Assembly (NCBI GenBank): GCA_036262515.1
Contig: DATAIT010000028.1
Coordinates: 1 to 60,922 of the forward strand
Direction: 5' to 3'
Source: Acidimicrobiales bacterium
GTDB taxonomy: Bacteria; Actinomycetota; Acidimicrobiia; Acidimicrobiales; GCA-2861595
DNA: 60,922 nucleotides
Both the position numbers and the translations under genes were made by a program. Shown here in pieces: positions 1 to 60,922 of this stretch (the first letter of the stretch is position 1; each line of letters opens with the position of its first letter). Below the pieces are notes generated by a model. The model ran no database searches. It had not been told where the DNA came from and saw only the letters and a list, made by a program, of their open reading frames with translations.

Positions 1-125
1 AGGCAGATACGGTCGCTCACTGGGTCTGGCTCCTTCCTTCAGGCGTCGAACACCCGAAGCTTGGGAGCCAGGCCCACCTCAGTGGTGGACCCGCTCAGGC
101 CATCAGACCCATTGGTCTCCAACCC

Positions 126-461
126 TCATTCGCGAGGACCCACGGTTCGGTGGAAGCCGTCAGGGACGCCGATCTCGGCGAGAAGGGAGTCCAGCTCATC
201 GGCGGTGCCGGCGAAGCCGTGATGCTTCACGTACAGGTCTACGCCGGCGTGCGCGAGCTTGGCCCATCCCCCGGCCTTGTAGCCGAGTCCTTTCGGTGTC
301 TCGAACCACAGCCAGCTCTGCCCGGCCGAGTGGAGTGAGGCGACGTCCGGTACGGTGAGTCCGCCTCGACCGGCGAACCATTCTACGCCGTAAGTCGTGA
401 AGGCCAGCGTTGGCTGGTCGTCGACGACCACGGGCGGGCGGGCGATGAGTTCGTTTGACAC
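126..461 (-). CDS. hypothetical protein, 111 aa
   Basis: I do not recognise this family. The start is GTG (reading MSNELIARPP) and the best upstream match to a ribosome site is only a weak GGA. The protein is soluble, with no signal peptide or membrane segment. It has an aromatic middle (SWLWFETPKGLGY, then GWAKLAHAG) and ends with a short acidic helix (DELDSLLAEIG). The pattern looks like a small globular domain of the kind found beside toxin-antitoxin genes on mobile elements. It is convergent with nothing in view and lies left of a putative att scar at 3381, so it may belong to an integrated element. Reading it as a gene rests on its amino-acid composition being more ordinary than that of the Arg-rich overlapping frame. 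Confidence 0.55.
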   Translation of the reverse strand: MSNELIARPPVVVDDQPTLAFTTYGVEWFAGRGGLTVPDVASLHSAGQSWLWFETPKGLGYKAGGWAKLAHAGVDLYVKHHGFAGTADELDSLLAEIGVPDGFHRTVGPRE

Positions 462-651
462 GCTCGGTCCGACCGCGGGACTTCATCGCTCATGCCGAAC
501 CCCCCGGAGGTCCGAGTTCGTTTGCGGACCATGCTGCTGGGTGCGTCTCGGCGAGCACACCTAACGCGCGCTTCGTATCGCGGCGCTACTAGCCGCGGGA
601 AACGCAGAGATGGGCGCTTCTGGAGGCGGGCACCCTGGTATGGTGATCGGT

Positions 652-912
652 ATGGCGACGAGGAAGATCACCGTAACCCTCGACGAGGAACAGCTTGAGC
701 GGGTCCGGCGCGCCGTCGCAGCGGGCAAGGCGGCGAGCGTGTCGGGATTCGTTCAGCATGCTGTTTCCATCTCGCTCGATGATGTCGCCGGGTGGGGGGC
801 GCTACTCGCTGAGGCGCTGAGCCGCACCGGCGGTGACCTGACCGACGACGAGCGGTCCTGGGCGGATGGCATTCTCGGGACGGACAAGGCGACGAACCCC
901 TCAGCTGCATGA
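652..912 (+). CDS. VapB-like ribbon-helix-helix antitoxin
   Basis: This is the likely antitoxin of a type II toxin-antitoxin pair. The N-terminus MATRKITVTLDEEQLERV has the beta-strand plus amphipathic helix of a ribbon-helix-helix DNA-binding domain. The acidic C-terminus (DLTDDERSWADGILG) is the usual toxin-neutralising tail. The ATG at 652 is chosen because GGTGATC, complementary to the 16S tail, sits just upstream at 642-648; an ATG at 640 in the same frame is the alternative. The stop overlaps the toxin start as ATGA (909-912), which implies translational coupling. Such antitoxins normally repress their own promoter. The protein is 86 aa from this start. Confidence 0.8.
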   Translation: MATRKITVTLDEEQLERVRRAVAAGKAASVSGFVQHAVSISLDDVAGWGALLAEALSRTGGDLTDDERSWADGILGTDKATNPSAA

Positions 913-1289
913 CTGCGGGGATCACCCTCGACGCCGGGGCCTTGATCGCTGTCGACCGGGATGTTCGCCCTGTCGTCGTGCTCCTGACCCGAGCCACCGA
1001 CGTTGGGGCGCGGCTCACCGTGCCAGCGGGAGCACTGGCCCAGGCGATCCGACGGCCCGAGCGCCAGGTCCGCCTCGCCCGCCTGGTCCGCCAGCCGAAT
1101 GCCGATGTCGTCGCCCTCGACCGGGTGGACGCCACGAACGTCGGGCGGCTGTTGGCGGCCTCGGGGACAACCGACGTGGTCGACGCTCATGTCGTCATCT
1201 GCGCTCGTCGTGCAGGTCAACGAGTGCTGACTTCGGACGCCGATGATCTTCGCCGCCTCGATCCGGAACTCGAAGTCGTCGAGGTCTGA
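909..1289 (+). CDS. PIN-domain (VapC-like) toxin
   Basis: This is a PIN-fold ribonuclease of about 126 aa, the usual VapC size. Visible acidic metal ligands are the Asp in ITLDAGALIA near the N-terminus, the Asp in VDAHVVICAR around residue 96, and the TSDADDL motif around residue 109. VapC toxins cleave tRNA or rRNA when the antitoxin is lost. The gene overlaps the upstream antitoxin by ATGA and has no ribosome site of its own. The pair sits left of a tRNA scar and may help keep that element in the chromosome, which is inference. Confidence 0.82.
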   Translation: MTAGITLDAGALIAVDRDVRPVVVLLTRATDVGARLTVPAGALAQAIRRPERQVRLARLVRQPNADVVALDRVDATNVGRLLAASGTTDVVDAHVVICARRAGQRVLTSDADDLRRLDPELEVVEV

Positions 1290-1475
1290 CGCCGAGCCCG
1301 CTCCGTAATCCGAGAGGCTCGACTGGTCGAACGAATCCGAACGGCGCGTCTGGACTGCGCCGCCCAAGCGAAACGGCGACGCGGGACGGAGTTGCTCGCA
1401 GTCCGCTCAAAGCCCTCTCTCGGGTCAGCGCGGCACTTGTCGGTCGGCTTCGCCGGGTGATTGAGACACGAGCGG

Positions 1476-2249
1476 TCAGGTCCAGAAGTGCTTGGCCTCG
1501 GCGGCGGAGAAGCGCAGCAACGCCAACGCCGACAGCACCACGGCGAAGGCGGTGAGCACGGCTGCCGGGAGGGCGATGGCGGAGAGACCCTGGCCGTCGA
1601 GGGTGACCGCCCGGTAGCCGCGCATCACCCAGTAGGTCGGCGTGGCCGGCGCCACCACGCGCACCCATCCGGGCATGAGGTAGGCCGGGACCACCGCCCC
1701 ACCGACGCCGGCCAGGAGGGTGGAGCCGAGGTTGGCCAGGGCGTTCACCTGCTGGATGGTGCGGGACACCGCGACCAGCAGGAGACCGAGGGCCAGGTGG
1801 CTGGCGGCGACGGCCAGGCTCAGGGCGGCGACGGCGACGGCCGGGCCCCGCAGATCGAGATCGAACACGACCACGCCCACCGCGAACAGCCAGGCGATCT
1901 GGAGGACCGCGAAGCCGTACAGAGGCACCAGCTTGCCCAGAAGGAGCTGGGCCGTGGTGGCCGGGCTGGCCCGCAGCCGGTCCCAGGTGCCCCACCCGTG
2001 CTCCCGGAAGAAGCTGAGGCCGGCGAGCCCGGTGAGGAACAGCGAGAACGTGGCCGCCGCCCCCGGCACCGCCTGCTCCGAACCGTTGGTCCCCGGGTAC
2101 CCCTCGATGATCAGGGTCACGTAGAGCATCGGCTTGAGGAAGGCCAGGAACGTCACGGGCACTACCAGCAGGAGCACCAGCGGCACAGGGTCCTGCCGCA
2201 GCAGCCGGATCTCCCGCCGGGCGATCACCGCCGCGGCGCCGCCCGTCAC
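1476..2249 (-). CDS. ABC-2 type transporter permease
   Basis: This is a 257-aa integral membrane protein of the ABC-2 export family. It has about six membrane segments, beginning with PVPLVLLLVVPVTFLAFL and ending with the LPAAVLTAFAVVLSALALL helix. A conserved cytoplasmic stretch (EHGWGTWDRLRASP) is the coupling region seen in DrrB/NodJ-like permeases. Its ATG overlaps the stop of the upstream ATPase gene as ATGA (2246-2249), so the two form one exporter. The substrate cannot be read from sequence; relatives export drugs, polyketides or lipids. It is transcribed leftward as the last gene of the pair. Confidence 0.88.
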   Translation of the reverse strand: MTGGAAAVIARREIRLLRQDPVPLVLLLVVPVTFLAFLKPMLYVTLIIEGYPGTNGSEQAVPGAAATFSLFLTGLAGLSFFREHGWGTWDRLRASPATTAQLLLGKLVPLYGFAVLQIAWLFAVGVVVFDLDLRGPAVAVAALSLAVAASHLALGLLLVAVSRTIQQVNALANLGSTLLAGVGGAVVPAYLMPGWVRVVAPATPTYWVMRGYRAVTLDGQGLSAIALPAAVLTAFAVVLSALALLRFSAAEAKHFWT

Positions 2250-3379
2250 CGTTGCTCGGGGGCGGCGTCGGCGTCGGCGGCGCCCCGCTCGCTGACGCCC
2301 GGGTAGCGCTCGCCGGTCAAGGCGAGGAAGACGGTGCCGAGTCCGGCCCGCACCACGTCGACCGAGCGGAGCCGGGGCAGCCGGTCACCCAGGGCGGGCA
2401 GCACTCGGGCCAGCGCCCTCCCGGGGTCGTCGTCGGTGATCCGGACCCGGCCGCCGTCGACCTCGACGCCGTCGAGGGCAGGCTGGCTGCTCATCTCGCC
2501 GTCGAAGCGGAGGTCGACGACAGCCGACCCATGGCGGGCGACGAGGGCGGGCACCTTGTCGCGGGCGACGAGGTGCCCGTGATGGAGGATGGCGACCGAC
2601 GCGCCCAGCTCCTCCACCTCGTCGAGCTGGTGGGTGGAGAAGCACACCGCCGTTCCCTCGGCGCTCAGCCGGCGCACCAGGTCGAGGACGGCCCCGCGCG
2701 CCGACGGGTCGATCCCGCTCGTCGACTCGTCGAGCAGCAGCACCGGTGGCCGGTGCACCACCGAGCAGGCGACATGGACCCGCCGCTGCTCGCCTCCCGA
2801 CAGCCGGCCGGCGGGGCGGCGAAGGAGCGGCGCCACGCCGAGATCGTCCGCCGCGTCCCGGGCGGACGACCGGGCCGCCGCGGCCGTCATGCCGGCCAGG
2901 CGAGCGGAGAAGACCAGGTTCTCCTCCACCGTCAGCGTGGGCGCGAGGCCGAGCCGCTGGGGCGCCAGTCCCAGGAGGCGGCGGGCGGCGGACGGGCGGG
3001 CGCGGGCGTCGACCCCCAGCACCGAGATGTCTCCGTCGTCGGGCTGCACCAGGCCGGCGACGGAGGACAGCAGCGTGGTCTTGCCAGCCCCGTTGGGGCC
3101 CACCAGGGCGAGCACCTCGCCGGCTTCGACCTCCAGGTCCACGCCGTCGAGGGCGAGGACGTCGCCGTAGGCCTTGGCCAGACGGCGGAGAACGAGAGCG
3201 GGAGCCGTTGGACCGGTGCCCGTGCGCCGTCGCCCGGCCGGGCTGCCGCCCTGCCGAGGCCAGTCGTCCCGGTGGCGACCCGTGTCGTTCGCCTGCGTAC
3301 CCCCCGTCTCGTCGGCATCCGTGTAGCCATGCGCGTTGGCTGCACCGAAAGCGCAAACAGTCGCCGATGGGAATCCCAT
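2246..3379 (-). CDS. ABC transporter ATP-binding protein, start uncertain
   Basis: This is the ATPase partner of the downstream permease. Walker A is GPNGAGKTT, the signature is LSGGEQRR, Walker B is PVLLLDES (Ser where Pro is usual after the Glu), and the switch His is in STHQLDE. The reading frame has no ATG, GTG or TTG between the ABC fold and a tRNA 3' fragment at 3381-3408. The nearest start is the ATG at 3379 beside that fragment, giving MGFPSATV; the open frame continues to a GTG at 3511. The ~70 residues before the fold (HGYTDADETGGTQAND and on) look non-conserved. The original 5' end may have been replaced when a mobile element recombined here, or the real start is non-canonical. Confidence 0.8.
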   Translation of the reverse strand: MGFPSATVCAFGAANAHGYTDADETGGTQANDTGRHRDDWPRQGGSPAGRRRTGTGPTAPALVLRRLAKAYGDVLALDGVDLEVEAGEVLALVGPNGAGKTTLLSSVAGLVQPDDGDISVLGVDARARPSAARRLLGLAPQRLGLAPTLTVEENLVFSARLAGMTAAAARSSARDAADDLGVAPLLRRPAGRLSGGEQRRVHVACSVVHRPPVLLLDESTSGIDPSARGAVLDLVRRLSAEGTAVCFSTHQLDEVEELGASVAILHHGHLVARDKVPALVARHGSAVVDLRFDGEMSSQPALDGVEVDGGRVRITDDDPGRALARVLPALGDRLPRLRSVDVVRAGLGTVFLALTGERYPGVSERGAADADAAPEQR

Positions 3380-3380
3380 T

Positions 3381-3408
3381 CTGGGTTCGAATCCCAGCCC
3401 CGGAGCCA
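3381..3408 (+). other. 3' fragment of a tRNA gene, probable attachment-site scar
   Basis: A perfect T-arm (CTGGG, TTCGAAT, CCCAG; 3381-3397) is followed by a 7-nt 3' acceptor strand CCCCGGA, a discriminator G and an encoded CCA at 3406-3408. No matching 5' acceptor (TCCGGGG) or D-arm occurs in the preceding 100 bases, so this is only a 3' half. A hairpin ATGGG-AAT-CCCAT just before it could be a long variable arm. Discriminator G suits Ser, Asn or Gln; the isotype cannot be fixed. Such fragments are typical attR remnants where an integrase used the tRNA 3' end. The element would then lie to the left, with the intact tRNA beyond the window. Confidence 0.6.
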
Positions 3409-3606
3409 GCGAAGAAGAGCCCGTGACCTGAGGGTTCTCGCCTGAGGAGGTCGGTACAACGGCCTCGAGTGGCGCCTCGTTTCCCCCGATTTCCCCCCAG
3501 CCGATGAGCACGTCAGGGCCGCCGCCGCTCCTTGGGAAAAGTACATTCTTCGGCGGACGCGATGCAACCAGCGCGCGCTAGCGTGCCGTTCGTCTGATCC
3601 ACGCCC

Positions 3607-3624
3607 AGGAGGGAGAAGGACCTG
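3607..3624 (+). promoter_or_regulatory. Shine-Dalgarno AGGAGG preceding a CTG start
   Basis: AGGAGG at 3607-3612 lies nine bases before the in-frame CTG at 3622. The frame is closed by TGA at 3595-3597, and no ATG, GTG or TTG in frame exists between that stop and a GTG at 3760. The site therefore points to initiation at CTG for the encapsulin gene. Confidence 0.6.
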
Positions 3625-5058
3625 AGCGACCTGCCTTCGGGAGCCGAGCAGCCGCAGAGCGTCAGCACCGACGCAGCGCGCAACCTGGCCACGACGACCA
3701 AGACACGGGCGCAGTGGGCGGCGCTCACCCCACGGTGGCTGCTGCACCTGCTGCCGTGGGTGCGGGTGGACGGTGGTACCTACCGCGTCAACCGGGTGCG
3801 CCTTCTGAACCCGGACGAGCGCAAGATCCGGGTCACGACGGTCGGGGGACAGCCCTTCGTCCCGGTGACCGAGCTCCAGCAGCTCTCGCTCTTCGCGGGC
3901 CTCGAGCTCGACGCGGTGCAGGCGATCTCCGACGCGCTCCAGGTGGAGCGCCACGACACCGGCACGGTGCTCATGACGGAGGGCGAGGCGGGCGACAAGC
4001 TCTACCTGCTCGCCGAGGGCACGGTGGAGGTGTCGATCATCGGCTCCCGGGGTCAGACGCTTCGAGTGAACACGTTGAGCGGCGGCGAGATCTTCGGCGA
4101 GGGAGCTTTGCTCACGGACACGCCGCGTACGGCCACGGTCACTGTTCGTTCACCCAGCACCGTCCTGTCCCTGTCTCGGGCTCAGTTCGCGGACCTGTTG
4201 ACTGCCCATCCCGACGTGCGATCGGCGATGGAAACGATGGTCGAGGGGCGCCGGCAGCAGCGCGACGAGCTCGACGAGTACGGCGAGCACAAGATCGAGG
4301 TTGCCGGCGGGCACCACGGCGAGCCCGTGTTGCCGGAGACGTTCGTGGACTATGACGACGAGCCCCGGGAGTACCCGCTGAGTGTCGTGCAGACGATCGT
4401 GCGCGTGCACACGCGTGTCAGCGATGTCTACAGCAACCCGATCGACCAGCTGGAAGAGCAGCTCCGCCTGAGCATCGAGGGCATCCGCGAGCGCCAGGAA
4501 TACGAGCTCATAAACAACCCAGAGTTCGGCTTGCTCCACGCCGCCGCGCCGTCCATGCGCACCCCGAGCCGCACGGGAGCGCCGACGCCCGACGACATGG
4601 ACGACCTGCTCGCTCTCGTGTGGAAGCGCCCGGCGTTCTTCCTCGCCCACCCGATGGCCATCGCCGCATTCGGTCGGGAGTGCACCCGTCGGGGCGTGCC
4701 GCCGCCCACGACGACGATTTTTGGCTCCCCGTTCCTCACGTGGCGCGGCGTCCCCATCGTCCCGTGCGACAAGCTGCTCGTTGGCGGCAAGGCCCGGGTG
4801 GGGTCGCGGGCGGGCACGACCAACATCCTGTTGGTGCGAGTCGGCGAGCGCGAGCAGGGTGTGGTCGGCCTCCACACCTCCGGTCTGCCAGGTGAGCCCG
4901 AGGGCCTCCCCGGGCTGTCGGTGCGGCTGATGGGCGTGAACCGCCGGGCGGTGGCGTCGTACCTGCTGACGCTCTACTTCTCGGCTGCGGTGCTGATCGA
5001 GGACGCCATCGCCGTGCTCGAAGGTGTCGAGGTCGGCCGGTACCACGAGTATCCGTGA
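3622..5058 (+). CDS. family 2B encapsulin nanocompartment shell protein with cNMP-binding domain
   Basis: This is a HK97-fold shell protein of a proteinaceous nanocompartment, family 2B. The N-terminus (STDAARNLATTTKT, then TPRWLLHLLPWVRVDGGTYRVNR) is the family 2 signature. A cyclic-nucleotide-binding domain follows at about residues 80-185, with the phosphate-binding cassette FGEGALLTDTPRTATV including its Arg. After this come the shell domain (WKRPAFFLAHPMAIAAFGREC, PFLTWRGVPIVPCDKLLV) and the C-terminal YFSAAVLIEDAIAVLEGVEVGRYHEYP. The family signature continues upstream of the first ATG/GTG (GTG 3760), so the start must be earlier; the only candidate is CTG at 3622 with AGGAGG before it (478 aa). 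It overlaps the cargo gene as GTGA. Ligand binding is inferred from the intact cassette. Confidence 0.9.
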   Translation: MSDLPSGAEQPQSVSTDAARNLATTTKTRAQWAALTPRWLLHLLPWVRVDGGTYRVNRVRLLNPDERKIRVTTVGGQPFVPVTELQQLSLFAGLELDAVQAISDALQVERHDTGTVLMTEGEAGDKLYLLAEGTVEVSIIGSRGQTLRVNTLSGGEIFGEGALLTDTPRTATVTVRSPSTVLSLSRAQFADLLTAHPDVRSAMETMVEGRRQQRDELDEYGEHKIEVAGGHHGEPVLPETFVDYDDEPREYPLSVVQTIVRVHTRVSDVYSNPIDQLEEQLRLSIEGIRERQEYELINNPEFGLLHAAAPSMRTPSRTGAPTPDDMDDLLALVWKRPAFFLAHPMAIAAFGRECTRRGVPPPTTTIFGSPFLTWRGVPIVPCDKLLVGGKARVGSRAGTTNILLVRVGEREQGVVGLHTSGLPGEPEGLPGLSVRLMGVNRRAVASYLLTLYFSAAVLIEDAIAVLEGVEVGRYHEYP

Positions 5059-6923
5059 CGGTGCTCCCGTCGCCGAACGGGCCGCACGTCGACCCGACTG
5101 ACGAGACGTTCGTCGCCCGGCTGGCCAACGACATCTTCCGGGAAGGACCGTCGGTCGCGGGCACGGCGGCGACCCATGCCGAGGACCTCGACGCCGTACC
5201 CGGGCGCGCCGCCAACGCGGCGACGGACGAGGCCGCCACCCTCGCGGCCAGCGCCTATCGGGTAGATCCCACGATGACTAACGCCATCCCGATGGGAGGG
5301 ATACCGCGCGCCGCCCCGGGCGTCCTCGGTACCGGCGCCTCGGGCCCTTCGAGCTTCATGCTCCGCTCGGCGCCTCTGGGCGACGCCTTGCCGGCGGGGA
5401 CGGTGGAGCCCTGGAGCCACATGGCGCAGGCGTGGCAGCCGCTCGCACCCCGCGGGTCGTCGACGGCGGTGCCCTACACCGGTGGGCCCATGACGTCGGA
5501 CCCGCCCAGCGCCGATGCGCTGCGAGGGTTCGTGAGCACCCTCCGCCCCGAGACGCGCTCGTTGGACGCCCCTCTCCCCGTGCAGGACGACACCGCGCGC
5601 AACCCCGGCGACGCCGCCTTCTACTTCCTGCCGCGATCCGGAGGGGCCGCCCCGCAGCGCCGGCTCGCGACGCGGTCTCCGGGCGCGGGGTATGACGCCG
5701 GCGAGGTGCGGCGTGACTTCCCCGTCCTCCAGCAGCGCGTCCACGGCAAGCGGCTCGTGTGGCTCGACAACGCGGCGACGACCCAGAAGCCGCAGTGCGT
5801 GATCGACGAGATCGCCCGTTTCTACGAGCACGACAACTCCAATGTCCACCGCGGCGCCCACGAACTGGCGGCGCGTGCCACCGACGCCTACGAGGGGTCG
5901 CGTGCCAAGGTGGCGACGCTGCTCGGAGCCAGGTCGACCGACGAGGTCATCTTCGTGCGGGGGACGACCGAAGCGATCAACCTGGTCGCCCAGTCCTACG
6001 GCCGCAGCGTGGTCGGGGCAGGCGACGAGATCGTGCTCACGAGCCTGGAGCACCACTCCAACATCGTCCCCTGGCAGCTCCTGGCCAAGGAGCGGGGTGC
6101 GTCGTTGAAGCCGGTGCAGATCAGCGATCGAGGCGACGTGATGCTCGACCATTACGCCTCGCTGCTCGGTCCCCGCACTCGCATCGTCGCCCTGACGCAG
6201 GTCTCGAACGCGCTGGGCACGGTCCTGCCGGTTGAGGCCATGGCCGCCATGGCCAAGGCTGCCGGCGCAGCAGTGGTCGTCGACGGCGCCCAAGGAGTGC
6301 CCCACATGCCCGTGGATGTCGGCGAGCTGGGTGCCGATTTCTATGCCTTTTCGGGCCACAAGCTATACGGCCCCACGGGCGTGGGCGTGCTGTGGGGCCG
6401 TCGGGAGCTGCTCGAGCAGATGCCGCCGTGGCAGGGCGGCGGCCAGATGATCAAGCACGTCGACTTCGAGTCATCCACGTGGAACGAGCTCCCGTACAAG
6501 TTCGAAGCCGGTACTGGCGCCATCGGTCCCGCTGTCGGGCTCGGGCGGGCGATCGACTACCTGACGATGTTGGGGCTCCCGCACATCGCCGCTCACGAGC
6601 ATGTGCTCCTCGCCCACGGCACCGAGGCGCTTGCAGCCATCCCGGGCCTACGCCTGATCGGCACGTCCCCGCACAAGGCCGCGGTGCTGTCGTTCGTGCT
6701 CGAGGGCACCGAACCAGAAGACGTGGCGAAGCTCCTCGATCAGGAAGGCATCGCCGTCCGTGCCGGCCACCACTGCGCGCAACCGGCGCTGCGCCGATTC
6801 GGGCTGGAGGCCACGGTGCGGCCGTCGCTCGGGCTCTACAACACCCACGACGACATCGAGGTGCTGGCCGCCGCTGTCCGGAAGGCCGCCCACGCGCTCC
6901 GCCGCAGTCGTCATACGTCCTAG
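5055..6923 (+). CDS. SufS-type cysteine desulfurase, encapsulin cargo
   Basis: This is a PLP enzyme that takes sulfur from cysteine, giving alanine and a persulfide. The catalytic part begins near residue 214 (EVRRDFPVLQQRVHGK). It shows WLDNAATTQKP, the PLP-binding GTTEAINLVAQS, SLEHHSNIVPW, the Schiff-base Lys in FSGHKLYGPTG, and the active-site Cys in RAGHHCAQPALRRFG. SufS proteins are about 410 aa; this one is 622 because of a ~213-residue, Pro/Ala/Gly-rich, probably disordered N-terminal extension. In characterised family 2 encapsulins such an extension on the desulfurase loads it into the shell. The GTG start overlaps the shell gene stop (GTGA), fixing co-expression. Internal segments such as DPTMTNAIPMGGIPRA and SSFMLRSAPLGDALP may be shell-binding motifs, which is inference. 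Confidence 0.92.
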   Translation: MTVLPSPNGPHVDPTDETFVARLANDIFREGPSVAGTAATHAEDLDAVPGRAANAATDEAATLAASAYRVDPTMTNAIPMGGIPRAAPGVLGTGASGPSSFMLRSAPLGDALPAGTVEPWSHMAQAWQPLAPRGSSTAVPYTGGPMTSDPPSADALRGFVSTLRPETRSLDAPLPVQDDTARNPGDAAFYFLPRSGGAAPQRRLATRSPGAGYDAGEVRRDFPVLQQRVHGKRLVWLDNAATTQKPQCVIDEIARFYEHDNSNVHRGAHELAARATDAYEGSRAKVATLLGARSTDEVIFVRGTTEAINLVAQSYGRSVVGAGDEIVLTSLEHHSNIVPWQLLAKERGASLKPVQISDRGDVMLDHYASLLGPRTRIVALTQVSNALGTVLPVEAMAAMAKAAGAAVVVDGAQGVPHMPVDVGELGADFYAFSGHKLYGPTGVGVLWGRRELLEQMPPWQGGGQMIKHVDFESSTWNELPYKFEAGTGAIGPAVGLGRAIDYLTMLGLPHIAAHEHVLLAHGTEALAAIPGLRLIGTSPHKAAVLSFVLEGTEPEDVAKLLDQEGIAVRAGHHCAQPALRRFGLEATVRPSLGLYNTHDDIEVLAAAVRKAAHALRRSRHTS

Positions 6924-6980
6924 AATCTGGGAGCAGCACGCTGGTACCCGGCGGCGTCTGGGGAGGGGACGGGGGGGTCC

Positions 6981-8174
6981 ATGGCAGAAGGTGTGACCCA
7001 GGGAGGGCGGCGGCCCGCTGCTATGAGACGCCGCCGCCTCCTGTGGCGGGAGGAGATGGTCACGTGCCTCCTCGGGACGTGGCTGTTGGGCGGCCTCCAC
7101 CTGGACGGATGGGCCCACCGCAACACCGATCTCCACGACTCGCTGACCACGCCGTGGCACGCGGTGTTGTATTCGGGTTGGGCGGCGCTGGCGTCGTGGA
7201 TCGTCTGGCTGATCATGCGCGAGCGCAAGGAAGGGGCACGGGGGCTGGCCGCTGTGCCTCGGGGCTACGCGATGGGCGTGGCGGGCATGATCTGCTTCGC
7301 CGTGGGAGGCGCGGGCGACCAGGTATGGCATCTCTCCCTCGGAATCGAACAGGACATCGAAGCGTTCCTCAGCCCAACCCACTGGTTCCTCGCCGTCGGC
7401 ATGTTCCTGATGGTCAGCTGTTCCTTCCGCGCCGCCTGGACGTCCTTCGACACCGACACCCCGACCCTGCGTGCATTCGCGCCGACGTTGTGGTCGATCA
7501 CGTTGACCACGGCGATGGTGGGCTTCGCCTACAACTACCTGAGCCCCTTCGTCATCGACAACCCGACGATCAAGGACGGGGACCTGTTCGCCCTGTTCCG
7601 GCCGGAGGTTCCCCCAGCCACCGCCTTCGGATTCGCCGAACGCCTGCGCATGCAGGGAGTCGGCGACGAGATCGTCTGGACCGTCCTGCTCATGGGAATC
7701 TCGCTCATGGTGCTCCGCCGGTGGCGGCCGCCGTTCGGCAGCTTCGTCGTCCTGTTCGGCGCAACCACGGCGGCCGTCAGCGGTGTCTGGGACTTCGATC
7801 ACGGATGGACCATCATCGCCGGTCTCATCGGGGGGCTTGCTGCCGACGTGCTCGTCCAACGACTCGATCCCCGGCCGGAACGTCTTCTCCAATACCGGGT
7901 GTTCTCCGCCGTCGTGCCGGCCGTGACCTGGGCCGCGTACTTCGTTACCGTCGCCATCGCCTATGGCATGGGGTGGTCCACGCCCATGTGGGCCGGCTCG
8001 ATCACCTTCGCCGTGCCCATAGGCCTGCTCATCAGCGCGCTCATGGTGCCCATGTCGATCCCCGTTCGCCCGGTCCACGCCGGTTCCGTTGAGCAGGTCG
8101 GGGACCTGCCGCAGCGAGATGCGCGTTCCCGCGGCGTCGAGACCACTCGCGATCTCGAAGGGATGACCACATGA
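6981..8174 (+). CDS. polytopic membrane protein of unknown function in encapsulin locus
   Basis: This is a 397-aa protein with about ten hydrophobic membrane segments, from TCLLGTWLLGGLHLDGWAH near the N-terminus to GSITFAVPIGLLISALMV before a hydrophilic tail. I do not recognise a named transporter family. Membrane-embedded His and Trp residues are frequent (LHLDGWAHRN, GDQVWHLSLG, SPTHWFLAVG, WDFDHGWTII), suggesting metal, heme or quinone contact, though that is only a suggestion. It begins 57 bases after the desulfurase gene, behind a strikingly G-rich leader (about 6957-6980). Its stop overlaps the methyltransferase start as ATGA (8171-8174). The arrangement implies a single transcript with the nanocompartment genes. 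Confidence 0.78.
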   Translation: MAEGVTQGGRRPAAMRRRRLLWREEMVTCLLGTWLLGGLHLDGWAHRNTDLHDSLTTPWHAVLYSGWAALASWIVWLIMRERKEGARGLAAVPRGYAMGVAGMICFAVGGAGDQVWHLSLGIEQDIEAFLSPTHWFLAVGMFLMVSCSFRAAWTSFDTDTPTLRAFAPTLWSITLTTAMVGFAYNYLSPFVIDNPTIKDGDLFALFRPEVPPATAFGFAERLRMQGVGDEIVWTVLLMGISLMVLRRWRPPFGSFVVLFGATTAAVSGVWDFDHGWTIIAGLIGGLAADVLVQRLDPRPERLLQYRVFSAVVPAVTWAAYFVTVAIAYGMGWSTPMWAGSITFAVPIGLLISALMVPMSIPVRPVHAGSVEQVGDLPQRDARSRGVETTRDLEGMTT

Positions 8175-8959
8175 GCTCGCTCACGAGGGAGGAGATAGAG
8201 GCGCTCGACCCGTACAGCTTCCTCGCCGTACTGGGGAAGAAGGTCGTGCGTCCGGGCGGCCATCTCTCGACGGAGCAGCTGTTCGAGCTGGCCGAGATCA
8301 AGCCTGACCATCACGTCCTGGAGATCGGGTGCGGCGTCGGCGCCACGGCGATCGAGCTGGTTCAGCGCTTCGAGTGCCAGGTGACGGCCATCGATCACTC
8401 CCCGCTGATGCTCGAAAAGGCCAGGGGGCAGACCAGCCGCGCCGGCCTCAGCGACCGCATTCGCTATGAGGAAGCCGACATGTGTGGCCTCCCCTACGCC
8501 GATGACGTCTTCGACGTGGTGATCATCGAGGCGGTGACGATGTTCTGCCCGCGGCACAGCGCCCTCCGTGAGTGCAAGCGCGTTCTGAAGCCGGGTGGGC
8601 AACTGCTCGATCAGGAGTTCGCGTGGCGCAAGGCGCCGGACGAGCGCGCCCTCGAGATCCTCCGCCAGCCGACGATGTGCCCCGGCATCGATTTCGACGA
8701 CGTGCTGGAGTGGAAGGTGCTGTTCAAGGACGTCGGGCTGACGGACGTCGAGGCCGTGAGCGGGCCATTCGCCCTGATGCACCCGCGGGTGTTCGTCAAG
8801 GACGAAGGATGGGCCAATTCCATGCGCATCCTCGGCACGGCGCTCTCCCGACCGGCGTACTTCAAGAAGGCCGTGTGGCTGATGCGCAACATCTTCAAGA
8901 TCATGCCGTCGCTCGGCTACGTCGTGATGAGCGCGCGTAAGCCCGCCTTGAAGAGTTGA
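8171..8959 (+). CDS. class I SAM-dependent methyltransferase
   Basis: This is a 262-aa Rossmann-fold methyltransferase. Motif I is VLEIGCGVGATAIELVQRF, the acidic residue after strand 2 is in VTAIDHSPLMLEKAR, motif II/III is EEADMCGLPYADDVFDVVII, and post-motif III is CKRVLKPGGQLLDQEF. The architecture resembles small-molecule or lipid (sterol/terpene-like, UbiE-like) methyltransferases. The C-terminal ~100 residues, with hydrophobic helices (AYFKKAVWLMRNIFKIMPSLGYVVM), may bind a lipophilic substrate. It is translationally coupled to the membrane protein (ATGA), so it may act at the membrane. Terpene-type family 2B encapsulin loci also carry a methyltransferase, but nothing here marks it as the GPP enzyme. 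The substrate is unknown. Confidence 0.85.
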   Translation: MSSLTREEIEALDPYSFLAVLGKKVVRPGGHLSTEQLFELAEIKPDHHVLEIGCGVGATAIELVQRFECQVTAIDHSPLMLEKARGQTSRAGLSDRIRYEEADMCGLPYADDVFDVVIIEAVTMFCPRHSALRECKRVLKPGGQLLDQEFAWRKAPDERALEILRQPTMCPGIDFDDVLEWKVLFKDVGLTDVEAVSGPFALMHPRVFVKDEGWANSMRILGTALSRPAYFKKAVWLMRNIFKIMPSLGYVVMSARKPALKS

Positions 8960-9015
8960 ACTGTGCACATCCGCGATCATCAAGGCGTCCGTTGCCGTCG
9001 TGAAGGTTCGAGATC

Positions 9016-9025
9016 TTGACGTCAA
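9016..9025. promoter_or_regulatory. perfect 10-bp palindrome TTGACGTCAA
   Basis: TTGACGTCAA lies about 98 bases before the start of the cyclase-like gene. A second inverted repeat, GTACGC/GCGTAC with a five-base spacer, follows at 9051-9067. Either could be an operator or part of the promoter. No clear -10 at 16-18 spacing is visible, so function is only a suggestion. Confidence 0.25.
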
Positions 9026-9122
9026 CCCATATTCTTCCGGAACGCCCGGAGTACGCTGCGCGCGTACGGAGCCTTCCGACCACCCGCCACCACGTCGCTC
9101 TGCCGACAACAGGAGGTCACGC

Positions 9123-9773
9123 GTGAGCCAACAGTCAGAAGCCAACATGGGCGGTTCTCGTGCGACGAGAGGCGTCCTTCTCCTCGCCGACATCTCGGGT
9201 TACACAGGCTTTCTGCAGGCTGTCGCCAATGCCCATGGTGCAGAAATGGCAACCATGACAGAACTGCCGGCGGCGTACCCCCTGATCACCAGCCTGCTCG
9301 ACGGAATCGTCTCCGAGCTCGTTCCGCCCTTCCATCTGTCCAAGCTGGAGGGCGACGCTGTGTTCGCGTACGCAGCGGACGACTCGTTCGACCCGCGCGG
9401 CGAGTCGGTCGTCGGGACGCTCAGGGGCTGCTACGCCGACTTTCGCGACCGCCGGGACGAGGCCGTGAAGCTGATGTTCTGCGACTGCACGGCGTGCGAG
9501 GGTCTGAACACGCTGGAGCTGAAGTTCGTGCTGCATTGGGGAAACTACGTCGTGCAGTCGATCGCCGGCCACCAAGAGCTCTTGGGTCCCGACGTGACCA
9601 TGGCGCACTTGCTGCTCAAGAACAACGTCTCGGGCGTGGTTGGCTGCTCGGCGTACGCGATGCTCACGCAGGCGGCGGCTCAGCAGCTCGACGTTTCCGT
9701 CGACGTGTCGACGGCGCACACCGAGAGCTTCCCGCACTACCCGCCGATCGACACCCACATCTTCACGATGTAG
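9123..9773 (+). CDS. class III nucleotidyl cyclase-like (DUF2652-type) protein
   Basis: This is a single-domain, 216-aa soluble protein related to class III adenylate/guanylate cyclases (DUF2652-like). The first metal-binding Asp is in LLLADISGYTGFLQ and the second in KLEGDAVFAYA; LKFVLHWGNYVV matches the strand IGIHtG of true cyclases. In the usual DVNxAARL segment the sequence is DVTMAHLLLKN, so the Asn and Arg that stabilise the transition state appear replaced. It may therefore be a divergent cyclase, a binder or a regulator. The GTG start at 9123 follows AGGAGGT (9111-9117) by five bases. It lies immediately after the operon whose shell protein has a cyclic-nucleotide domain, which makes a functional link attractive but unproven. 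Confidence 0.7.
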   Translation: MSQQSEANMGGSRATRGVLLLADISGYTGFLQAVANAHGAEMATMTELPAAYPLITSLLDGIVSELVPPFHLSKLEGDAVFAYAADDSFDPRGESVVGTLRGCYADFRDRRDEAVKLMFCDCTACEGLNTLELKFVLHWGNYVVQSIAGHQELLGPDVTMAHLLLKNNVSGVVGCSAYAMLTQAAAQQLDVSVDVSTAHTESFPHYPPIDTHIFTM

Positions 9774-10180
9774 GCGTTGAGGGTTCCGTTGGAAGTCGAG
9801 CCGACGTGGACCCTCCGACATCCGGCCGTAGCGGGCGATCGCTGGTGACCGAGCCGACGACTCCAAGGTCGACGCCGCCGGCGCGGCCAGGTGAGTCTCG
9901 CCGACTGCGTAGCCGCTGAGGCCGCCTGCGTTGGTGGCGACCTGCTCGTCACCGCACACTTGCCATCGGGCTCGCCCTGGTGCCGAACGTGCGAGGGAAG
10001 CCGGCGGCGCGAGTCAGGCGCCGGGCCGTCAGAGACTGAACTTGCCCGCATCCTCGGGGAAATCGCAAGCGCGGACCCTGTAACCAAGCGTTTCGACGCG
10101 CGCCATATGTCCGATATCCGGACGGTATTAAGTCCGGGCAACAGCTGCACCAATGTGCAGAATGAGGAAAGGCGAGTCAT
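9774..10180. other. 407-bp intergenic region, no gene supported
   Basis: Open frames here (9891-10256 plus, 9737-10180 minus) have erratic composition and no recognisable domain. The right end carries a cluster of inverted half-sites described separately and the leader of the copper-module gene. The left ~300 bases show nothing I can interpret. Confidence 0.5.
10109..10137 (+). promoter_or_regulatory. clustered inverted repeats upstream of the copper module
   Basis: Three half-sites occur in a row: GTCCG (10109-10113), CCGGAC (10118-10123) and GTCCGG (10132-10137). The last two form a perfect 6-bp inverted repeat around the AT-rich spacer GGTATTAA, which contains a possible -10 (TATTAA). The cluster ends 43 bases before the first gene of the module. 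It is a good candidate for an operator, for example of a copper-responsive repressor, but no regulator gene is adjacent. Confidence 0.45.
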
Positions 10181-12877
10181 ATGGCAAAGATCTTTCGCGG
10201 CGTCGGTCTTCCGCGAGACGTGCGAACCAGAGCCACCTCACTCGCCTGTCTCATGATGTTGCTGGCCGGCCTCACAGGTGTTGCTTTTCTTTCGCCAGCG
10301 CGCGCCGTGACCGTCTCGATCTCGATCAAGAACCTCAGCTTCGTTCCGGCCAGTGTCTCGATAGCGCCGGGGACAACCGTCGTGTGGAGCAACGACGAGA
10401 CGGACGGGACCGTGCACAGCGTCACCAGCGACGACGGCCTGTTCTCCCATGACCTGAACGCAGGTGACACGTTCTCGTGGACCTTCGACAAGGCGGGGAC
10501 GTTCGGCTACCACTGTCGCTTCCACCCGTTCATGACCGGTGTCGTCACGGTGACCGACGAAGCAAGCCCCCCGTCGACCGAACCGCCGACGACGGGCCCG
10601 CCGACGACCTCCCCGCCGACCACCGGCACCACTCCCTCCACGGCGCCGCCGACCACCGCCCCCGGGTCGTCGACCACCACTGGCCCGCCGGGGGCCTTCG
10701 TCGCCGGCATCGGGCCGATCGCCGTCCATTTCAACCTCACCGACAAGAACGACGCCTGGTTCGACACCGGCACCTCGCTCTTCGGCACCAAGTCGTTGGC
10801 GGTGGCCGAGATGCCGCGGGCCGGGCTCGGCACCCTCGGGGTTGCACCGTCGGACGTCACCAGCCTCGACGTCGCGAAGGCGCTCGCCGACCTGGTGAAT
10901 GGGTTGCCGGACGTCCCGCTCCTCCAGATCCCCGGCGTGCCGCCGGCGCTGAGGCCACTCGGTACCGTCGCCGAGGCCCTGAGCTCCCTGTCACCGCAGC
11001 TCCAAGGACTCGGCCTCGGCGGGCTGGCGCCGGAGGTCGACGAGATCCAGGCCCAGATCAAGACCCTGCTGCTCGATCCCGTGGCCGCCGCCGCCGGCCT
11101 GAACACCTCCCCGGTCGGGGTCGACCTGGTGAAGAACCTCTCGGACCTGGCCAGCCAGCTCCAGGACGCGAGCATGCCCGTCAACGTGAACTTCCACATC
11201 GGCCCCGAGTACACCCAGGCCAACCACATGGTCAGCAGCCTGATCTGGCCGTCGGGGGCGACGGGGTTCCCGTACGACCAGCAGGGCGCGACGATCGGCG
11301 ACCTCCCCGTCCAGCTCACCAAGCCCGGCCTGTACGCCTTCCAGTGCAAGATCCACCCGTACATGCTCGGCGCCGTGGTGGTCGACGACCCGCTCACCCC
11401 CGGCCTCGACTTCGGGAAGTCGCTGACCGTCAACACCCGCAACCTCGAGTCGGTCCCCTCCCAATCGGACCTGATCTTCAAGCTGGTCCACACCTTCTTC
11501 AAGATCACCGTGCCCACCAACTGGGACCATTTCAGCGACACGCAGCCGACGATATGGAATCCCCAGTATCCGATCGCGCCGATCCTGACTGCCGATTCGG
11601 CCGGCGACCCGCAACTCATTCCCGACCTGAACAACTTCTTCCACCAGCTGTTCCACGAACCCGTCCAGCAGCCGGCCCTGACGAAGCCGTCTACACCCGG
11701 CGTCGGATCCTTGTGGGTCGACACAGAGTTCGAGACCACGGCGGGCAAGTCGAAACCGGGCACGGCTACCAGGATCGACACGTCGAACTGGAGTATTGCG
11801 CGCAAGGTGGCGCTGCCGGAGGTCGACATGAACAACCCCCACAACATGTGGACCGACGCCGCCGGCAAGCTGATCTACCAGACGGAGTGGTGGAACAACC
11901 GCCTCGACGTGTGGGACGCGGCGACCGGCAAGCTCGTCCGGACGCAACCCACCGGTCCCGACCCGTCCCATGTCATGACGGAGGTCGGCAGTGACAACGT
12001 CGACGTGGTGATCAATGGCGGAAACCAGGTGATGGTGTTCGCGCCGGGCGCCACCAAGCTGCTGAAGACGATCTCCATCTCGGCGTCGGGCACGAAGCCG
12101 GCCCATCCCCACGCACCGTGGATGAGCACCGACGGCAAGACCATGGTGACCCCGAACGTCAACTTGGACACCGCGTCGGTCATCAACATGGAGACCGGCA
12201 CCCATGTGGACGAGCCGACAGGCCACTGGCCCATCGCCCAGGGCATGACGCCGGACAACAGCAAGTTCTACACGGCCAACTTCCTGGACGGCACCGAGTC
12301 GTGCATCTCGATCGGCGCTCCCGCCTGCAGCGACAACGGGCGCAAGGTCCACAGCAAGATCATCGACCTCCAGCCCGGCTACGACCCGGTGTCGGGCGCC
12401 ACGGGCGCCCCCGGACTGGGCGGCCTCCCGATCCAGAACCCCGTCAGCCCCGACGGCCGCACCCTGTTGGTGGCGAACACGTTCACCAACAACGTGGCCG
12501 TCATCGACACCGCGACCGACACCCTCGTGAAGTTTCTTCCCTGCGACGCCGGGTGCCACGGCATCAACTTCGGCTTCAAGAAGGGCGGGGGCTACTACGG
12601 CTACGTCTCGTCGAAGTTCGCCAACACGATGGAGGTCATCGACGTGAGCCAGGGCCCGCAGGCGGCGAGCGTCGTCGGCAAGTTCACGGTGGACGCGGGG
12701 CCCGGCACGGCGACCGACGACAAGATCGTGGGGTACTCCGGCTTCGGCGGCATGGGCATCGTCACGACGCCCCTCGCCTACCCGGGGTGGTCGGCCAGCC
12801 AGAAGGCGGCCGGCGCGCCGGGCACCGAGTTGCTGATCCCCTGCCAGATCGCCCTCCCGGGCAAGAACGCCTGCTGA
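10181..12877 (+). CDS. secreted protein with two cupredoxin domains and a C-terminal beta-propeller
   Basis: This is an 898-aa exported protein. A signal peptide (CLMMLLAGLTGVAFLSPARA) is followed by a type 1 copper cupredoxin domain (ligands in TVHSVTS and YHCRFHPFM), a Pro/Thr linker (about residues 130-165), and a helical region. A second cupredoxin-like domain (ANHMVSS, FQCKIHPYM) comes next, then a ~350-residue YVTN/NHL-type propeller (NNPHNMWTDAAGKLIYQTEW, SPDGRTLLVANTFTNNVAVID). Both His/Cys/His/Met copper sets look complete. The propeller may dock a partner or hold another metal; electron transfer to the multicopper oxidase encoded next is inferred. The ATG follows GAGGAAAGG by eight bases, and the stop overlaps the next start (TGATG). 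Confidence 0.82.
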   Translation: MAKIFRGVGLPRDVRTRATSLACLMMLLAGLTGVAFLSPARAVTVSISIKNLSFVPASVSIAPGTTVVWSNDETDGTVHSVTSDDGLFSHDLNAGDTFSWTFDKAGTFGYHCRFHPFMTGVVTVTDEASPPSTEPPTTGPPTTSPPTTGTTPSTAPPTTAPGSSTTTGPPGAFVAGIGPIAVHFNLTDKNDAWFDTGTSLFGTKSLAVAEMPRAGLGTLGVAPSDVTSLDVAKALADLVNGLPDVPLLQIPGVPPALRPLGTVAEALSSLSPQLQGLGLGGLAPEVDEIQAQIKTLLLDPVAAAAGLNTSPVGVDLVKNLSDLASQLQDASMPVNVNFHIGPEYTQANHMVSSLIWPSGATGFPYDQQGATIGDLPVQLTKPGLYAFQCKIHPYMLGAVVVDDPLTPGLDFGKSLTVNTRNLESVPSQSDLIFKLVHTFFKITVPTNWDHFSDTQPTIWNPQYPIAPILTADSAGDPQLIPDLNNFFHQLFHEPVQQPALTKPSTPGVGSLWVDTEFETTAGKSKPGTATRIDTSNWSIARKVALPEVDMNNPHNMWTDAAGKLIYQTEWWNNRLDVWDAATGKLVRTQPTGPDPSHVMTEVGSDNVDVVINGGNQVMVFAPGATKLLKTISISASGTKPAHPHAPWMSTDGKTMVTPNVNLDTASVINMETGTHVDEPTGHWPIAQGMTPDNSKFYTANFLDGTESCISIGAPACSDNGRKVHSKIIDLQPGYDPVSGATGAPGLGGLPIQNPVSPDGRTLLVANTFTNNVAVIDTATDTLVKFLPCDAGCHGINFGFKKGGGYYGYVSSKFANTMEVIDVSQGPQAASVVGKFTVDAGPGTATDDKIVGYSGFGGMGIVTTPLAYPGWSASQKAAGAPGTELLIPCQIALPGKNAC

Positions 12878-14151
12878 TGGGCCGCGAATCCAGAGCGGCG
12901 ATGCGCACCGTCGTGACGTGCATCGCGGCCAGCATCGTCACCCTGGTGGGCGCTGGCATCACCGGGCTGGGGATCATCCCGGCCTCGAACGCCGAAGCGT
13001 CGCCCGTGCCCGTTTCCATCCGAGGCGTGTCGTACCAGCCCCAGGACCTCACCGTCGCCGAGGGCACCACCGTCACCTGGCGCAACGACGAGTCCGACCG
13101 GACGATGCACAGCGTCTCCGGTGGCCCGCTGGCGTCGGCGGACCTGGCGCCCGGGCAGGTGTTCTCCTTCACCTTCACGACGGCCGGCAGCTTCACCTAC
13201 CACTGCCGCTTCCACACCTACATGGAGGGTCACGTCACCGTGACCGGCCAGGCCGGCACCACGCCGCCGCCGCCGTCGACCACCGCGCCCCCGGGGCCGG
13301 GGCCGGCGCCGGGCGGGGCCGGCACCGAGTACGTGGGCGCGGCGCTCGGGGACGGCACCTACCTCGCCAACTACGACCTGGTCGGAGGGGTGAAGGTGTT
13401 CCACCTGGTCATGGCCCCGGTTAGCTGGGAGGTCACCAAGGGCCGGGTGGTCCAGGGGTACGCCTTCAACGGCGTGATCCCCGGCCCCGTGATCCGCGCC
13501 AACGCCGGCGATCGGCTGCGGTTCGTCGTGGAGAACCGCTTGCCACCAGGACAGATGACCGGCGTCCACTGGCACGGGATGGTGCTGCCCAACGACCAGG
13601 ACGGCGTGCCCGGCGTCACCCAGGACCCGATCCAGCCGGGCCAGACCTACACCTACGAGTGGACGGCGGTCACGACGGGGACCCACTGGTACCACGCCCA
13701 CATGGGTGGTGCCCAGATCGGCAAGGGCCTCTACGGCCCGCTCCAGATCCTGCCCCGGGCCGGCGGCGACATCACCGCCGCCCACGACTACTCGCTGATG
13801 TTCGGCGACACCAACCTCGGCTTCGTCCTCAACGGCCGGTCGTTCCCCGAGACCGTGCCGCTGCACGCCAAGGTCGGCGAGCGGGTGCACATCCGCCTCT
13901 ACGACACCGGCGACGACGAGCACGCCATCCACCTGCACGGCACGGCGTTTCAGGTCGTGGCCCAGGACGGGCAGCGCCTGCCGCAGCCCTACCTGGCCGA
14001 CACCCTGTCCATCGCCCCGGGCCAGACCTGGGACATCGTCGCCGTCATGACCGTGCCCGGGAGATGGGCGCTCCACTGCCACAAGTTCATCCATTCCGAG
14101 AACGACATGGGCATGATGGGCATGACCACGATCCTCGAGGTCACGAACTGA
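12877..14151 (+). CDS. multicopper oxidase with N-terminal cupredoxin domain
   Basis: This is a 424-aa exported copper oxidase. After a signal peptide (VTLVGAGITGLGIIPASNAEA) there is a plastocyanin-like domain with type 1 ligands in TMHSVSGG and YHCRFHTYM, then a Pro-rich linker. The multicopper core has all four ligand motifs: VHWHGMV, HWYHAHMGG, DEHAIHLHGTAF and HCHKFIHSENDMGMM. The last holds the Cys-His bridge and an axial Met. Laccase-like enzymes of this type oxidise phenols or metals such as Cu(I), or can reduce nitrite in related forms; the substrate is not readable here. ATG at 12877 overlaps the upstream stop by one base; an internal ATG at 12901 is an alternative. The next gene encodes copper uptake or resistance functions. 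Confidence 0.88.
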   Translation: MGRESRAAMRTVVTCIAASIVTLVGAGITGLGIIPASNAEASPVPVSIRGVSYQPQDLTVAEGTTVTWRNDESDRTMHSVSGGPLASADLAPGQVFSFTFTTAGSFTYHCRFHTYMEGHVTVTGQAGTTPPPPSTTAPPGPGPAPGGAGTEYVGAALGDGTYLANYDLVGGVKVFHLVMAPVSWEVTKGRVVQGYAFNGVIPGPVIRANAGDRLRFVVENRLPPGQMTGVHWHGMVLPNDQDGVPGVTQDPIQPGQTYTYEWTAVTTGTHWYHAHMGGAQIGKGLYGPLQILPRAGGDITAAHDYSLMFGDTNLGFVLNGRSFPETVPLHAKVGERVHIRLYDTGDDEHAIHLHGTAFQVVAQDGQRLPQPYLADTLSIAPGQTWDIVAVMTVPGRWALHCHKFIHSENDMGMMGMTTILEVTN

Positions 14152-14215
14152 CCGGCCCGGGACGGCGATCCGTCTTCTACGCGCTGGTGGGACAGCCCGC
14201 GGGAATGGCCGATCA

Positions 14216-15529
14216 GTGACCGCCGGGCGACCCGCCCGGCTCCTGTGCGGGTTGGGTCTCGGGCTCGCCGCGCTGACCGCCGCTGCCCCGGCTGGCGGCC
14301 ATGCCGCGGTGGTGTCGGCATCGCCACCGGCCGGCGCCTCGCTCCGCACGGCGCCGGGCCGGGTCGTCCTCGTCTTCGAGGAGCGGCCTGACCCGGTCCT
14401 GTCGGCCATCGATGTCCTCGACAGCGCCGGGGTGGGCCGCGCTGTCGGGGCGCTGACCAGCGCGCCGGGCCGGCCGGACGCGCTGGCCCGTCCGGTGCCG
14501 GCTCTGCCCGACGGCGTCTACACCGTCGCCTGGCGGGCGGTGGCGGCCGCTGACGGCCACCTGGAGACCGGCTCCTACCGTTTCGGGGTCCGGGTGCCGG
14601 TCACCGGCACCCACGGGGTGGCCGAGAAGGCGGCGGGCCCGTCCTGGGCCGGGGCCGGGGCGCGGTGGGCCTACGAGGTGGGCGTCATCGGCCTCGTCGG
14701 CCTGGCCTTCGTCGCCCTGTCGGTGTTCGAAGCCCCACCGGAGCGGGTCATCCGGTGGGGCCTGTGGTTGTCCTGGGGCGCTGCGGTCGTCGGCGCGCTG
14801 GGCATCGCCGCCGCCCAGGCGTCGGTCGACGGGGTCGGCCCCGGGCGCCTGCTGTCGTCCTCCGCGGGTGTGGCTGCGGTGGCGAGGGCCGCGCCGCTCC
14901 TCGAGGCCGCCCTGGCCGTCGGCGCCGTCCTTGTGTGGCGGGGCAGGTGGCGTCGCGCTGCGCTGGCCGGGGTCGGGGTCTACGCCGCCCTCTCCATGTT
15001 CGCCGACGTCCACGTCGGCCACGCGGCGGCGGCCTCGTCGTGGGCATGGCTGCACGAGGCGGTCCTCGGGACCCACTTCCTCGCCGTCGGCGTGTGGATC
15101 GGCGGCCTGGTCGCCGTGCTGGCCTGCCTTCCGGGTACCGACCCGGCGCAGCGGGCGGCCGGGCTGCTGCGGTACTCCGGCGCGGCCGTGGTGGCGGTGT
15201 TCGCCGTGGCCTTCACCGGCACCGTCGAGGCCGTCGCCGAGGTGCCGTCCGGGCACGCGCTGCTGTCCACCGGCTTCGGGCGCGTCGTTCTGGCCAAAGT
15301 GGCATTCATCGTCGTGCTGGGCGGTCTCGGGGCGGTGAACCGCTACCGCAACGTTCCCCTGGTCCTCCGATCCGTGGCCCCCTTGCGCCGGGTGGCGGTC
15401 GCCGAGGTCGGGATCGCCGCCTGCGCCCTGGTGGCGGCGGCGGTCCTCCCCGGCTTCGACCCCGGCGGCCGCGCGCCGGCCGCCACCCCGGCACCGACGG
15501 CGCCCGTGGCGTCCGCCGCCGGGGAGTAG
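14216..15529 (+). CDS. CopC-CopD fusion, copper binding and transport protein
   Basis: This is a 437-aa protein joining a periplasmic CopC domain to a CopD membrane domain. The signal peptide ends at AGGHAAV, which leaves the N-terminal His that binds copper in CopC proteins. The CopC fold continues with SPPAGASLRTAPGRVVLVFEE and the second ligand region ADGHLETGSYRFGV. From about residue 145 there are some eight membrane helices with the CopD pattern (LHEAVLGTHFLAVGVWIGGLVAVLAC, VAFTGTVEAVAEV, TGFGRVVLAKVAFIVVL). CopCD takes copper across the membrane, often to supply or protect cuproenzymes. The GTG start follows the oxidase gene by 64 bases, so the three form a copper module. Confidence 0.85.
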   Translation: MTAGRPARLLCGLGLGLAALTAAAPAGGHAAVVSASPPAGASLRTAPGRVVLVFEERPDPVLSAIDVLDSAGVGRAVGALTSAPGRPDALARPVPALPDGVYTVAWRAVAAADGHLETGSYRFGVRVPVTGTHGVAEKAAGPSWAGAGARWAYEVGVIGLVGLAFVALSVFEAPPERVIRWGLWLSWGAAVVGALGIAAAQASVDGVGPGRLLSSSAGVAAVARAAPLLEAALAVGAVLVWRGRWRRAALAGVGVYAALSMFADVHVGHAAAASSWAWLHEAVLGTHFLAVGVWIGGLVAVLACLPGTDPAQRAAGLLRYSGAAVVAVFAVAFTGTVEAVAEVPSGHALLSTGFGRVVLAKVAFIVVLGGLGAVNRYRNVPLVLRSVAPLRRVAVAEVGIAACALVAAAVLPGFDPGGRAPAATPAPTAPVASAAGE

Positions 15530-15613
15530 GACCGCGCCGCTCGCGCCCTCGCGCCGTGGTCACCCCCGGTCCGACGGCGGTGCGCCAGTTGGGGCCCGTC
15601 CTCCGCTCCTCGC

Positions 15614-16045
15614 TCAGCTCTCGTTGCGGCCCGCGGTGATGGCGGCGCCGTCGGAACTGCCGAACACCTCGAGCTGGATGTTGTCGGGGTCGCGCAGCGT
15701 GATCATGGCGGCGCCACGCGACGCCTCCTTGATCTCGGAGTGGTCGACTCCGAGCTCCTCGAACCGACGCTTCAGTTGCTGCACGTCCTCGACGCCACCG
15801 AGTCGGAGGGCGACATGGTCGAGGCCGGATCGACGCTCGCTGAACCGATCGCCCGACGCCCTGTCGTGGGCCGTGAGCGTCAGCGTGATGCCGCTCCCGG
15901 GGGCTCGTAGACGGGCACGCCGGAACCCGTTGCCGTCGAACTCGTCGTCGACGCCGAGGCCGAGCGCCTGCTGGTACCACTCGGTGCTCTTTCCGAGATC
16001 GCTCACACTGAGGCTGACGTGGTGATATCCGAGAATCTCGGCCAT
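15614..16045 (-). CDS. VOC family (glyoxalase/extradiol dioxygenase-like) protein
   Basis: This is a 143-aa vicinal-oxygen-chelate fold protein. It opens with GYHHVSLSVSDLGKSTEWYQQALGL, whose first His is a typical metal ligand. It continues with SGLDHVALRL (second His) and ends in LRDPDNIQLEVFG (Glu ligand). Such proteins include glyoxalases, dioxygenases and resistance proteins. ATG 16045 is chosen because AGGGAG lies nine bases upstream; the longer frame to 16075 has no such site. It is the last gene behind a nitrate/sulfonate-type importer, so it may act on the imported compound. Confidence 0.85.
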   Translation of the reverse strand: MAEILGYHHVSLSVSDLGKSTEWYQQALGLGVDDEFDGNGFRRARLRAPGSGITLTLTAHDRASGDRFSERRSGLDHVALRLGGVEDVQQLKRRFEELGVDHSEIKEASRGAAMITLRDPDNIQLEVFGSSDGAAITAGRNES

Positions 16046-16118
16046 GGTTCGTGTCTCCCTGTGTAGGTCTTCCAACAGACGTGTGCCGGGTTCAATTGCA
16101 CAGCCGTTGCGCAGCCAC

Positions 16119-16970
16119 CTAGTGGTAGCCCGGCCGATTCCGGAAGGCGTACGCCTGGAGGGCCGACACCACCCCGTTGACCAGGAAGCTGAAGAGCCCG
16201 GCGACCAGGAGGAGCCCGTAGACCTGGCCGGCGAGGTAATTGCGCTGCGCCGTGGCTATCAGGGCGCCGATTCCGTCGACTCGGGTGACGATCTCGACGA
16301 GGAGCGTGATCACGAGGGCGACGGGCGCAGCCACCCGTACCCCCAGGAAGATTGACGGAAGCAGAGCGGGGAGGACGCACTTTCGGGACCGGTCGAGCGG
16401 CTTGAGGCGGAGACACCGTGCCGTGTCCAGCAGAACGGGGTCGAGCGACCGCACGCCGCTGCGGGTGTTGAGCAGGATCGACCACACGGCCGCGAAGGTG
16501 ACGACCGCCACCTTCATCGTGGCGTCGTAGCCGATGAGCAGGGTGGCGACCGGCACCACGGCAGCGGGCGGCATGGCGCGTGCGAACTCCAACGTCGGCC
16601 CGAGCGCCCGGTCGGCCGTGCGCGAAGCGCCTACCACGAGTCCGACGAGAGTTCCGAAGGCGGTGGCAACGGCGAGGGCGATGGCGAACGTCGAGAGCGT
16701 CTGCACGGCGGCCGGCCGCAGGACACCGTTCCGCCAAAGGTCCCCCAGGCCGTCCACCCATGTCGAGGGCGGGGGAAAATACGGGGATTGGGACGACGCC
16801 CGCAGCTCCCACGCGCCCAGGAGCACGACGAGCGGCAGCAGTCCCCGCAGTGGGGGGAAGGCAGCACGCCGGGACCCTCCGTCACGATTCGCCCGTCGCA
16901 CAACCGAGGGACGAAGGTCTCCGGCGCCCGCGGGGTCGGTGGAGACCGGGGTTCGGACCGTCGCCGTCAC
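16119..16970 (-). CDS. ABC transporter permease, nitrate/sulfonate/taurine type (second)
   Basis: This is a 283-aa inner-membrane permease of the SsuC/TauC family with about six helices. The ATPase-contact loop is recognisable around VWSILLNTRSGVRSLDPVLLDTARCLRL followed by LPALLPSIFLGVRVAAPVALV. The GTG start overlaps the preceding permease stop as GTGA (16967-16970). Having two different permeases in one importer implies a heterodimeric channel. The substrate is unknown. Confidence 0.87.
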   Translation of the reverse strand: MTATVRTPVSTDPAGAGDLRPSVVRRANRDGGSRRAAFPPLRGLLPLVVLLGAWELRASSQSPYFPPPSTWVDGLGDLWRNGVLRPAAVQTLSTFAIALAVATAFGTLVGLVVGASRTADRALGPTLEFARAMPPAAVVPVATLLIGYDATMKVAVVTFAAVWSILLNTRSGVRSLDPVLLDTARCLRLKPLDRSRKCVLPALLPSIFLGVRVAAPVALVITLLVEIVTRVDGIGALIATAQRNYLAGQVYGLLLVAGLFSFLVNGVVSALQAYAFRNRPGYH

Positions 16971-17755
16971 GACTCGTCCGTTCGGCCGGCGGCCAGCCCC
17001 GGCAACGCCCAGGCGGAGGCGAAGCGAAGCGCGGTGTTGAGCACGATTCCGAGCACCCCGATGGTCACGACGTAGGCGAACATCTGCTCCGGCTGGAGCG
17101 CCTGCTGCGCACGCACGAGCGCATTGCCGAGCCCCCTCGGGTTGCCGATCATCTCGGCGACGACGGCGAGGACGAGGGATAACGACAGGGCGAGGCGGAG
17201 ACCTACCACGATGGAGGGCGTGGCCGCAGGTAGGACGACCTTGCGGATCGTCGTCAGTCTCGGCATCCGGAGCATTCGGGCGACGTCGACGAGCTCGCTG
17301 CGTACGCTTCGGACGCCGTCGATCGTGTTGACGAGCACGGTCCACGCGCCGACGTAGACGATCAGGGTCAGCTCCATCTTCAGGGAGAACCCGAAGACCA
17401 GAAGGGCGACGGGGACGAGCGAGATCGGCGGGATGGCCCGCAGCACCTCGATGCTGGCCATCGAATACCGCCACGCCCGGTCCGAGAGACCGAGCCACAC
17501 GCCGAGGGCGACGCCCAGCACCGACGCCAGCGCCCATCCGACGACGGCCGAGCGCAGTGTGTGGACCAGCTCGGGCAAGAGGTCGCCTGACGAGACCAGG
17601 GACCACAGCGCGTCGGCGACGCCCGATGGCGCCGGCAGGAACGCGAAGTCGACGGCGCCCGACCGGACTAGACCCTCCCAGGCCGCGACGAGGGCGCCCA
17701 GGGTCGCCAGTCCGGGGACGTTGATCCGCGTCGCCCACCCGCCCGCGTCAGCCAT
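16967..17755 (-). CDS. ABC transporter permease, nitrate/sulfonate/taurine type (first)
   Basis: This is a 262-aa SsuC/TauC-like permease with six predicted helices. It carries the same coupling pattern as its partner (AWTVLVNTIDGVRSVRSELVDVARML, then LPAATPSIVVGLRLALSLSLV). ATG 17755 is preferred because it overlaps the ATPase stop by eight bases (17748-17755), the usual coupling in this operon; the longer frame to 17887 is inside the ATPase gene. It pairs with the permease encoded immediately after it. Confidence 0.87.
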   Translation of the reverse strand: MADAGGWATRINVPGLATLGALVAAWEGLVRSGAVDFAFLPAPSGVADALWSLVSSGDLLPELVHTLRSAVVGWALASVLGVALGVWLGLSDRAWRYSMASIEVLRAIPPISLVPVALLVFGFSLKMELTLIVYVGAWTVLVNTIDGVRSVRSELVDVARMLRMPRLTTIRKVVLPAATPSIVVGLRLALSLSLVLAVVAEMIGNPRGLGNALVRAQQALQPEQMFAYVVTIGVLGIVLNTALRFASAWALPGLAAGRTDES

Positions 17756-18554
17756 CGCCGTCGACGATCTCGTCGAAGACCGCACGGCGGAGGCGCAGGA
17801 ACTCGGGTAGCTCCTTGGTGACGAGCTGGTCGCGAGGCCTCGGCAGGTCCACCATGAGCTCACGGGTGATCGTCGCCGGGCTCCCACCGAGGATCAGGAT
17901 CCGGTCGCTGAGGTACACCGCCTCGTCGATGTCGTGGGTGACGAAGGCGACCGTTGGATTGCGCTGTCCGTGCAGCCGCTGAAGCTCGTCCTGCAAGGAC
18001 GCCTTGGTCATGGCGTCGAGGGCTCCGAACGGCTCGTCCATGAGGAGCAGGCTCGCGTCCATGGCGAGCGCGCGAGCGAGTTGGACCCGTTGCTGCATTC
18101 CGCCGGAGAGACGCCACGGGTAGTCCTTGGCCCGATCAGAGAGCCCGACCATGGCGAGTGCGTCGGCCACCCGCTCGCGGATCTCGGGCCTGGACGCCTT
18201 GTCCTCGAGGCCCAAAGCGACGTTGCGCTCGATGGTCCGCCACGGCAGCAGGGACGCCGCGTAGTTCTGAAAGACGAACGCCGCACCCTCCGGCGGCCCC
18301 TCTACAGGCCGGCCCCGGAAGGTGACGACGGAGCCGGGGGCGGGGTCGACGAGGCCGGTGAGGACCCTGAGCAGGGTCGTCTTCCCGGTGCCCGATCGAC
18401 CCATTACCGAGACGACCTCCCCCTCGCTCAGGTCCAGGGTGATCCCCTGCAGGATGCACCGTCGACCTGAGCTCGACCCGAGCTCGACATCGAGGTTCCG
18501 GCACTGGCAAACCACTGCGCGTTCGTCGACGGCCGCCGTCGCCACCTCGGACAT
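17748..18554 (-). CDS. ABC transporter ATP-binding protein, SsuB/TauB-like
   Basis: This is a 268-aa importer ATPase. Walker A is GRSGTGKTT, the Q-loop is FVFQNYAASLLPW, the signature is LSGGMQQRVQLARAL, Walker B is LLLMDEPFGALD and the switch is VTHDIDEAVYLSDR. The DIDEA and FGALD patterns are typical of the nitrate/sulfonate/taurine group. ATG 18554 starts 20 bases after the binding-protein stop. The gene is second in an operon encoding binding protein, ATPase, two permeases and a VOC protein. Confidence 0.92.
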   Translation of the reverse strand: MSEVATAAVDERAVVCQCRNLDVELGSSSGRRCILQGITLDLSEGEVVSVMGRSGTGKTTLLRVLTGLVDPAPGSVVTFRGRPVEGPPEGAAFVFQNYAASLLPWRTIERNVALGLEDKASRPEIRERVADALAMVGLSDRAKDYPWRLSGGMQQRVQLARALAMDASLLLMDEPFGALDAMTKASLQDELQRLHGQRNPTVAFVTHDIDEAVYLSDRILILGGSPATITRELMVDLPRPRDQLVTKELPEFLRLRRAVFDEIVDGDG

Positions 18555-18574
18555 CGTGACTCGACCCCGTTCGG

Positions 18575-19627
18575 TCAGTCGCCCGACGAGGACAGGACGA
18601 GGTCCTTCGGATCGACGGTCCCGTTGAGCTGTCCGATGTCCTTCAGCACCTTGACCCACTTCCCGAGGTCCCCGGTGCGCACCTCGAAGTTGTAGGTGGG
18701 CAGCGCCACCGAGTTCGCCACCGGGGCAGGCATGCCCGTGTACGCCTGGAGGGTCTGGCGGGTCTGCGTCGGGTTCTGCTCGATGAAGGCCACCGCTTCC
18801 TCGAGCGATTTCACGAACCGGTCGATTGCCGCCTCGTTGTCGCGCGCCCACGAGCCCTGGGCGATCCAGAAGTTGGTCGCCAGCGGGTCGGCGATCGAGG
18901 CGAACGGGTCGCCCAGCGAGACGTTCCCAGCATTCTTCAGGGTGGTGGCGAACGGCTCCAGCGCCTCCACGGCGTCGATGCGCCCGGCCTTCAGCTGGTC
19001 GGGAAGGTTCGGAGACGGAGCCTCGACGCCCTTGATGGCCCCCGGCTCGACGCCCTTCTGCTTCGCCCAGAACTGCACGGCGGCGTGGATGACGCCGCTC
19101 AGCGTGGGGGTCCCGACCGTCTTGTCCTTCAGCTGGGCGACGTCGGTGATACCCGAGTTCGCCGGGACGACGAGCTGGACGAACGGGTTCTCCTTCGTGC
19201 TGTTCGTGTTGCCGGCCACCTGGACGACGTCGACGCCGGCGGCGCCGGCCCGGATCAGGTCCGTCGCGGTACCGAGAGCGATATCGAACTGCCGGCCGAG
19301 CGTGGCCGGGATGTCGGAGATGTTGGCCGCCTGCTCCAGCGTGACGTCGAGGTTGTTCCGCTCGAAGATGCCCTGCTCCTCGGCCACGTGGAGGGGGAGG
19401 ACGGTCGTTGCGGGCACGAACGAGATTCGAAGCTTTGTCGGGCCGGCGACCGTGGTGGAGGTGTCGCCCTGGGACCCGGACGACGACTCGCTGTCGCTTC
19501 CGCAGGCCGCGCCGACGAGGGCCAGAGTGACGACCGCAGCGAGCGCCGGGAGGCGACGCGTCGTGGCGGTGGTCCGCCGGTTGCCGGCGGAATCCTTCGG
19601 AAGCTCGGAGAGTCCGGACAGGATCAT
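18575..19627 (-). CDS. ABC transporter substrate-binding lipoprotein, NMT1/TauA-like
   Basis: This is a 350-aa lipoprotein. The signal sequence RRLPALAAVVTLALVGAACGS has a lipobox whose Cys is followed by a Ser/Gly-rich tether. The mature part has the NMT1/SsuA pattern: RISFVPATTVLPLHVAEEQGIFERNNLDV, then DIALGTATDLIRAGAAGVDVV and DQLKAGRIDAVEALEPFATT. ATG 19627 is selected because GAAGGGG lies six bases upstream; the frame itself extends to 19735. It should deliver a small, possibly sulfur- or nitrogen-containing or aromatic compound to the two permeases. Specificity is not predictable. Confidence 0.88.
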   Translation of the reverse strand: MILSGLSELPKDSAGNRRTTATTRRLPALAAVVTLALVGAACGSDSESSSGSQGDTSTTVAGPTKLRISFVPATTVLPLHVAEEQGIFERNNLDVTLEQAANISDIPATLGRQFDIALGTATDLIRAGAAGVDVVQVAGNTNSTKENPFVQLVVPANSGITDVAQLKDKTVGTPTLSGVIHAAVQFWAKQKGVEPGAIKGVEAPSPNLPDQLKAGRIDAVEALEPFATTLKNAGNVSLGDPFASIADPLATNFWIAQGSWARDNEAAIDRFVKSLEEAVAFIEQNPTQTRQTLQAYTGMPAPVANSVALPTYNFEVRTGDLGKWVKVLKDIGQLNGTVDPKDLVLSSSGD

Positions 19628-20040
19628 GACGTTCCCCTTCGTGCGATCGGCGATCGTCATCGAGGTGATGACGTTGCTGGAAAGGCCGTCGTTGCACAGC
19701 CGCAACATCGAACGCGGCGTCGATGTCGAACACACCCGTCGCCGTGCTACCGCGAGAGGGCGACGTTCAGGGACCTGTAGCTCTTGTTCCGATCCGGCTT
19801 CTCAGGACGACGGGCGGCGTCTTGTCGCTCCGCCTTCCGCGTCAGCGGCTGATTCCGACTGACCCCCGGATGCGTGCCGCCACCGGACGGTTCGTCACTA
19901 CCCGATCGGAACCCCTTGGAAACGATTCCGGTGTGAGGCAGCCGCGCGTGAGCGACGGGACGACCGATCGACACGCATCACCACCCCATGGCGTCTGCGC
20001 CAGTATGCGTCCTCCTCTGCATCGAAGGAGACGGCATCTC
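19628..20040. other. 413-bp divergent intergenic region
   Basis: This region separates the leftward importer operon from the rightward hydrolase gene. It holds the importer ribosome site, the inverted repeat at 19655-19673, and AAGGAG before the hydrolase ATG at 20041. No further gene or clear promoter consensus is visible. Confidence 0.5.
19655..19673 (-). promoter_or_regulatory. inverted repeat upstream of the ABC importer
   Basis: CGTCATC (19655-19661) and GATGACG (19667-19673) are perfect complements around a five-base spacer. The repeat ends 28 bases before the start of the binding-protein gene. It could be an operator or a hairpin in the 5' leader. Confidence 0.35.
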
Positions 20041-20826
20041 ATGACGTCGATGACACCAGACGGCATCGCCTACGACGACACCGGCGAGGGCGAACACGCG
20101 CTGTTGTTCCTCCCTGGCTGGTGTGGGCCCCGGAACCTCTTCGACCCCCTCCGATCCCGTCTCGACGGGCGCGTTCGGGCGCTGGCCGTCGACTGGCGCG
20201 GGCATGGCGAATCGAAGCCGGCCGGCGCCGACTTCGGTGCGGCCGAGCTGGCCGACGACGCAACGGCGGTGATCGAGGAGAGCGGGGCGGCCCAGGTCGT
20301 GCCCGTCGCCGCTGCCCACGCCGGCTGGGTCGCGATCGAGCTGCGCCGCCGTCTCGGCCCCGAACGCGTTCCCAAGCTCGTGTTCGTCGACTGGATGGTG
20401 CTTGGGGCACCACCGCCGTTCCTCGGCGCGCTGGCCGGTATGGCTGCGCCGGAGACGACCCGCCCCGTTGTGGACCAGGTGGCCGCCATGTGGGTGGCCA
20501 ACCTCGACATGCCGGCGCTCACCGCGTATGTGGGGTCGATGGTGGCGCTGCCCGACGAGATGTGGGCGCGGGCGGCCCGAGAGATCGCTGTCGCCTTCGA
20601 TCAGTTCGGATCACCGCTCGACGCGGTTGCCGCCCTCGATCCCCCGCCGCCGGCATTGCACGTGTATGCCCAGCCCGACGACCCCGCCTTCCTCGACGCC
20701 CAGCGCGCCTTCAGTGCCGCCCATCCGTGGTTCGCCGTCGAACGTCTCGACGCCAAGAGCCATTTTCCGATGTTCGAGGTCCCCGACGAGATGGTGCGTC
20801 TCATCGAGGCCTTCGTCGCGCGCTGA
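20041..20826 (+). CDS. alpha/beta-hydrolase-fold protein, HOD/QDO-like, lacking the nucleophile Ser
   Basis: This is a 261-aa alpha/beta-hydrolase-fold protein. Its middle and end resemble the cofactor-independent 2,4-dioxygenases of N-heteroaromatics (HOD/QDO). AAAHAGWVAIELRRRLGPER sits where those have a SHSHGGW elbow; there is then an Asp in VDWM, and near the end HPWFAVERL and the His in SHFPMFEVPDEM. The nucleophile Ser is Ala here, whereas the His after it and the catalytic-type His are kept. Ordinary esterase chemistry is therefore unlikely; dioxygenase-like or non-catalytic roles are possible. ATG 20041 follows AAGGAG by ten bases. The family comparison is from memory, so the exact substrate is open. 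Confidence 0.75.
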   Translation: MTSMTPDGIAYDDTGEGEHALLFLPGWCGPRNLFDPLRSRLDGRVRALAVDWRGHGESKPAGADFGAAELADDATAVIEESGAAQVVPVAAAHAGWVAIELRRRLGPERVPKLVFVDWMVLGAPPPFLGALAGMAAPETTRPVVDQVAAMWVANLDMPALTAYVGSMVALPDEMWARAAREIAVAFDQFGSPLDAVAALDPPPPALHVYAQPDDPAFLDAQRAFSAAHPWFAVERLDAKSHFPMFEVPDEMVRLIEAFVAR

Positions 20827-20872
20827 GCAGGCCCACTCTGGCGATGAGTGGGACCACCCGCGGAGATCGCGA

Positions 20873-21334
20873 TCAGACAGAGCCTGCCGCGAAGGCATGC
20901 GAGGCGCGGACGACTTGCTCGACGACGCCCCGCTCTTCATCGTCCCGGGGGGCGTAAACCATGACGGCGTTCGCCGGGATCAGGCCCTTCCGTGCCACCG
21001 GGTGCTGCTCGGCCCAGCCCGCCTCGATCGCCTCCTCGGCCAGCTCAGGCGGGAGCATCATGTGCAGGCTCTGGTCGGGAGCGGGGTGCAGGTGGGCGAA
21101 CTCCTGTCCGATCATGAACGCCTCGGGTGGGCCCATGGCGTTCTCGACCAGCCAGAGCGCCCGTGCGCCAGGAACAGAGATGGCGCTCGGTCGCTCGACC
21201 ACGCCGGGTAGGCCGAAGACCGCAGCCGCCAGAAATTCCCGCTGCTCCGTGCCGGCCGGCTGCTGGTCGAGTTGCATGTGCGGGTTGGTGGGCGTGGTGG
21301 TGGGCGTCGAGCCAGGCCGACGCGGCAGGGACAT
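20873..21334 (-). CDS. luciferase-like domain (DUF5519-type) protein
   Basis: This is a 153-aa soluble protein. The conserved core is GQEFAHLHPAPDQSLHMMLP, then AIEAGWAEQHPVAR and MVYAPRDDEE. This matches a widespread actinobacterial family annotated as luciferase-domain or DUF5519, whose true function is not established. The His-rich HLHP motif may bind a metal. The ATG at 21334 has GGAGG directly before it with almost no spacing, so an ATG at 21277 is a possible alternative. It is convergent with the hydrolase gene. Confidence 0.7.
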   Translation of the reverse strand: MSLPRRPGSTPTTTPTNPHMQLDQQPAGTEQREFLAAAVFGLPGVVERPSAISVPGARALWLVENAMGPPEAFMIGQEFAHLHPAPDQSLHMMLPPELAEEAIEAGWAEQHPVARKGLIPANAVMVYAPRDDEERGVVEQVVRASHAFAAGSV

Positions 21335-21468
21335 CCTCCGGTCATCTTCTCATTGCGGCGGCCGGAAGGCGGCGGATGCGATCGCGACGACCCTTCGGTG
21401 CGGAAGGTCAGCCGCGGACTCGCTCTCCCGCGATGGTCTCGTGACCCGGAATGCTCGTGTCGGCCTCG

Positions 21469-22110
21469 TCATCGGGTGAATGTGAAGTGGGTGACGCCGC
21501 TGGGCGTCGAAACGGCCTCGACGTCGTACCCCTGCTCCAACGCCTCCAGGCTCTCCCACAGCCGAACGCCGCGGCCGAGCAGGATCGGCACCTGCACGAC
21601 GTGCAGGTGGTCGACGAGACCGGCGGCCAGGAAGGCGCGCACCACGCTCGGGCCGCCGCCGATGCGGACGTCCTGACCGGCGGCTGCGTCTCGCGCCACC
21701 CCTAGTGCATCGGCCGGCGCGGCGTCGAGGAAGTGGAACGTCGTACCACCTTCCATCTCCAGCGGCGGGAGCGGGCGGTGGGTCAGGACGTACGTCGGCG
21801 TATGGAACGGCGGGTCGTCGCCCCACCACCCGCGCCACTCCGGGTCGTCCTGCCAGCCCGGAGGGCCGAACTTGCCCGCGCCCATGATCTCCGCACCGAT
21901 CCCCGGTCCGTGCCGGGCGGCCATCACGTGATCGACACCCTCGGTGCCGCCCGACTCGCCGAGGACCTCGCGGCGGCCGAACTGCGTGGCCATCATCCAC
22001 TCGTGGAGCCGATGGCCGGCGTGGCCGAACGGCGTGTCGAGGGCCTGTCCCTCCCCGGTGGCGAACCCGTCGAGAGAGATCGAGAAGTTGTGGATGCGGA
22101 CGCGCGACAT
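21469..22110 (-). CDS. RibD C-terminal/dihydrofolate-reductase-like protein
   Basis: This is a 213-aa NADPH-type reductase fold of the RibD_C family. It shows the strand and loop MSRVRIHNFSISLDGFATG, the segment EIMGAGKFGPPGW, TPTYVLTHRPLPPLEMEGG, and the nucleotide-binding DVRIGGGPSVVRAFLAAGLVDHLHVVQVP with ILLGRGVRLWESL. Members are mostly uncharacterised stand-alone reductases. It lies 27 bases after the stop of the fused peptide transporter gene and could be co-transcribed with it. Confidence 0.85.
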   Translation of the reverse strand: MSRVRIHNFSISLDGFATGEGQALDTPFGHAGHRLHEWMMATQFGRREVLGESGGTEGVDHVMAARHGPGIGAEIMGAGKFGPPGWQDDPEWRGWWGDDPPFHTPTYVLTHRPLPPLEMEGGTTFHFLDAAPADALGVARDAAAGQDVRIGGGPSVVRAFLAAGLVDHLHVVQVPILLGRGVRLWESLEALEQGYDVEAVSTPSGVTHFTFTR

Positions 22111-22137
22111 GGCGGCTCCTTCAGGTGGTGTGGTCGG

Positions 22138-25100
22138 TCATATGACCGGGGCGGCCTCGGCGAAGTGGCAGGCCACCGGATGGCCCTGGCCGTGGTCGAC
22201 CAGCGGGGGTTCGTCGGTGGCGCAGAGATCCTGCGCCTTCCAGCAACGGGTCCGGAAGCGGCAGCCCGAGGGAGGGGCCGCCGGGCTGGGGACGTCGCCC
22301 TCGAGGACGATCCTCCTCCGGCGCCGCTCCACGGCCGGATCGGGCACCGGGACAGCCGACAACAGGGCCTGCGTGTACGGGTGGGCGGGACGGTCGTACA
22401 CCTCGGCCCGTGTACCGGTCTCGACCACCTTGCCCAGGTACATGATGGCGACACGGTCGGCGATGTGGCGGACGACCGACAGGTCGTGGGCGATGAACAG
22501 GTAGGCCAGCCCCAGCCGGTCCTGGATGTCGTCCAGGAGGTTGAGGATCCCCGCCTGGATGGACACGTCCAGGGCCGAGACCGGCTCGTCGAGCACCAGG
22601 AGGTCCGGTTCGAGAACGAGCGCACGGGCGATCCCGATTCGCTGGCGCTGCCCGCCCGAGAACTCGTGGGGGTAGCGGTTGAGGTGCTCCGGGCTCAACC
22701 CGACCAACCCCATCACCTCGTCGACCCTGGCGGCGCCGCCGTTGCGCCACGCCCCGTGCACCCGCAGAGGCTCGGCCAGGATGGCGCGCACGGTCATGCG
22801 CGGGTTGAGCGAGCCGTACGGGTCCTGGTAGACGATCTGCATCCGCCGCCGCAGGGACCTGATCCGCCCGGCGGGGGCCCCGACGATCTCCTCGCCGTCG
22901 AAGCGCACCGTGCCCGCCGTCGGAGCGAGCAGCCGGAGGACCAGGCGACCCGTCGTCGTCTTGCCGCACCCCGACTCCCCGACCAGGGCGAGGGTCTCGC
23001 CTCGGCAGAGGTCGAAGCTGACGCCGGACACGGCATGGATGTGCGACCGCACCCGCCTGAGCACGCTGGTGCGGACGGGGAAGTCCTGCACGAGTCCCTC
23101 GACCTCGAGGATCGGGCGCCCGGCCTCCGGCCGGCACTCCCTGTCGGCGGCGATCCGAACGCCCTCGCCGGCACCCGGCGCGCGACCGATGAGCCGGCGG
23201 TGCAGATGGCACGCCGTCAGGTGCTCGCCGCCGGGACCGTCGCCGGCCGGCGAGACCGGCTCGAGGGCCGGCCGCTCGACGGCGCACGGGTCCGGCAGCT
23301 CGGCGTGGTCGCACCGGGGATGGAAGGGGCAGCCGGCCGGGACGTGGATGAGCGACGGCGGCTGCCCGACGATCCGGTGGAGCCGCCGGGCCTCGGTGGC
23401 GCCGTCCAGCCGGGGCAGCGAAGCGAGGAGCCCCATGGTGTAGGGGTGCCGCGGCCGGGAGAAGATGTCGTCGACTGCTCCGGTCTCCGCCGGCCGTCCG
23501 GCGTACATCACCAGGATCCGGTCGGCCATACCGGCCACCACGCCCAGGTCGTGGGTGATCAGCACGATCGCCGAGCTGGTTCGCTGCTTGATCCGCTCCA
23601 GCACCTCGAGGACCTGGGCCTGGACGGTCACGTCGAGCGCGGTGGTGGGCTCGTCGGCGATGAGCACGTCGGGCTCGTTGGCGATCGCCATGGCGATCAT
23701 GACCCGTTGCCGCATCCCTCCCGAGAACTCGTGCGGATACTGGTCGACCCGCGCCGAGGGATTCGGGATGCCGACCAGGTCGAGCAGTTCGACGGCCCGG
23801 TTCCGCCGGGCCGAGTTGGTCAGCCCCGAGTGGTGGGCGGTGACGGCCTCGGCCACCTGGTTGCCGATCGTGAAGACGGGGTTCAGGGCGGCCAGCGCGT
23901 CCTGGGAGACGATGGCCAGCCGGCTGCCGCGAAGCTGCCGGCGCTCCTTCTCCGGCAGCCGGGTCAGGTCCCGGCCGCGGAAGACCACCGCTCCGTCGAC
24001 GAGGGCGCTGTCGGGCAGCAGCGCCATCACGGCCAGGGCGGTCACGCTCTTGCCGGACCCCGATTCGCCGACGATCCCGAGCACCTCGTCGGGGTGGACG
24101 TCGAAGCTCAGGCCGTCGACGGCCCGGACGACGCCGTCCTGGGTGTCGAAGGAGACGCGCAGGTCGCGCACCGACAGGATCGGCGCGCCCGTGACCGAGT
24201 GCCCGGCCTCCGGGCGGGGGGCAGCCGGCCCCGCAATGACGGGCGCAGCGGGCGGGCGCGGCCCGGGTCCGGTCGCCGCCCCGGAACGGGCCTGCGGAGC
24301 CGACGGGCGGGAGGCGAGCAGCCCTCGGCGCCGGCCGCCGCGGAGCGTGCGGCGGGTGTGGGGATCGAGCGCGTCGCGCAGGCCGTCGCCGACCAGGTTG
24401 AACCCGAGGACGAGCAGGAAGATGGCGAGGCCCGGGAAGAGCATCATCTGCGGCGCCTGGCTCAGGTAGGTGCGACCCTCCGAGAGCATGGCGCCCCACT
24501 CCGCCGTGGGTGGGCTCACGCCCAGTCCCAGGAAGGACAGCCCCGAGACCTCGAGCAGGATGATCCCCATGTCGAGGGTCACGAGGACGACGATCGGAGC
24601 GACGATGTTCGGCAGCACATGGCGAGCCATGACCCGCAGCGACGATGCACCGGACGCCTTGGCCGCGTCGACGTACTCCTGCTGCCGCTCGACCAGCACG
24701 GCGCTGCGAACGATGCGTGCGTAGAGGGCCCATTCCACCGCCACCAGGACCAGCGTGAGGTTGCGGAGGCCCGGCCCCAGCAGGCCGAGCATCGCCATGG
24801 CCAGCAGGAAGGGGGGGAACGCGAGCAGCAGGTCGATGGCCCGCCCGACGACGCCGTCGACGACCCCGCCCCGGTACCCGGCCACCAACCCGACGGCCGT
24901 CCCGATGATGCCCACGAGCACCCCGGCCACCAGGCACGTGCCGATGGAGATGCGGCCGCCGAAGAGCAGCCGGGACAGCACGTCGCGGCCGAGGTTGTCC
25001 GTCCCGAGGGGGAACTTGGCCGAGGGGGACGAGAACTTGCGCAGCACGTCCACCTCGTCCGGGTCGTGCGGGGCGATCACCGGTGCCAGCAGCGCCCCCA

Positions 25101-25239
25101 CCGTGAGGAGACCGACGATGGCCATCCCGAGGACGGCCGTGCCGTCCCGCAACAGCGAGCGCACGGCGGCCCGGCGGGTGGCCATCAGCCGCGGAAGGTC
25201 GGGGTCGACGGCGGATGGCGTCGTTGCGAGGGTCGTCAA
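22138..25239 (-). CDS. fused peptide ABC transporter: DppC permease plus two ATPases (DppD-DppF)
   Basis: This 1033-aa protein combines three subunits normally made separately. Residues 1-~310 are a DppC-type permease ([45 protein letters not shown]). A Pro/Ala-rich linker follows. An OppD-like ATPase starts near 352 (Walker [40 protein letters not shown]) and ends with the Cys-rich CPFHPRC segment. A third part from about 717 is OppF-like ([33 protein letters not shown]) and ends with [16 protein letters not shown]. Both ATPases look catalytically complete. The ATG overlaps the DppB gene as ATGA. Fused OppDF ATPases are known; attachment to the permease as well is unusual. Confidence 0.93.
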
Positions 25240-26177
25240 GCGCTGCTGCCGGCGACGATGCGCGGGTCGATGAGGGCGTAGCTGACGTCGACGACGAGGT
25301 TGAGGACGGCGAACAGCACGCCGGAGTAGAGGACGAAGGCCTCGACGGTCGGGTAGTCGCGTTGCTGTATCGCCCCGACCAGGAGGCTGCCCACTCCGGG
25401 CCAGACGAAGATCGTCTCGATCACGGTGGCGCCGGCGAGGAGGATCCCGAAGTTGACGCCGAAGGACGTGACCACGGGCACCAGGGCGTTGCGCAGCGCG
25501 TGCTTGGCCACCACCCGCCGCTCATGCAGTCCCTTGGCGCGGGCGGTCAGGACGTACCTGCTGCCGAGGGCCTCGAGCATGGCGGAGCGGGTGAAGCGGG
25601 CGAGGATGGCGGCGGGGGCCATGGCCAGCGTCACGACGGGCAGGACGATGTGATCGAGGCCGCCCCGGCCCGCCACCGGCAGCAGGTGGAGCCGGACGGA
25701 GAACAGGATGATCAGGAGCAGCGCCAGCCAGAAGCTGGGCATGCACGCTCCCGCCAACGACAGCACTCGCATCACCTGGTCGACCGGCCGGTTGCGGCGC
25801 ATGGCAGCAAGGACGCCGGCCGGGACGGCGATGAGCACGGCCAGGAGCATGGCGGGCACGGCCAGCTGGAGGGTGTGCGGGACCCGGCGGAACAGCTCCT
25901 GGCGGACCGGCGCCTGGGTCGAGTACGAGCGACCGAGATCGCCCCGCAGAGCTCCGCCCGCCCAGTTGAGGTAGCGCTCCACACCGGGCCGGTCGAGCCC
26001 CAGCTCGTGGCGCACGGCGACCACCTCGGCGTGGTTTGCCGGGCGGCCGTGGCGGCGGGACGCCACGGCGAACGCGGGGTCGCCGGGCGTGAGGTTCGAC
26101 AGGACGAACGTCAGCAGGGAGATCCCGATCACCGTGGGGATGACCAGGAGGAGCCTCCGTACGACGAAGGCGAACAT
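25236..26177 (-). CDS. peptide ABC transporter permease, DppB-like
   Basis: This is a 313-aa permease with six helices. The N-terminal signature [20 protein letters not shown] is followed by TPGDPA. The coupling loop is [28 protein letters not shown], and [23 protein letters not shown] is the usual DppB C-terminal motif. It pairs with the permease domain of the fused protein encoded next, with an ATGA overlap. The substrate is probably an oligopeptide or nickel-chelate type ligand, decided by the binding protein. Confidence 0.92.
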
Positions 26178-26230
26178 GGGCGAGGGTCGTCCCGCTCCGT
26201 ACGGTCGGAGCTAGGAACTGACGGACGAGC

Positions 26231-27859
26231 TCACGACGCGACGCTCACGTTGTCCCAACGGACGTGGAGGAAGGCCGGATGGGGCACGAAGCCGTCGATG
26301 CCCTTGCGCAGCCCGTAGATCCGGAAGACGCCGGCCAGCGGTATGGCCGCCACGTCGACGTCGATGAACTCGTGCATGGCGTCGGCCACGATCTTGCGGA
26401 CCGTGTCGGCGTTGGCCTCGGTGAGGGCGGGGGCGAGCGTCTGGTCGAACTTCCCTCCCGGGCCGAACAGCTTCTGGTAGCTGAACGGGTCACCGGAACC
26501 GGGGCCGGTGTAGAAGAGAAGGATGGGCAGGAAGCCGGGGTTGGCGTCGTTCTGGTTGCCCTGCTCGAGGAAGAGGTCGCCGTCGCCGGCGTCCATGACT
26601 GCGCCGTAGGAGTCGGCGTCGGGCCGCTCGGTGATGGCCAGGTCGATGCCGATCTCCTTCAGCTGCGACTGCACGAAGGTTGGGATCGGGCGGAGGATCT
26701 CGGCCGCCGGGAACCCGGAGACGAGGACCAGGTGCAGCTTCTTGCCGCCCTTCGAACGAATCCCGTCGCTTCCGGCCACCCACCCGGCGGCGTCCAGCAT
26801 CGACTTGGCCTTGGCCTGGTCGAAGCTGAAGCCGGTGACGGTGGACGTGTACGGCTGCAACGAGCCGGGGGCCACGATGGTCTGGTCGGTGGTGGCCAGT
26901 CCGTCGAGCACGTTGTCGACCAGCTTCTTGCGGTCGATCCCGAGGGCGACGGCCTGGCGCACCGCGACGTCGGAGAGGATGTCGAAACCCGGCTTCCCGT
27001 GCTGGTTGACGAGCAGGGCGTCGTAGGCTCCGACACTGCTCTTGGCGATGGTGAAGCCCTTGGACTTGAGGCCCTCGACGTCGTCGCGTGGCACCTCGTA
27101 GGCGGCGTCGATCTCACCCGACTCGAGGGCCAGGCGCCGAGTGCTGGAATCCGGATAGAAGCGGAACGTGATCTTGGCGACCTTGGCCTTGGGCCCCCAG
27201 TACTCGGGGTTTCGCTCGACGACGATCCGTTCCTTGGGCTCGTACTCGACGAAGCGGAACGGGCCTGTCCCGACCGGCTTCTTGCCGATGTCGGACCCGG
27301 GGGCGATGACGCCGTACTCCGGGTGGACCATCTGCTCCGGGACCCGGAGGTTGGCCACGGTGGGCGTGAAGTCGACGGTCGAGGGGTCCACGACGACGGC
27401 CGAGTCGGGGCCCGCCTTCAGCGAGCTGCCACCCTCCATCTTGGCCAGCCGGTCGAACAGGCCGGCCTTCACAGCCGCCGCGTCCAGAGGCGTGCCGTCG
27501 TGGAACTTCACGCCCTGGCGGAGCTTGAAGCGCCAGGTGTTGGGCGCGACGAACGTCCAGCTCTCGGCCAGCGCCGGCTTCACGTCGTAACCGGGGCTCA
27601 TGGTGGCGAGGGTCTCGATCACGTTGGCGTTGAGCGGGTACTCGCCCAGGTTGGCCTCGGGGCCCTCCAGCACGTACTGGTCCTCGGTGAAGCCGACGGT
27701 CAGCTCGGCGCTCGCGTTGGCCGCCCCTGCCGCAGTCGTCGTCGTACCGGTGCTCGTCGTCGTGTCGTCGTCGCTGCACGCGGCGGCGACGAGCGACAGC
27801 GTGAGCGCCAGGGCGACGCTGGCGGCGCGGGCGCGGTGGGGAAGATGAACACGTCGCAT
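26231..27859 (-). CDS. peptide ABC transporter substrate-binding lipoprotein, family 5
   Basis: This is a 542-aa DppA/OppA-like lipoprotein. The signal peptide ASVALALTLSLVAAACSDDD contains the lipobox Cys, followed by a Thr-rich tether. The mature part has LRQGVKFHDGTPLDAAAVK, the family-5 signature GTGPFRFVEYEPKERIVVERN, and AVRQAVALGIDRKKLVDNVLDG. ATG 27859 follows AAGGAAAGG and matches the signal-peptide start, whereas the frame continues to 28435 in unrelated sequence. The gene lies 53 bases before dppB and supplies the importer. Confidence 0.92.
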   Translation of the reverse strand: MRRVHLPHRARAASVALALTLSLVAAACSDDDTTTSTGTTTTAAGAANASAELTVGFTEDQYVLEGPEANLGEYPLNANVIETLATMSPGYDVKPALAESWTFVAPNTWRFKLRQGVKFHDGTPLDAAAVKAGLFDRLAKMEGGSSLKAGPDSAVVVDPSTVDFTPTVANLRVPEQMVHPEYGVIAPGSDIGKKPVGTGPFRFVEYEPKERIVVERNPEYWGPKAKVAKITFRFYPDSSTRRLALESGEIDAAYEVPRDDVEGLKSKGFTIAKSSVGAYDALLVNQHGKPGFDILSDVAVRQAVALGIDRKKLVDNVLDGLATTDQTIVAPGSLQPYTSTVTGFSFDQAKAKSMLDAAGWVAGSDGIRSKGGKKLHLVLVSGFPAAEILRPIPTFVQSQLKEIGIDLAITERPDADSYGAVMDAGDGDLFLEQGNQNDANPGFLPILLFYTGPGSGDPFSYQKLFGPGGKFDQTLAPALTEANADTVRKIVADAMHEFIDVDVAAIPLAGVFRIYGLRKGIDGFVPHPAFLHVRWDNVSVAS

Positions 27860-27873
27860 GCTCGGCCTTTCCT

Positions 27874-28779
27874 TCAGGGGGTGGGAACGCCGGCGAACGC
27901 CGGGCGGTACACGGATTCGGGCGGCACCGGCGCGAGGCCTTGGGCGGCCGATACGAACTCGACGGTGGCGGCCCAGCGGTCGGCGTCCATGGAGCCCGTC
28001 GGCACGTCGGTGAAGATGTTCGGCTCGACCAGCGCCCAGCCCTCGAGGGCGGCGGACCGGTCGACGTCGGGGTAGCGCCGCTGGAGGGCATCCATCCCCT
28101 CCTCGGGGTGGAGGCGCTGGCGTTCGAGGGCGGCGACGACCGCCTTGCACATCTCGGCCACCTCGTCGTCGCTGAGCCGGTCGGCCGCCACCAGGCCGCT
28201 GGAGTACACCTCGATCCCGAGCGGGACGGCCCGTGCCGCCACACCAGCCATCCGTCGGAGCCTCGGGAGGACGTCGACGTAGTCGGCGACGGCGTCGACC
28301 CTTCCTTCGGCCAGCGCGTCCCAGGCGTCGAGGTAGTCCATGGGCACCAGCTGGGAGCGTCCGATCCCCAGGTGGTCGAGCGACGTCTGGTAGTCCGCCA
28401 CCAGGTGGCTGTCCAGCGGTCCCCCCAACCGGCACCCGGCCAGGTCGGCCGGTGTGGCGATCGGGGAGCCGTCGGCGACGAGTGCCGCCATCGGGCTGCG
28501 CTGGACGACGACGGCGGCGAAGCGGGCGGGGATGTCGCCACCCCGGGCCCGAGCGGTCAGGTAGTGGGTGACGCTGGTGAGGCAGAAGTCGGCGCCACCG
28601 GCGCCGACCCGCTCGATGTTGTCAGGGCCGCCGCCCGGCGGATCCAGCAACTCGACGTCGAGGCCGATCTCGGCGAACAGGCCGTTGGCGGCGGCTGACA
28701 GGTAGGGGAGGTGATAGCCGGGGAGGCAGGTCGTGCAGTAGAAGGACAGGCGGACACTGTGGCGCTGGCCGGTTCCCAT
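27874..28779 (-). CDS. NMT1/THI5-like binding protein without signal peptide
   Basis: This is a 301-aa periplasmic-binding-protein fold. It begins RLSFYCTTCLPGYHLPYLSAAANGLFAEIGLDVELLDPPGGG, followed by ADFCLTSVTHYL, AALVADGSPIATPADLAG and AEGRVDAVADYVDVLP, a pattern of NMT1/THI5 and SsuA-like proteins. It lacks any signal peptide or lipobox from the ATG at 28779, which has GGGAG six bases upstream, so it should stay in the cytoplasm. It may be a cytoplasmic ligand sensor or a THI5-like enzyme rather than a transport component. It ends 14 bases before the peptide-binding lipoprotein gene. Confidence 0.72.
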   Translation of the reverse strand: MGTGQRHSVRLSFYCTTCLPGYHLPYLSAAANGLFAEIGLDVELLDPPGGGPDNIERVGAGGADFCLTSVTHYLTARARGGDIPARFAAVVVQRSPMAALVADGSPIATPADLAGCRLGGPLDSHLVADYQTSLDHLGIGRSQLVPMDYLDAWDALAEGRVDAVADYVDVLPRLRRMAGVAARAVPLGIEVYSSGLVAADRLSDDEVAEMCKAVVAALERQRLHPEEGMDALQRRYPDVDRSAALEGWALVEPNIFTDVPTGSMDADRWAATVEFVSAAQGLAPVPPESVYRPAFAGVPTP

Positions 28780-28899
28780 GAACGCTCCCTTTCCGACGCG
28801 AGCCCCCGCTCGCCTTCGCAACACCCCTTGATCACGTCAATGTGGGCCGTAATACTTGCCGGTGCTCCATGGCCCGTCAAGTGATGGTCGGCCCACCGG

Positions 28900-29919
28900 T
28901 CAGCGAGCGGAAGGGCTGACCGACAGGGTCCGCACCGCCCATCGGGCGATGACGTCGAGCGCGCGGCGTGACATCGGACGGCGGAGCGCCTGCATGGTGA
29001 GGCGCTCGGCGGCGCGTCGGGCGGGATCGGCGGCGACGGGGCAGAAGTAGTGCTCCAGCCCGGGCAGCACGACGAGCTCCACGTCGTCGTTGCCCGCCCG
29101 TCGCAGCGCCGTGTAGCCCACCAGGGCGTCCTCGACCCGCACGTTGAGGTCGTCGCCGCCGTGCAGTACCAGGGCCGGGCAGGTCACGTGGCGGAACTCG
29201 TCGGCGTAGGAGGTCGACAGGTCCTGGCGCAGGCGGGCCGTGCGCACGGTGACGGACAGGCCGTGGCCTTCGAGGTGGGCGACGTCGTCTCCGCCGCGAG
29301 CCGCGTCGAGCAGCCGGTCGATGCCGACCTGCCCCAGTCGCACCGCCGGCCAGCGTTCGGCGACCGCCGTCTGTTCGCCCGGCGTGAGTTCCGCCCAGTG
29401 CTGCGTCGCCAGGTCGAGGTTCCAGCGGATCAGCTCCTCGATCGGCGATGCCAGGGCGCCCAGCAACGCAGCGGCCGCAACCCCGGGGACGTCCCGGCAC
29501 ATCTGGCATGCGGTCAGGGCCCCGGCGCTGTGGCCGGCGACCCCGGTCCGGTCCGGGTCGACGTCGGGCCGGCCGTGCAGCCACCGCATGCAGGCCTCGG
29601 CGTCGGCCAGATCGGTGAGGTAGTCCGACTCGGCCGGGTCGCCGCCGGAGGAGCCGAACCCCCGCCGATCCCAGCGCAGCGACGCGATGCCGCTGCCGGC
29701 CAGGTGGTGGGCGATCCGGCGGAGGGTGCCCGGTGCAGGGGCGGCGTCGGGCCGCTCGTCGCCGGGAAGGACCAGGTCGCCGTCCCGGGTGTCGGCACCG
29801 GTCCCGCCGAGCAGGAGGACGGCGGGAACCGGTCCCGACGAGGCCGGCGTGGGCAGGCACAGCACACCGGCGAGGTCGAACTGCGCCGCGATGGTCACCT
29901 CGTGATCGCGCATGTCCAC
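28900..29919 (-). CDS. alpha/beta hydrolase (acyl-peptidase/esterase-like)
   Basis: This is a 339-aa alpha/beta hydrolase. The oxyanion region is AVLLLGGTGADTRDGD, followed by LRWDRRGFGSSGGDP. The nucleophile elbow is GVAGHSAGALTACQMC; the acid lies in LVLHGGDDLNVRVED and the catalytic His in LPGLEHYFCP. The triad is complete, with a cap-like insertion around residues 165-215. It begins with GTG at 29919 (MDMRD), though the ATG six bases later is possible. Being first in line before the peptide importer genes on this strand, it may process imported peptides or esters, which is inference. Confidence 0.85.
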   Translation of the reverse strand: MDMRDHEVTIAAQFDLAGVLCLPTPASSGPVPAVLLLGGTGADTRDGDLVLPGDERPDAAPAPGTLRRIAHHLAGSGIASLRWDRRGFGSSGGDPAESDYLTDLADAEACMRWLHGRPDVDPDRTGVAGHSAGALTACQMCRDVPGVAAAALLGALASPIEELIRWNLDLATQHWAELTPGEQTAVAERWPAVRLGQVGIDRLLDAARGGDDVAHLEGHGLSVTVRTARLRQDLSTSYADEFRHVTCPALVLHGGDDLNVRVEDALVGYTALRRAGNDDVELVVLPGLEHYFCPVAADPARRAAERLTMQALRRPMSRRALDVIARWAVRTLSVSPSAR

Positions 29920-30058
29920 CCGCCGTCCCTTGGGCCACCGCTGACTCGCGCCGGCGCCCCACCGAGCAAGGGTCGCCCGGCCGGCCTCGAGGAAGGGGAC
30001 GCCGAGGCCGCTCGCGCCGGCCCTCGGATCCGGCCCCGGCGCCGGGAAGCGCCGATCG

Positions 30059-30471
30059 TCAGCCGGGCCCGGCGCCGAGCTGGCTCAGCATCGTCGCCTG
30101 GTCGAAGACGACGTTGTGCTCGACGATCATGCGGTTGTCGATTCGGAAGTAGTCGGCGAAAGGCGGCTCGAGGATGTTGCCGGACGCCGGAATGGTCCCC
30201 TGCGGCGTGACCATGTCGCCGGTGTGGGTTCCCCGAACATGCCGCCGACGAAGATCTCGTTGCCGCTCTCGACCGTCCGGGTGATCTCCATGCGACCGTC
30301 GGGGAGGGACGCCTTGAACGCCATGCCGACACCCATGTGGGCGTCGTTGTCCAGCTGGGCGCCAGGCATCACCGTGATGCAGTCGTCGGCGTAACAGGCC
30401 CTGGCACCCTCCCAGTCGCCTTTGCCGAAGCAGTCGTAGAACCGGTGGACCAAGTCCCGCGCCTCGCCCAT
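30059..30471 (-). pseudogene. SnoaL-like (NTF2 fold) protein, interrupted by a -1 frameshift
   Basis: The first frame starts at ATG 30471 behind AGGAGGAGGG and reads RDLVHRFYDCFGKGDWEGARACYADDC, a typical SnoaL-like start. It continues to EIFVGGMFG. There the conserved sequence jumps to another frame, giving GTHTGDMVTPQGTIPASGNI, then PPFADYFRIDNRMIVEHNVVF and a stop at 30059. The shift lies at a GGGG run (30231-30234 on the plus strand); one extra base would restore a ~138-residue protein of normal family length. It is either a real lesion or a homopolymer sequencing error. NTF2-fold members are polyketide cyclases, isomerases or binding proteins. Confidence 0.8.
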
Positions 30472-30745
30472 GTGTCCCTCCTCCTGACGTTCGCCAGACG
30501 TCCTATCACGAAGCCTCCCCTCGACGGTCCCCGCCACCGTCTCGGGCCCGTCCTCGGCCGGTTGCCGCTCGGTACAGGACTACTCGCAATGGGGGCGGGG
30601 AACATGAGGGAGGATCCGGCACCCGCCTCGACCGTGTCGGCGACCCACGCCGGCTCCCTCCCATCGGGGTACGCGGGACGGGGGAGCCCATCCCGCTGCG
30701 GGGTGGCGGCCTCCGAGATGCACCCAGACCGAGAGGAAGCGACGT

Positions 30746-31762
30746 ATGCGAGGGGCAATCCTGCACGGACCGGGCGATGTCCGCCTCGAGCAGCGCGAGG
30801 ATCCGCAGATCGTCGAACCGACGGACGCCATCCTCCGGCTCTCCGCCACGTGCATCTGCGGGTCGGACCTGTGGCCCTACCGGGGCATCGAAGCGGTCGA
30901 CGCGCCGGCGCCGATGGGTCACGAATACGTGGGCATGGTGGAGGAGGTCGGCAGCGCCGTGCGCACCGTCGCACCCGGCCAGTTCGTGGTCGGCTCGTTC
31001 TTCGCGTCGGACAACACCTGTGAGATCTGCCGGGCCGGGTACCAGACGGCCTGCGTCCACCGCCAACCCGCTGCCGACGGCACCCAGGCCGAGTACGCGC
31101 GCATCGCGCTTGCCGACGGGACGCTCGTCGCCACCCCGGAGGTTCCGTCCGCCGACCTCATCCCGAGCTTCCTCGCCGCCTCCGACGTCCTCGGAACGGG
31201 GTGGTTCGGCGCCGTCGCCGCCGAGGTGGAGCCAGGCAAGACCGTGGCGATCGTGGGCGACGGAGCGGTCGGCCTGCTGGCGGTGCTCGCAGCCAGGCAC
31301 TTCGGCGCCGAGCGGATCATCGTCATGAGCCGGCACGAGCCCCGCCAGAACCTCGCATTGGACTTCGGCGCCACCGACATCGTCGAGGAGCGCGGCGACG
31401 AGGGCGTGGCTGCGGTGAAGGACCTCACCGACGGTCTCGGCGCGCACTCCGTCATCGAGGCGGTCGGCACGCGCGAGTCGATGCTGCAGGCCATCGGTGC
31501 CACCCGCGCCGGAGGCCATGTGGGTTACGTCGGGGTCACCCACGGCGACCTGCCCGGCAGCCGGCTGTTCTTCAGCCATGTGCACCTTCACGGCGGTCCG
31601 GCACCGGTGCGGCGGTTCCTCCCCGAGCTCATCGACCTCATCTCGACGGGCACCATCGACCCGGGGAGGGTCTTCGACCTCACCCTCCCGCTCGACGAGG
31701 TGGCCGAGGGCTACCGAGCCATGGACGAGCGGCGCGCCATCAAGACGCTGCTCGTCCTGTGA
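30746..31762 (+). CDS. zinc-dependent alcohol dehydrogenase family protein
   Basis: This is a 338-aa medium-chain dehydrogenase/reductase. Catalytic zinc ligands are in CICGSDLWPYRG and GHEYVGMVEEVG. The structural-zinc lobe reads NTCEICRAGYQTAC, so three of the usual four Cys remain and the first is replaced. The NAD(P) site is TVAIVGDGAVGLLAVLAARHFGAERII, and the next Ser-Arg in VMSRHE would favour NADPH. ATG 30746 follows GAGGAAG. The substrate is not predictable. It stands alone, between the frameshifted SnoaL gene and the AHSA1 fusion. Confidence 0.9.
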   Translation: MRGAILHGPGDVRLEQREDPQIVEPTDAILRLSATCICGSDLWPYRGIEAVDAPAPMGHEYVGMVEEVGSAVRTVAPGQFVVGSFFASDNTCEICRAGYQTACVHRQPAADGTQAEYARIALADGTLVATPEVPSADLIPSFLAASDVLGTGWFGAVAAEVEPGKTVAIVGDGAVGLLAVLAARHFGAERIIVMSRHEPRQNLALDFGATDIVEERGDEGVAAVKDLTDGLGAHSVIEAVGTRESMLQAIGATRAGGHVGYVGVTHGDLPGSRLFFSHVHLHGGPAPVRRFLPELIDLISTGTIDPGRVFDLTLPLDEVAEGYRAMDERRAIKTLLVL

Positions 31763-31927
31763 TCGGAGCCGATCCGGCCCGCTCGATCGCCTCCCAGAAG
31801 GTCTGCGCCCACCACCGGTAGCCCCGGTCGTTGGGCTCTCGCGCGGCGACCCGGCGCACGAGCGCAGGTCGATGAGTCGTGGAACGATCGGGCCTGGCGA
31901 TGGCCCCGCCGTCGGAAGGAGAAACCG

Positions 31928-32923
31928 GTGCGCAATCCAGCCCTGGAGCCCCTCGGCGTGCTGGTCGGTGAATGGGCGCTCACGGTCACCGACGCCTGGT
32001 TCCTGGAGTCCCGTGACGTGCGCCAGCGGGGCCGAGCGACGGTCCGCTGGCTGGGCGACTCCTTCCTCGAACTGGACGCCGAGTTGGAGGGCGAGCAGGT
32101 GTGGCACTTCGTGTTCGGCCGCAGCGACGCCAACGAGCAGCTGGTCGCGCTGTACCACGACCCGCGGCCCACCTCACGGCTGTTCCAGATGACCTTGGCG
32201 GGGAGCGACTGGACCCTGCATCGTGAGGATCCCGACTTCCACCAGCGCTTCGTGGCCAGCATGGGCGACGATCGCATCGAGGGGCGGTGGGAGGCCTCCG
32301 AGGACCACGGCGCCACCTGGCGCAAGGACTTCGATCTGATCTTCGAGCGGACGGCCACGACGGCGGACGGTCCCCGCACACCGACACGACCCGGCGAAGG
32401 AGCCTCCGACTCCGCCTCCCCGGCGGCGGCGGTGCTCGGCTCCGCCGGTGCCGATGGTCCGGGGCGGCGCGCCGACACCGCGTCGAGGGTGATCGCGGTG
32501 CCGCCCGAGCGGGTGTTCGCCGCACTCGTCGATCGCGAGGCACTTGCGGCGTGGCTGCCTCCCGAGGGGATGACGGCGACGTTCGAGCACTTCGAACCGC
32601 GTCCCGGAGGGTCCTACCGTCTGACGCTGACCTACGTCGACGACTCTGGTGCGCGGGGGAAGGCGACGGCGGATTCCGACATCGTCGAAGCCCGATACCT
32701 CGAGATCGAGCCTGGCGCACGCGTCGTCCAGGCCGTGGACTTCCTCACCGACGACCCCGCCTTCGCCGGCACGATGACCATGACATGGCGGGTCACTGCC
32801 GTCGACGAGGGCACGCGCGTCGACATCGTCGCCGAGGACGTTCCCGACGGGATCTCGGCCGAGGACCACGCCGCGGGGCTGGCCTCGACCCTGGCCAATC
32901 TGGCCGGCTACGTCGAGCGGTAG
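31928..32923 (+). CDS. two-domain protein: DUF1579/lipocalin-like plus SRPBCC (AHSA1-like)
   Basis: This is a 331-aa fusion. Residues ~5-140 form a beta-rich domain (LGVLVGEWALTVTDAWF, ATVRWLGDSFLELDAELEG, DDRIEGRWEASEDHGATW) like small actinobacterial DUF1579-type proteins. After a ~35-residue Ala/Gly/Pro linker, residues ~180-331 match the AHSA1/SRPBCC fold (SRVIAVPPERVFAALVDREALAAWLPPEG, HFEPRPGGSYRLTLTY, GTMTMTWRVTAV). Both folds have ligand cavities, and members occur separately in most genomes. GTG 31928 follows AAGGAG. The role is unknown. Confidence 0.8.
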   Translation: MRNPALEPLGVLVGEWALTVTDAWFLESRDVRQRGRATVRWLGDSFLELDAELEGEQVWHFVFGRSDANEQLVALYHDPRPTSRLFQMTLAGSDWTLHREDPDFHQRFVASMGDDRIEGRWEASEDHGATWRKDFDLIFERTATTADGPRTPTRPGEGASDSASPAAAVLGSAGADGPGRRADTASRVIAVPPERVFAALVDREALAAWLPPEGMTATFEHFEPRPGGSYRLTLTYVDDSGARGKATADSDIVEARYLEIEPGARVVQAVDFLTDDPAFAGTMTMTWRVTAVDEGTRVDIVAEDVPDGISAEDHAAGLASTLANLAGYVER

Positions 32924-32984
32924 GCCATCAGGCGATCGGCTCCGGGCACGGTGGGCGCACCGGTGGCCGTTCCGCTGGTTCGCC

Positions 32985-33320
32985 TCACCCCTTGGTCGGC
33001 AGGCTGCGCGCGTACCCAACTCCGATCTCGACCCATTTCCCAAGCTGGCGCTTCGTTCGGACGTCGTCCGCGTCCACTCGCAACCACCCGCTCATCGACC
33101 GCCCCCGCATCTCCATCGGGCGAGCCGTCGTCGTGGCGATGAGGGTCTCGCCCTCGGTGGGATCCACCCGCACCATCAGCCCGCCCTGGCCGCTGGCGGC
33201 GACGGCCATGTTGCCGCCGATCAGGAAGGCGAGGCCGCCGAACATCTTCTGCTCGGCGACGCCCCGTTCTGAGCCGATGAGCTCGCGAATCCGGTGCGCC
33301 AGGTCCTCGTCGTACGCCAT
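32985..33320 (-). CDS. TfoX N-terminal domain protein
   Basis: This is a 111-aa protein of the TfoX/Sxy N-terminal family. It reads MAYDEDLAHRIRELIGSE and EQKMFGGLAFLIGGNMAVAASG, with RPMEMRGRSMSGWLRVD near the end. Stand-alone TfoX-N proteins are common in actinobacteria, and a competence role is not implied. ATG 33320 is the conserved start; an ATG at 33341 would add seven residues, and neither has a clear ribosome site. Confidence 0.85.
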   Translation of the reverse strand: MAYDEDLAHRIRELIGSERGVAEQKMFGGLAFLIGGNMAVAASGQGGLMVRVDPTEGETLIATTTARPMEMRGRSMSGWLRVDADDVRTKRQLGKWVEIGVGYARSLPTKG

Positions 33321-33369
33321 GGCGTCATCGTAGGGAGCCATTGTTCAGGGCGCCGGCAGAGAACGGCCG

Positions 33370-33418
33370 CTTCTCTTCCCGCATGACGACACCCCGTGTC
33401 GTGTTGCGGGAAAAGAAG
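33370..33418. terminator. long hairpin between tfoX-like and narK-like genes
   Basis: Two 23-nt arms (33370-33392 and 33396-33418) are complementary at 20 positions around a 3-nt loop. The arms include TTCCCGCA/TGCGGGAA and ACGACAC/GTGTCGT. It starts 61 bases beyond the stop of the leftward transporter gene. There is no long U tract, so termination is likely but not certain. Confidence 0.55.
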
Positions 33419-33478
33419 GACGCACCGCCGGGCGGGCCGGCGCCCGGCGGCCCCGCCCCACCACCCCCCGGGCGCCGG

Positions 33479-35038
33479 TCAGACGCCGGCGTAGGCGAAG
33501 CTCGGGACCTTGTCGGTGGCCAGGTTCCTGCGCAGGTAGAAGAACCACGTGACCCCTGCGAACACCACGTAGGAGCCGAGGAACACCCACAGGGCGGGCA
33601 GCGACCAGTCCGCATGGGCGGCGGCCACCGCCACCTTGTCGGCGGGGGTCGTCGCCGCCTTGACCAGCGCCGACACCTCGAGGCTCGCCTGGCGGAGCAC
33701 CACCTGGATGAGGAACCCGCCGAACGCCCCGATGGCGCCGGCGATGCCGATGACGGCGGCGGCGCGCCGCTTGAACTCCACGGCGTTGGCATCGGCGTCG
33801 ACGGCCCGCACCTCCGCCTCCTTGCGCCCCAGCTCGGCGAAGATCGACGGGATCATCTTGTAGGTCGAGCCGTTGCCCATGCCGGCCAGCAGGAAGATCA
33901 CCATGTACGAGGCGAAGAAGAGCGGGAAGCTCCGGTCCTTGACGCCGCCGATGGCCGTCGCCGTGGCCACCGCCATCCCGAGGAACACCGCCAGCGTGAC
34001 CCGGGCGCCGCCCATCTTGTCGGCCATCCAGCCGCCCAGCGGCCGCGAGACCGAGCCGATGAGGGCGCCCATGAATCCCAGCCCCGCCAGGTACGTCGCG
34101 ATGAACGGGTGGCCGCCGAGGAACTCCGGGAAGGTGGTCTTGATCACCAGTGGCAGGGCGAACGAGAAGCCGATGAACGAGCCGAAGGTGCCGATGTACA
34201 GGAAGGACATGACCCAGGTCTGGCCCGTCCCCAGGGCCTTCACGTACGACCGCTTGTCGGCCCTGGCCTGGGTCAGGCTGTCCATGTACCGCCAGGCCAG
34301 CAGGGACGCCAGCGCGATGAACGGGAGCCATATGAGGCCCGCGTAGGCCATGTGGATGTCGTGCTTGGGAAGCTTCACGGCCGCCGCGGGGACGCCCACG
34401 ATGATGATCAGCGGGACCAGCAGCTGGGCCACGGCCACGCCCAGGTTCCCGCCGGCGGCGTTGAGCCCGAGAGCGAAGCCCTTCTTCCGCTCCGGGTAGA
34501 AGAACGAGATGTTGAACATCGACGACGAGAAGTTCCCGCCTCCGAAGCCGGCGGTGGCCGCGCACAACAGGAGGACCCACATCTGGGTGCCGTGGGCCTG
34601 GTCCGCCAGCCAGCCGCTCGGGACCACGACGGCGAGGAGGATCGTCGGGATGAGCAGCAGGCCGGCGCTGCACGCGGTCCACGCCCGGCCTCCGAACCGG
34701 GGCACTGCGAACGTATAGGGAATGCGCAGGAACGAGCCGACCAGGTTCGGGACGGCCGTCAGCAGGAACAGCTCGGACACCGACAAGGTGATGCCGATGT
34801 TGCCCAGGTTGATCACGACGATGGTCCAGAGCACCCAGATGCTGAAGCCGAGGTGCTCGGCGAAGATCGAGATGGCGAGGTTCTTCCTCGCGATCCGCTT
34901 GCCGGTGCGCTCCCAGAAGACGTCGTCCTCGGGCTCCCAGCGCTCGATCCAGCGACCGCGGCGCCCCGGCCCGCCCTCCTGCTCGCCGGCCTCCTCCGAC
35001 CGCTCGGACGACCTCGCTGCGTCGACCATCGTGCTCAT
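33479..35038 (-). CDS. NarK-type nitrate/nitrite transporter (MFS)
   Basis: This is a 519-aa major facilitator with 12 predicted helices. The nitrate signature is present: CAATAGFGGGNFSSSMFNISFF with PERKKGFALGLNAAGGNLG. There is a second Gly-rich signature at YMVIFLLAGMGNGSTYKMIPSIFAELGR. A ~60-residue hydrophilic N-terminus (WIERWEPEDDVFWERTGKRIARKNL) is typical of actinobacterial NarK2-like proteins. ATG 35038 is preferred over GTG 35053 because AGGGTGGT lies before it. No nitrate reductase genes are in view, so it may serve assimilation encoded elsewhere. Confidence 0.93.
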   Translation of the reverse strand: MSTMVDAARSSERSEEAGEQEGGPGRRGRWIERWEPEDDVFWERTGKRIARKNLAISIFAEHLGFSIWVLWTIVVINLGNIGITLSVSELFLLTAVPNLVGSFLRIPYTFAVPRFGGRAWTACSAGLLLIPTILLAVVVPSGWLADQAHGTQMWVLLLCAATAGFGGGNFSSSMFNISFFYPERKKGFALGLNAAGGNLGVAVAQLLVPLIIIVGVPAAAVKLPKHDIHMAYAGLIWLPFIALASLLAWRYMDSLTQARADKRSYVKALGTGQTWVMSFLYIGTFGSFIGFSFALPLVIKTTFPEFLGGHPFIATYLAGLGFMGALIGSVSRPLGGWMADKMGGARVTLAVFLGMAVATATAIGGVKDRSFPLFFASYMVIFLLAGMGNGSTYKMIPSIFAELGRKEAEVRAVDADANAVEFKRRAAAVIGIAGAIGAFGGFLIQVVLRQASLEVSALVKAATTPADKVAVAAAHADWSLPALWVFLGSYVVFAGVTWFFYLRRNLATDKVPSFAYAGV

Positions 35039-35259
35039 GGCACCACCCTTCACGTTGGCTCCCCGGCGGACGTCGACACGATCACCGGCGCCTGGCCGAG
35101 ACGTTACGAACGAGGGGTGTCGCCGCCCTTTCGAGCGCGTATCGACGTCGTGAACGTCCGCGCACCATCGTGAGGCACCGGGTGTGAGGTGCAGCTCACC
35201 TGTCGTTCAGACGGCTGCCACGCACCGTTCACACCGCAGCCGATTGCGAATGGTGGCGC

Positions 35260-35502
35260 TCAGGAGGTGCAGTACGCGCTCTCCGCGAACAGGCCGGTGA
35301 ACGCCTGGAAGCCGGTGCAGCGGGCCGTGTACCCGCGCACGTTCGGGGTCTCGATCAGCCACATGCACTGCGGCAGGTGGGCGGCCCGGGCCGTCGGGCC
35401 CCAGAGCGGTACCGCCAGCGTGGCACCGAGCAGCACGATGACCAGGCCATGGCGGCGCCGCCGGCGTGCGCGACCAATCGCGTCAGCAGGTCCGTCCCCC
35501 AT
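35260..35502 (-). CDS. small secreted protein, 80 aa
   Basis: This is a short gene with a strong ribosome site (GGGGGAAGG just before ATG 35502). The protein has an Arg-rich N-terminus, a hydrophobic stretch LVIVLLGATLAVPLWG and a likely signal cleavage after TARA. That leaves about 40 residues with three Cys (QCMWLIE, ARCTGF, AYCTS). I do not recognise the family. It is divergent from the metallo-beta-lactamase gene. Confidence 0.6.
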   Translation of the reverse strand: MGDGPADAIGRARRRRRHGLVIVLLGATLAVPLWGPTARAAHLPQCMWLIETPNVRGYTARCTGFQAFTGLFAESAYCTS

Positions 35503-35677
35503 GTGCCTTCCCCCTTACGGGCCCAGGACTTGGCGTCGCGGCCCGCGTCTGAATACTTCGCGGATGCCGCGCCGTTCTGCAAGCATTTTTCGCTCCTCGA
35601 CGAGGCCCGCGGTTTGCACGACTATGGAGCAACCGAACGCCCTGCGAGCAGTGCGACGACTTCAGGAGGGAAACCCG

Positions 35678-36502
35678 ATGGATGCTCCCTACCAGGCCGC
35701 CCCCGACGTCCACGTGTTGCCGACGCACGTGCCCATCCCCGGGGTCGGTGTCCTCCCCATCAACGCCTACGTGCTGCTCGCCGAGGAGCCGGTCCTCATC
35801 GACGCCGGCCTCGGGCTCGAGGGGGACCAGTTCGTCGATGCCTTGGCGTCGATCGTGGACCCCGAGGCGCTGCGGTGGGTGTGGCTGACCCACGACGACG
35901 CCGACCACACGGGGAGCATCCGGCGGGTGCTGGACATGGCCCCGAGCGCCCGTCTGATCACCAACGCGTTCAGCGCCTTCCGCATGTCGACGTGGTGGCC
36001 GGTGCCGTTCGACCGTGTGCATGCCATCCGGGCGGGGGACCGACTTCCGGTCGGCGACCGCACGCTGAAAGCGGTTGCACCGCCGCTGTTCGACAACCCC
36101 CTGTCGGTCGGGATCCTGGACGAGTCGGCCGGCACGCTCTTCACCGTCGACTCGTTCGGCGCCCTCCTCCCGGAGGCGACCCAGGACGCCGCCGAGGTTC
36201 CCCACGACGCCCTGGCCGAGGGGATGCGGGCGTGGGCCACGTCGGACTCGCCGTGGGCCCACCTGCTCGACCGCGGGCGCTTCACCGAGGTGCTCGAAGG
36301 CGTGCGGCGCCTGGAGCCGACGCAGATCCTCTCCTCGCACCTGCCGGCGGCGAACGGGACGTCGCTCGAGCGCTTCCTCGAGGTGTTGGAGTCCGTCCCC
36401 GACGCGGAGCCGGCCCGTTTTCCCAGCCACGAGGAGTTCGGGTTCATGCTCGCAGCCATGATGGCCCCGGCCGGCGACGTTCAGCCGGAGGCCGTGGAGT
36501 AG
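35678..36502 (+). CDS. metallo-beta-lactamase-fold protein
   Basis: This is a 274-aa hydrolase fold. The metal motif is WLTHDDADHTGSIRRV, that is H-x-D-x-D-H, with Asp at the position where most members have the second His, a variant familiar from flavodiiron-type relatives. Other ligands may lie in FTVDSFGALLP and ILSSHLPAANG. N-terminal VGVLPINAYVLLAEEPVLIDAGLG is the standard beta-sandwich start. ATG 35678 follows AGGAGGG by seven bases. The function may be oxygen/NO-linked or hydrolytic and is not resolved; there is no flavodoxin domain. Confidence 0.85.
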   Translation: MDAPYQAAPDVHVLPTHVPIPGVGVLPINAYVLLAEEPVLIDAGLGLEGDQFVDALASIVDPEALRWVWLTHDDADHTGSIRRVLDMAPSARLITNAFSAFRMSTWWPVPFDRVHAIRAGDRLPVGDRTLKAVAPPLFDNPLSVGILDESAGTLFTVDSFGALLPEATQDAAEVPHDALAEGMRAWATSDSPWAHLLDRGRFTEVLEGVRRLEPTQILSSHLPAANGTSLERFLEVLESVPDAEPARFPSHEEFGFMLAAMMAPAGDVQPEAVE

Positions 36503-36549
36503 GTCATCGCGGCGGACTCCGGCCCCGTTCCGTCGGAGCGGTGGGCCGC

Positions 36550-37386
36550 TCAGGCCTGGCGCAGACGTCCCCGCAGGGCGCCGAAGCACAGTGACATGCT
36601 CACCACGGCGACGAGCGCGACGGCGAGCACGGCCCGGGCCAGGTCGGCCCACTCCCAGCCCTGCATGGTGACCGACCGCAGCCCCTCGAGCAGGTACGTC
36701 ACCGGGTTCCAGGCCGCTACCCGGTCGAGCCACCCGTTGAGTTGGGCCCGCGGCACATACGAGGACGTGAGGAACAGGAACGGGAAGAACAGCAGGAAGC
36801 TGGTGTTCACCGCGGCCGGGTTGCCGGTCTTCAAGGCGATGGCGTAGCCGAACCCGGCGAAGGCCAGGCTCCACAGGGCGGCCAGCAGCATGAAGGCGAG
36901 GATCCCCAGGGGGCCGGCCTGGAATCGCACGCCGAGGATCAGGCCGATGACGATGACCGGCACGGCCAGCGCGCAGGCCACCGCCACGTCGGCCAGCATG
37001 TGGCCGATCAGGATGGCGAGGCGGCGGACGGGCGTGAGCAGCAGCCGGTCGAAGTAGCCGTTCTGCACGTCGAGGACCACCGCCGGCGCCCGGGAGACGC
37101 CGGTGACGCCCAACAGGACGGCGGTGGCCATCATGAACGCCTTGAAGTCGAAGCCGGCGATGTTCTGCTCGGTGAGCTTCTGGAGCGTGGCGATGTTGAC
37201 CACGAAGAAGAACACGGCGATGAACACCGGCGGGATGATGGCCTCGAGCTCGCGGGGCAGGGACCGCAGGGCTCGGCCGGCGATGGCGACGACGTCGCGG
37301 ACGAAGCCGGCTTCCCGTGGCTGTACTCGCGGGACACCGGCGGACGGCGGTGCGCTGACGTCGGTGGACAGGGTGACGGTGCTCAT
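36550..37386 (-). CDS. ABC-2 permease, DrrB-like
   Basis: This is a 278-aa exporter membrane subunit with six helices (IIPPVFIAVFFFVVNIATLQKL to LAVALVAVVSMSLCFGAL). Typical segments are QNGYFDRLLLTPVRRLAILIGHMLADV and the C-terminal SSYVPRAQLNGWLDRVAAWNPVTYLLEGLR, both characteristic of the daunorubicin-type DrrB family. It overlaps the ATPase gene as ATGA. It exports an unknown compound together with that ATPase. Confidence 0.9.
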   Translation of the reverse strand: MSTVTLSTDVSAPPSAGVPRVQPREAGFVRDVVAIAGRALRSLPRELEAIIPPVFIAVFFFVVNIATLQKLTEQNIAGFDFKAFMMATAVLLGVTGVSRAPAVVLDVQNGYFDRLLLTPVRRLAILIGHMLADVAVACALAVPVIVIGLILGVRFQAGPLGILAFMLLAALWSLAFAGFGYAIALKTGNPAAVNTSFLLFFPFLFLTSSYVPRAQLNGWLDRVAAWNPVTYLLEGLRSVTMQGWEWADLARAVLAVALVAVVSMSLCFGALRGRLRQA

Positions 37387-38438
37387 CGCGTGACCTCCGG
37401 AGTGTCGTCGTCGTAGGTGTCGTCGCTGCGGATGTGGCTACCGGTCAACTCGAGGAACACGTCGTCGAGCGTGGGGGTGCGCAGGACCAGGTCCTTCACA
37501 CGCACTCCGCAGCCGTCGAGGGCCACGGCCACGGGACCGATGGCGGCCGCGCCGTTCTCGGTGGTGACGACCAGCTCGCCGCCCCGGGCGTCGACACCCT
37601 CGACCCCCTCGACGCCGGCCACGGCGGCGACGGCGCGGGTGCGGTGGTCATCGTCGTCGGCGCCCAGGCGGGCGATGATGACGTCGTTGCCCACCCGTCG
37701 CTTGAGCTCGGCCGGCGTGCCCTCGGCGACCAGCCGGCCGGCGTTGAAGATGCCGACCCGGTGGGCCAGCGCGTCGGCCTCTTCCAGGTACTGGGTGGTG
37801 AGGAAGATCGTCATGCCCAGCTCCTCGTTGAGCCGGCGGACCTCGTCCCACACCCGCGACCGGCTCACAGGATCGAGCCCAGTGGTCGGCTCGTCGAGGA
37901 ACAGGACCTTCGGGTTGTGCACGAGGCCGGCGGCCAGGTCGAGGCGGCGCCGCATGCCGCCCGAATAGGTGCCGATGCGGCGGCCGAGGGCGTCGCCCAG
38001 GTCGACGAGGCGGCGCAGCTGCGCCACCCGGTCGTCGATCTCCGGCCGGGTGAGGCCGTAGAGGCGGGCCTGGAGCCGCAGCAGCTCCTCGCCCGTCTGC
38101 TTCGGGTCGAGCGCCACGTCCTGGAGGGCGGCGCCGATGCGCAGCCGCACCTGGCCGGGGTGGCTGGCGACGTCGTAACCGGCCACGTAGGCCCGCCCGC
38201 CCGTGGGGGCCAGCAGGGTGCACAGCATGCGCACGGTGGTCGTCTTGCCGGCGCCGTTGGGACCGAGGAAGCCGTAGATCTCGCCCTCGCGGATGGAGAG
38301 ATCGAGGCCGTCGACGGCGGGCACGCCGTCGAAGCTGCGGACCAGTCCCGTGGTGCTGATGGCGGGCGGACGCCCGCTGTCGTGCGCGACCGACGGCGCC
38401 GCAACGGGCCGGCGGGCGGTGATGGTGCCGTTCGTCAT
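37383..38438 (-). CDS. ABC exporter ATP-binding protein, DrrA-like
   Basis: This is a 351-aa ATPase. Walker A is GPNGAGKTTTVRML, the signature is YSGGMRRRLDLAAGL, Walker B is VLFLDEPTTGLDP and the switch reads LTTQYLEEADALAHR, with Gln in the His position as is common in DrrA. The C-terminal ~100 residues form the DrrA regulatory extension ending LRTPTLDDVFLELTG. ATG 38438 follows GGAGGGGAG. It is the first gene of the exporter pair and lies 56 bases after the VOC gene, so all three may be co-transcribed away from the WYL regulator. Confidence 0.92.
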   Translation of the reverse strand: MTNGTITARRPVAAPSVAHDSGRPPAISTTGLVRSFDGVPAVDGLDLSIREGEIYGFLGPNGAGKTTTVRMLCTLLAPTGGRAYVAGYDVASHPGQVRLRIGAALQDVALDPKQTGEELLRLQARLYGLTRPEIDDRVAQLRRLVDLGDALGRRIGTYSGGMRRRLDLAAGLVHNPKVLFLDEPTTGLDPVSRSRVWDEVRRLNEELGMTIFLTTQYLEEADALAHRVGIFNAGRLVAEGTPAELKRRVGNDVIIARLGADDDDHRTRAVAAVAGVEGVEGVDARGGELVVTTENGAAAIGPVAVALDGCGVRVKDLVLRTPTLDDVFLELTGSHIRSDDTYDDDTPEVTR

Positions 38439-38494
38439 GTCACTCCCCTCCATGGTGGTGATCGTGTCCTGGAGACGTGTGGCGCCCGGCGAAC

Positions 38495-38866
38495 TCATCG
38501 TCCCGCCGGCAGCTGCTGGACCGACCAGCGGTTGCCGTCCGGGTCGCTGAACCACACGAACGAGCCCCACGGAAACTCCTGCACGTCGGTGACCTCGACG
38601 CCGCGACCGGCCAGGTGCGAGCGCGCCTCGTGGATGTCGGCGACGACGAGCTGCAGCCCCTGGACAGACCCGGGCACCGCCGTCGTGATCCCCTGGCCGA
38701 GGGCGATGGAGCACGCCGATCCCGGGGGCGTCAGCTGCACGAAGCGCACCTCGTCACTGACCCGGCTGTCGACGTCGGCTGCGAAGCCTACCTTCTCGGT
38801 GTAGAAGGCCTTGGCCCGATCGACGTCGGACACCGGAACGGCTACCAGCTCGAGCTTCCAGTCCAT
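38495..38866 (-). CDS. VOC family (glyoxalase/bleomycin-resistance-like) protein
   Basis: This is a 123-aa VOC-fold protein: MDWKLELVAVPVSDVDRAKAFYTEKVGF, then RFVQLTPPGSACSIALGQG, GLQLVVADIHEARSHLAGRG and the closing FSDPDGNRWSVQQL. ATG 38866 follows AAGGAG by six bases; an in-frame ATG at 38914 would add 16 residues. Together with the DrrAB-like exporter it suggests a detoxification or antibiotic-resistance set, possibly controlled by the divergent WYL regulator. Confidence 0.88.
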   Translation of the reverse strand: MDWKLELVAVPVSDVDRAKAFYTEKVGFAADVDSRVSDEVRFVQLTPPGSACSIALGQGITTAVPGSVQGLQLVVADIHEARSHLAGRGVEVTDVQEFPWGSFVWFSDPDGNRWSVQQLPAGR

Positions 38867-38943
38867 CGTGGCTCCTTGCGTGTCAGAGGTGGTCTGTGCG
38901 GTTGTGGTCGTCATGTGGCCATCTTCCGCGACGAAAGTGGACA

Positions 38944-38969
38944 CCTGGTGACCAGTTCCGATGCTATTT
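38944..38969 (+). promoter_or_regulatory. operator-like palindrome and -10 in the VOC/WYL divergent region
   Basis: CTGGTGACCAG (38944-38954) is a perfect inverted repeat about a central G. GCTATTTT at 38962-38969 lies eight bases before the regulator ATG, a spacing that would start transcription at or near the ATG (leaderless mRNA). The palindrome overlaps where the -35 should be, as for autorepression. Confidence 0.4.
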
Positions 38970-38977
38970 TTCGGGAC

Positions 38978-39931
38978 ATGCGAGCGGACCGCCTGGTGGC
39001 CACACTCCTGTTCCTCCAAGCCCGGGGCGGGGTCACCGCATCCGAGGTCGCCGACGAGCTGGAGGTGTCGGTGAAGACGGCCCGGCGCGATCTCGAGGCG
39101 CTGTCGATCGCCGGCATCCCGGTGTACTCCCAGCCCGGCCGGGGCGGGGGCTGGTCACTGGTCGGCGGCGCCCGCACCGATCTCAGCGGGCTCACGGCGG
39201 CGGAGGCGCGCACGCTGTTCCTGGTGGCCGGACCGTCCTCGGCGGTCACGCCCGAGGCGAAGGCCGCCCTCCGCAAGCTGGTGCAGGCGCTGCCCGAGAC
39301 GTTCCGGGCCGAGGCGGAGAAGGCGGCGGCCGCCGTCGTCCTCGACCCGGCGGCGTGGGGCGGGAAGGCGCCCACGACACCGCCGCACCTCGAGGCCCTC
39401 CAGCAGGCCGTGATCCAGTGCGTGCAGGTACGGCTCGGCTACACCGACGCGAAGGGGGCGGTCAGCGAGCGCATCGTCCACCCGCTCGGCCTCGTGTCGA
39501 AGGGCACCACGTGGTACCTCCTCGCCGACACCGACGGTGGCAGGCGCACGTTCCGCGTATGGAGGGTGCGGTCCGTCGAGCTGACCGGCGACGCGGCCGC
39601 CCGCCCCGCCCACTTCGATCTCCGCGCCGCCTGGGACGAGGTCGTCGCCACCCTCGACGAGCGGCGGTCGCTCCGCCACGTGACCGCCCTCGTCGAACCC
39701 GGGATGCTCCGCTGGCTCCGACCCCACTTCGGCACGCGCCTCACCGCCGGCACCATCCGCGGCGACGGACGGGTGGAGGTCGACCTCGGGTTCGCCGAGC
39801 AGCACGGCGATCCGGCCCGTGAGCTGGTCGGCTACACCGGCGGCCTCGAGGTGGTGGGACCTCCCGAGGTGCGCCGGCGACTGGCCGAGATCGGCGCCGC
39901 GCTCGTCGCCCAATACGCCGTCGCAGGCTGA
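38978..39931 (+). CDS. WYL-domain transcriptional regulator (HTH_11 type)
   Basis: This is a 317-aa regulator. The N-terminal winged helix reads MRADRLVATLLFLQARGGVTASEVADELEVSVKTARRDLEAL, and the wing is IPVYSQPGRGGGWSLVGG. The WYL ligand domain follows (SERIVHPLGLVSKGTTWYLLADTDGGRRTFRVWRVRSVE), and a WCX-type C-terminal extension ends the protein. WYL proteins sense nucleic-acid or other negatively charged ligands. It starts divergently from the VOC-exporter genes with a shared promoter region, so local control is likely. There is no Shine-Dalgarno sequence; a leaderless start is inferred. Confidence 0.9.
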   Translation: MRADRLVATLLFLQARGGVTASEVADELEVSVKTARRDLEALSIAGIPVYSQPGRGGGWSLVGGARTDLSGLTAAEARTLFLVAGPSSAVTPEAKAALRKLVQALPETFRAEAEKAAAAVVLDPAAWGGKAPTTPPHLEALQQAVIQCVQVRLGYTDAKGAVSERIVHPLGLVSKGTTWYLLADTDGGRRTFRVWRVRSVELTGDAAARPAHFDLRAAWDEVVATLDERRSLRHVTALVEPGMLRWLRPHFGTRLTAGTIRGDGRVEVDLGFAEQHGDPARELVGYTGGLEVVGPPEVRRRLAEIGAALVAQYAVAG

Positions 39932-39982
39932 CGCCCCGGTGGCCGGTTGGCGGGGTGCCGGCCACCGGGTCGACGACCAGGA

Positions 39983-42672
<2,690 letters not shown>

Positions 42673-42695
42673 GCGGCAGAGCCTAGCGGCGATGT

Positions 42696-42746
42696 TGGAT
42701 CAGGTCCAGAAGCAGATCCATCCCAGCTCCTGGACGCACCGTCCAG
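42696..42746 (-). promoter_or_regulatory. inverted repeats upstream of furA-katG
   Basis: CTGGACG (42730-42736) and CGTCCAG (42740-42746) form a perfect inverted repeat with a CAC spacer. An imperfect copy of the TGGAyC/GrTCCA pattern, TGGATCAGGTCCA, lies at 42696-42708. They sit 24-74 bases before the furA start and are plausible FurA binding sites. Confidence 0.4.
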
Positions 42747-42831
42747 CGCAACTACCCGAAGGCGGAACTGGTGCACGCACGGTCGCGGGCAGCCCGGAGG
42801 CGGGCTGCCCGCGGCGGTGGCCGTCGGCCTT

Positions 42832-43083
42832 CTACGAGTGCTCGGAGACCTCGAAGATCTCGTCGGCCACAAGGCCGTGCGCTTCCCGGTGGACCCGGAT
42901 GGCGGAGTCGGCGTCGGGGGCTTCGACGAGGCAGAAGATCTTGCCGGCCTTCTCGTCGACCCAGTACCTCTTGTACTCCACGCCGTACTGGCCCTGCGTG
43001 TCCAGGTCGGCCTGGTGTGCGCCGGCGACATCGGACGCCTTGACCTCACCATCCAAGCTGTGCACGTCCATGAACAGCGGCAT
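42832..43083 (-). CDS. DUF4242 (SCO4226-type nickel-binding) protein
   Basis: This is an 83-aa ferredoxin-like-fold protein of the DUF4242 family. Conserved features are MPLFMDVHSLDG, VAGAHQADLDTQGQYGVEYKRYWVDEKAGKIFCLVEAP and VHREAHGLVADEIFEV. The streptomycete homologue SCO4226 binds nickel through His/Asp residues of this kind. It lies upstream of furA-katG on the same strand, 159 bases away, with its own promoter region. The biological role is not known. Confidence 0.85.
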   Translation of the reverse strand: MPLFMDVHSLDGEVKASDVAGAHQADLDTQGQYGVEYKRYWVDEKAGKIFCLVEAPDADSAIRVHREAHGLVADEIFEVSEHS

Positions 43084-43203
43084 CTAGCCCTCCTCTCGCG
43101 GCCCGCACCGAGCCGACGACCTCTCGTGCGCCCGGCACAGCGCCGAACCGCACCGAGGATACGCCGTCGGGCATCGCCGGCCGCCTCGACAGACGGACGG
43201 GCG

Positions 43204-43244
43204 CGACGCTGCGCCGCCCACCGGGGTGGAGCGGCGCAGCGTCG
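43204..43244. terminator. strong GC hairpin after the Calx-beta gene
   Basis: Perfect 14-nt arms at 43204-43217 and 43231-43244 (CGACGCTGCGCCGC and its complement) enclose a second 5-bp stem, CCACC/GGTGG. It begins 34 bases past the stop of the leftward gene ending at 43278. There is no U tract, but the stability and position indicate a terminator. Confidence 0.65.
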
Positions 43245-43277
43245 TTGTCCGCAAAGCCGGTCGGGACCGGTGGACGC

Positions 43278-45473
43278 CTACAGGTCGTCGTTGATGATGG
43301 TCCCCAGCCCCTTGCCGTCCGCGAGGGTTGCTCCGACCGGGTCGGACAGCTTGAGCGTGAAGGTCTCGTCGCCCTCGGCGGTCGTGTCGGAAAGGACGTA
43401 GACCAGGATGGTCACCGACGTGACGCCCGGATCGAATTGGACGAACGAATCGAAGTTGAAGAAGTCTTCCCACGACGTGGCGGTGCCATCGAGGACGGCG
43501 AGGTTCGCCGTCACGGTCGACGCCGAGGCCTTGCTCAGGCTCACGGTGAACGTCATGAACCCGAAGCCGCCGTTGCCCTCATAGGCCCGCACGTCGCCGA
43601 TGGCCATGCGGGGTCCGATGACGGCGGAGGGATCGTCGTCGATGATGGTGCCGACGCCCTTGGAATCACCGAGGGTCGCCGCCGTCGGTGCCGACAGCTT
43701 CACCTTGAAGGTCTCGTTCGCCTCGTCGGCCTTGTCGCCGTTCACCGGGACCTCGATGTTCAACGCGGTGTTGCCGGGGTTGAACGTCAGCGTGCCCGAG
43801 GTGCTCGTGAAGTCCGACCCGGCCGTGGCCGTGCCGTCGATCGTCGTGTAGTCCACGGTCACATCCGTGTGGCCCCAGACTTCAGACATGGTGACCGGGA
43901 ACACCGCCACGCGGGTGCCCGTGTTCCCCTCGTACACCTTCACGTCGCCGACCGACACCGTCGGATACGGCTCCCAGACGGTGACCTTGACGTGCCCGAC
44001 GTCGGTGCCCCCGTTGCCGTCGCTGATGGTGTAGTCGAAGCCTCCGTCGCCCCAGAAGTCATTGTCGGGGGTGAAGGTGAACGACCCGTCCGCCGAGGAG
44101 GACACGGTCCCGTGCGTCACGTTCGTGGTGCCGGTGACGGTCAAGGGGTCGTTCTCGGGGTCGGTGTCGTTGGCCAGCACGCCGGGTGCTCCCACGGTCA
44201 GCACCGTGTTGTTCGGCGTCGTGTAGTACTCGTTGTAGGCCAGGGGCGAGCCCGGTGGCCGCGGCGGGTTGACGCCGCTGCAGTGGGCCGTGTTGCCGGC
44301 GACATCGGTGGCGTCGAACGACCAGATGAGCGGGAGCCCGTCGGTCTCCGACTGCGCGTCCCGGACAGCCGTGACAGGCAGCGGACGGGTCTGGCCGGGC
44401 GTGAAGTGCAGGTAGGCCTGGGCCGAGCTGGGCACGCCGACCTCCACCGTGCCGTGCTCCACCTGGATGTTGGTGATGGACTGGAGACCTCGAGCGTCGA
44501 ACGTGCCGACCAGCTCGGTGTAGGGCTCCTTCGGCTGGGGGTCGGACGGGCCGACCGGGGCGACCACGGGGGTTCCGCAGTCCGGGGCGATGGTGTCGCT
44601 CGCAGGCGCAGGCGACGGCGTCGTGCCGCAGGTGACCTGGCCCCTGATGACCTCGCCGACGGCGACCGGCCCGAACAGGTACATGTGCACGGCGTTCACG
44701 GTCAGCGACCCGTCGGCGTTCGGGATCTGCTCGTTGATCACGACGGTGAAGACGTCGCCGACGTTGGTGATCACCCCGTGGCGGGTGTAGTTCGCCGGCG
44801 GGTTGTCGGGAATCGGCTCGATGGCCGAGGGAAGCGGGGCGCCGTCCGCATCGGTGGCGCTGGCGATGAACGAGTTCGAGAACGTGCTCGAGCCGGTGAC
44901 GGAGCTCTCGGTGGCGGTGCACTCGGCGTGGACCGAGTCACCCCACACGGGTGGAGGTCCGAACCCGCCGGGGTCCTCGCAAGGGGGGGAGTACCCGGTC
45001 TCGCATGGCACGGTCGGGTAGGGCGGCGTCTTCAGCGTGATGTCGGCGGAGCTGGTCACCGTGCCGCTCTCAGGAGTGCCCTGGGTACTGGCGTACTGCG
45101 GGCCCGACGCCGTGGGCGACGCCACGTTGAGGGGCCAGATGCCGCCGTGGATCACCGCCGGGCCGTACTGCGCCTTGGCGCCGTCGATGTCGCTGGCGGT
45201 GATGGCAGTCGCCGATCCACTGGCCGGCAGCGAGACCTGCGGCGAGTACCCCACGTTGGTCGTGGCGACGCCCGACCCGCACCCCTTCAGGGACTGGGGT
45301 CCGCCGAAGAGGCCGACGTTGACCGAGTACGAGCAGGCGCTGCCCTTCACGGATGAGACGGTCGCGGCCGCCGGGCTCTGGGTGACGGCGAGCAACGTCG
45401 CCGCCAGCATGGCGGACGCGACCAGAGCCGCCGTCAGCCGCGGCCGAGCAGCTCGTACTTGAGTGTGGACCAC
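43278..45473 (-). CDS. secreted Calx-beta repeat protein
   Basis: This is a 731-aa exported protein. A signal peptide (LTAALVASAMLAATLLAVTQSPAAA) leads to a N-terminal region GSACSYSVNVGLFGGP shared with the divergent neighbour. The middle is a ~250-residue beta-rich region, then a cadherin-like/VCBS-type domain (GVLANDTDPENDPLTVTG, GSFTFTPDNDFWGDGGFDYTIS). Two Calx-beta domains follow (VYEGNTGTRVAVFPVTMSE, then AYEGNGGFGFMTFTVSLSK), each ending in the GxGTIxDDD calcium-type motif. GTG 45473 is chosen for the GGGGGAG four bases upstream and the immediate signal peptide; ATG 45503 is possible. It is likely a surface or matrix adhesin. There is no sorting signal. Confidence 0.85.
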   Translation of the reverse strand: MVHTQVRAARPRLTAALVASAMLAATLLAVTQSPAAATVSSVKGSACSYSVNVGLFGGPQSLKGCGSGVATTNVGYSPQVSLPASGSATAITASDIDGAKAQYGPAVIHGGIWPLNVASPTASGPQYASTQGTPESGTVTSSADITLKTPPYPTVPCETGYSPPCEDPGGFGPPPVWGDSVHAECTATESSVTGSSTFSNSFIASATDADGAPLPSAIEPIPDNPPANYTRHGVITNVGDVFTVVINEQIPNADGSLTVNAVHMYLFGPVAVGEVIRGQVTCGTTPSPAPASDTIAPDCGTPVVAPVGPSDPQPKEPYTELVGTFDARGLQSITNIQVEHGTVEVGVPSSAQAYLHFTPGQTRPLPVTAVRDAQSETDGLPLIWSFDATDVAGNTAHCSGVNPPRPPGSPLAYNEYYTTPNNTVLTVGAPGVLANDTDPENDPLTVTGTTNVTHGTVSSSADGSFTFTPDNDFWGDGGFDYTISDGNGGTDVGHVKVTVWEPYPTVSVGDVKVYEGNTGTRVAVFPVTMSEVWGHTDVTVDYTTIDGTATAGSDFTSTSGTLTFNPGNTALNIEVPVNGDKADEANETFKVKLSAPTAATLGDSKGVGTIIDDDPSAVIGPRMAIGDVRAYEGNGGFGFMTFTVSLSKASASTVTANLAVLDGTATSWEDFFNFDSFVQFDPGVTSVTILVYVLSDTTAEGDETFTLKLSDPVGATLADGKGLGTIINDDL

Positions 45474-45568
45474 TGCACTCCCCCTAATCGTAGAATCGGA
45501 CATACCTGCCCGGGCTCGAACGGCGACCCGGCTGGGGCGTACCTGGAAGGTATCGGCGCAAGCGCGCG

Positions 45569-45593
45569 AAAACATCGGCCACCATGGCCTATA
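45569..45593 (-). promoter_or_regulatory. shared 25-bp box, copy for the leftward Calx-beta gene
   Basis: On the minus strand this reads TATAGGCCATGGTGGCC followed by GATGTTTT. It ends about 95 bases before the GTG at 45473. The other copy (45760-45784) matches at 23 of 25 positions. Its core GGCCA-TGG-TGGCC is itself an inverted repeat, as expected for a dimeric regulator. Confidence 0.6.
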
Positions 45594-45759
45594 TCGGCGG
45601 TGGTTTTGCGGGTTGGACGGTCACCATCAGTGGTGGGACCGCCACCAGCCAGTCGTCAGCCGTATCGCTACAGGAATTCGGTCGAGAAACAACCCCCCGA
45701 GTCCTCGACCGTGCAGATAGATGTCCGAAACATCATGCAGGCCGGCACGAAATTCTTCG

Positions 45760-45784
45760 TATAGGCCACGGTGGCCCATGTTTT
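45760..45784 (+). promoter_or_regulatory. shared 25-bp box, copy for the rightward Calx-beta gene
   Basis: On the plus strand this reads TATAGGCCACGGTGGCC followed by CATGTTTT. It ends about 108 bases before the ATG at 45893. Orientation and distance relative to its gene mirror the copy at 45569-45593. Confidence 0.6.
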
Positions 45785-45892
45785 TGGGCCGAGCTCTCGT
45801 TACGCTCGCTGCACGGGCGGTCGCCGAGCAGTGGCGTCGCTGCAAGGTCGGACGGGCGAGACCGCAGCACACGGAACGAGGGGGAGCAGGAC

Positions 45893-48800
45893 ATGGTGAC
45901 GATTGGGAACGCCGGAGTGCGACGCCGGCTCGTGGTCGGGCTGCTGTCCGCAGGCATGGTGGCCGGAGCCGTCGTCGGCCCGGGGGCGGGCCCCGCGTCA
46001 GCCGAGATCTCCGCGGTGAGCGGGAGCGCGTTCGGCTATTCGGCCAACGTCGGGCTCTTCGGCGGCCCAGCCTCGAGGCAGGGTGCCGGCCAGGTGGTCT
46101 GCCCGCCAGCCCCCGATCCGCAACCGCAGGGGTGCCTGTCCGAGTCGGCCGCCGCCGCATCGGCCAGTCCCGCCGTGACGCTCCCGCCGGAAGGATCCTC
46201 CGATCTGGTGACGGCCGATGACGCAGACGGGGCGAAGGCCCAGTTCGGGCCGGCCGTGATCTTCGGCGGCATCTGGCCCGAGAACGGGGCCAGCGCCCCG
46301 CCGTCGGGACCGCTGACGGTCGGCACGGTCGGAACACCCTCGGGGGGATCGGTCACGAGCTCCGCCGAGGTTCGCCTCCTTGACACGCCGCGCGTCGTCC
46401 CGTGCGCCTCAGGAGTCTCCGGCCCATGTACCGCTCCCGGCGGCTTCGGCCCAGGGCCGCTGGTCGGCGAGCGCGCCGAGAGCACCTGCACCGCTGACGC
46501 CTCCGGTGTCAGCGGCTCCTCTACGTTCACCAACGGCATCCTCGAGCTGAAGTACGACAAGAACTCCCAGCTGCCGGTCGTCACCGAGGCGATCCCGGTC
46601 AACCCGCCGCCCAACTACACCCGGAGCGGCACGATCGACCACGTCGGGGACCGTTTCACGATCGTGCTGAACCAGCAGATCGTCGGTCCCGACTCGATCA
46701 CGGTGAACGCGGCGCACATGTACCTCCTCGGCGACAACGCCCGAGGCGACCTGGTCGTCGGCTCCTCCACGTGCAGCCTGTCATCGACCGTCCCCAACGC
46801 ATCGCCGGTGGCAGGCGACGACACGTACGGCATCTCGGAGGACGAGTCCCTCACCCTCTCGGCACCCGGGCTGCTGGCCAACGACGCGGATCCCGACGGG
46901 GAGATGTTGCGCGCCGGGTTCATCCCGCCGGTCGCCGGTCCGGGACCGGGCTTCACGTTCCCGAGCGACCCACCTCACGGCAGCGTCGCCGTCGATCCCG
47001 ACGGGTCGTTCGTCTACACCCCCGATGCGAACTTCGTCGGCACCGACGTGTTCGACTATCAGGCGTACGACGCTCGGGGCGCGGCCGACAGCGCGACCGT
47101 CACGGTGGCAGTGGCGCCGGTCGCCGACGCTCCGGTTGCCGGAGACGACTTCGAGCAGTCGGTCGAGAACGTCCCCCTCGCCGTGGCTGCCCCCGGCGTG
47201 CTCGGCAATGACACCGACGCCGACGGGGACTCCCTCACGGCTGGCGCAGCGAGCGATCCCCCCCACGGCAGCGTCGCATTGAACACCGACGGTTCGTACA
47301 CCTACACCCCGGACGCCAACTTCAACGGCACCGACACCTTCTCCTACACCGCCACCGATTCCACCGGTCGCAGCGACACCGCCCTGGTGAGCATCGTCAT
47401 CAACTTCGACGAGGCGTCGATCCTCAAGGACATCGACCCCGGCAAGTCGGGCAGCGAGCCCTCCGGCTTCGTCCACTTCGGGGACTCCGTCTACTTCTTC
47501 ACGGCGACGTTCTCCGACCCATCGCGGACCGGGCTGTGGAAGACCGACGGATCCAAACCGGGGACGACGCTCGTGAAGCCGCTCCGGGGGTCTGGATCCA
47601 TCACGGTGATGGGCGGCAGCATGTTCTTCCAGGCGGACGGAGGAACCGGTGACTTCGAGCTCTGGAAGAGCGACGGCACCGCGGCAGGAACAGTGCTCGT
47701 CAAGGACATCCATCCCGGCGAATCCGGATCCGACATCCGCAACGTCAAGCTCGTGGCGGACACGCTGTACTTCCAGGCCAACGACGGCAGCTCGGGCGCC
47801 GAGCTGTGGAAGAGCGACGGCACGGAGGCAGGAACCGTGCTCGTGAAGGACATCAACCCGGGCGCCGCCAGCAGCAACGCCAACGGCATGCAGGCGGCCG
47901 GGAGCACGGTGTACTTCCAGGCCACCACGTCCACCACCGGCACCGAGCTGTGGAAGACCGACGGCACCGAGGCTGGCACCGCCCTCGTGAAGGACATCAA
48001 CGCCGGTACGGCCACCAGCAACCCGACGCTGCTCCAGGCCATCGGGACAACGGTCTACTTCCAGGCCAGCAATGGCACGGGCGCCGGCTCGAACGGCATC
48101 GAGCTGTGGAGGAGCGACGGGACCGGTGCGGGCACCGTTCTCGTCAAGGACATCAGCCCGGGCACAGCGTCGTCCCGCCCCAACTTCCTCAAGGCGATCG
48201 GTTCCACGCTGTGGTTCTCGGCCAACGACGGCCTCGACGGAGCCGAGCTGTGGAAGAGTGACGGCACGGAGGAAGGGACCGTCGAGGTCAGGAACCTCAA
48301 CCCGGGCTTCAATGGCTCGAGCCCCAACCAGTTCACCGTCCTGGGCGATGCCGTGCTCTTCTCGGCCAGCGGCGGAACCGGGTCGGAGCTGTGGAAGACC
48401 GACGGCACCGAGGCCGGCACCGTGCAGGTCAAGGAGATCTACCCGGGCACCAACGGTTCGAGCCCCAGCGGCTTCGCGCTGTTCGGGGACGACCTGTACT
48501 TCTCGGCCAACGACGGCGTGCACGGGGCCGAGTTGTGGAAGACCGACGGCACCACCGAAGGCACGCTCATGGCAGAGGACCTTTTCCCGGGCGCCTCGGA
48601 CAAGTGGTCGTCGCCCGGCCAACTGACGCCCGCGCTGGGCACGATGTTCTTCTCCGCTCTCGGCAAAGGCGTTGGCAGGGAGCCTTGGCGGCTCACGCCG
48701 CCCCGCGAGCTCTCGGTCGCAGGGGTCTCGGTGAGCGAGGGCGACAGTGGCACACGCAATGCCGTGTTCACCGTCACGTTGCTGGTACCCAAGACATCGA

Positions 48801-49390
48801 CGGTGACGGTCGACTACTCGACCGCAGACGGCACGGCCGTCGCCGGCAGCGACTACACCGCCAAGTCGGGCACGCTGACGTTCACCCCGGGAATCACCAC
48901 GCTGTCCGTCAAGGTCCCCGTCACGGGCGACACCGCCGACGAGGTCGACGAGTCGTTCACCCTCGTTCTGGCGACGGCCAGCGGCGCTGCCATCGTCTAT
49001 GGCAACGCGGTGGGAACCATCGTCGACGACGACCCGAAAGCAGCGGGCCGCTACATCGCCATCGGCGATGCGTCCGTCTACGAAGGAGACTCCGGTGTCC
49101 GGACTGCCACGTTCACGGTGAGCTTGTCGAAGGCGGCGTCGTCGACCGTGAGCGTCAACTACACCGCAGTGGACGCGACTGCGACATCGCCTGGTGACTA
49201 TGTGGCCAGCGCCGGCAAGCTGACATTCGCGGCCGGCATCACCACGATGACCGTGAAGGTCACCGTGAACCCCGACAACGCCATCGAGGGCGATGAAGCA
49301 TTTGCGGTGAACCTCTCAACCGTGACGGGGCCGGCGGTCATTCTCGACGGTTCGGGGGTGGGCACCATTCTCGACGACGACGTCAGCTGA
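45893..49390 (+). CDS. large secreted protein with ELWKxDGT repeats and Calx-beta domains
   Basis: This is a 1165-aa exported protein. The signal peptide (GLLSAGMVAGAVVGPGAGPASA) is followed by GSAFGYSANVGLFGGP, homologous to the divergent gene. Two cadherin-like Ig domains come next (GLLANDADPDGE, GVLGNDTDADGD; both with the SFVYTPDANF-type strand). About eight repeats of ~45 residues then follow, each with ELWKSDGTEAGTVLVKDI-like sequence and YFQANDG strands, probably a beta-propeller. Two Calx-beta domains end it (VSEGDSGTRNAVFTVTL, VYEGDSGVRTATFTVSL), both closing with DDD. ATG 45893 follows GGGGGAG. A surface or matrix role with calcium binding is inferred. It overlaps the convergent PPOX gene by eight bases. 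Confidence 0.88.
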   Translation: MVTIGNAGVRRRLVVGLLSAGMVAGAVVGPGAGPASAEISAVSGSAFGYSANVGLFGGPASRQGAGQVVCPPAPDPQPQGCLSESAAAASASPAVTLPPEGSSDLVTADDADGAKAQFGPAVIFGGIWPENGASAPPSGPLTVGTVGTPSGGSVTSSAEVRLLDTPRVVPCASGVSGPCTAPGGFGPGPLVGERAESTCTADASGVSGSSTFTNGILELKYDKNSQLPVVTEAIPVNPPPNYTRSGTIDHVGDRFTIVLNQQIVGPDSITVNAAHMYLLGDNARGDLVVGSSTCSLSSTVPNASPVAGDDTYGISEDESLTLSAPGLLANDADPDGEMLRAGFIPPVAGPGPGFTFPSDPPHGSVAVDPDGSFVYTPDANFVGTDVFDYQAYDARGAADSATVTVAVAPVADAPVAGDDFEQSVENVPLAVAAPGVLGNDTDADGDSLTAGAASDPPHGSVALNTDGSYTYTPDANFNGTDTFSYTATDSTGRSDTALVSIVINFDEASILKDIDPGKSGSEPSGFVHFGDSVYFFTATFSDPSRTGLWKTDGSKPGTTLVKPLRGSGSITVMGGSMFFQADGGTGDFELWKSDGTAAGTVLVKDIHPGESGSDIRNVKLVADTLYFQANDGSSGAELWKSDGTEAGTVLVKDINPGAASSNANGMQAAGSTVYFQATTSTTGTELWKTDGTEAGTALVKDINAGTATSNPTLLQAIGTTVYFQASNGTGAGSNGIELWRSDGTGAGTVLVKDISPGTASSRPNFLKAIGSTLWFSANDGLDGAELWKSDGTEEGTVEVRNLNPGFNGSSPNQFTVLGDAVLFSASGGTGSELWKTDGTEAGTVQVKEIYPGTNGSSPSGFALFGDDLYFSANDGVHGAELWKTDGTTEGTLMAEDLFPGASDKWSSPGQLTPALGTMFFSALGKGVGREPWRLTPPRELSVAGVSVSEGDSGTRNAVFTVTLLVPKTSTVTVDYSTADGTAVAGSDYTAKSGTLTFTPGITTLSVKVPVTGDTADEVDESFTLVLATASGAAIVYGNAVGTIVDDDPKAAGRYIAIGDASVYEGDSGVRTATFTVSLSKAASSTVSVNYTAVDATATSPGDYVASAGKLTFAAGITTMTVKVTVNPDNAIEGDEAFAVNLSTVTGPAVILDGSGVGTILDDDVS

Positions 49391-49889
49391 GATGGGGGGA
49401 CCGACGGCCGGTGATGATGTCGGTGGACACCACCACGAAGCGGTCGTCGCCCCACTCGGTCCACCGGGGGATGTGAAGGCGGCCGAGGGCGGCGAGCTCG
49501 TCCGGGTCGTCCGTTTGGCGAGCGGTGCCCGTGACGGTGACGCTCCAGCCCTCGCCCGTGAGCGAGTCGACCCGGTCCGCCTCGAAGGCCACGACGGCGT
49601 CGCGAGTGGCCGCCTCCAGGCGGGTGCCCACCCCGGTGCGGAACACGATCGACTGGTCCACCAGCCGGAAGTTGACCGGGGTGATCGCGGGGAGCGCCCC
49701 GATCGTGATCCCCACACGGCCGAGGGTGGTTGTGGCAAGGAGGCGGAGGCACTCGGCTCGAGTGAGCACGAGGAGCCCGCTGCGGTCCCGTTCGACCACG
49801 ACCGCAGCGCCGATGGTGGCGACGCCGTCGTCGGTGGTGGCCAGGGCGGCGGGTGCCGCTTCTGGGACAGCCGTGAGTCTCGGGGTCAT
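49383..49889 (-). CDS. pyridoxamine 5'-phosphate oxidase-like flavoprotein
   Basis: This is a 168-aa split-barrel flavin-binding protein. Typical segments are LTRAECLRLLATTTLGRVGITIGALPAITPVNFRLVDQSIVFRTGVGTRL and AFEADRVDSLTGEGWSVTVTGTAR. It is a relative of PPOX/F420-type oxidoreductases, with an N-terminal ~30-residue extension. ATG 49889 overlaps the stop of the upstream universal stress gene as ATGA. USP and PPOX-like pairs recur in hypoxia/dormancy regulons of actinobacteria, which is context rather than proof. Confidence 0.85.
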   Translation of the reverse strand: MTPRLTAVPEAAPAALATTDDGVATIGAAVVVERDRSGLLVLTRAECLRLLATTTLGRVGITIGALPAITPVNFRLVDQSIVFRTGVGTRLEAATRDAVVAFEADRVDSLTGEGWSVTVTGTARQTDDPDELAALGRLHIPRWTEWGDDRFVVVSTDIITGRRSPHLS

Positions 49890-50762
49890 GGCCGGGTCAG
49901 CCGTGGTGCAGCGGGACGACGAGGACCGGGCACCGGGCTGTGGCGCAGGATGGACGTCGTACGGCTCCCGAGGACGGCCCGAGTGAGCCCGGTGCGGGCA
50001 TGGGTGGTCACCGCCACCAGGCCACACGGCGTCGTCTCCAGCTCGGTGGCGATCCCCTCGGCAGGACCGATAGGGTCGAACACGACGTGTCCTGACACCT
50101 CGATGTCGAGCCCGCGCCAGGTGTGCGCCAGCCCGTCCACGTAGGCACGGGGATCCCCGTTCGGTCCCAGGCCACGATACGGCTCCCGGCGGTCCAGACC
50201 GGCCAGAGCGGGCTCGGCCACGGTGACGATGCGGAGCGGCACGCCGAGGGCCGTCGCCCACCGGGCGGCCACCGGGACGATCTGGGCGGACACGGATGAG
50301 CCGTCGACGCACGCGAACACGGGGCCGTCGGCGAGGTGGCGTGGCGGCTCGAGGGCGGAGGCCGACGAGCAGCACCGGGTCGACCGCCTCGCCCAGCAGC
50401 GCCGTGGTGAAGGACCCGAGGGCGGCCTCGCCCAGCCGGCCCCTCGCGTGTGAGGCCATGCAGATGAGCGGAAGAGGCTGCTGGCGGGCGGCGGCCAGGA
50501 TGCCGCCGGGCACGTCCCAGTCGACCCACGTGTCGACGGTGGCGGTCCTGCCGGCGGCGAGCTCGGCCACCCGCGCCGCCATGGCGTCCGCTTCGGACTG
50601 CTCGATGCCGACGGTGACGACGTGCAGCCCGGCACCGAAGTGCCGTGCGACCTCGGCGGCGGGGCCGAGAGCGGCCTCGGAGGTAGCTGACCTGCTCAGC
50701 GGTACCACGACCATCGAGATGGCCAGGCCGAGTGTGATGTCGGAGCGCTGGGTGGTGGGCAT
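49886..50762 (-). pseudogene. tandem-domain universal stress protein, frameshifted
   Basis: The first frame starts at ATG 50762 behind AAGGAGGAG (MPTTQRSDITLG). It encodes a UspA domain ending GRLGEAALGSFTTALLGEAVDPVLLVG. The second domain (HLADGPVFACVDGSSVSAQIVPVAARW, then GLVAVTTHARTGLTRAVLGSRTTSILRHSP) is in another frame. The switch falls at 50354-50360, where one extra base (or two missing) breaks a ~290-residue two-domain protein. Both halves keep the USP G-x9-G(S/T) nucleotide motif. The second half still overlaps the next gene as ATGA, so decay is recent, or this is a sequence error. Confidence 0.8.
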
Positions 50763-50917
50763 GGTGCTCCTCCTTTTCGGATGTCCCCAGCCTGGACGGC
50801 AGGGGTGGCGGGGGCGAGGGCCGATGGTCCGCTCCGGAGGGGACGTTCGGCACTGCTCCGCCCGACCGCCGGGGCCCCACACTTGGCGGCGACGACGTTC
50901 GCGAAGGGAATACGACC

Positions 50918-51352
50918 ATGACGAATGCGGTGGAGGGACCGTCCCTGGTGGCCATGTCGCACGAGCAGTGCGTGGATTTGCTGAAGGCGCACACGGTGGG
51001 GCGAATCGCGGTGGCCGCACCCGGGGCGTCGCCCCTGGTCGTTCCCGTGAACTACCTCGTCGACGGGGAGGTGGTCGTATTCCGGTCGGGAAGGGGCTCC
51101 AAGCTCCGCTCGCTGCGGGGCACGCCCGTGAGCTTCCAGATCGATCAGATCGACCCGCTCCAGCACACGGGATGGAGCGTCCTCGTGCGCGGGCGGGCCT
51201 ACGAGGCGACCCGCTGGGAGACCGATCACCTCCAGCTCGAGCCGTGGGCGCCGGGCGACAAGGGGCATTGGGTGCGCATCGTCCCCGACTCGATCTCCGG
51301 GCAAAGGCTGACCCGTGACGACCGGTTCGTCGACCTCGGCGGGTACCTCTGA
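50918..51352 (+). CDS. pyridoxamine 5'-phosphate oxidase family protein
   Basis: This is a 144-aa split-barrel protein: LVAMSHEQCVDLLKAHTVGRIAVAAPGASPLVVPVNYLVDGEVVVFRSGRGSKLRSL, then ISFQIDQ-like VSFQIDQIDPLQHTGWSVLVRGRAYEAT. It is paralogous to the product of the gene ending at 49383. ATG 50918 follows AAGGGA. It is divergent from the universal stress gene across 155 bases. That gap contains GGGCCGATGGTCC (50818-50830), a loose match to DosR-type palindromes. Confidence 0.85.
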   Translation: MTNAVEGPSLVAMSHEQCVDLLKAHTVGRIAVAAPGASPLVVPVNYLVDGEVVVFRSGRGSKLRSLRGTPVSFQIDQIDPLQHTGWSVLVRGRAYEATRWETDHLQLEPWAPGDKGHWVRIVPDSISGQRLTRDDRFVDLGGYL

Positions 51353-51529
51353 GCTCAGGATGCGGCCCCTGAGGAGGGACATCCGGAGTCCGGACGCCTA
51401 CCGTTCGCAAGCGAATCTCCGCCGTGTTGTCCCCGGCGTCTCACACTTGGGGCGAGGTGGCCGATTGGATAGGGGAAGGTTGCCGGGGCCGGAGACGGGC
51501 TCCGGAGTCTACGGATCCGGGAGACGCCG

Positions 51530-53146
51530 ATGACAACCGTGGAAGCGATTGATCGGAGCGATTCCGACCGCTTCCGCGTGCCTCTCGAGTCGGCCCCGGA
51601 CGCCATGGTGGTCGTCGACGACGCGGGCGTCATCGTCGAGGTCAACGCCCAGGTGGAGCGCCTGTTCGGCTACAGCCGCAACGAGCTCGTGGGACAGGCG
51701 GTCGAGATGCTCATCCCCGAGCGCTTCCGGGGCGTCCACCCCGGCCACCGGGCCGACTACATGGTCGACCCGCACGCCCGGCCCATGGGCGCCGGGCTGG
51801 ACATGTACGGCCGCCGGAAGGACGGCGGCGAGTTCCCGGTGGAGGTCTCCCTCAGCACGCTCGAGACCGAGCACGGCGTGTTCGTGTCGAGCGCGATACG
51901 GGACATCACCGACCGGCGCCGGTCGGAGCAGATGTTCCGAGGCCTCCTCGAATCCGCCCCGGACGCCATGGTCATCGTCAACGCCGATGGCACGATCGTC
52001 CTGGTCAACGCCCAGGTCGAGCGGCTGTTCGGGTACCCCCGTGAGGAGCTGCTCGGGCAGAAGGTCGACATCCTCGTCCCGGACCGGTTCCAGGCCAGCC
52101 ACCCGGGTCACCGGGCCAAGTACGGCGTCGACCCGCACACCCGGCCGATGGGAGCGGGCCTGGAGCTGTACGGGCGGCGCAAGGACGGCACCGAGTTCCC
52201 CGTGGAGATCTCGCTCAGCCCGCTCGAGACCGAGGACGGGATCCTTGTGTCGAGCGCCATCCGGGACATCACGGCCCGCCGGCAGTCCGAGCAGGACGCC
52301 TCCCACTTCCGGGCGGTGGTGGAGTCGTCCCACGACGCCATCATCGGCAAGGACCTCGAGGGCATCGTCACCAGCTGGAACTCGGGCGCCGAGCGGCTGT
52401 ACGGATACTTCTCCGCCGAGATGGTCGGCCGCTCGATATCGACGCTGGTCCCGCCTGGGCACGACGACGAGCTCGCCGACGTCCTCCGGCGGGTGCGGCT
52501 CGGAGAGCGGATCGACGACTACGAGACGGTGCGGGCCTGCAAGGACGGCACCCAGGTCGACGTGTCGCTGACCGTGTCGCCGATCCGGGACCGGGACGGC
52601 ACCGTCATCGGGGCGTCAACCATCGCCCGGGACATCAGCGCCCGGCTGCGGTACCAAGGGCAGCTGCGATTCCTCGCCGAGCACGACCCGCTCACCGGCG
52701 CGTGGAACCGGCGCCGGTTCGAGCGCGAGGTCAGCGAGCAGATCGGCCGCGCCCGCCGCTACGGCGAGCACGCCGCCGTCCTCACCATCGATGTCAACCG
52801 GTTCAAGCACATCAACGACACCTACGGGCACCGCGTGGGCGACAAGGCGCTCAAGTCCATCGCTGCGACGTTGAAGCGACGGCTGCGGGACACCGACGTC
52901 GTGGCCCGCGTCGGCGGCGACGAGTTCGCCGTCCTGCTGCCCTACGCCAACGAGGAGCAGGGTCTGGCCATGGCCGCCGACCTGCGCCGGGTGATCGGCG
53001 AGTGCACGGTGGACGCCGGCGACGCCGTCGTCCGCCTCTCGGCCAGCATCGGTGTGGTCCACGTCGACCAGCACACGACCAGCGAGGAGGCCGTTCTCAA
53101 CGAGGCCGACCGGGCCATGTACCGCGAGAAGGCCAAGCGGGGGTAG
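51530..53146 (+). CDS. PAS-PAS-PAS-GGDEF diguanylate cyclase
   Basis: This is a 538-aa soluble signalling protein. Three PAS domains occur at about residues 15-130, 135-255 and 260-375. The first two are near duplicates ([11 protein letters not shown] and [19 protein letters not shown] in both). The GGDEF domain starts at [14 protein letters not shown]. Its active motif is [14 protein letters not shown], and the RDTD five residues before GGDEF is an intact inhibitory I-site. It should make cyclic di-GMP in response to a redox, oxygen or light-type signal bound by PAS. ATG 51530 follows GGAGACGCCG. There is no membrane segment and no EAL domain. Confidence 0.92.
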
Positions 53147-53161
53147 GGGCTCGGTCTCGCC

Positions 53162-54838
53162 TCAGCGCCGCCTGTCGTGGCGAGCCGCGACCCGCCGGTC
53201 GGAGCGCACGATCGACACCATGAGGGCCAGACCGCCACCGGCGGCCGCCAGGAAGCACACGATGGCCACGGCCGGATAGCCGAGCAGTTTGGTCGACGTC
53301 TCGACGCGCATCAGCATCGCCGCGCCGACGATGAGCGCGGCCAGCACCAACCCCATGGTGAGGCGGTTGGCCAGCTTCTGGAAGCCGCGCATCAGCTCCG
53401 CCTCGTCGATGGCCTGCACCTTGAGCTCGAAGGTGCCCTCGGCCATGGCGTCCATGACCTTGTTGACCCGCCCCGGGAGCTGCTCGACGAAATCGCGGGC
53501 TTCGAGCAGGGCGGCGAAGGCGCTGGCGGGCGACGTTCGCATCTCGCTCTGCATCACGTCGCTGGCCCGGGACTCGATGGCCTCGATCGGCTCGAACGAC
53601 GGGTCGAGCGTGCGGGCCACCTGATCGAGGTTGAGCAGGGCCTTGCCGAGCATCGACAGCTCGGGCGGCAGCCGCAGGCCGTTGTCGCCCGAGATGGTCA
53701 TCAGCTCCATGACCACCGAACCGGCGTCCATCTGATCGAGGGACTGGCCCTGGCTGCGCTCCACCAGCTCGGCGGCCCGCAGGCAGAAGCCGTCGTGGTC
53801 GAACCCCTCCAGCGGCCGGCCCATGGCCACGGCCGCCTCGGCCACCCCTCTGCCGTTCCCGTCGCTCAGGGCGAGGAGCAGCTTCACCAACAGCTCGCGC
53901 ATCGACCTCGGGACGCGGGCCACCATGCCGACGTCGACGAGCGCCAGCCGGCTGTCAGGAGTGAGCAGCACGTTGCCCGGATGGGGGTCGGCATGGAAGA
54001 AGCCCTCGACGAGGATCTGGTCCAGGTAGGCGTGGAACAGCTGCTCGGCCAGGATGGAGCCGTCGAGCTCGAGGCGGGCCAGCGGGCCGAGGTCGGTGAC
54101 CTTGCGCCCGGGGACGTACTGCATGGTGAGGACGGTCTGCGTCGTGTAGTCGGCGATGGGGTCGGGGACGACGAGACGGTCGTAGGGACGCAGGATGCGG
54201 CCGAGGGTCGTGAGGTTGGCCGCTTCCCGGCGGTAGTCCAGCTCGCCGCTCAACGACCGCCGGAACTGGCGGAGAAGCTCGGTGAATCCGTAGCGCCGCC
54301 CGGCCTCGAAATGCCGGTCGGCGAACTCCGCCAGCTCGGCCAGGCCTTCCATGTCCGCCGCCACCCGCTCCCTGACCCCGGGGCGCTGGACCTTGACCAC
54401 CACCTCCCGCCCGTCCCGCATCCGGGCTCTGTGGACCTGGCCGAGCGACGCCGACGCCAACGGTTCGGCATCGAAGAAGTCGAAGCCCTTGGAGATGCGG
54501 AATCCCAGCTCGCTCTCCACGATGCGCTCGACGTCCGCGAAGCCGAACGGTGCCACCGAGTCCTGCAGCCGGGTCAGTGCCTGGGCGTACGCAGGCGGGA
54601 TGAGGTCGGCGCGCGTGGACAGCAGCTGACCGAGCTTGATGTAGGTCGGGCCGAGGGCCTCCAGGTCCGCTGCCAGCTCCTCCGCCTTGGGCGGGACGGG
54701 CGGTTCGGCAGCTCGCTCGTCGTCCAGCAGCTCGTCGAGGCCGGCCTGGCGGACGAGATCCGACCGTCCGTACTTGACCAGGAGACGGACGACGTCCCGG
54801 TACCGGCTGACGCGTTGGGGTCGAAGTGAGAGAGCCAC
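53162..54838 (-). CDS. ABC1/AarF (UbiB-like) atypical kinase
   Basis: This is a 558-aa UbiB-family protein. The KxGQ motif is LGPTYIKLGQLLSTRADLIP, the Ala-rich loop is ASASLGQVHRARM, the ATP Lys is in VVVKVQRPGV, the catalytic loop is EGFFHADPHPGNVLL and the metal motif is ALVDVGMVAR. Two C-terminal helices (TMGLVLAALIVGAAMLM, YPAVAIVCFLAAAGGGLALMV) anchor it in the membrane. UbiB proteins support quinone or lipid metabolism. GTG 54838 starts at VALSLRPQRVSRYRDVV, where homology to the family begins; the frame extends to GTG 54925 without a clear ribosome site at either. Confidence 0.9.
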   Translation of the reverse strand: MALSLRPQRVSRYRDVVRLLVKYGRSDLVRQAGLDELLDDERAAEPPVPPKAEELAADLEALGPTYIKLGQLLSTRADLIPPAYAQALTRLQDSVAPFGFADVERIVESELGFRISKGFDFFDAEPLASASLGQVHRARMRDGREVVVKVQRPGVRERVAADMEGLAELAEFADRHFEAGRRYGFTELLRQFRRSLSGELDYRREAANLTTLGRILRPYDRLVVPDPIADYTTQTVLTMQYVPGRKVTDLGPLARLELDGSILAEQLFHAYLDQILVEGFFHADPHPGNVLLTPDSRLALVDVGMVARVPRSMRELLVKLLLALSDGNGRGVAEAAVAMGRPLEGFDHDGFCLRAAELVERSQGQSLDQMDAGSVVMELMTISGDNGLRLPPELSMLGKALLNLDQVARTLDPSFEPIEAIESRASDVMQSEMRTSPASAFAALLEARDFVEQLPGRVNKVMDAMAEGTFELKVQAIDEAELMRGFQKLANRLTMGLVLAALIVGAAMLMRVETSTKLLGYPAVAIVCFLAAAGGGLALMVSIVRSDRRVAARHDRRR

Positions 54839-54966
54839 CGCAGGGGCTGTACCCGACCCGTCGGGTGTCAACCGCCGACTTCCAAGCGTGACCGGAGTGT
54901 CGGGACTGCGGGGCGCGCGGAGCACGGGCGGGGGCGCCGGCTCGTCGCGGGCGCAACAATCGTCGC

Positions 54967-55794
54967 ATGGCCCGGCTCTTCGACGTCCGCGACGCGGCCG
55001 ACGAGCGGGTGTCGGACTACGTCGGGCTCACCGACCCCGACCTGCGGCGGCGGCGGGAGCAGGCGGACGGCGGGGACGGCGCCTTCTTCATCGCCGAGGG
55101 TGCCGGCGTCATTCGCCAGCTCGTCCGCTCGACGTACCGGATCCGGTCGCTGTTCCTGACGCCGCAGCGCCTCGCTGTCCTGGAGCCTGACCTGGCCGAT
55201 GTGGACGCGCCGGTGTTCGTGGCGCCGCAGGAGGTGGTGAACGCCGTGTCGGGCTTCCCGCTGCACCGGGGCGCCATCGCGTCGGCCCACCGCGACCCGC
55301 TCCCGGAGGCGCTCGCCGTGGCCGAGGACGCCGACCTGGTGGTCGTCACCGAGGGGCTCAACGACCACGAGAACCTGGGCGCGCTGTTCCGCAACGCCGC
55401 TGCCTTCGGCGCGGGAGCCGTGCTCCTGGACCCGACCTCGGCCGACCCGCTCTACCGCCGGTCGGTGCGCGTGTCGATGGGGCAGGTGCTGCACGTCCCG
55501 TTCGCTCGTGCCGCGCCCTGGCCCGGCGTCGTCGGCGACCTCCGGGCCCGGGGGTTCGAGGTGCTGGCCCTCACACCGGGACCCGACGCCGAGGATCTCC
55601 GCCACGTCGAGCCCCGGCCCCGCCAGGCCCTGATCGTCGGGGCAGAGGGTGCCGGCCTGTCCGCTCGCGCCCTGGCCGCCGCCGACCGCCGGGTGCGCAT
55701 TCCGATGGCGCCGGGTGTCGACTCGCTCAACGTGGCGACCGCCGCCGCCATCGCCCTGCACCACCTGGTCGGGACCGCCCTGCGCCGCCGGTAG
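54967..55794 (+). CDS. TrmH/SpoU family RNA 2'-O-methyltransferase
   Basis: This is a 275-aa SPOUT methyltransferase. The N-terminal substrate domain has GAFFIAEGAGVIRQLVRS. The catalytic motifs are EGLNDHENLGALFRNAAAFG (motif 1), QALIVGAEGAGLSARAL (motif 2) and RIPMAPGVDSLNVATAAAIALH (motif 3), all complete. It is expected to methylate a ribose in rRNA or tRNA. It is divergent from the UbiB-like gene and lies 11 bases before the trehalose synthase gene. Confidence 0.92.
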   Translation: MARLFDVRDAADERVSDYVGLTDPDLRRRREQADGGDGAFFIAEGAGVIRQLVRSTYRIRSLFLTPQRLAVLEPDLADVDAPVFVAPQEVVNAVSGFPLHRGAIASAHRDPLPEALAVAEDADLVVVTEGLNDHENLGALFRNAAAFGAGAVLLDPTSADPLYRRSVRVSMGQVLHVPFARAAPWPGVVGDLRARGFEVLALTPGPDAEDLRHVEPRPRQALIVGAEGAGLSARALAAADRRVRIPMAPGVDSLNVATAAAIALHHLVGTALRRR

Positions 55795-55805
55795 CGTTCC
55801 CCCAC

Positions 55806-57335
55806 ATGGGCGAGGAGGCGCGGGACGAGGACGAGCGGGCCATCCCGGTGATCCTCGTGTCCAACCGCGGCCCGATCGAGTACGGCCGCAGCGACGGGGA
55901 GCGCACGACCAAGCGTGGAGGCGGCGGGCTGGTGACCGCCCTGTCGGGGCTGGCCGGGCGGCTGGACGACGTCGTGTGGGTGTGCGGGGCGCTCACCGAC
56001 GAGGACGTGGTCGTGTCCAAGGAACGGGGCGGCAAGGCGTTCGAGGCCGAGGGTGACGGCGGCGACCCCGATGCGGGCGACGGGCTGAAGGTCCGCATGG
56101 TGCAGATCGACGCCGACCAGCAGAACAAGTTCTACAACGTCATCTCCAACCCGCTGCTGTGGTTCATCCAGCACTACCTGTGGGGCATGAGCACGGCGCC
56201 GGACGTCACCGACGTGGAGACCGATGCCTTCCACAACGGCTACGTGCCGGTGAACCAGGCGTTCGCCGAGCACGTGATCGAAGAGGTCGAGGCCCGGGGC
56301 GGGTACGCCACCGTGATGGTCCAGGACTACCACTTCTATCTCGTTCCCCAGCTCGTGCGGGCCCGGTGCCCGGACGCCTTTCTCCACCATTTCGTGCACA
56401 CGCCGTGGCCCCAGCCCGACGCGTGGCGGGTCCTCCCGCCGTCGATGCGCGAGGCGCTGTTGTGCGGCGTGCTCGGCAACGACGTGGTCGCCTTCCACAC
56501 CGAGCGCTATGCCCGGAACTTCCTCCTCGGGTGCCAGGAGCTGCTGGGGCTGAACGTCGACCTCAAGAAGCTCACCGTGGAGACGGAGGGCCGTACCGTA
56601 CGGGCCCGGTGGTACCCGATCTCGGTCGATGCCGCCGACCTCGAGGCCCTGGCGGCGTCCCCGGGCGTGCTCGAGCACGAGAAGCGCCTGCAGGAACGCC
56701 CCCGCCCGAACCTGATCCTGCGGGTCGACCGGGCTGACCTGAGCAAGAACATCGTGCGCGGCTTCCGGGCCTTCGACCTCCTCCTGGACGAGCACCCGGA
56801 ACTGATCGAGCAGGTCACGTTCCTCGCCCTGATCCAGCCCAGTCGCCAGGACGTCGACGCCTATGTGGAGTACCTGGAGCGGATCAAGCGGGTGGTAGCC
56901 GACGTCAATCTCAAGCACGGCAACTCGAACTGGCAGCCCATCGATCTCCGGCTGGAGGACGACATCGACCAGGCTGTCGCCGCCTACAAGCTGTTCGACG
57001 TGCTGGTGGTGAACGCCATCTTCGACGGCATGAACCTGGTTGCCAAAGAGGCGGTGCTGGTCAACGAGAACGACGGGGTGCTGGCGCTCTCCGAGAACAC
57101 GGGAGCCCACGAGGAGCTGGGCCGGTTCGCCATCACGCTGCACCCCTTCGACATCCGCCAGCAGGCCGAAGCCCTGCACCAGGCGCTGGTCATGGATCGG
57201 ACGGAGCGGCGCGACCGCCTGGCCGCGTGCGCCGACATCATCAGGCAGAACGACATCGGCAAGTGGCTGGGCGAGCAGCTGCGCGACGTGAAGGACCTCC
57301 GCCGCCGGCAGCGCTCGGGGTCCTCGACCCGCTGA
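55806..57335 (+). CDS. otsA: trehalose-6-phosphate synthase (GT20)
   Basis: This is a 509-aa glycosyltransferase of family GT20. The N-terminal motif is VILVSNRGPIEYGRSDG with RGGGGLVTALSGL. The acceptor-site region includes NPLLWFIQHYLWG and VMVQDYHFYLVPQLVRARCPD with HHFVHTPWPQPD. The nucleotide-sugar site includes LILRVDRADLSKNIVRGFRAFDLLL, and DGMNLVAKEAVLVNENDGVLALSENTGAHEELG near the C-terminus is the donor-binding signature. It makes trehalose-6-phosphate from a nucleotide-glucose and glucose-6-phosphate; glucosylglycerol-phosphate synthase is a closely related alternative. No phosphatase gene is adjacent. Confidence 0.88.
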   Translation: MGEEARDEDERAIPVILVSNRGPIEYGRSDGERTTKRGGGGLVTALSGLAGRLDDVVWVCGALTDEDVVVSKERGGKAFEAEGDGGDPDAGDGLKVRMVQIDADQQNKFYNVISNPLLWFIQHYLWGMSTAPDVTDVETDAFHNGYVPVNQAFAEHVIEEVEARGGYATVMVQDYHFYLVPQLVRARCPDAFLHHFVHTPWPQPDAWRVLPPSMREALLCGVLGNDVVAFHTERYARNFLLGCQELLGLNVDLKKLTVETEGRTVRARWYPISVDAADLEALAASPGVLEHEKRLQERPRPNLILRVDRADLSKNIVRGFRAFDLLLDEHPELIEQVTFLALIQPSRQDVDAYVEYLERIKRVVADVNLKHGNSNWQPIDLRLEDDIDQAVAAYKLFDVLVVNAIFDGMNLVAKEAVLVNENDGVLALSENTGAHEELGRFAITLHPFDIRQQAEALHQALVMDRTERRDRLAACADIIRQNDIGKWLGEQLRDVKDLRRRQRSGSSTR

Positions 57336-57424
57336 CGGCGGCCGGCGGCCCCGCGGCGCGTGCGGTGCCGCGCGTCGGGTGCGGCGTGGGTGCCGCGCGT
57401 GGCCCCGGTGGGTACGAGTTCGGC

Positions 57425-58201
57425 ATGAACATGGCGACGCCCGTCCCCGCAGGTGACGCCGACCAGGGCCCCGGCCTCGTGTCGGTCCCCGGGCCCGTTC
57501 CTGCGCCGGCTCCCGCCGACGTGTGCTCGGACGACCGGGGCGTCGGTGCAGCTGCCCTCGCCATGACCCGTACGGTTCTGGCCGTCGTCCGCCAGGCAGG
57601 AAGCGTCTCGGTGTCGACCCTGGGCGACGCCGTGGAGGGCCCGGGCCGCGCCCTCGCCGGCAGGATCGCCCGGGTGGCGCTGGAACGGCCCCGACCGGTG
57701 GCCGACCGCGCTGCGCTGGCCGCCGCCCTCGAGGCGGACGCGCGGGCGCCGCTGCTCGGTGGAGCCACCGCTGCCGCCGTGGCCGCGCGCGTGGCCGGCA
57801 GGGTGGGCCCGCTGCGGTTCCTGGCCCGTCGTACGCCGATGTGGCTGGTCATGACCGCCGTTCCTGCGGTGCACGCGTCGGTGGCGAGGGGCGCCGAGGA
57901 ACTGGCGCTGGTCGCGTCGCATCTGGTGCACCGGGGCCGTGCCGCCGGTGTCGAGGCGGATCCCGAGCGGGTCCGCCGGGTCGCCGCGCAGCTCCTGTCC
58001 GGCGCCCCCGTCAACCCCGATGCCGAGCCCCGCCACGCCACCCTGGCCGTGGCCTGGTTGCAGCGGGCCGTGCGAGCGACGCTTCCGTTCTCATCGGGCG
58101 TATCGACACGTGACCCGGCTGCGCTGGCTGCATCGGCGGCGGCGGTCGAACCGGCGATCCTCGCCGCCGCCCGACCGCCCGCAACTGGGAACGACACATG
58201 A
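57425..58201 (+). CDS. hypothetical protein, 258 aa, Ala/Arg-rich
   Basis: I do not recognise a family. After a Pro-rich N-terminus (VPGPVPAPAPADV) the protein is mostly helical and Ala/Arg-rich (ATAAAVAARVAGRVGPLRFLARRTP), with one short hydrophobic stretch (MWLVMTAVPAVHASVA). It has no signal peptide. ATG 57425 is the first ATG after the trehalose synthase stop, and an open frame to 57227 overlaps that gene. Codon use is typical of real genes here, but the low-complexity composition keeps confidence moderate. Confidence 0.6.
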   Translation: MNMATPVPAGDADQGPGLVSVPGPVPAPAPADVCSDDRGVGAAALAMTRTVLAVVRQAGSVSVSTLGDAVEGPGRALAGRIARVALERPRPVADRAALAAALEADARAPLLGGATAAAVAARVAGRVGPLRFLARRTPMWLVMTAVPAVHASVARGAEELALVASHLVHRGRAAGVEADPERVRRVAAQLLSGAPVNPDAEPRHATLAVAWLQRAVRATLPFSSGVSTRDPAALAASAAAVEPAILAAARPPATGNDT

Positions 58202-58274
58202 GTGCGGTTGAGCGGTCGCTGCCCTGCTCCCGGCGCGCCGGTCCTTGGTCAATCTTCCCGTAAGCTTTGCGGTC

Positions 58275-58946
58275 ATGCCCACGACAGATCGCGCCTCGAA
58301 CCTCGCGCGCCGGCGCGGCTTCGTGGTCAGATCCTCCCGCCGCTTGGGGGTCGCCGCCGTCGTGGTCGTGACCGGGTTGTCGGTCGTCGGGGCACCTGTG
58401 CGAGCGCAGCTTCCGGAGCTGCCCCCGCTCACGCTGGCCCCGACCGACCCGGCCACGACGGACCCGGCCACGACGACCACCACACTGCTCCCGCCCATCG
58501 ATGCCGAGAAGCTGCTGCCCCCGGCGCCCGCCAGCACCACGCCGCCGCCAAGTCTTCTCCCGCTACCGCTGCCCACCACGGCTGCGCCCAGGCGCACGAC
58601 CACCTACAAGCCACCACCCGTGCCCCCGAGCACCCCGGTCCGGGCCACGCGTACCGCTGCGAAGGCCAAGGCGGCACCGGCCGCAACCGGCATCCCCGCC
58701 GACCGGCCCGAGGGCGCGTCGGGTGAAGCCGACAACGGTTTCGGCGCCGAGCTTCCCTTCGCGAACGACCAAGCGGCGGTCGGTTCGCTCAGCGCCGCCG
58801 ACACGATGGAGCTGGGCGTCGAAGGCCGGGACCAGGTCGGTTCGCTCGCCTCGGCGGCGGCCGGCCTGCTCGTCCTCGTGCTGTTCGGCATCGCGATGTG
58901 GGTGCGACGTGAGATCCGCGAGCCCGCTCCGCTCCCTCCCTGGTAG
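58275..58946 (+). CDS. membrane-anchored protein with Pro/Thr-rich extracellular stalk
   Basis: This is a 223-aa protein. The basic N-terminus RRRGFVVRSSRR precedes a signal-type helix (LGVAAVVVVTGLSVVGAPVRA). A ~100-residue Pro/Thr/Ala-rich stalk follows (TDPATTTTTLLPP, RTTTYKPPPVPPSTPVRA), then a short acidic region, and a C-terminal membrane helix AAAGLLVLVLFGIAMWV with a positive tail. The likely topology is an extracellular stalk with a C-terminal anchor. ATG 58275 is preferred over GTG 58245 because the signal peptide then starts normally. It ends 39 bases before the tRNA gene. Confidence 0.7.
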   Translation: MPTTDRASNLARRRGFVVRSSRRLGVAAVVVVTGLSVVGAPVRAQLPELPPLTLAPTDPATTDPATTTTTLLPPIDAEKLLPPAPASTTPPPSLLPLPLPTTAAPRRTTTYKPPPVPPSTPVRATRTAAKAKAAPAATGIPADRPEGASGEADNGFGAELPFANDQAAVGSLSAADTMELGVEGRDQVGSLASAAAGLLVLVLFGIAMWVRREIREPAPLPPW

Positions 58947-58985
58947 CTAGCCTCGCCGTGCGCCTGATCGGCGGGCGCCGGTCAA

Positions 58986-59061
58986 GGGCTCGTAGCTCAG
59001 TGGTCAGAGCAGGGGACTCATAATCCCTCGGTCGCTGGTTCGATCCCAGCCGGGCCCACCA
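58986..59061 (+). tRNA. tRNA-Met (anticodon CAT)
   Basis: The cloverleaf is complete. The acceptor is GGGCTCG/CGGGCCC, the D-arm GCTC/GAGC, the anticodon stem GGGGA/TCCCT with loop CTCATAA, and the T-arm GCTGG/CCAGC with loop TTCGATC. The discriminator is A and CCA is encoded. Anticodon CAT means elongator Met, initiator Met or lysidine-modified Ile; the first acceptor pair G-C excludes the usual bacterial initiator pattern. An integrase gene begins 93 bases downstream, so its 3' end is a likely attachment site. Confidence 0.95.
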
Positions 59062-59065
59062 AGAA

Positions 59066-59135
59066 AGTGCTGGTCAGAGCACTATTCCTGTTCTTGTGGT
59101 TCGGCCGAGGTACCCTAGAACCCAACAACGGCCCA
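59066..59135 (+). repeat. short repeats between tRNA-Met and the integrase gene
   Basis: AGTGCT/AGCACT form an inverted repeat around GGTCAG just after the tRNA. Farther on, CCCAACAA occurs twice in direct orientation, and the second copy is part of CCAACA-AG-TGTTGG, a perfect inverted repeat that runs into the integrase leader. Such clusters are expected for integrase arm sites or an operator. Confidence 0.4.
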
Positions 59136-59154
59136 ACAAGTGTTGGAGGGATCG

Positions 59155-60357
59155 GTGGTCGGCAGCCTGCGGGAGAAGAGCCCGGGAATGTGGGAGCTTC
59201 GGGTCTACCTTGGCCGCGATGCAGCCGGCAAGGTGCGCCACAAGCACACCCGCTTCCGGGGTGGCAAGCGCCAGGCCGAGCGGGAATTGGCCCGCCTGGT
59301 TGCCGAGCTGGACGCCGGGGACGGCGACATCGTCCTCGACTGGGGCCCGGAGACGACCGTCAACGACGCCGTCGTCGGCTGGCAGCGCAACGGGTGGGAC
59401 GACCTCAGCCCGAGCACGGTCCGCCGCTACCGGAGCATCTGGAAGGTCCACGTGAAGGACGACATCGGGCGCCGGAAGATCCGGTCGCTCGGCCCCTACG
59501 ACGTGGAGTGCTACCTGCGGAAGCTCAAGCAGGAGGGACAGAGCGAGTCGAGCGTCCACCAGATCCGCGCCTTCCTCCACCGGGCCTGCCGACTGGCCCG
59601 CAAGTGGAGCGGCAACCGCCTCCCCAACCCGGTCGCCGACACCGATCTGCCGGAGTGGGCGCTGTCGGAGAAGGCTGAGCACGTGCGGGCGCCGGAGCTC
59701 GGCGAGATCCGGGCCGTGCTCGCCGCCGCCCGTCGATACGACCGGCGCGTGGCCACCTTCATCCGCGTGGTCGCCGCCTCGGGGGCCCGCCGGGGAGAGG
59801 TGTGCGCCCTGCGGTGGTCCGACATCGACTGGGACCGGTGCTCGGTGAGGATCGACGAGGCCGTGGTGGCCGACGACGGCGGGGTGGTCGTCAAGGGCCC
59901 GAAGAACCGCTCCAGCGTCCGTGTGGTTGCCCTCGACTCGGCCACTCTCGACGAGCTGCGCGAGCTCAGGGAAGAACGGGACGAGCTCGCAGACGCGTGT
60001 GGCGCGTCGGTGGTGTACGACGGCTTCGTCTTCTCCACCGAGCCCTCGGGCCAGGCCGCTCCCAACCCGGACGGCTTCACCCACGCCTTCACCCGCTGTC
60101 GCGACCTGGCCGGCGTCGCGCCGGACGTCCACCTCCACTCGCTCCGACATTTCCAGTCGACCCAGCTCGACACGGTCATCTCCGAGGCCCAGAAGCAGGC
60201 GCGGATGGGGTGGGCCAGCGTGCACATGGCCCGCCACTACACCGACGCCATCACCGAGGAGGACCGCCGAGCCGCCGAGCACATTGGCGAGGCGCTGGGT
60301 GGGTCAGCGGACGGTGGTGAACCGCTCCGCCGCTCAGCGGTCCGATTCCGGCCGTAG
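59155..60357 (+). CDS. tyrosine-type site-specific integrase
   Basis: This is a 400-aa phage-type integrase. The N-terminal arm-binding domain (ELRVYLGRDAAGKVRHKHTRF, GGKRQAERELARL) is followed by a core-binding SAM-like domain (DDLSPSTVRRYRSIWKVHVKDDI). The catalytic domain has Arg I in ASGARRGEVCALRWSDID, the HxLR box in VHLHSLRHFQ, a Trp for the second His in GWASVHM, and the nucleophile in ARHYTDAI. GTG 59155 follows GGAGGG by four bases; GTG 59140 is the other choice. Its position next to tRNA-Met identifies one end of an integrative element whose body extends beyond the window. Its 3' end overlaps the opposite-strand gene. Confidence 0.92.
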   Translation: MVGSLREKSPGMWELRVYLGRDAAGKVRHKHTRFRGGKRQAERELARLVAELDAGDGDIVLDWGPETTVNDAVVGWQRNGWDDLSPSTVRRYRSIWKVHVKDDIGRRKIRSLGPYDVECYLRKLKQEGQSESSVHQIRAFLHRACRLARKWSGNRLPNPVADTDLPEWALSEKAEHVRAPELGEIRAVLAAARRYDRRVATFIRVVAASGARRGEVCALRWSDIDWDRCSVRIDEAVVADDGGVVVKGPKNRSSVRVVALDSATLDELRELREERDELADACGASVVYDGFVFSTEPSGQAAPNPDGFTHAFTRCRDLAGVAPDVHLHSLRHFQSTQLDTVISEAQKQARMGWASVHMARHYTDAITEEDRRAAEHIGEALGGSADGGEPLRRSAVRFRP

Positions 60358-60580
60358 CAGGCTTCGCCGCGGCGGCGTCCGCACCGTGGATGTCACCGGC
60401 GATGAGCCGCTCGAGCGAGCGCCGGGCGATCCGGTAGCGGCCGTTGATGGTGAACACGGGTACGGGGACGTCGTCCCGCTCGATGGCCCGGTAGAGCGAC
60501 GACCGGCTCTGGCCCAGGATCTCAGCCGCCTCCTCGACGCTCACGAGCGGCGCCAGGCGCTCGTCCCTCGAGATCGGCAT
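60251..60580 (-). CDS. excisionase-family (helix-turn-helix) DNA-binding protein
   Basis: This is a 109-aa protein. The MerR/Xis-type winged helix is LVSVEEAAEILGQSRSSLYRAIERDDVPVPVFTINGRYRIARRSLERLI (residues ~12-65). A ~45-residue basic, disordered tail overlaps the 3' end of the integrase gene in the convergent direction by 107 bases. ATG 60580 has GGAGGGACGGGAG directly upstream; the longer open frame is not supported. Such proteins direct integrase toward excision or regulate element genes. Confidence 0.82.
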   Translation of the reverse strand: MPISRDERLAPLVSVEEAAEILGQSRSSLYRAIERDDVPVPVFTINGRYRIARRSLERLIAGDIHGADAAAAKPATAGIGPLSGGAVHHRPLTHPAPRQCARRLGGPPR

Positions 60581-60735
60581 CTCCCGTCCCTCCTGTGGTC
60601 TCGTGCGCCCAGGTACGCCCGGCCTCGGCGAGGTAACACCGTTCGTCCTGCGGTATCCCGGTACCCCATCCACGTGCGCCGCGCAGACCGAAAGCGCGAC
60701 GGGCGTGGTTGACGCGCGCGAGCGCTCAGCTCCCC

Positions 60736-60750
60736 TATCGCTTTGCGATA
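60736..60750. promoter_or_regulatory. operator-like inverted repeat TATCGC-TTT-GCGATA
   Basis: Perfect 6-bp arms lie around TTT in the gap between the excisionase-like gene (minus) and the partial gene (plus). It is the most AT-rich part of this region and is followed by GATAAT. It is plausibly a regulator site for one or both divergent genes. Confidence 0.4.
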
Positions 60751-60859
60751 ATGGCAAGTCTGTGACGTGTTGGAGCAGTTGATCGGTCGTTGACGAGGGC
60801 GGTTGGTCGGGCGGGTCCGGGGACGACGTGAGGAGGCTCGGTTCGTACACTGGTGAGGC

Positions 60860-60922
60860 ATGACTCGATGGACGATCGAGGTTGACGAGCAGGTGGCAGC
60901 ACGAGTCGCGCAAGCCGAGACC
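60860..60922 (+). CDS. partial gene at the right edge, possibly an antitoxin-like protein
   Basis: ATG 60860 follows GGTGAGG and opens a frame that runs off the window (MTRWTIEVDEQVAARVAQAE). The short strand followed by an amphipathic helix resembles the start of ribbon-helix-helix or similar small regulators. Only 21 codons are visible, so the assignment is tentative. Confidence 0.35.
   Translation, partial: MTRWTIEVDEQVAARVAQAET

What the first reader, a model, noticed from the sequence alone, without database searches (positions are those of the whole stretch)
9123..9773. Cyclase-like protein next to a cyclic-nucleotide-binding shell, but with altered catalytic residues
Both metal Asp motifs are present (ADISGYT, EGDAVFA), while the DVNxAAR segment reads DVTMAHLL. 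It could be an unusual cyclase that makes the shell's ligand, or a receptor or antagonist of it. Proximity to the cNMP-domain encapsulin makes it a strong functional candidate.
Basis: partly seen in the sequence, partly recalled or inferred. Interest (0 to 1): 0.62.

Follow-up and report, generated by a model that had tools for sequence, protein, structure and literature searches.

The report
Degenerate cyclase-like protein near nanocompartment shell
The gene encodes a protein with the fold of the enzymes that make cyclic AMP or GMP, but it has lost two residues those enzymes use for catalysis, and its position near a protein nanocompartment is repeated in no other genome examined, so it is probably not the enzyme that feeds that compartment.

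Summary
Window 9123-9773 (+) is a real gene (Pfam DUF2652, E 1.7e-25), and its predicted structure (pLDDT 92.5) is a class III nucleotide-cyclase domain (Z 19.1 to CyaC). Both metal aspartates and the base-selecting Lys are kept. The transition-state Asn and Arg are Thr and Leu. That state is shared by a well-supported clade of four proteins from Actinobacteriota and Chloroflexota; its sister branches have the complete Asn...Arg pair, so the loss is derived. The cyclase relationship of DUF2652 was published in 2016.

None of 24 other non-mycobacterial DUF2652 genomes has a Family 2 encapsulin, and none of 16 other 2B genomes has DUF2652. DUF2652 is modestly enriched near cNMP-binding-domain genes and near, or fused to, methyltransferases; in the window a methyltransferase is the adjacent upstream gene.

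Unexpectedly, this shell's cNMP domain keeps a canonical phosphate-binding cassette (FGEGALLTDTPRTATV), while 26 other 2B shells lack its arginine. The published failure of 2B shells to bind cyclic nucleotides may therefore not apply here. Best reading: a catalytically weak or dead cyclase homologue acting as a nucleotide sensor or regulator, partner unproven.

The parts
9123..9773 (+). DUF2652 gene, 216 aa, class III nucleotide-cyclase fold
   Evidence: Pfam E 1.7e-25; model pLDDT 92.5; Z 19.1 to CyaC
9112..9117 (+). AGGAGG ribosome-binding site for the GTG start at 9123
   Evidence: sequence
9186..9206 (+). ADISGYT, first metal-binding Asp (Asp23)
   Evidence: motif table, conservation
9342..9368 (+). 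KLEGDAVFA, base-selecting Lys74 and second metal-binding Asp78
   Evidence: motif table, conservation
9480..9497 (+). CDCTAC, the CxCxxC motif conserved in nearly all DUF2652 members
9585..9623 (+). GPDVTMAHLLLKN; Thr159 and Leu163 replace the transition-state Asn and Arg
8171..8959 (+). SAM-dependent class I methyltransferase, gene directly upstream of DUF2652
   Evidence: Pfam Methyltransf_11 E 3.5e-24
6981..8174 (+). membrane protein without family match, overlapping the methyltransferase start by 4 bases
5055..6923 (+). SufS-type cysteine desulfurase, encapsulin cargo type
   Evidence: NF041166 E 1.4e-218, below its cut-off (728 of 800 bits); TIGR01979 over cut-off
3760..5058 (+). family 2B encapsulin shell with inserted cNMP-binding domain
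   Evidence: NF041163 E 2e-153; PF19307 and PF00027
4093..4140 (+). canonical phosphate-binding cassette FGEGALLTDTPRTATV in the shell's cNMP domain

Best explanation
A soluble DUF2652 protein with the class III nucleotide-cyclase fold, in a small clade that kept the two metal aspartates and the base-selecting Lys but lost both transition-state residues (Asn->Thr, Arg->Leu). Shown: family, fold, motif states, clade and direction of change. Inferred: it forms the usual head-to-tail dimer, binds a metal-nucleotide triphosphate, and is weak or dead as a canonical adenylyl or guanylyl cyclase, so it acts mainly as a nucleotide-responsive sensor or regulatory partner, perhaps also through its CxCxxC metal or thiol site. 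Its nearest candidate partner here is the adjacent methyltransferase. The encapsulin gene pair upstream is probably a separate system that lies nearby in this lineage only.
For: Pfam DUF2652. Model pLDDT 92.5, pTM 0.88; all listed PDB matches are class III cyclases, CyaC at Foldseek E about 2e-9 and Z 19.1, rmsd 2.4 over 181 residues. Motif table. Clade of four at 99/97 support, with sisters that carry VN...R. Encapsulin link absent elsewhere. Methyltransferase within 1.5 kb or fused in 5 of 28 loci against 0.69 expected; fusion confirmed by Pfam.
Against: Some accepted class III cyclases lack the Asn, and Bacteroidetes DUF2652 members vary at the Arg position yet were predicted to be cyclases (PMC4886424), so inactivity is not certain. 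The metal Asp and Lys74 are kept, which is unusual for a purely dead domain. I found no assay of any DUF2652 member. The sensor role itself has no direct evidence.
Confidence: 0.5

Rival explanations
1. An active but atypical cyclase whose product (cAMP, cGMP or another cyclic nucleotide) acts on some target other than the shell, with other residues (e.g. the conserved His162 or Lys166) doing the work of the lost Asn and Arg.
For: Metal Asp and Lys kept; DUF2652 lies near cNMP-domain genes in 4 of 28 loci against 0.74 expected, P 0.006, plus a Crp/Fnr neighbour on a Rhodobacteraceae plasmid and mycobacterial cNMP neighbours in PMC4886424.
Against: Both transition-state residues lost in all four clade members while sister branches keep them; the cNMP-domain link is post hoc, and two of the four loci (L122, L125) carry the intact Asn...Arg pair rather than this clade's state.
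Confidence: 0.22
2. One reading: it makes, senses or antagonises the ligand of the encapsulin's cNMP domain and so gates the nanocompartment.
For: Same strand, about 4 kb apart; only two cNMP domains exist in this 3.41 Mb genome, so a chance distance this short has probability about 0.006; the shell's phosphate-binding cassette is canonical.
Against: Co-occurrence found in no other genome: 0 of 24 other non-mycobacterial DUF2652 genomes have a Family 2 shell and 0 of 16 other 2B genomes have DUF2652. Catalytic residues lost. Tested 2B shells bind no cyclic nucleotide (PMC12407261).
Confidence: 0.1
3. A decaying remnant without function, carried in a lineage-specific block of DNA.
For: Rare and patchy distribution, 1 of 298 genomes of the order; the L003 relative is interrupted by a stop and a frame change.
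Against: The window copy is an intact ORF with a good ribosome-binding site and a confident fold; metal sites and the CxCxxC motif are kept across homologues only 53-61% identical.
Confidence: 0.13

Closest known systems
DUF2652 (PF10851) nucleotide-cyclase-like proteins, Ramakrishnan et al. 2016 (PMC4886424)
   Same: Pfam membership; two metal Asp; Lys of the base-selecting pair and, by sequence alignment, a Glu at its second position as in their mycobacterial set; Asn replaced
   Different: Arg is also replaced (by Leu), whereas their actinobacterial and proteobacterial members keep it; the CxCxxC motif and methyltransferase fusions are not mentioned there
Class III adenylyl cyclase CyaC of Spirulina platensis (PDB 1WC1)
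   Same: Fold, Z 19.1 over 181 residues
   Different: CyaC is a known active cyclase; here the transition-state Asn and Arg are Thr and Leu; 17% identity
Family 2B encapsulin with cysteine desulfurase cargo (PMC8346489)
   Same: The nearby shell and cargo genes are of this known type
   Different: This shell's cNMP domain has the canonical phosphate-binding cassette, which 26 other 2B shells lack; a DUF2652 gene is not described as part of such operons in the papers read

Membership tests
DUF2652 (PF10851) | Score above the curated Pfam cut-off | tested here: met
   89.8 bits against 22.1
Class III nucleotide cyclase | Cyclase homology domain fold | tested here: met
   Model pLDDT 92.5; Foldseek E about 2e-9 and Z 19.1 to CyaC
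Class III nucleotide cyclase | Two metal-binding aspartates | tested here: met
   Asp23 and Asp78, in columns at least 90% conserved
Class III nucleotide cyclase | Base-selecting residue pair | tested here: inconclusive
   Lys74 present; second position Glu152 only by sequence alignment, not checked on a solved complex
Class III nucleotide cyclase | Transition-state Asn and Arg | tested here: not met
   Thr159 and Leu163 instead
Class III nucleotide cyclase | NTP cyclisation activity | not testable with these tools
   Needs purified protein
Component of a 2B encapsulin operon | Recurrent genomic association with 2B shells | tested here: not met
   0 of 24 other non-mycobacterial DUF2652 genomes have a Family 2 shell, positive controls found; 0 of 16 other 2B genomes have DUF2652
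Family 2B encapsulin (neighbouring shell) | HK97-type shell with inserted cNMP domain, over the NF041163 cut-off | tested here: met
   511.7 bits against 400; PF19307 and PF00027 present
cNMP-responsive shell | Intact phosphate-binding cassette | tested here: met
   FGEGALLTDTPRTATV, aligned with PKG and PKA sites
cNMP-responsive shell | Binding of a cyclic nucleotide | not testable with these tools
   Needs a binding assay

The most novel reading that the evidence does not exclude
The locus is a cyclic-nucleotide-gated sulfur nanocompartment: a 2B shell with a functional cNMP domain, a cysteine desulfurase cargo, and a dedicated divergent class III cyclase-like protein that makes or senses the shell's ligand.
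Probability: 0.07. Interest if true: 0.8.

Novelty: new variant of a known kind. Interest (0 to 1): 0.36.

Why it matters
The role of the cNMP domain in 2B encapsulins is an open question, because the shells tested so far bind no cyclic nucleotide. This window offers a shell whose binding cassette is intact, which makes the question directly testable whatever the cyclase-like gene does. The DUF2652 clade is a natural case of a cyclase domain that kept its metal sites but lost both transition-state residues, in a family for which I found no reported assay.

Tried and rejected
PDB sequence searches with the protein and with the family profile found nothing, so the tie to cyclases rests on the structure model and the 2016 paper. 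NCBIfam and PADLOC have no model for the protein. A scan for promoters and terminators in 3300-10400 found none, so operon borders are undecided. In five same-family genomes no DNA match covered 6.9-10.2 kb; only desulfurase, transporter and other short stretches matched, so the block is absent from those relatives. A Pycsar reading was considered because PADLOC models match the shell's cNMP domain, but they match only that domain and no Pycsar cyclase or effector was seen. The enrichment figures for cNMP-domain and methyltransferase neighbours were computed after seeing the loci and use small local profiles, so they are indicative only.

Full report
What was checked. The gene at 9123-9773 (+) exists as described, with a good ribosome-binding site and the quoted motifs. 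It is a single-domain DUF2652 protein (PF10851, E 1.7e-25) and the only DUF2652 copy in its 3.41 Mb genome.

Fold. A 32-row alignment of DUF2652 members from fetched loci gave an AlphaFold model with mean pLDDT 92.5 and pTM 0.88. [quoted passage not shown] Sequence alone does not reach any PDB entry. The relationship of DUF2652 to class III cyclases was already proposed in 2016 from profile comparison and modelling (PMC4886424).

Active site. In the family alignment the two metal aspartates (Asp23, Asp78) are nearly invariant, and the Lys of KxxGD is kept in this protein. Most DUF2652 members read DVI..HRLLKN: Asn replaced, Arg kept. Four members (L122, L125, L126, L127) read VN...R, the canonical pair. 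The window protein reads DVTMAHLLLKN, and the same T...L state occurs in its three closest relatives, L003 (Dehalococcoidia MAG, 61% in the best segment), L066 (56%) and L067 (53%). These four form a clade at 99/97 support, with L126 and then L125 as sisters. Both sisters are canonical, so the loss of Asn and Arg is derived, and it has been kept in lineages of two phyla. Limits: the L003 copy is interrupted by a stop and a frame change in the MAG, which may be decay or sequencing error; L067 is cut by a contig end, so its metal sites cannot be read; L066 has Glu in place of the Lys. From established class III enzymology, loss of the Arg strongly lowers activity; that step is inference here.

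The encapsulin link. The shell at 3760-5058 is a 2B encapsulin followed by a cysteine desulfurase, a known operon type (PMC8346489). In the order, DUF2652 occurs in 1 of 298 genomes and a 2B shell over the cut-off in 2 of 198. In a phylum sample of 396, DUF2652 occurs in 16 genomes and Family 2 shells in 19, of which 16 carry full-length 2B shells. The overlap is this genome plus three mycobacteria whose shells match only the part without the cNMP domain. Direct searches of the 24 other non-mycobacterial DUF2652 genomes (11 actinobacterial and the L003 genome; 12 Chloroflexota, where both positive controls rang) found no Family 2 shell. None of 16 other 2B genomes (15 in the phylum sample, one in the order) has DUF2652. 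On plasmids, DUF2652 is on two records and 2B shells are on others, without overlap. The adjacency is therefore unique to this genome in everything I could search.

Other associations. DUF2652 lies within 5 kb of a cNMP-domain gene in 4 of 28 loci against 0.74 expected, P 0.006. The window itself is one of the four. In L125 and L122 the DUF2652 gene is followed directly by a large HEAT-repeat protein ending in a cNMP domain. A Rhodobacteraceae plasmid has a Crp/Fnr gene next door, and PMC4886424 lists cNMP-domain neighbours in mycobacteria. DUF2652 also lies within 1.5 kb of, or fused to, a methyltransferase in 5 of 28 loci against 0.69 expected, P 0.0005, or 0.005 with the two same-genus fusions counted once; the fusion is confirmed by Pfam. 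Some members carry a C-terminal SRPBCC-type domain. These figures are after-the-fact and approximate. They fit a nucleotide-signalling role for the family and make the methyltransferase at least as good a candidate partner in the window as the shell.

The shell's cNMP domain. The window shell reads FGEGALLTDTPRTATV, with the Glu and Arg of the canonical phosphate-binding cassette, and its best-scoring solved relatives are mostly PKG and PKA regulatory domains. By alignment none of 24 other distinct actinobacterial 2B shells has the Arg, nor do two cysteine-desulfurase-type 2B shells on plasmids of Kitasatospora and Methylobacterium. The published finding that 2B cNMP domains bind no cyclic nucleotide, explained there by divergent binding residues (PMC12407261), therefore cannot simply be carried over to this shell. 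The genome has only two cNMP domains and one other class III cyclase, a receiver-cyclase fusion whose VN...R is intact, which could make a ligand.

Verdict. A real class III cyclase-fold protein of a known, uncharacterised family, in a derived clade lacking both transition-state residues; probably a weak or inactive cyclase used as a sensor or regulator. The encapsulin connection is not supported by distribution but cannot be excluded for this one genome. The shell's intact cassette is the more testable lead.

Noticed in passing
window 4093-4140: The shell's cNMP domain has a canonical phosphate-binding cassette (FGEGALLTDTPRTATV), unlike 26 other 2B encapsulin shells compared.
   Followed up: partly
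window 9480-9497 and the same columns in the other DUF2652 loci: CxCxxC motif conserved in nearly all DUF2652 members and not mentioned in the 2016 paper; possibly a metal or redox site.
   Followed up: partly
L064 9036-10280 and L065 9103-10323 (minus strand): In-frame fusion of DUF2652 with a class I methyltransferase domain in two genomes of one genus.
   Followed up: partly
L125 10769-13768 and L122 10343-13504: DUF2652 genes directly followed by large proteins with HEAT repeats and a C-terminal cNMP domain (MFS-like N-terminal part detected in L125).
   Followed up: partly
window 6981-8174: Membrane protein with no Pfam or NCBIfam match, overlapping the methyltransferase start; no relative in any fetched locus.
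   Followed up: no
window 10181-15529: Copper-type cluster downstream: cupredoxin domain with beta-propeller (Pfam), then a multicopper-oxidase-like and a CopC/CopD-like protein (last two judged by eye).
   Followed up: no
window 4270-5058: The shell's HK97 part matches family 2A shells at about 60% identity, whereas full-length 2B shells match the whole protein at 39-49%.
   Followed up: no
L066 5211-6386: Cupin domain fused to a class III cyclase domain, about 3.3 kb from a close DUF2652 homologue.
   Followed up: no
L003 9970-10607: The closest DUF2652 relative is interrupted by a stop and a frame change between its first metal-Asp motif and the rest.
   Followed up: partly
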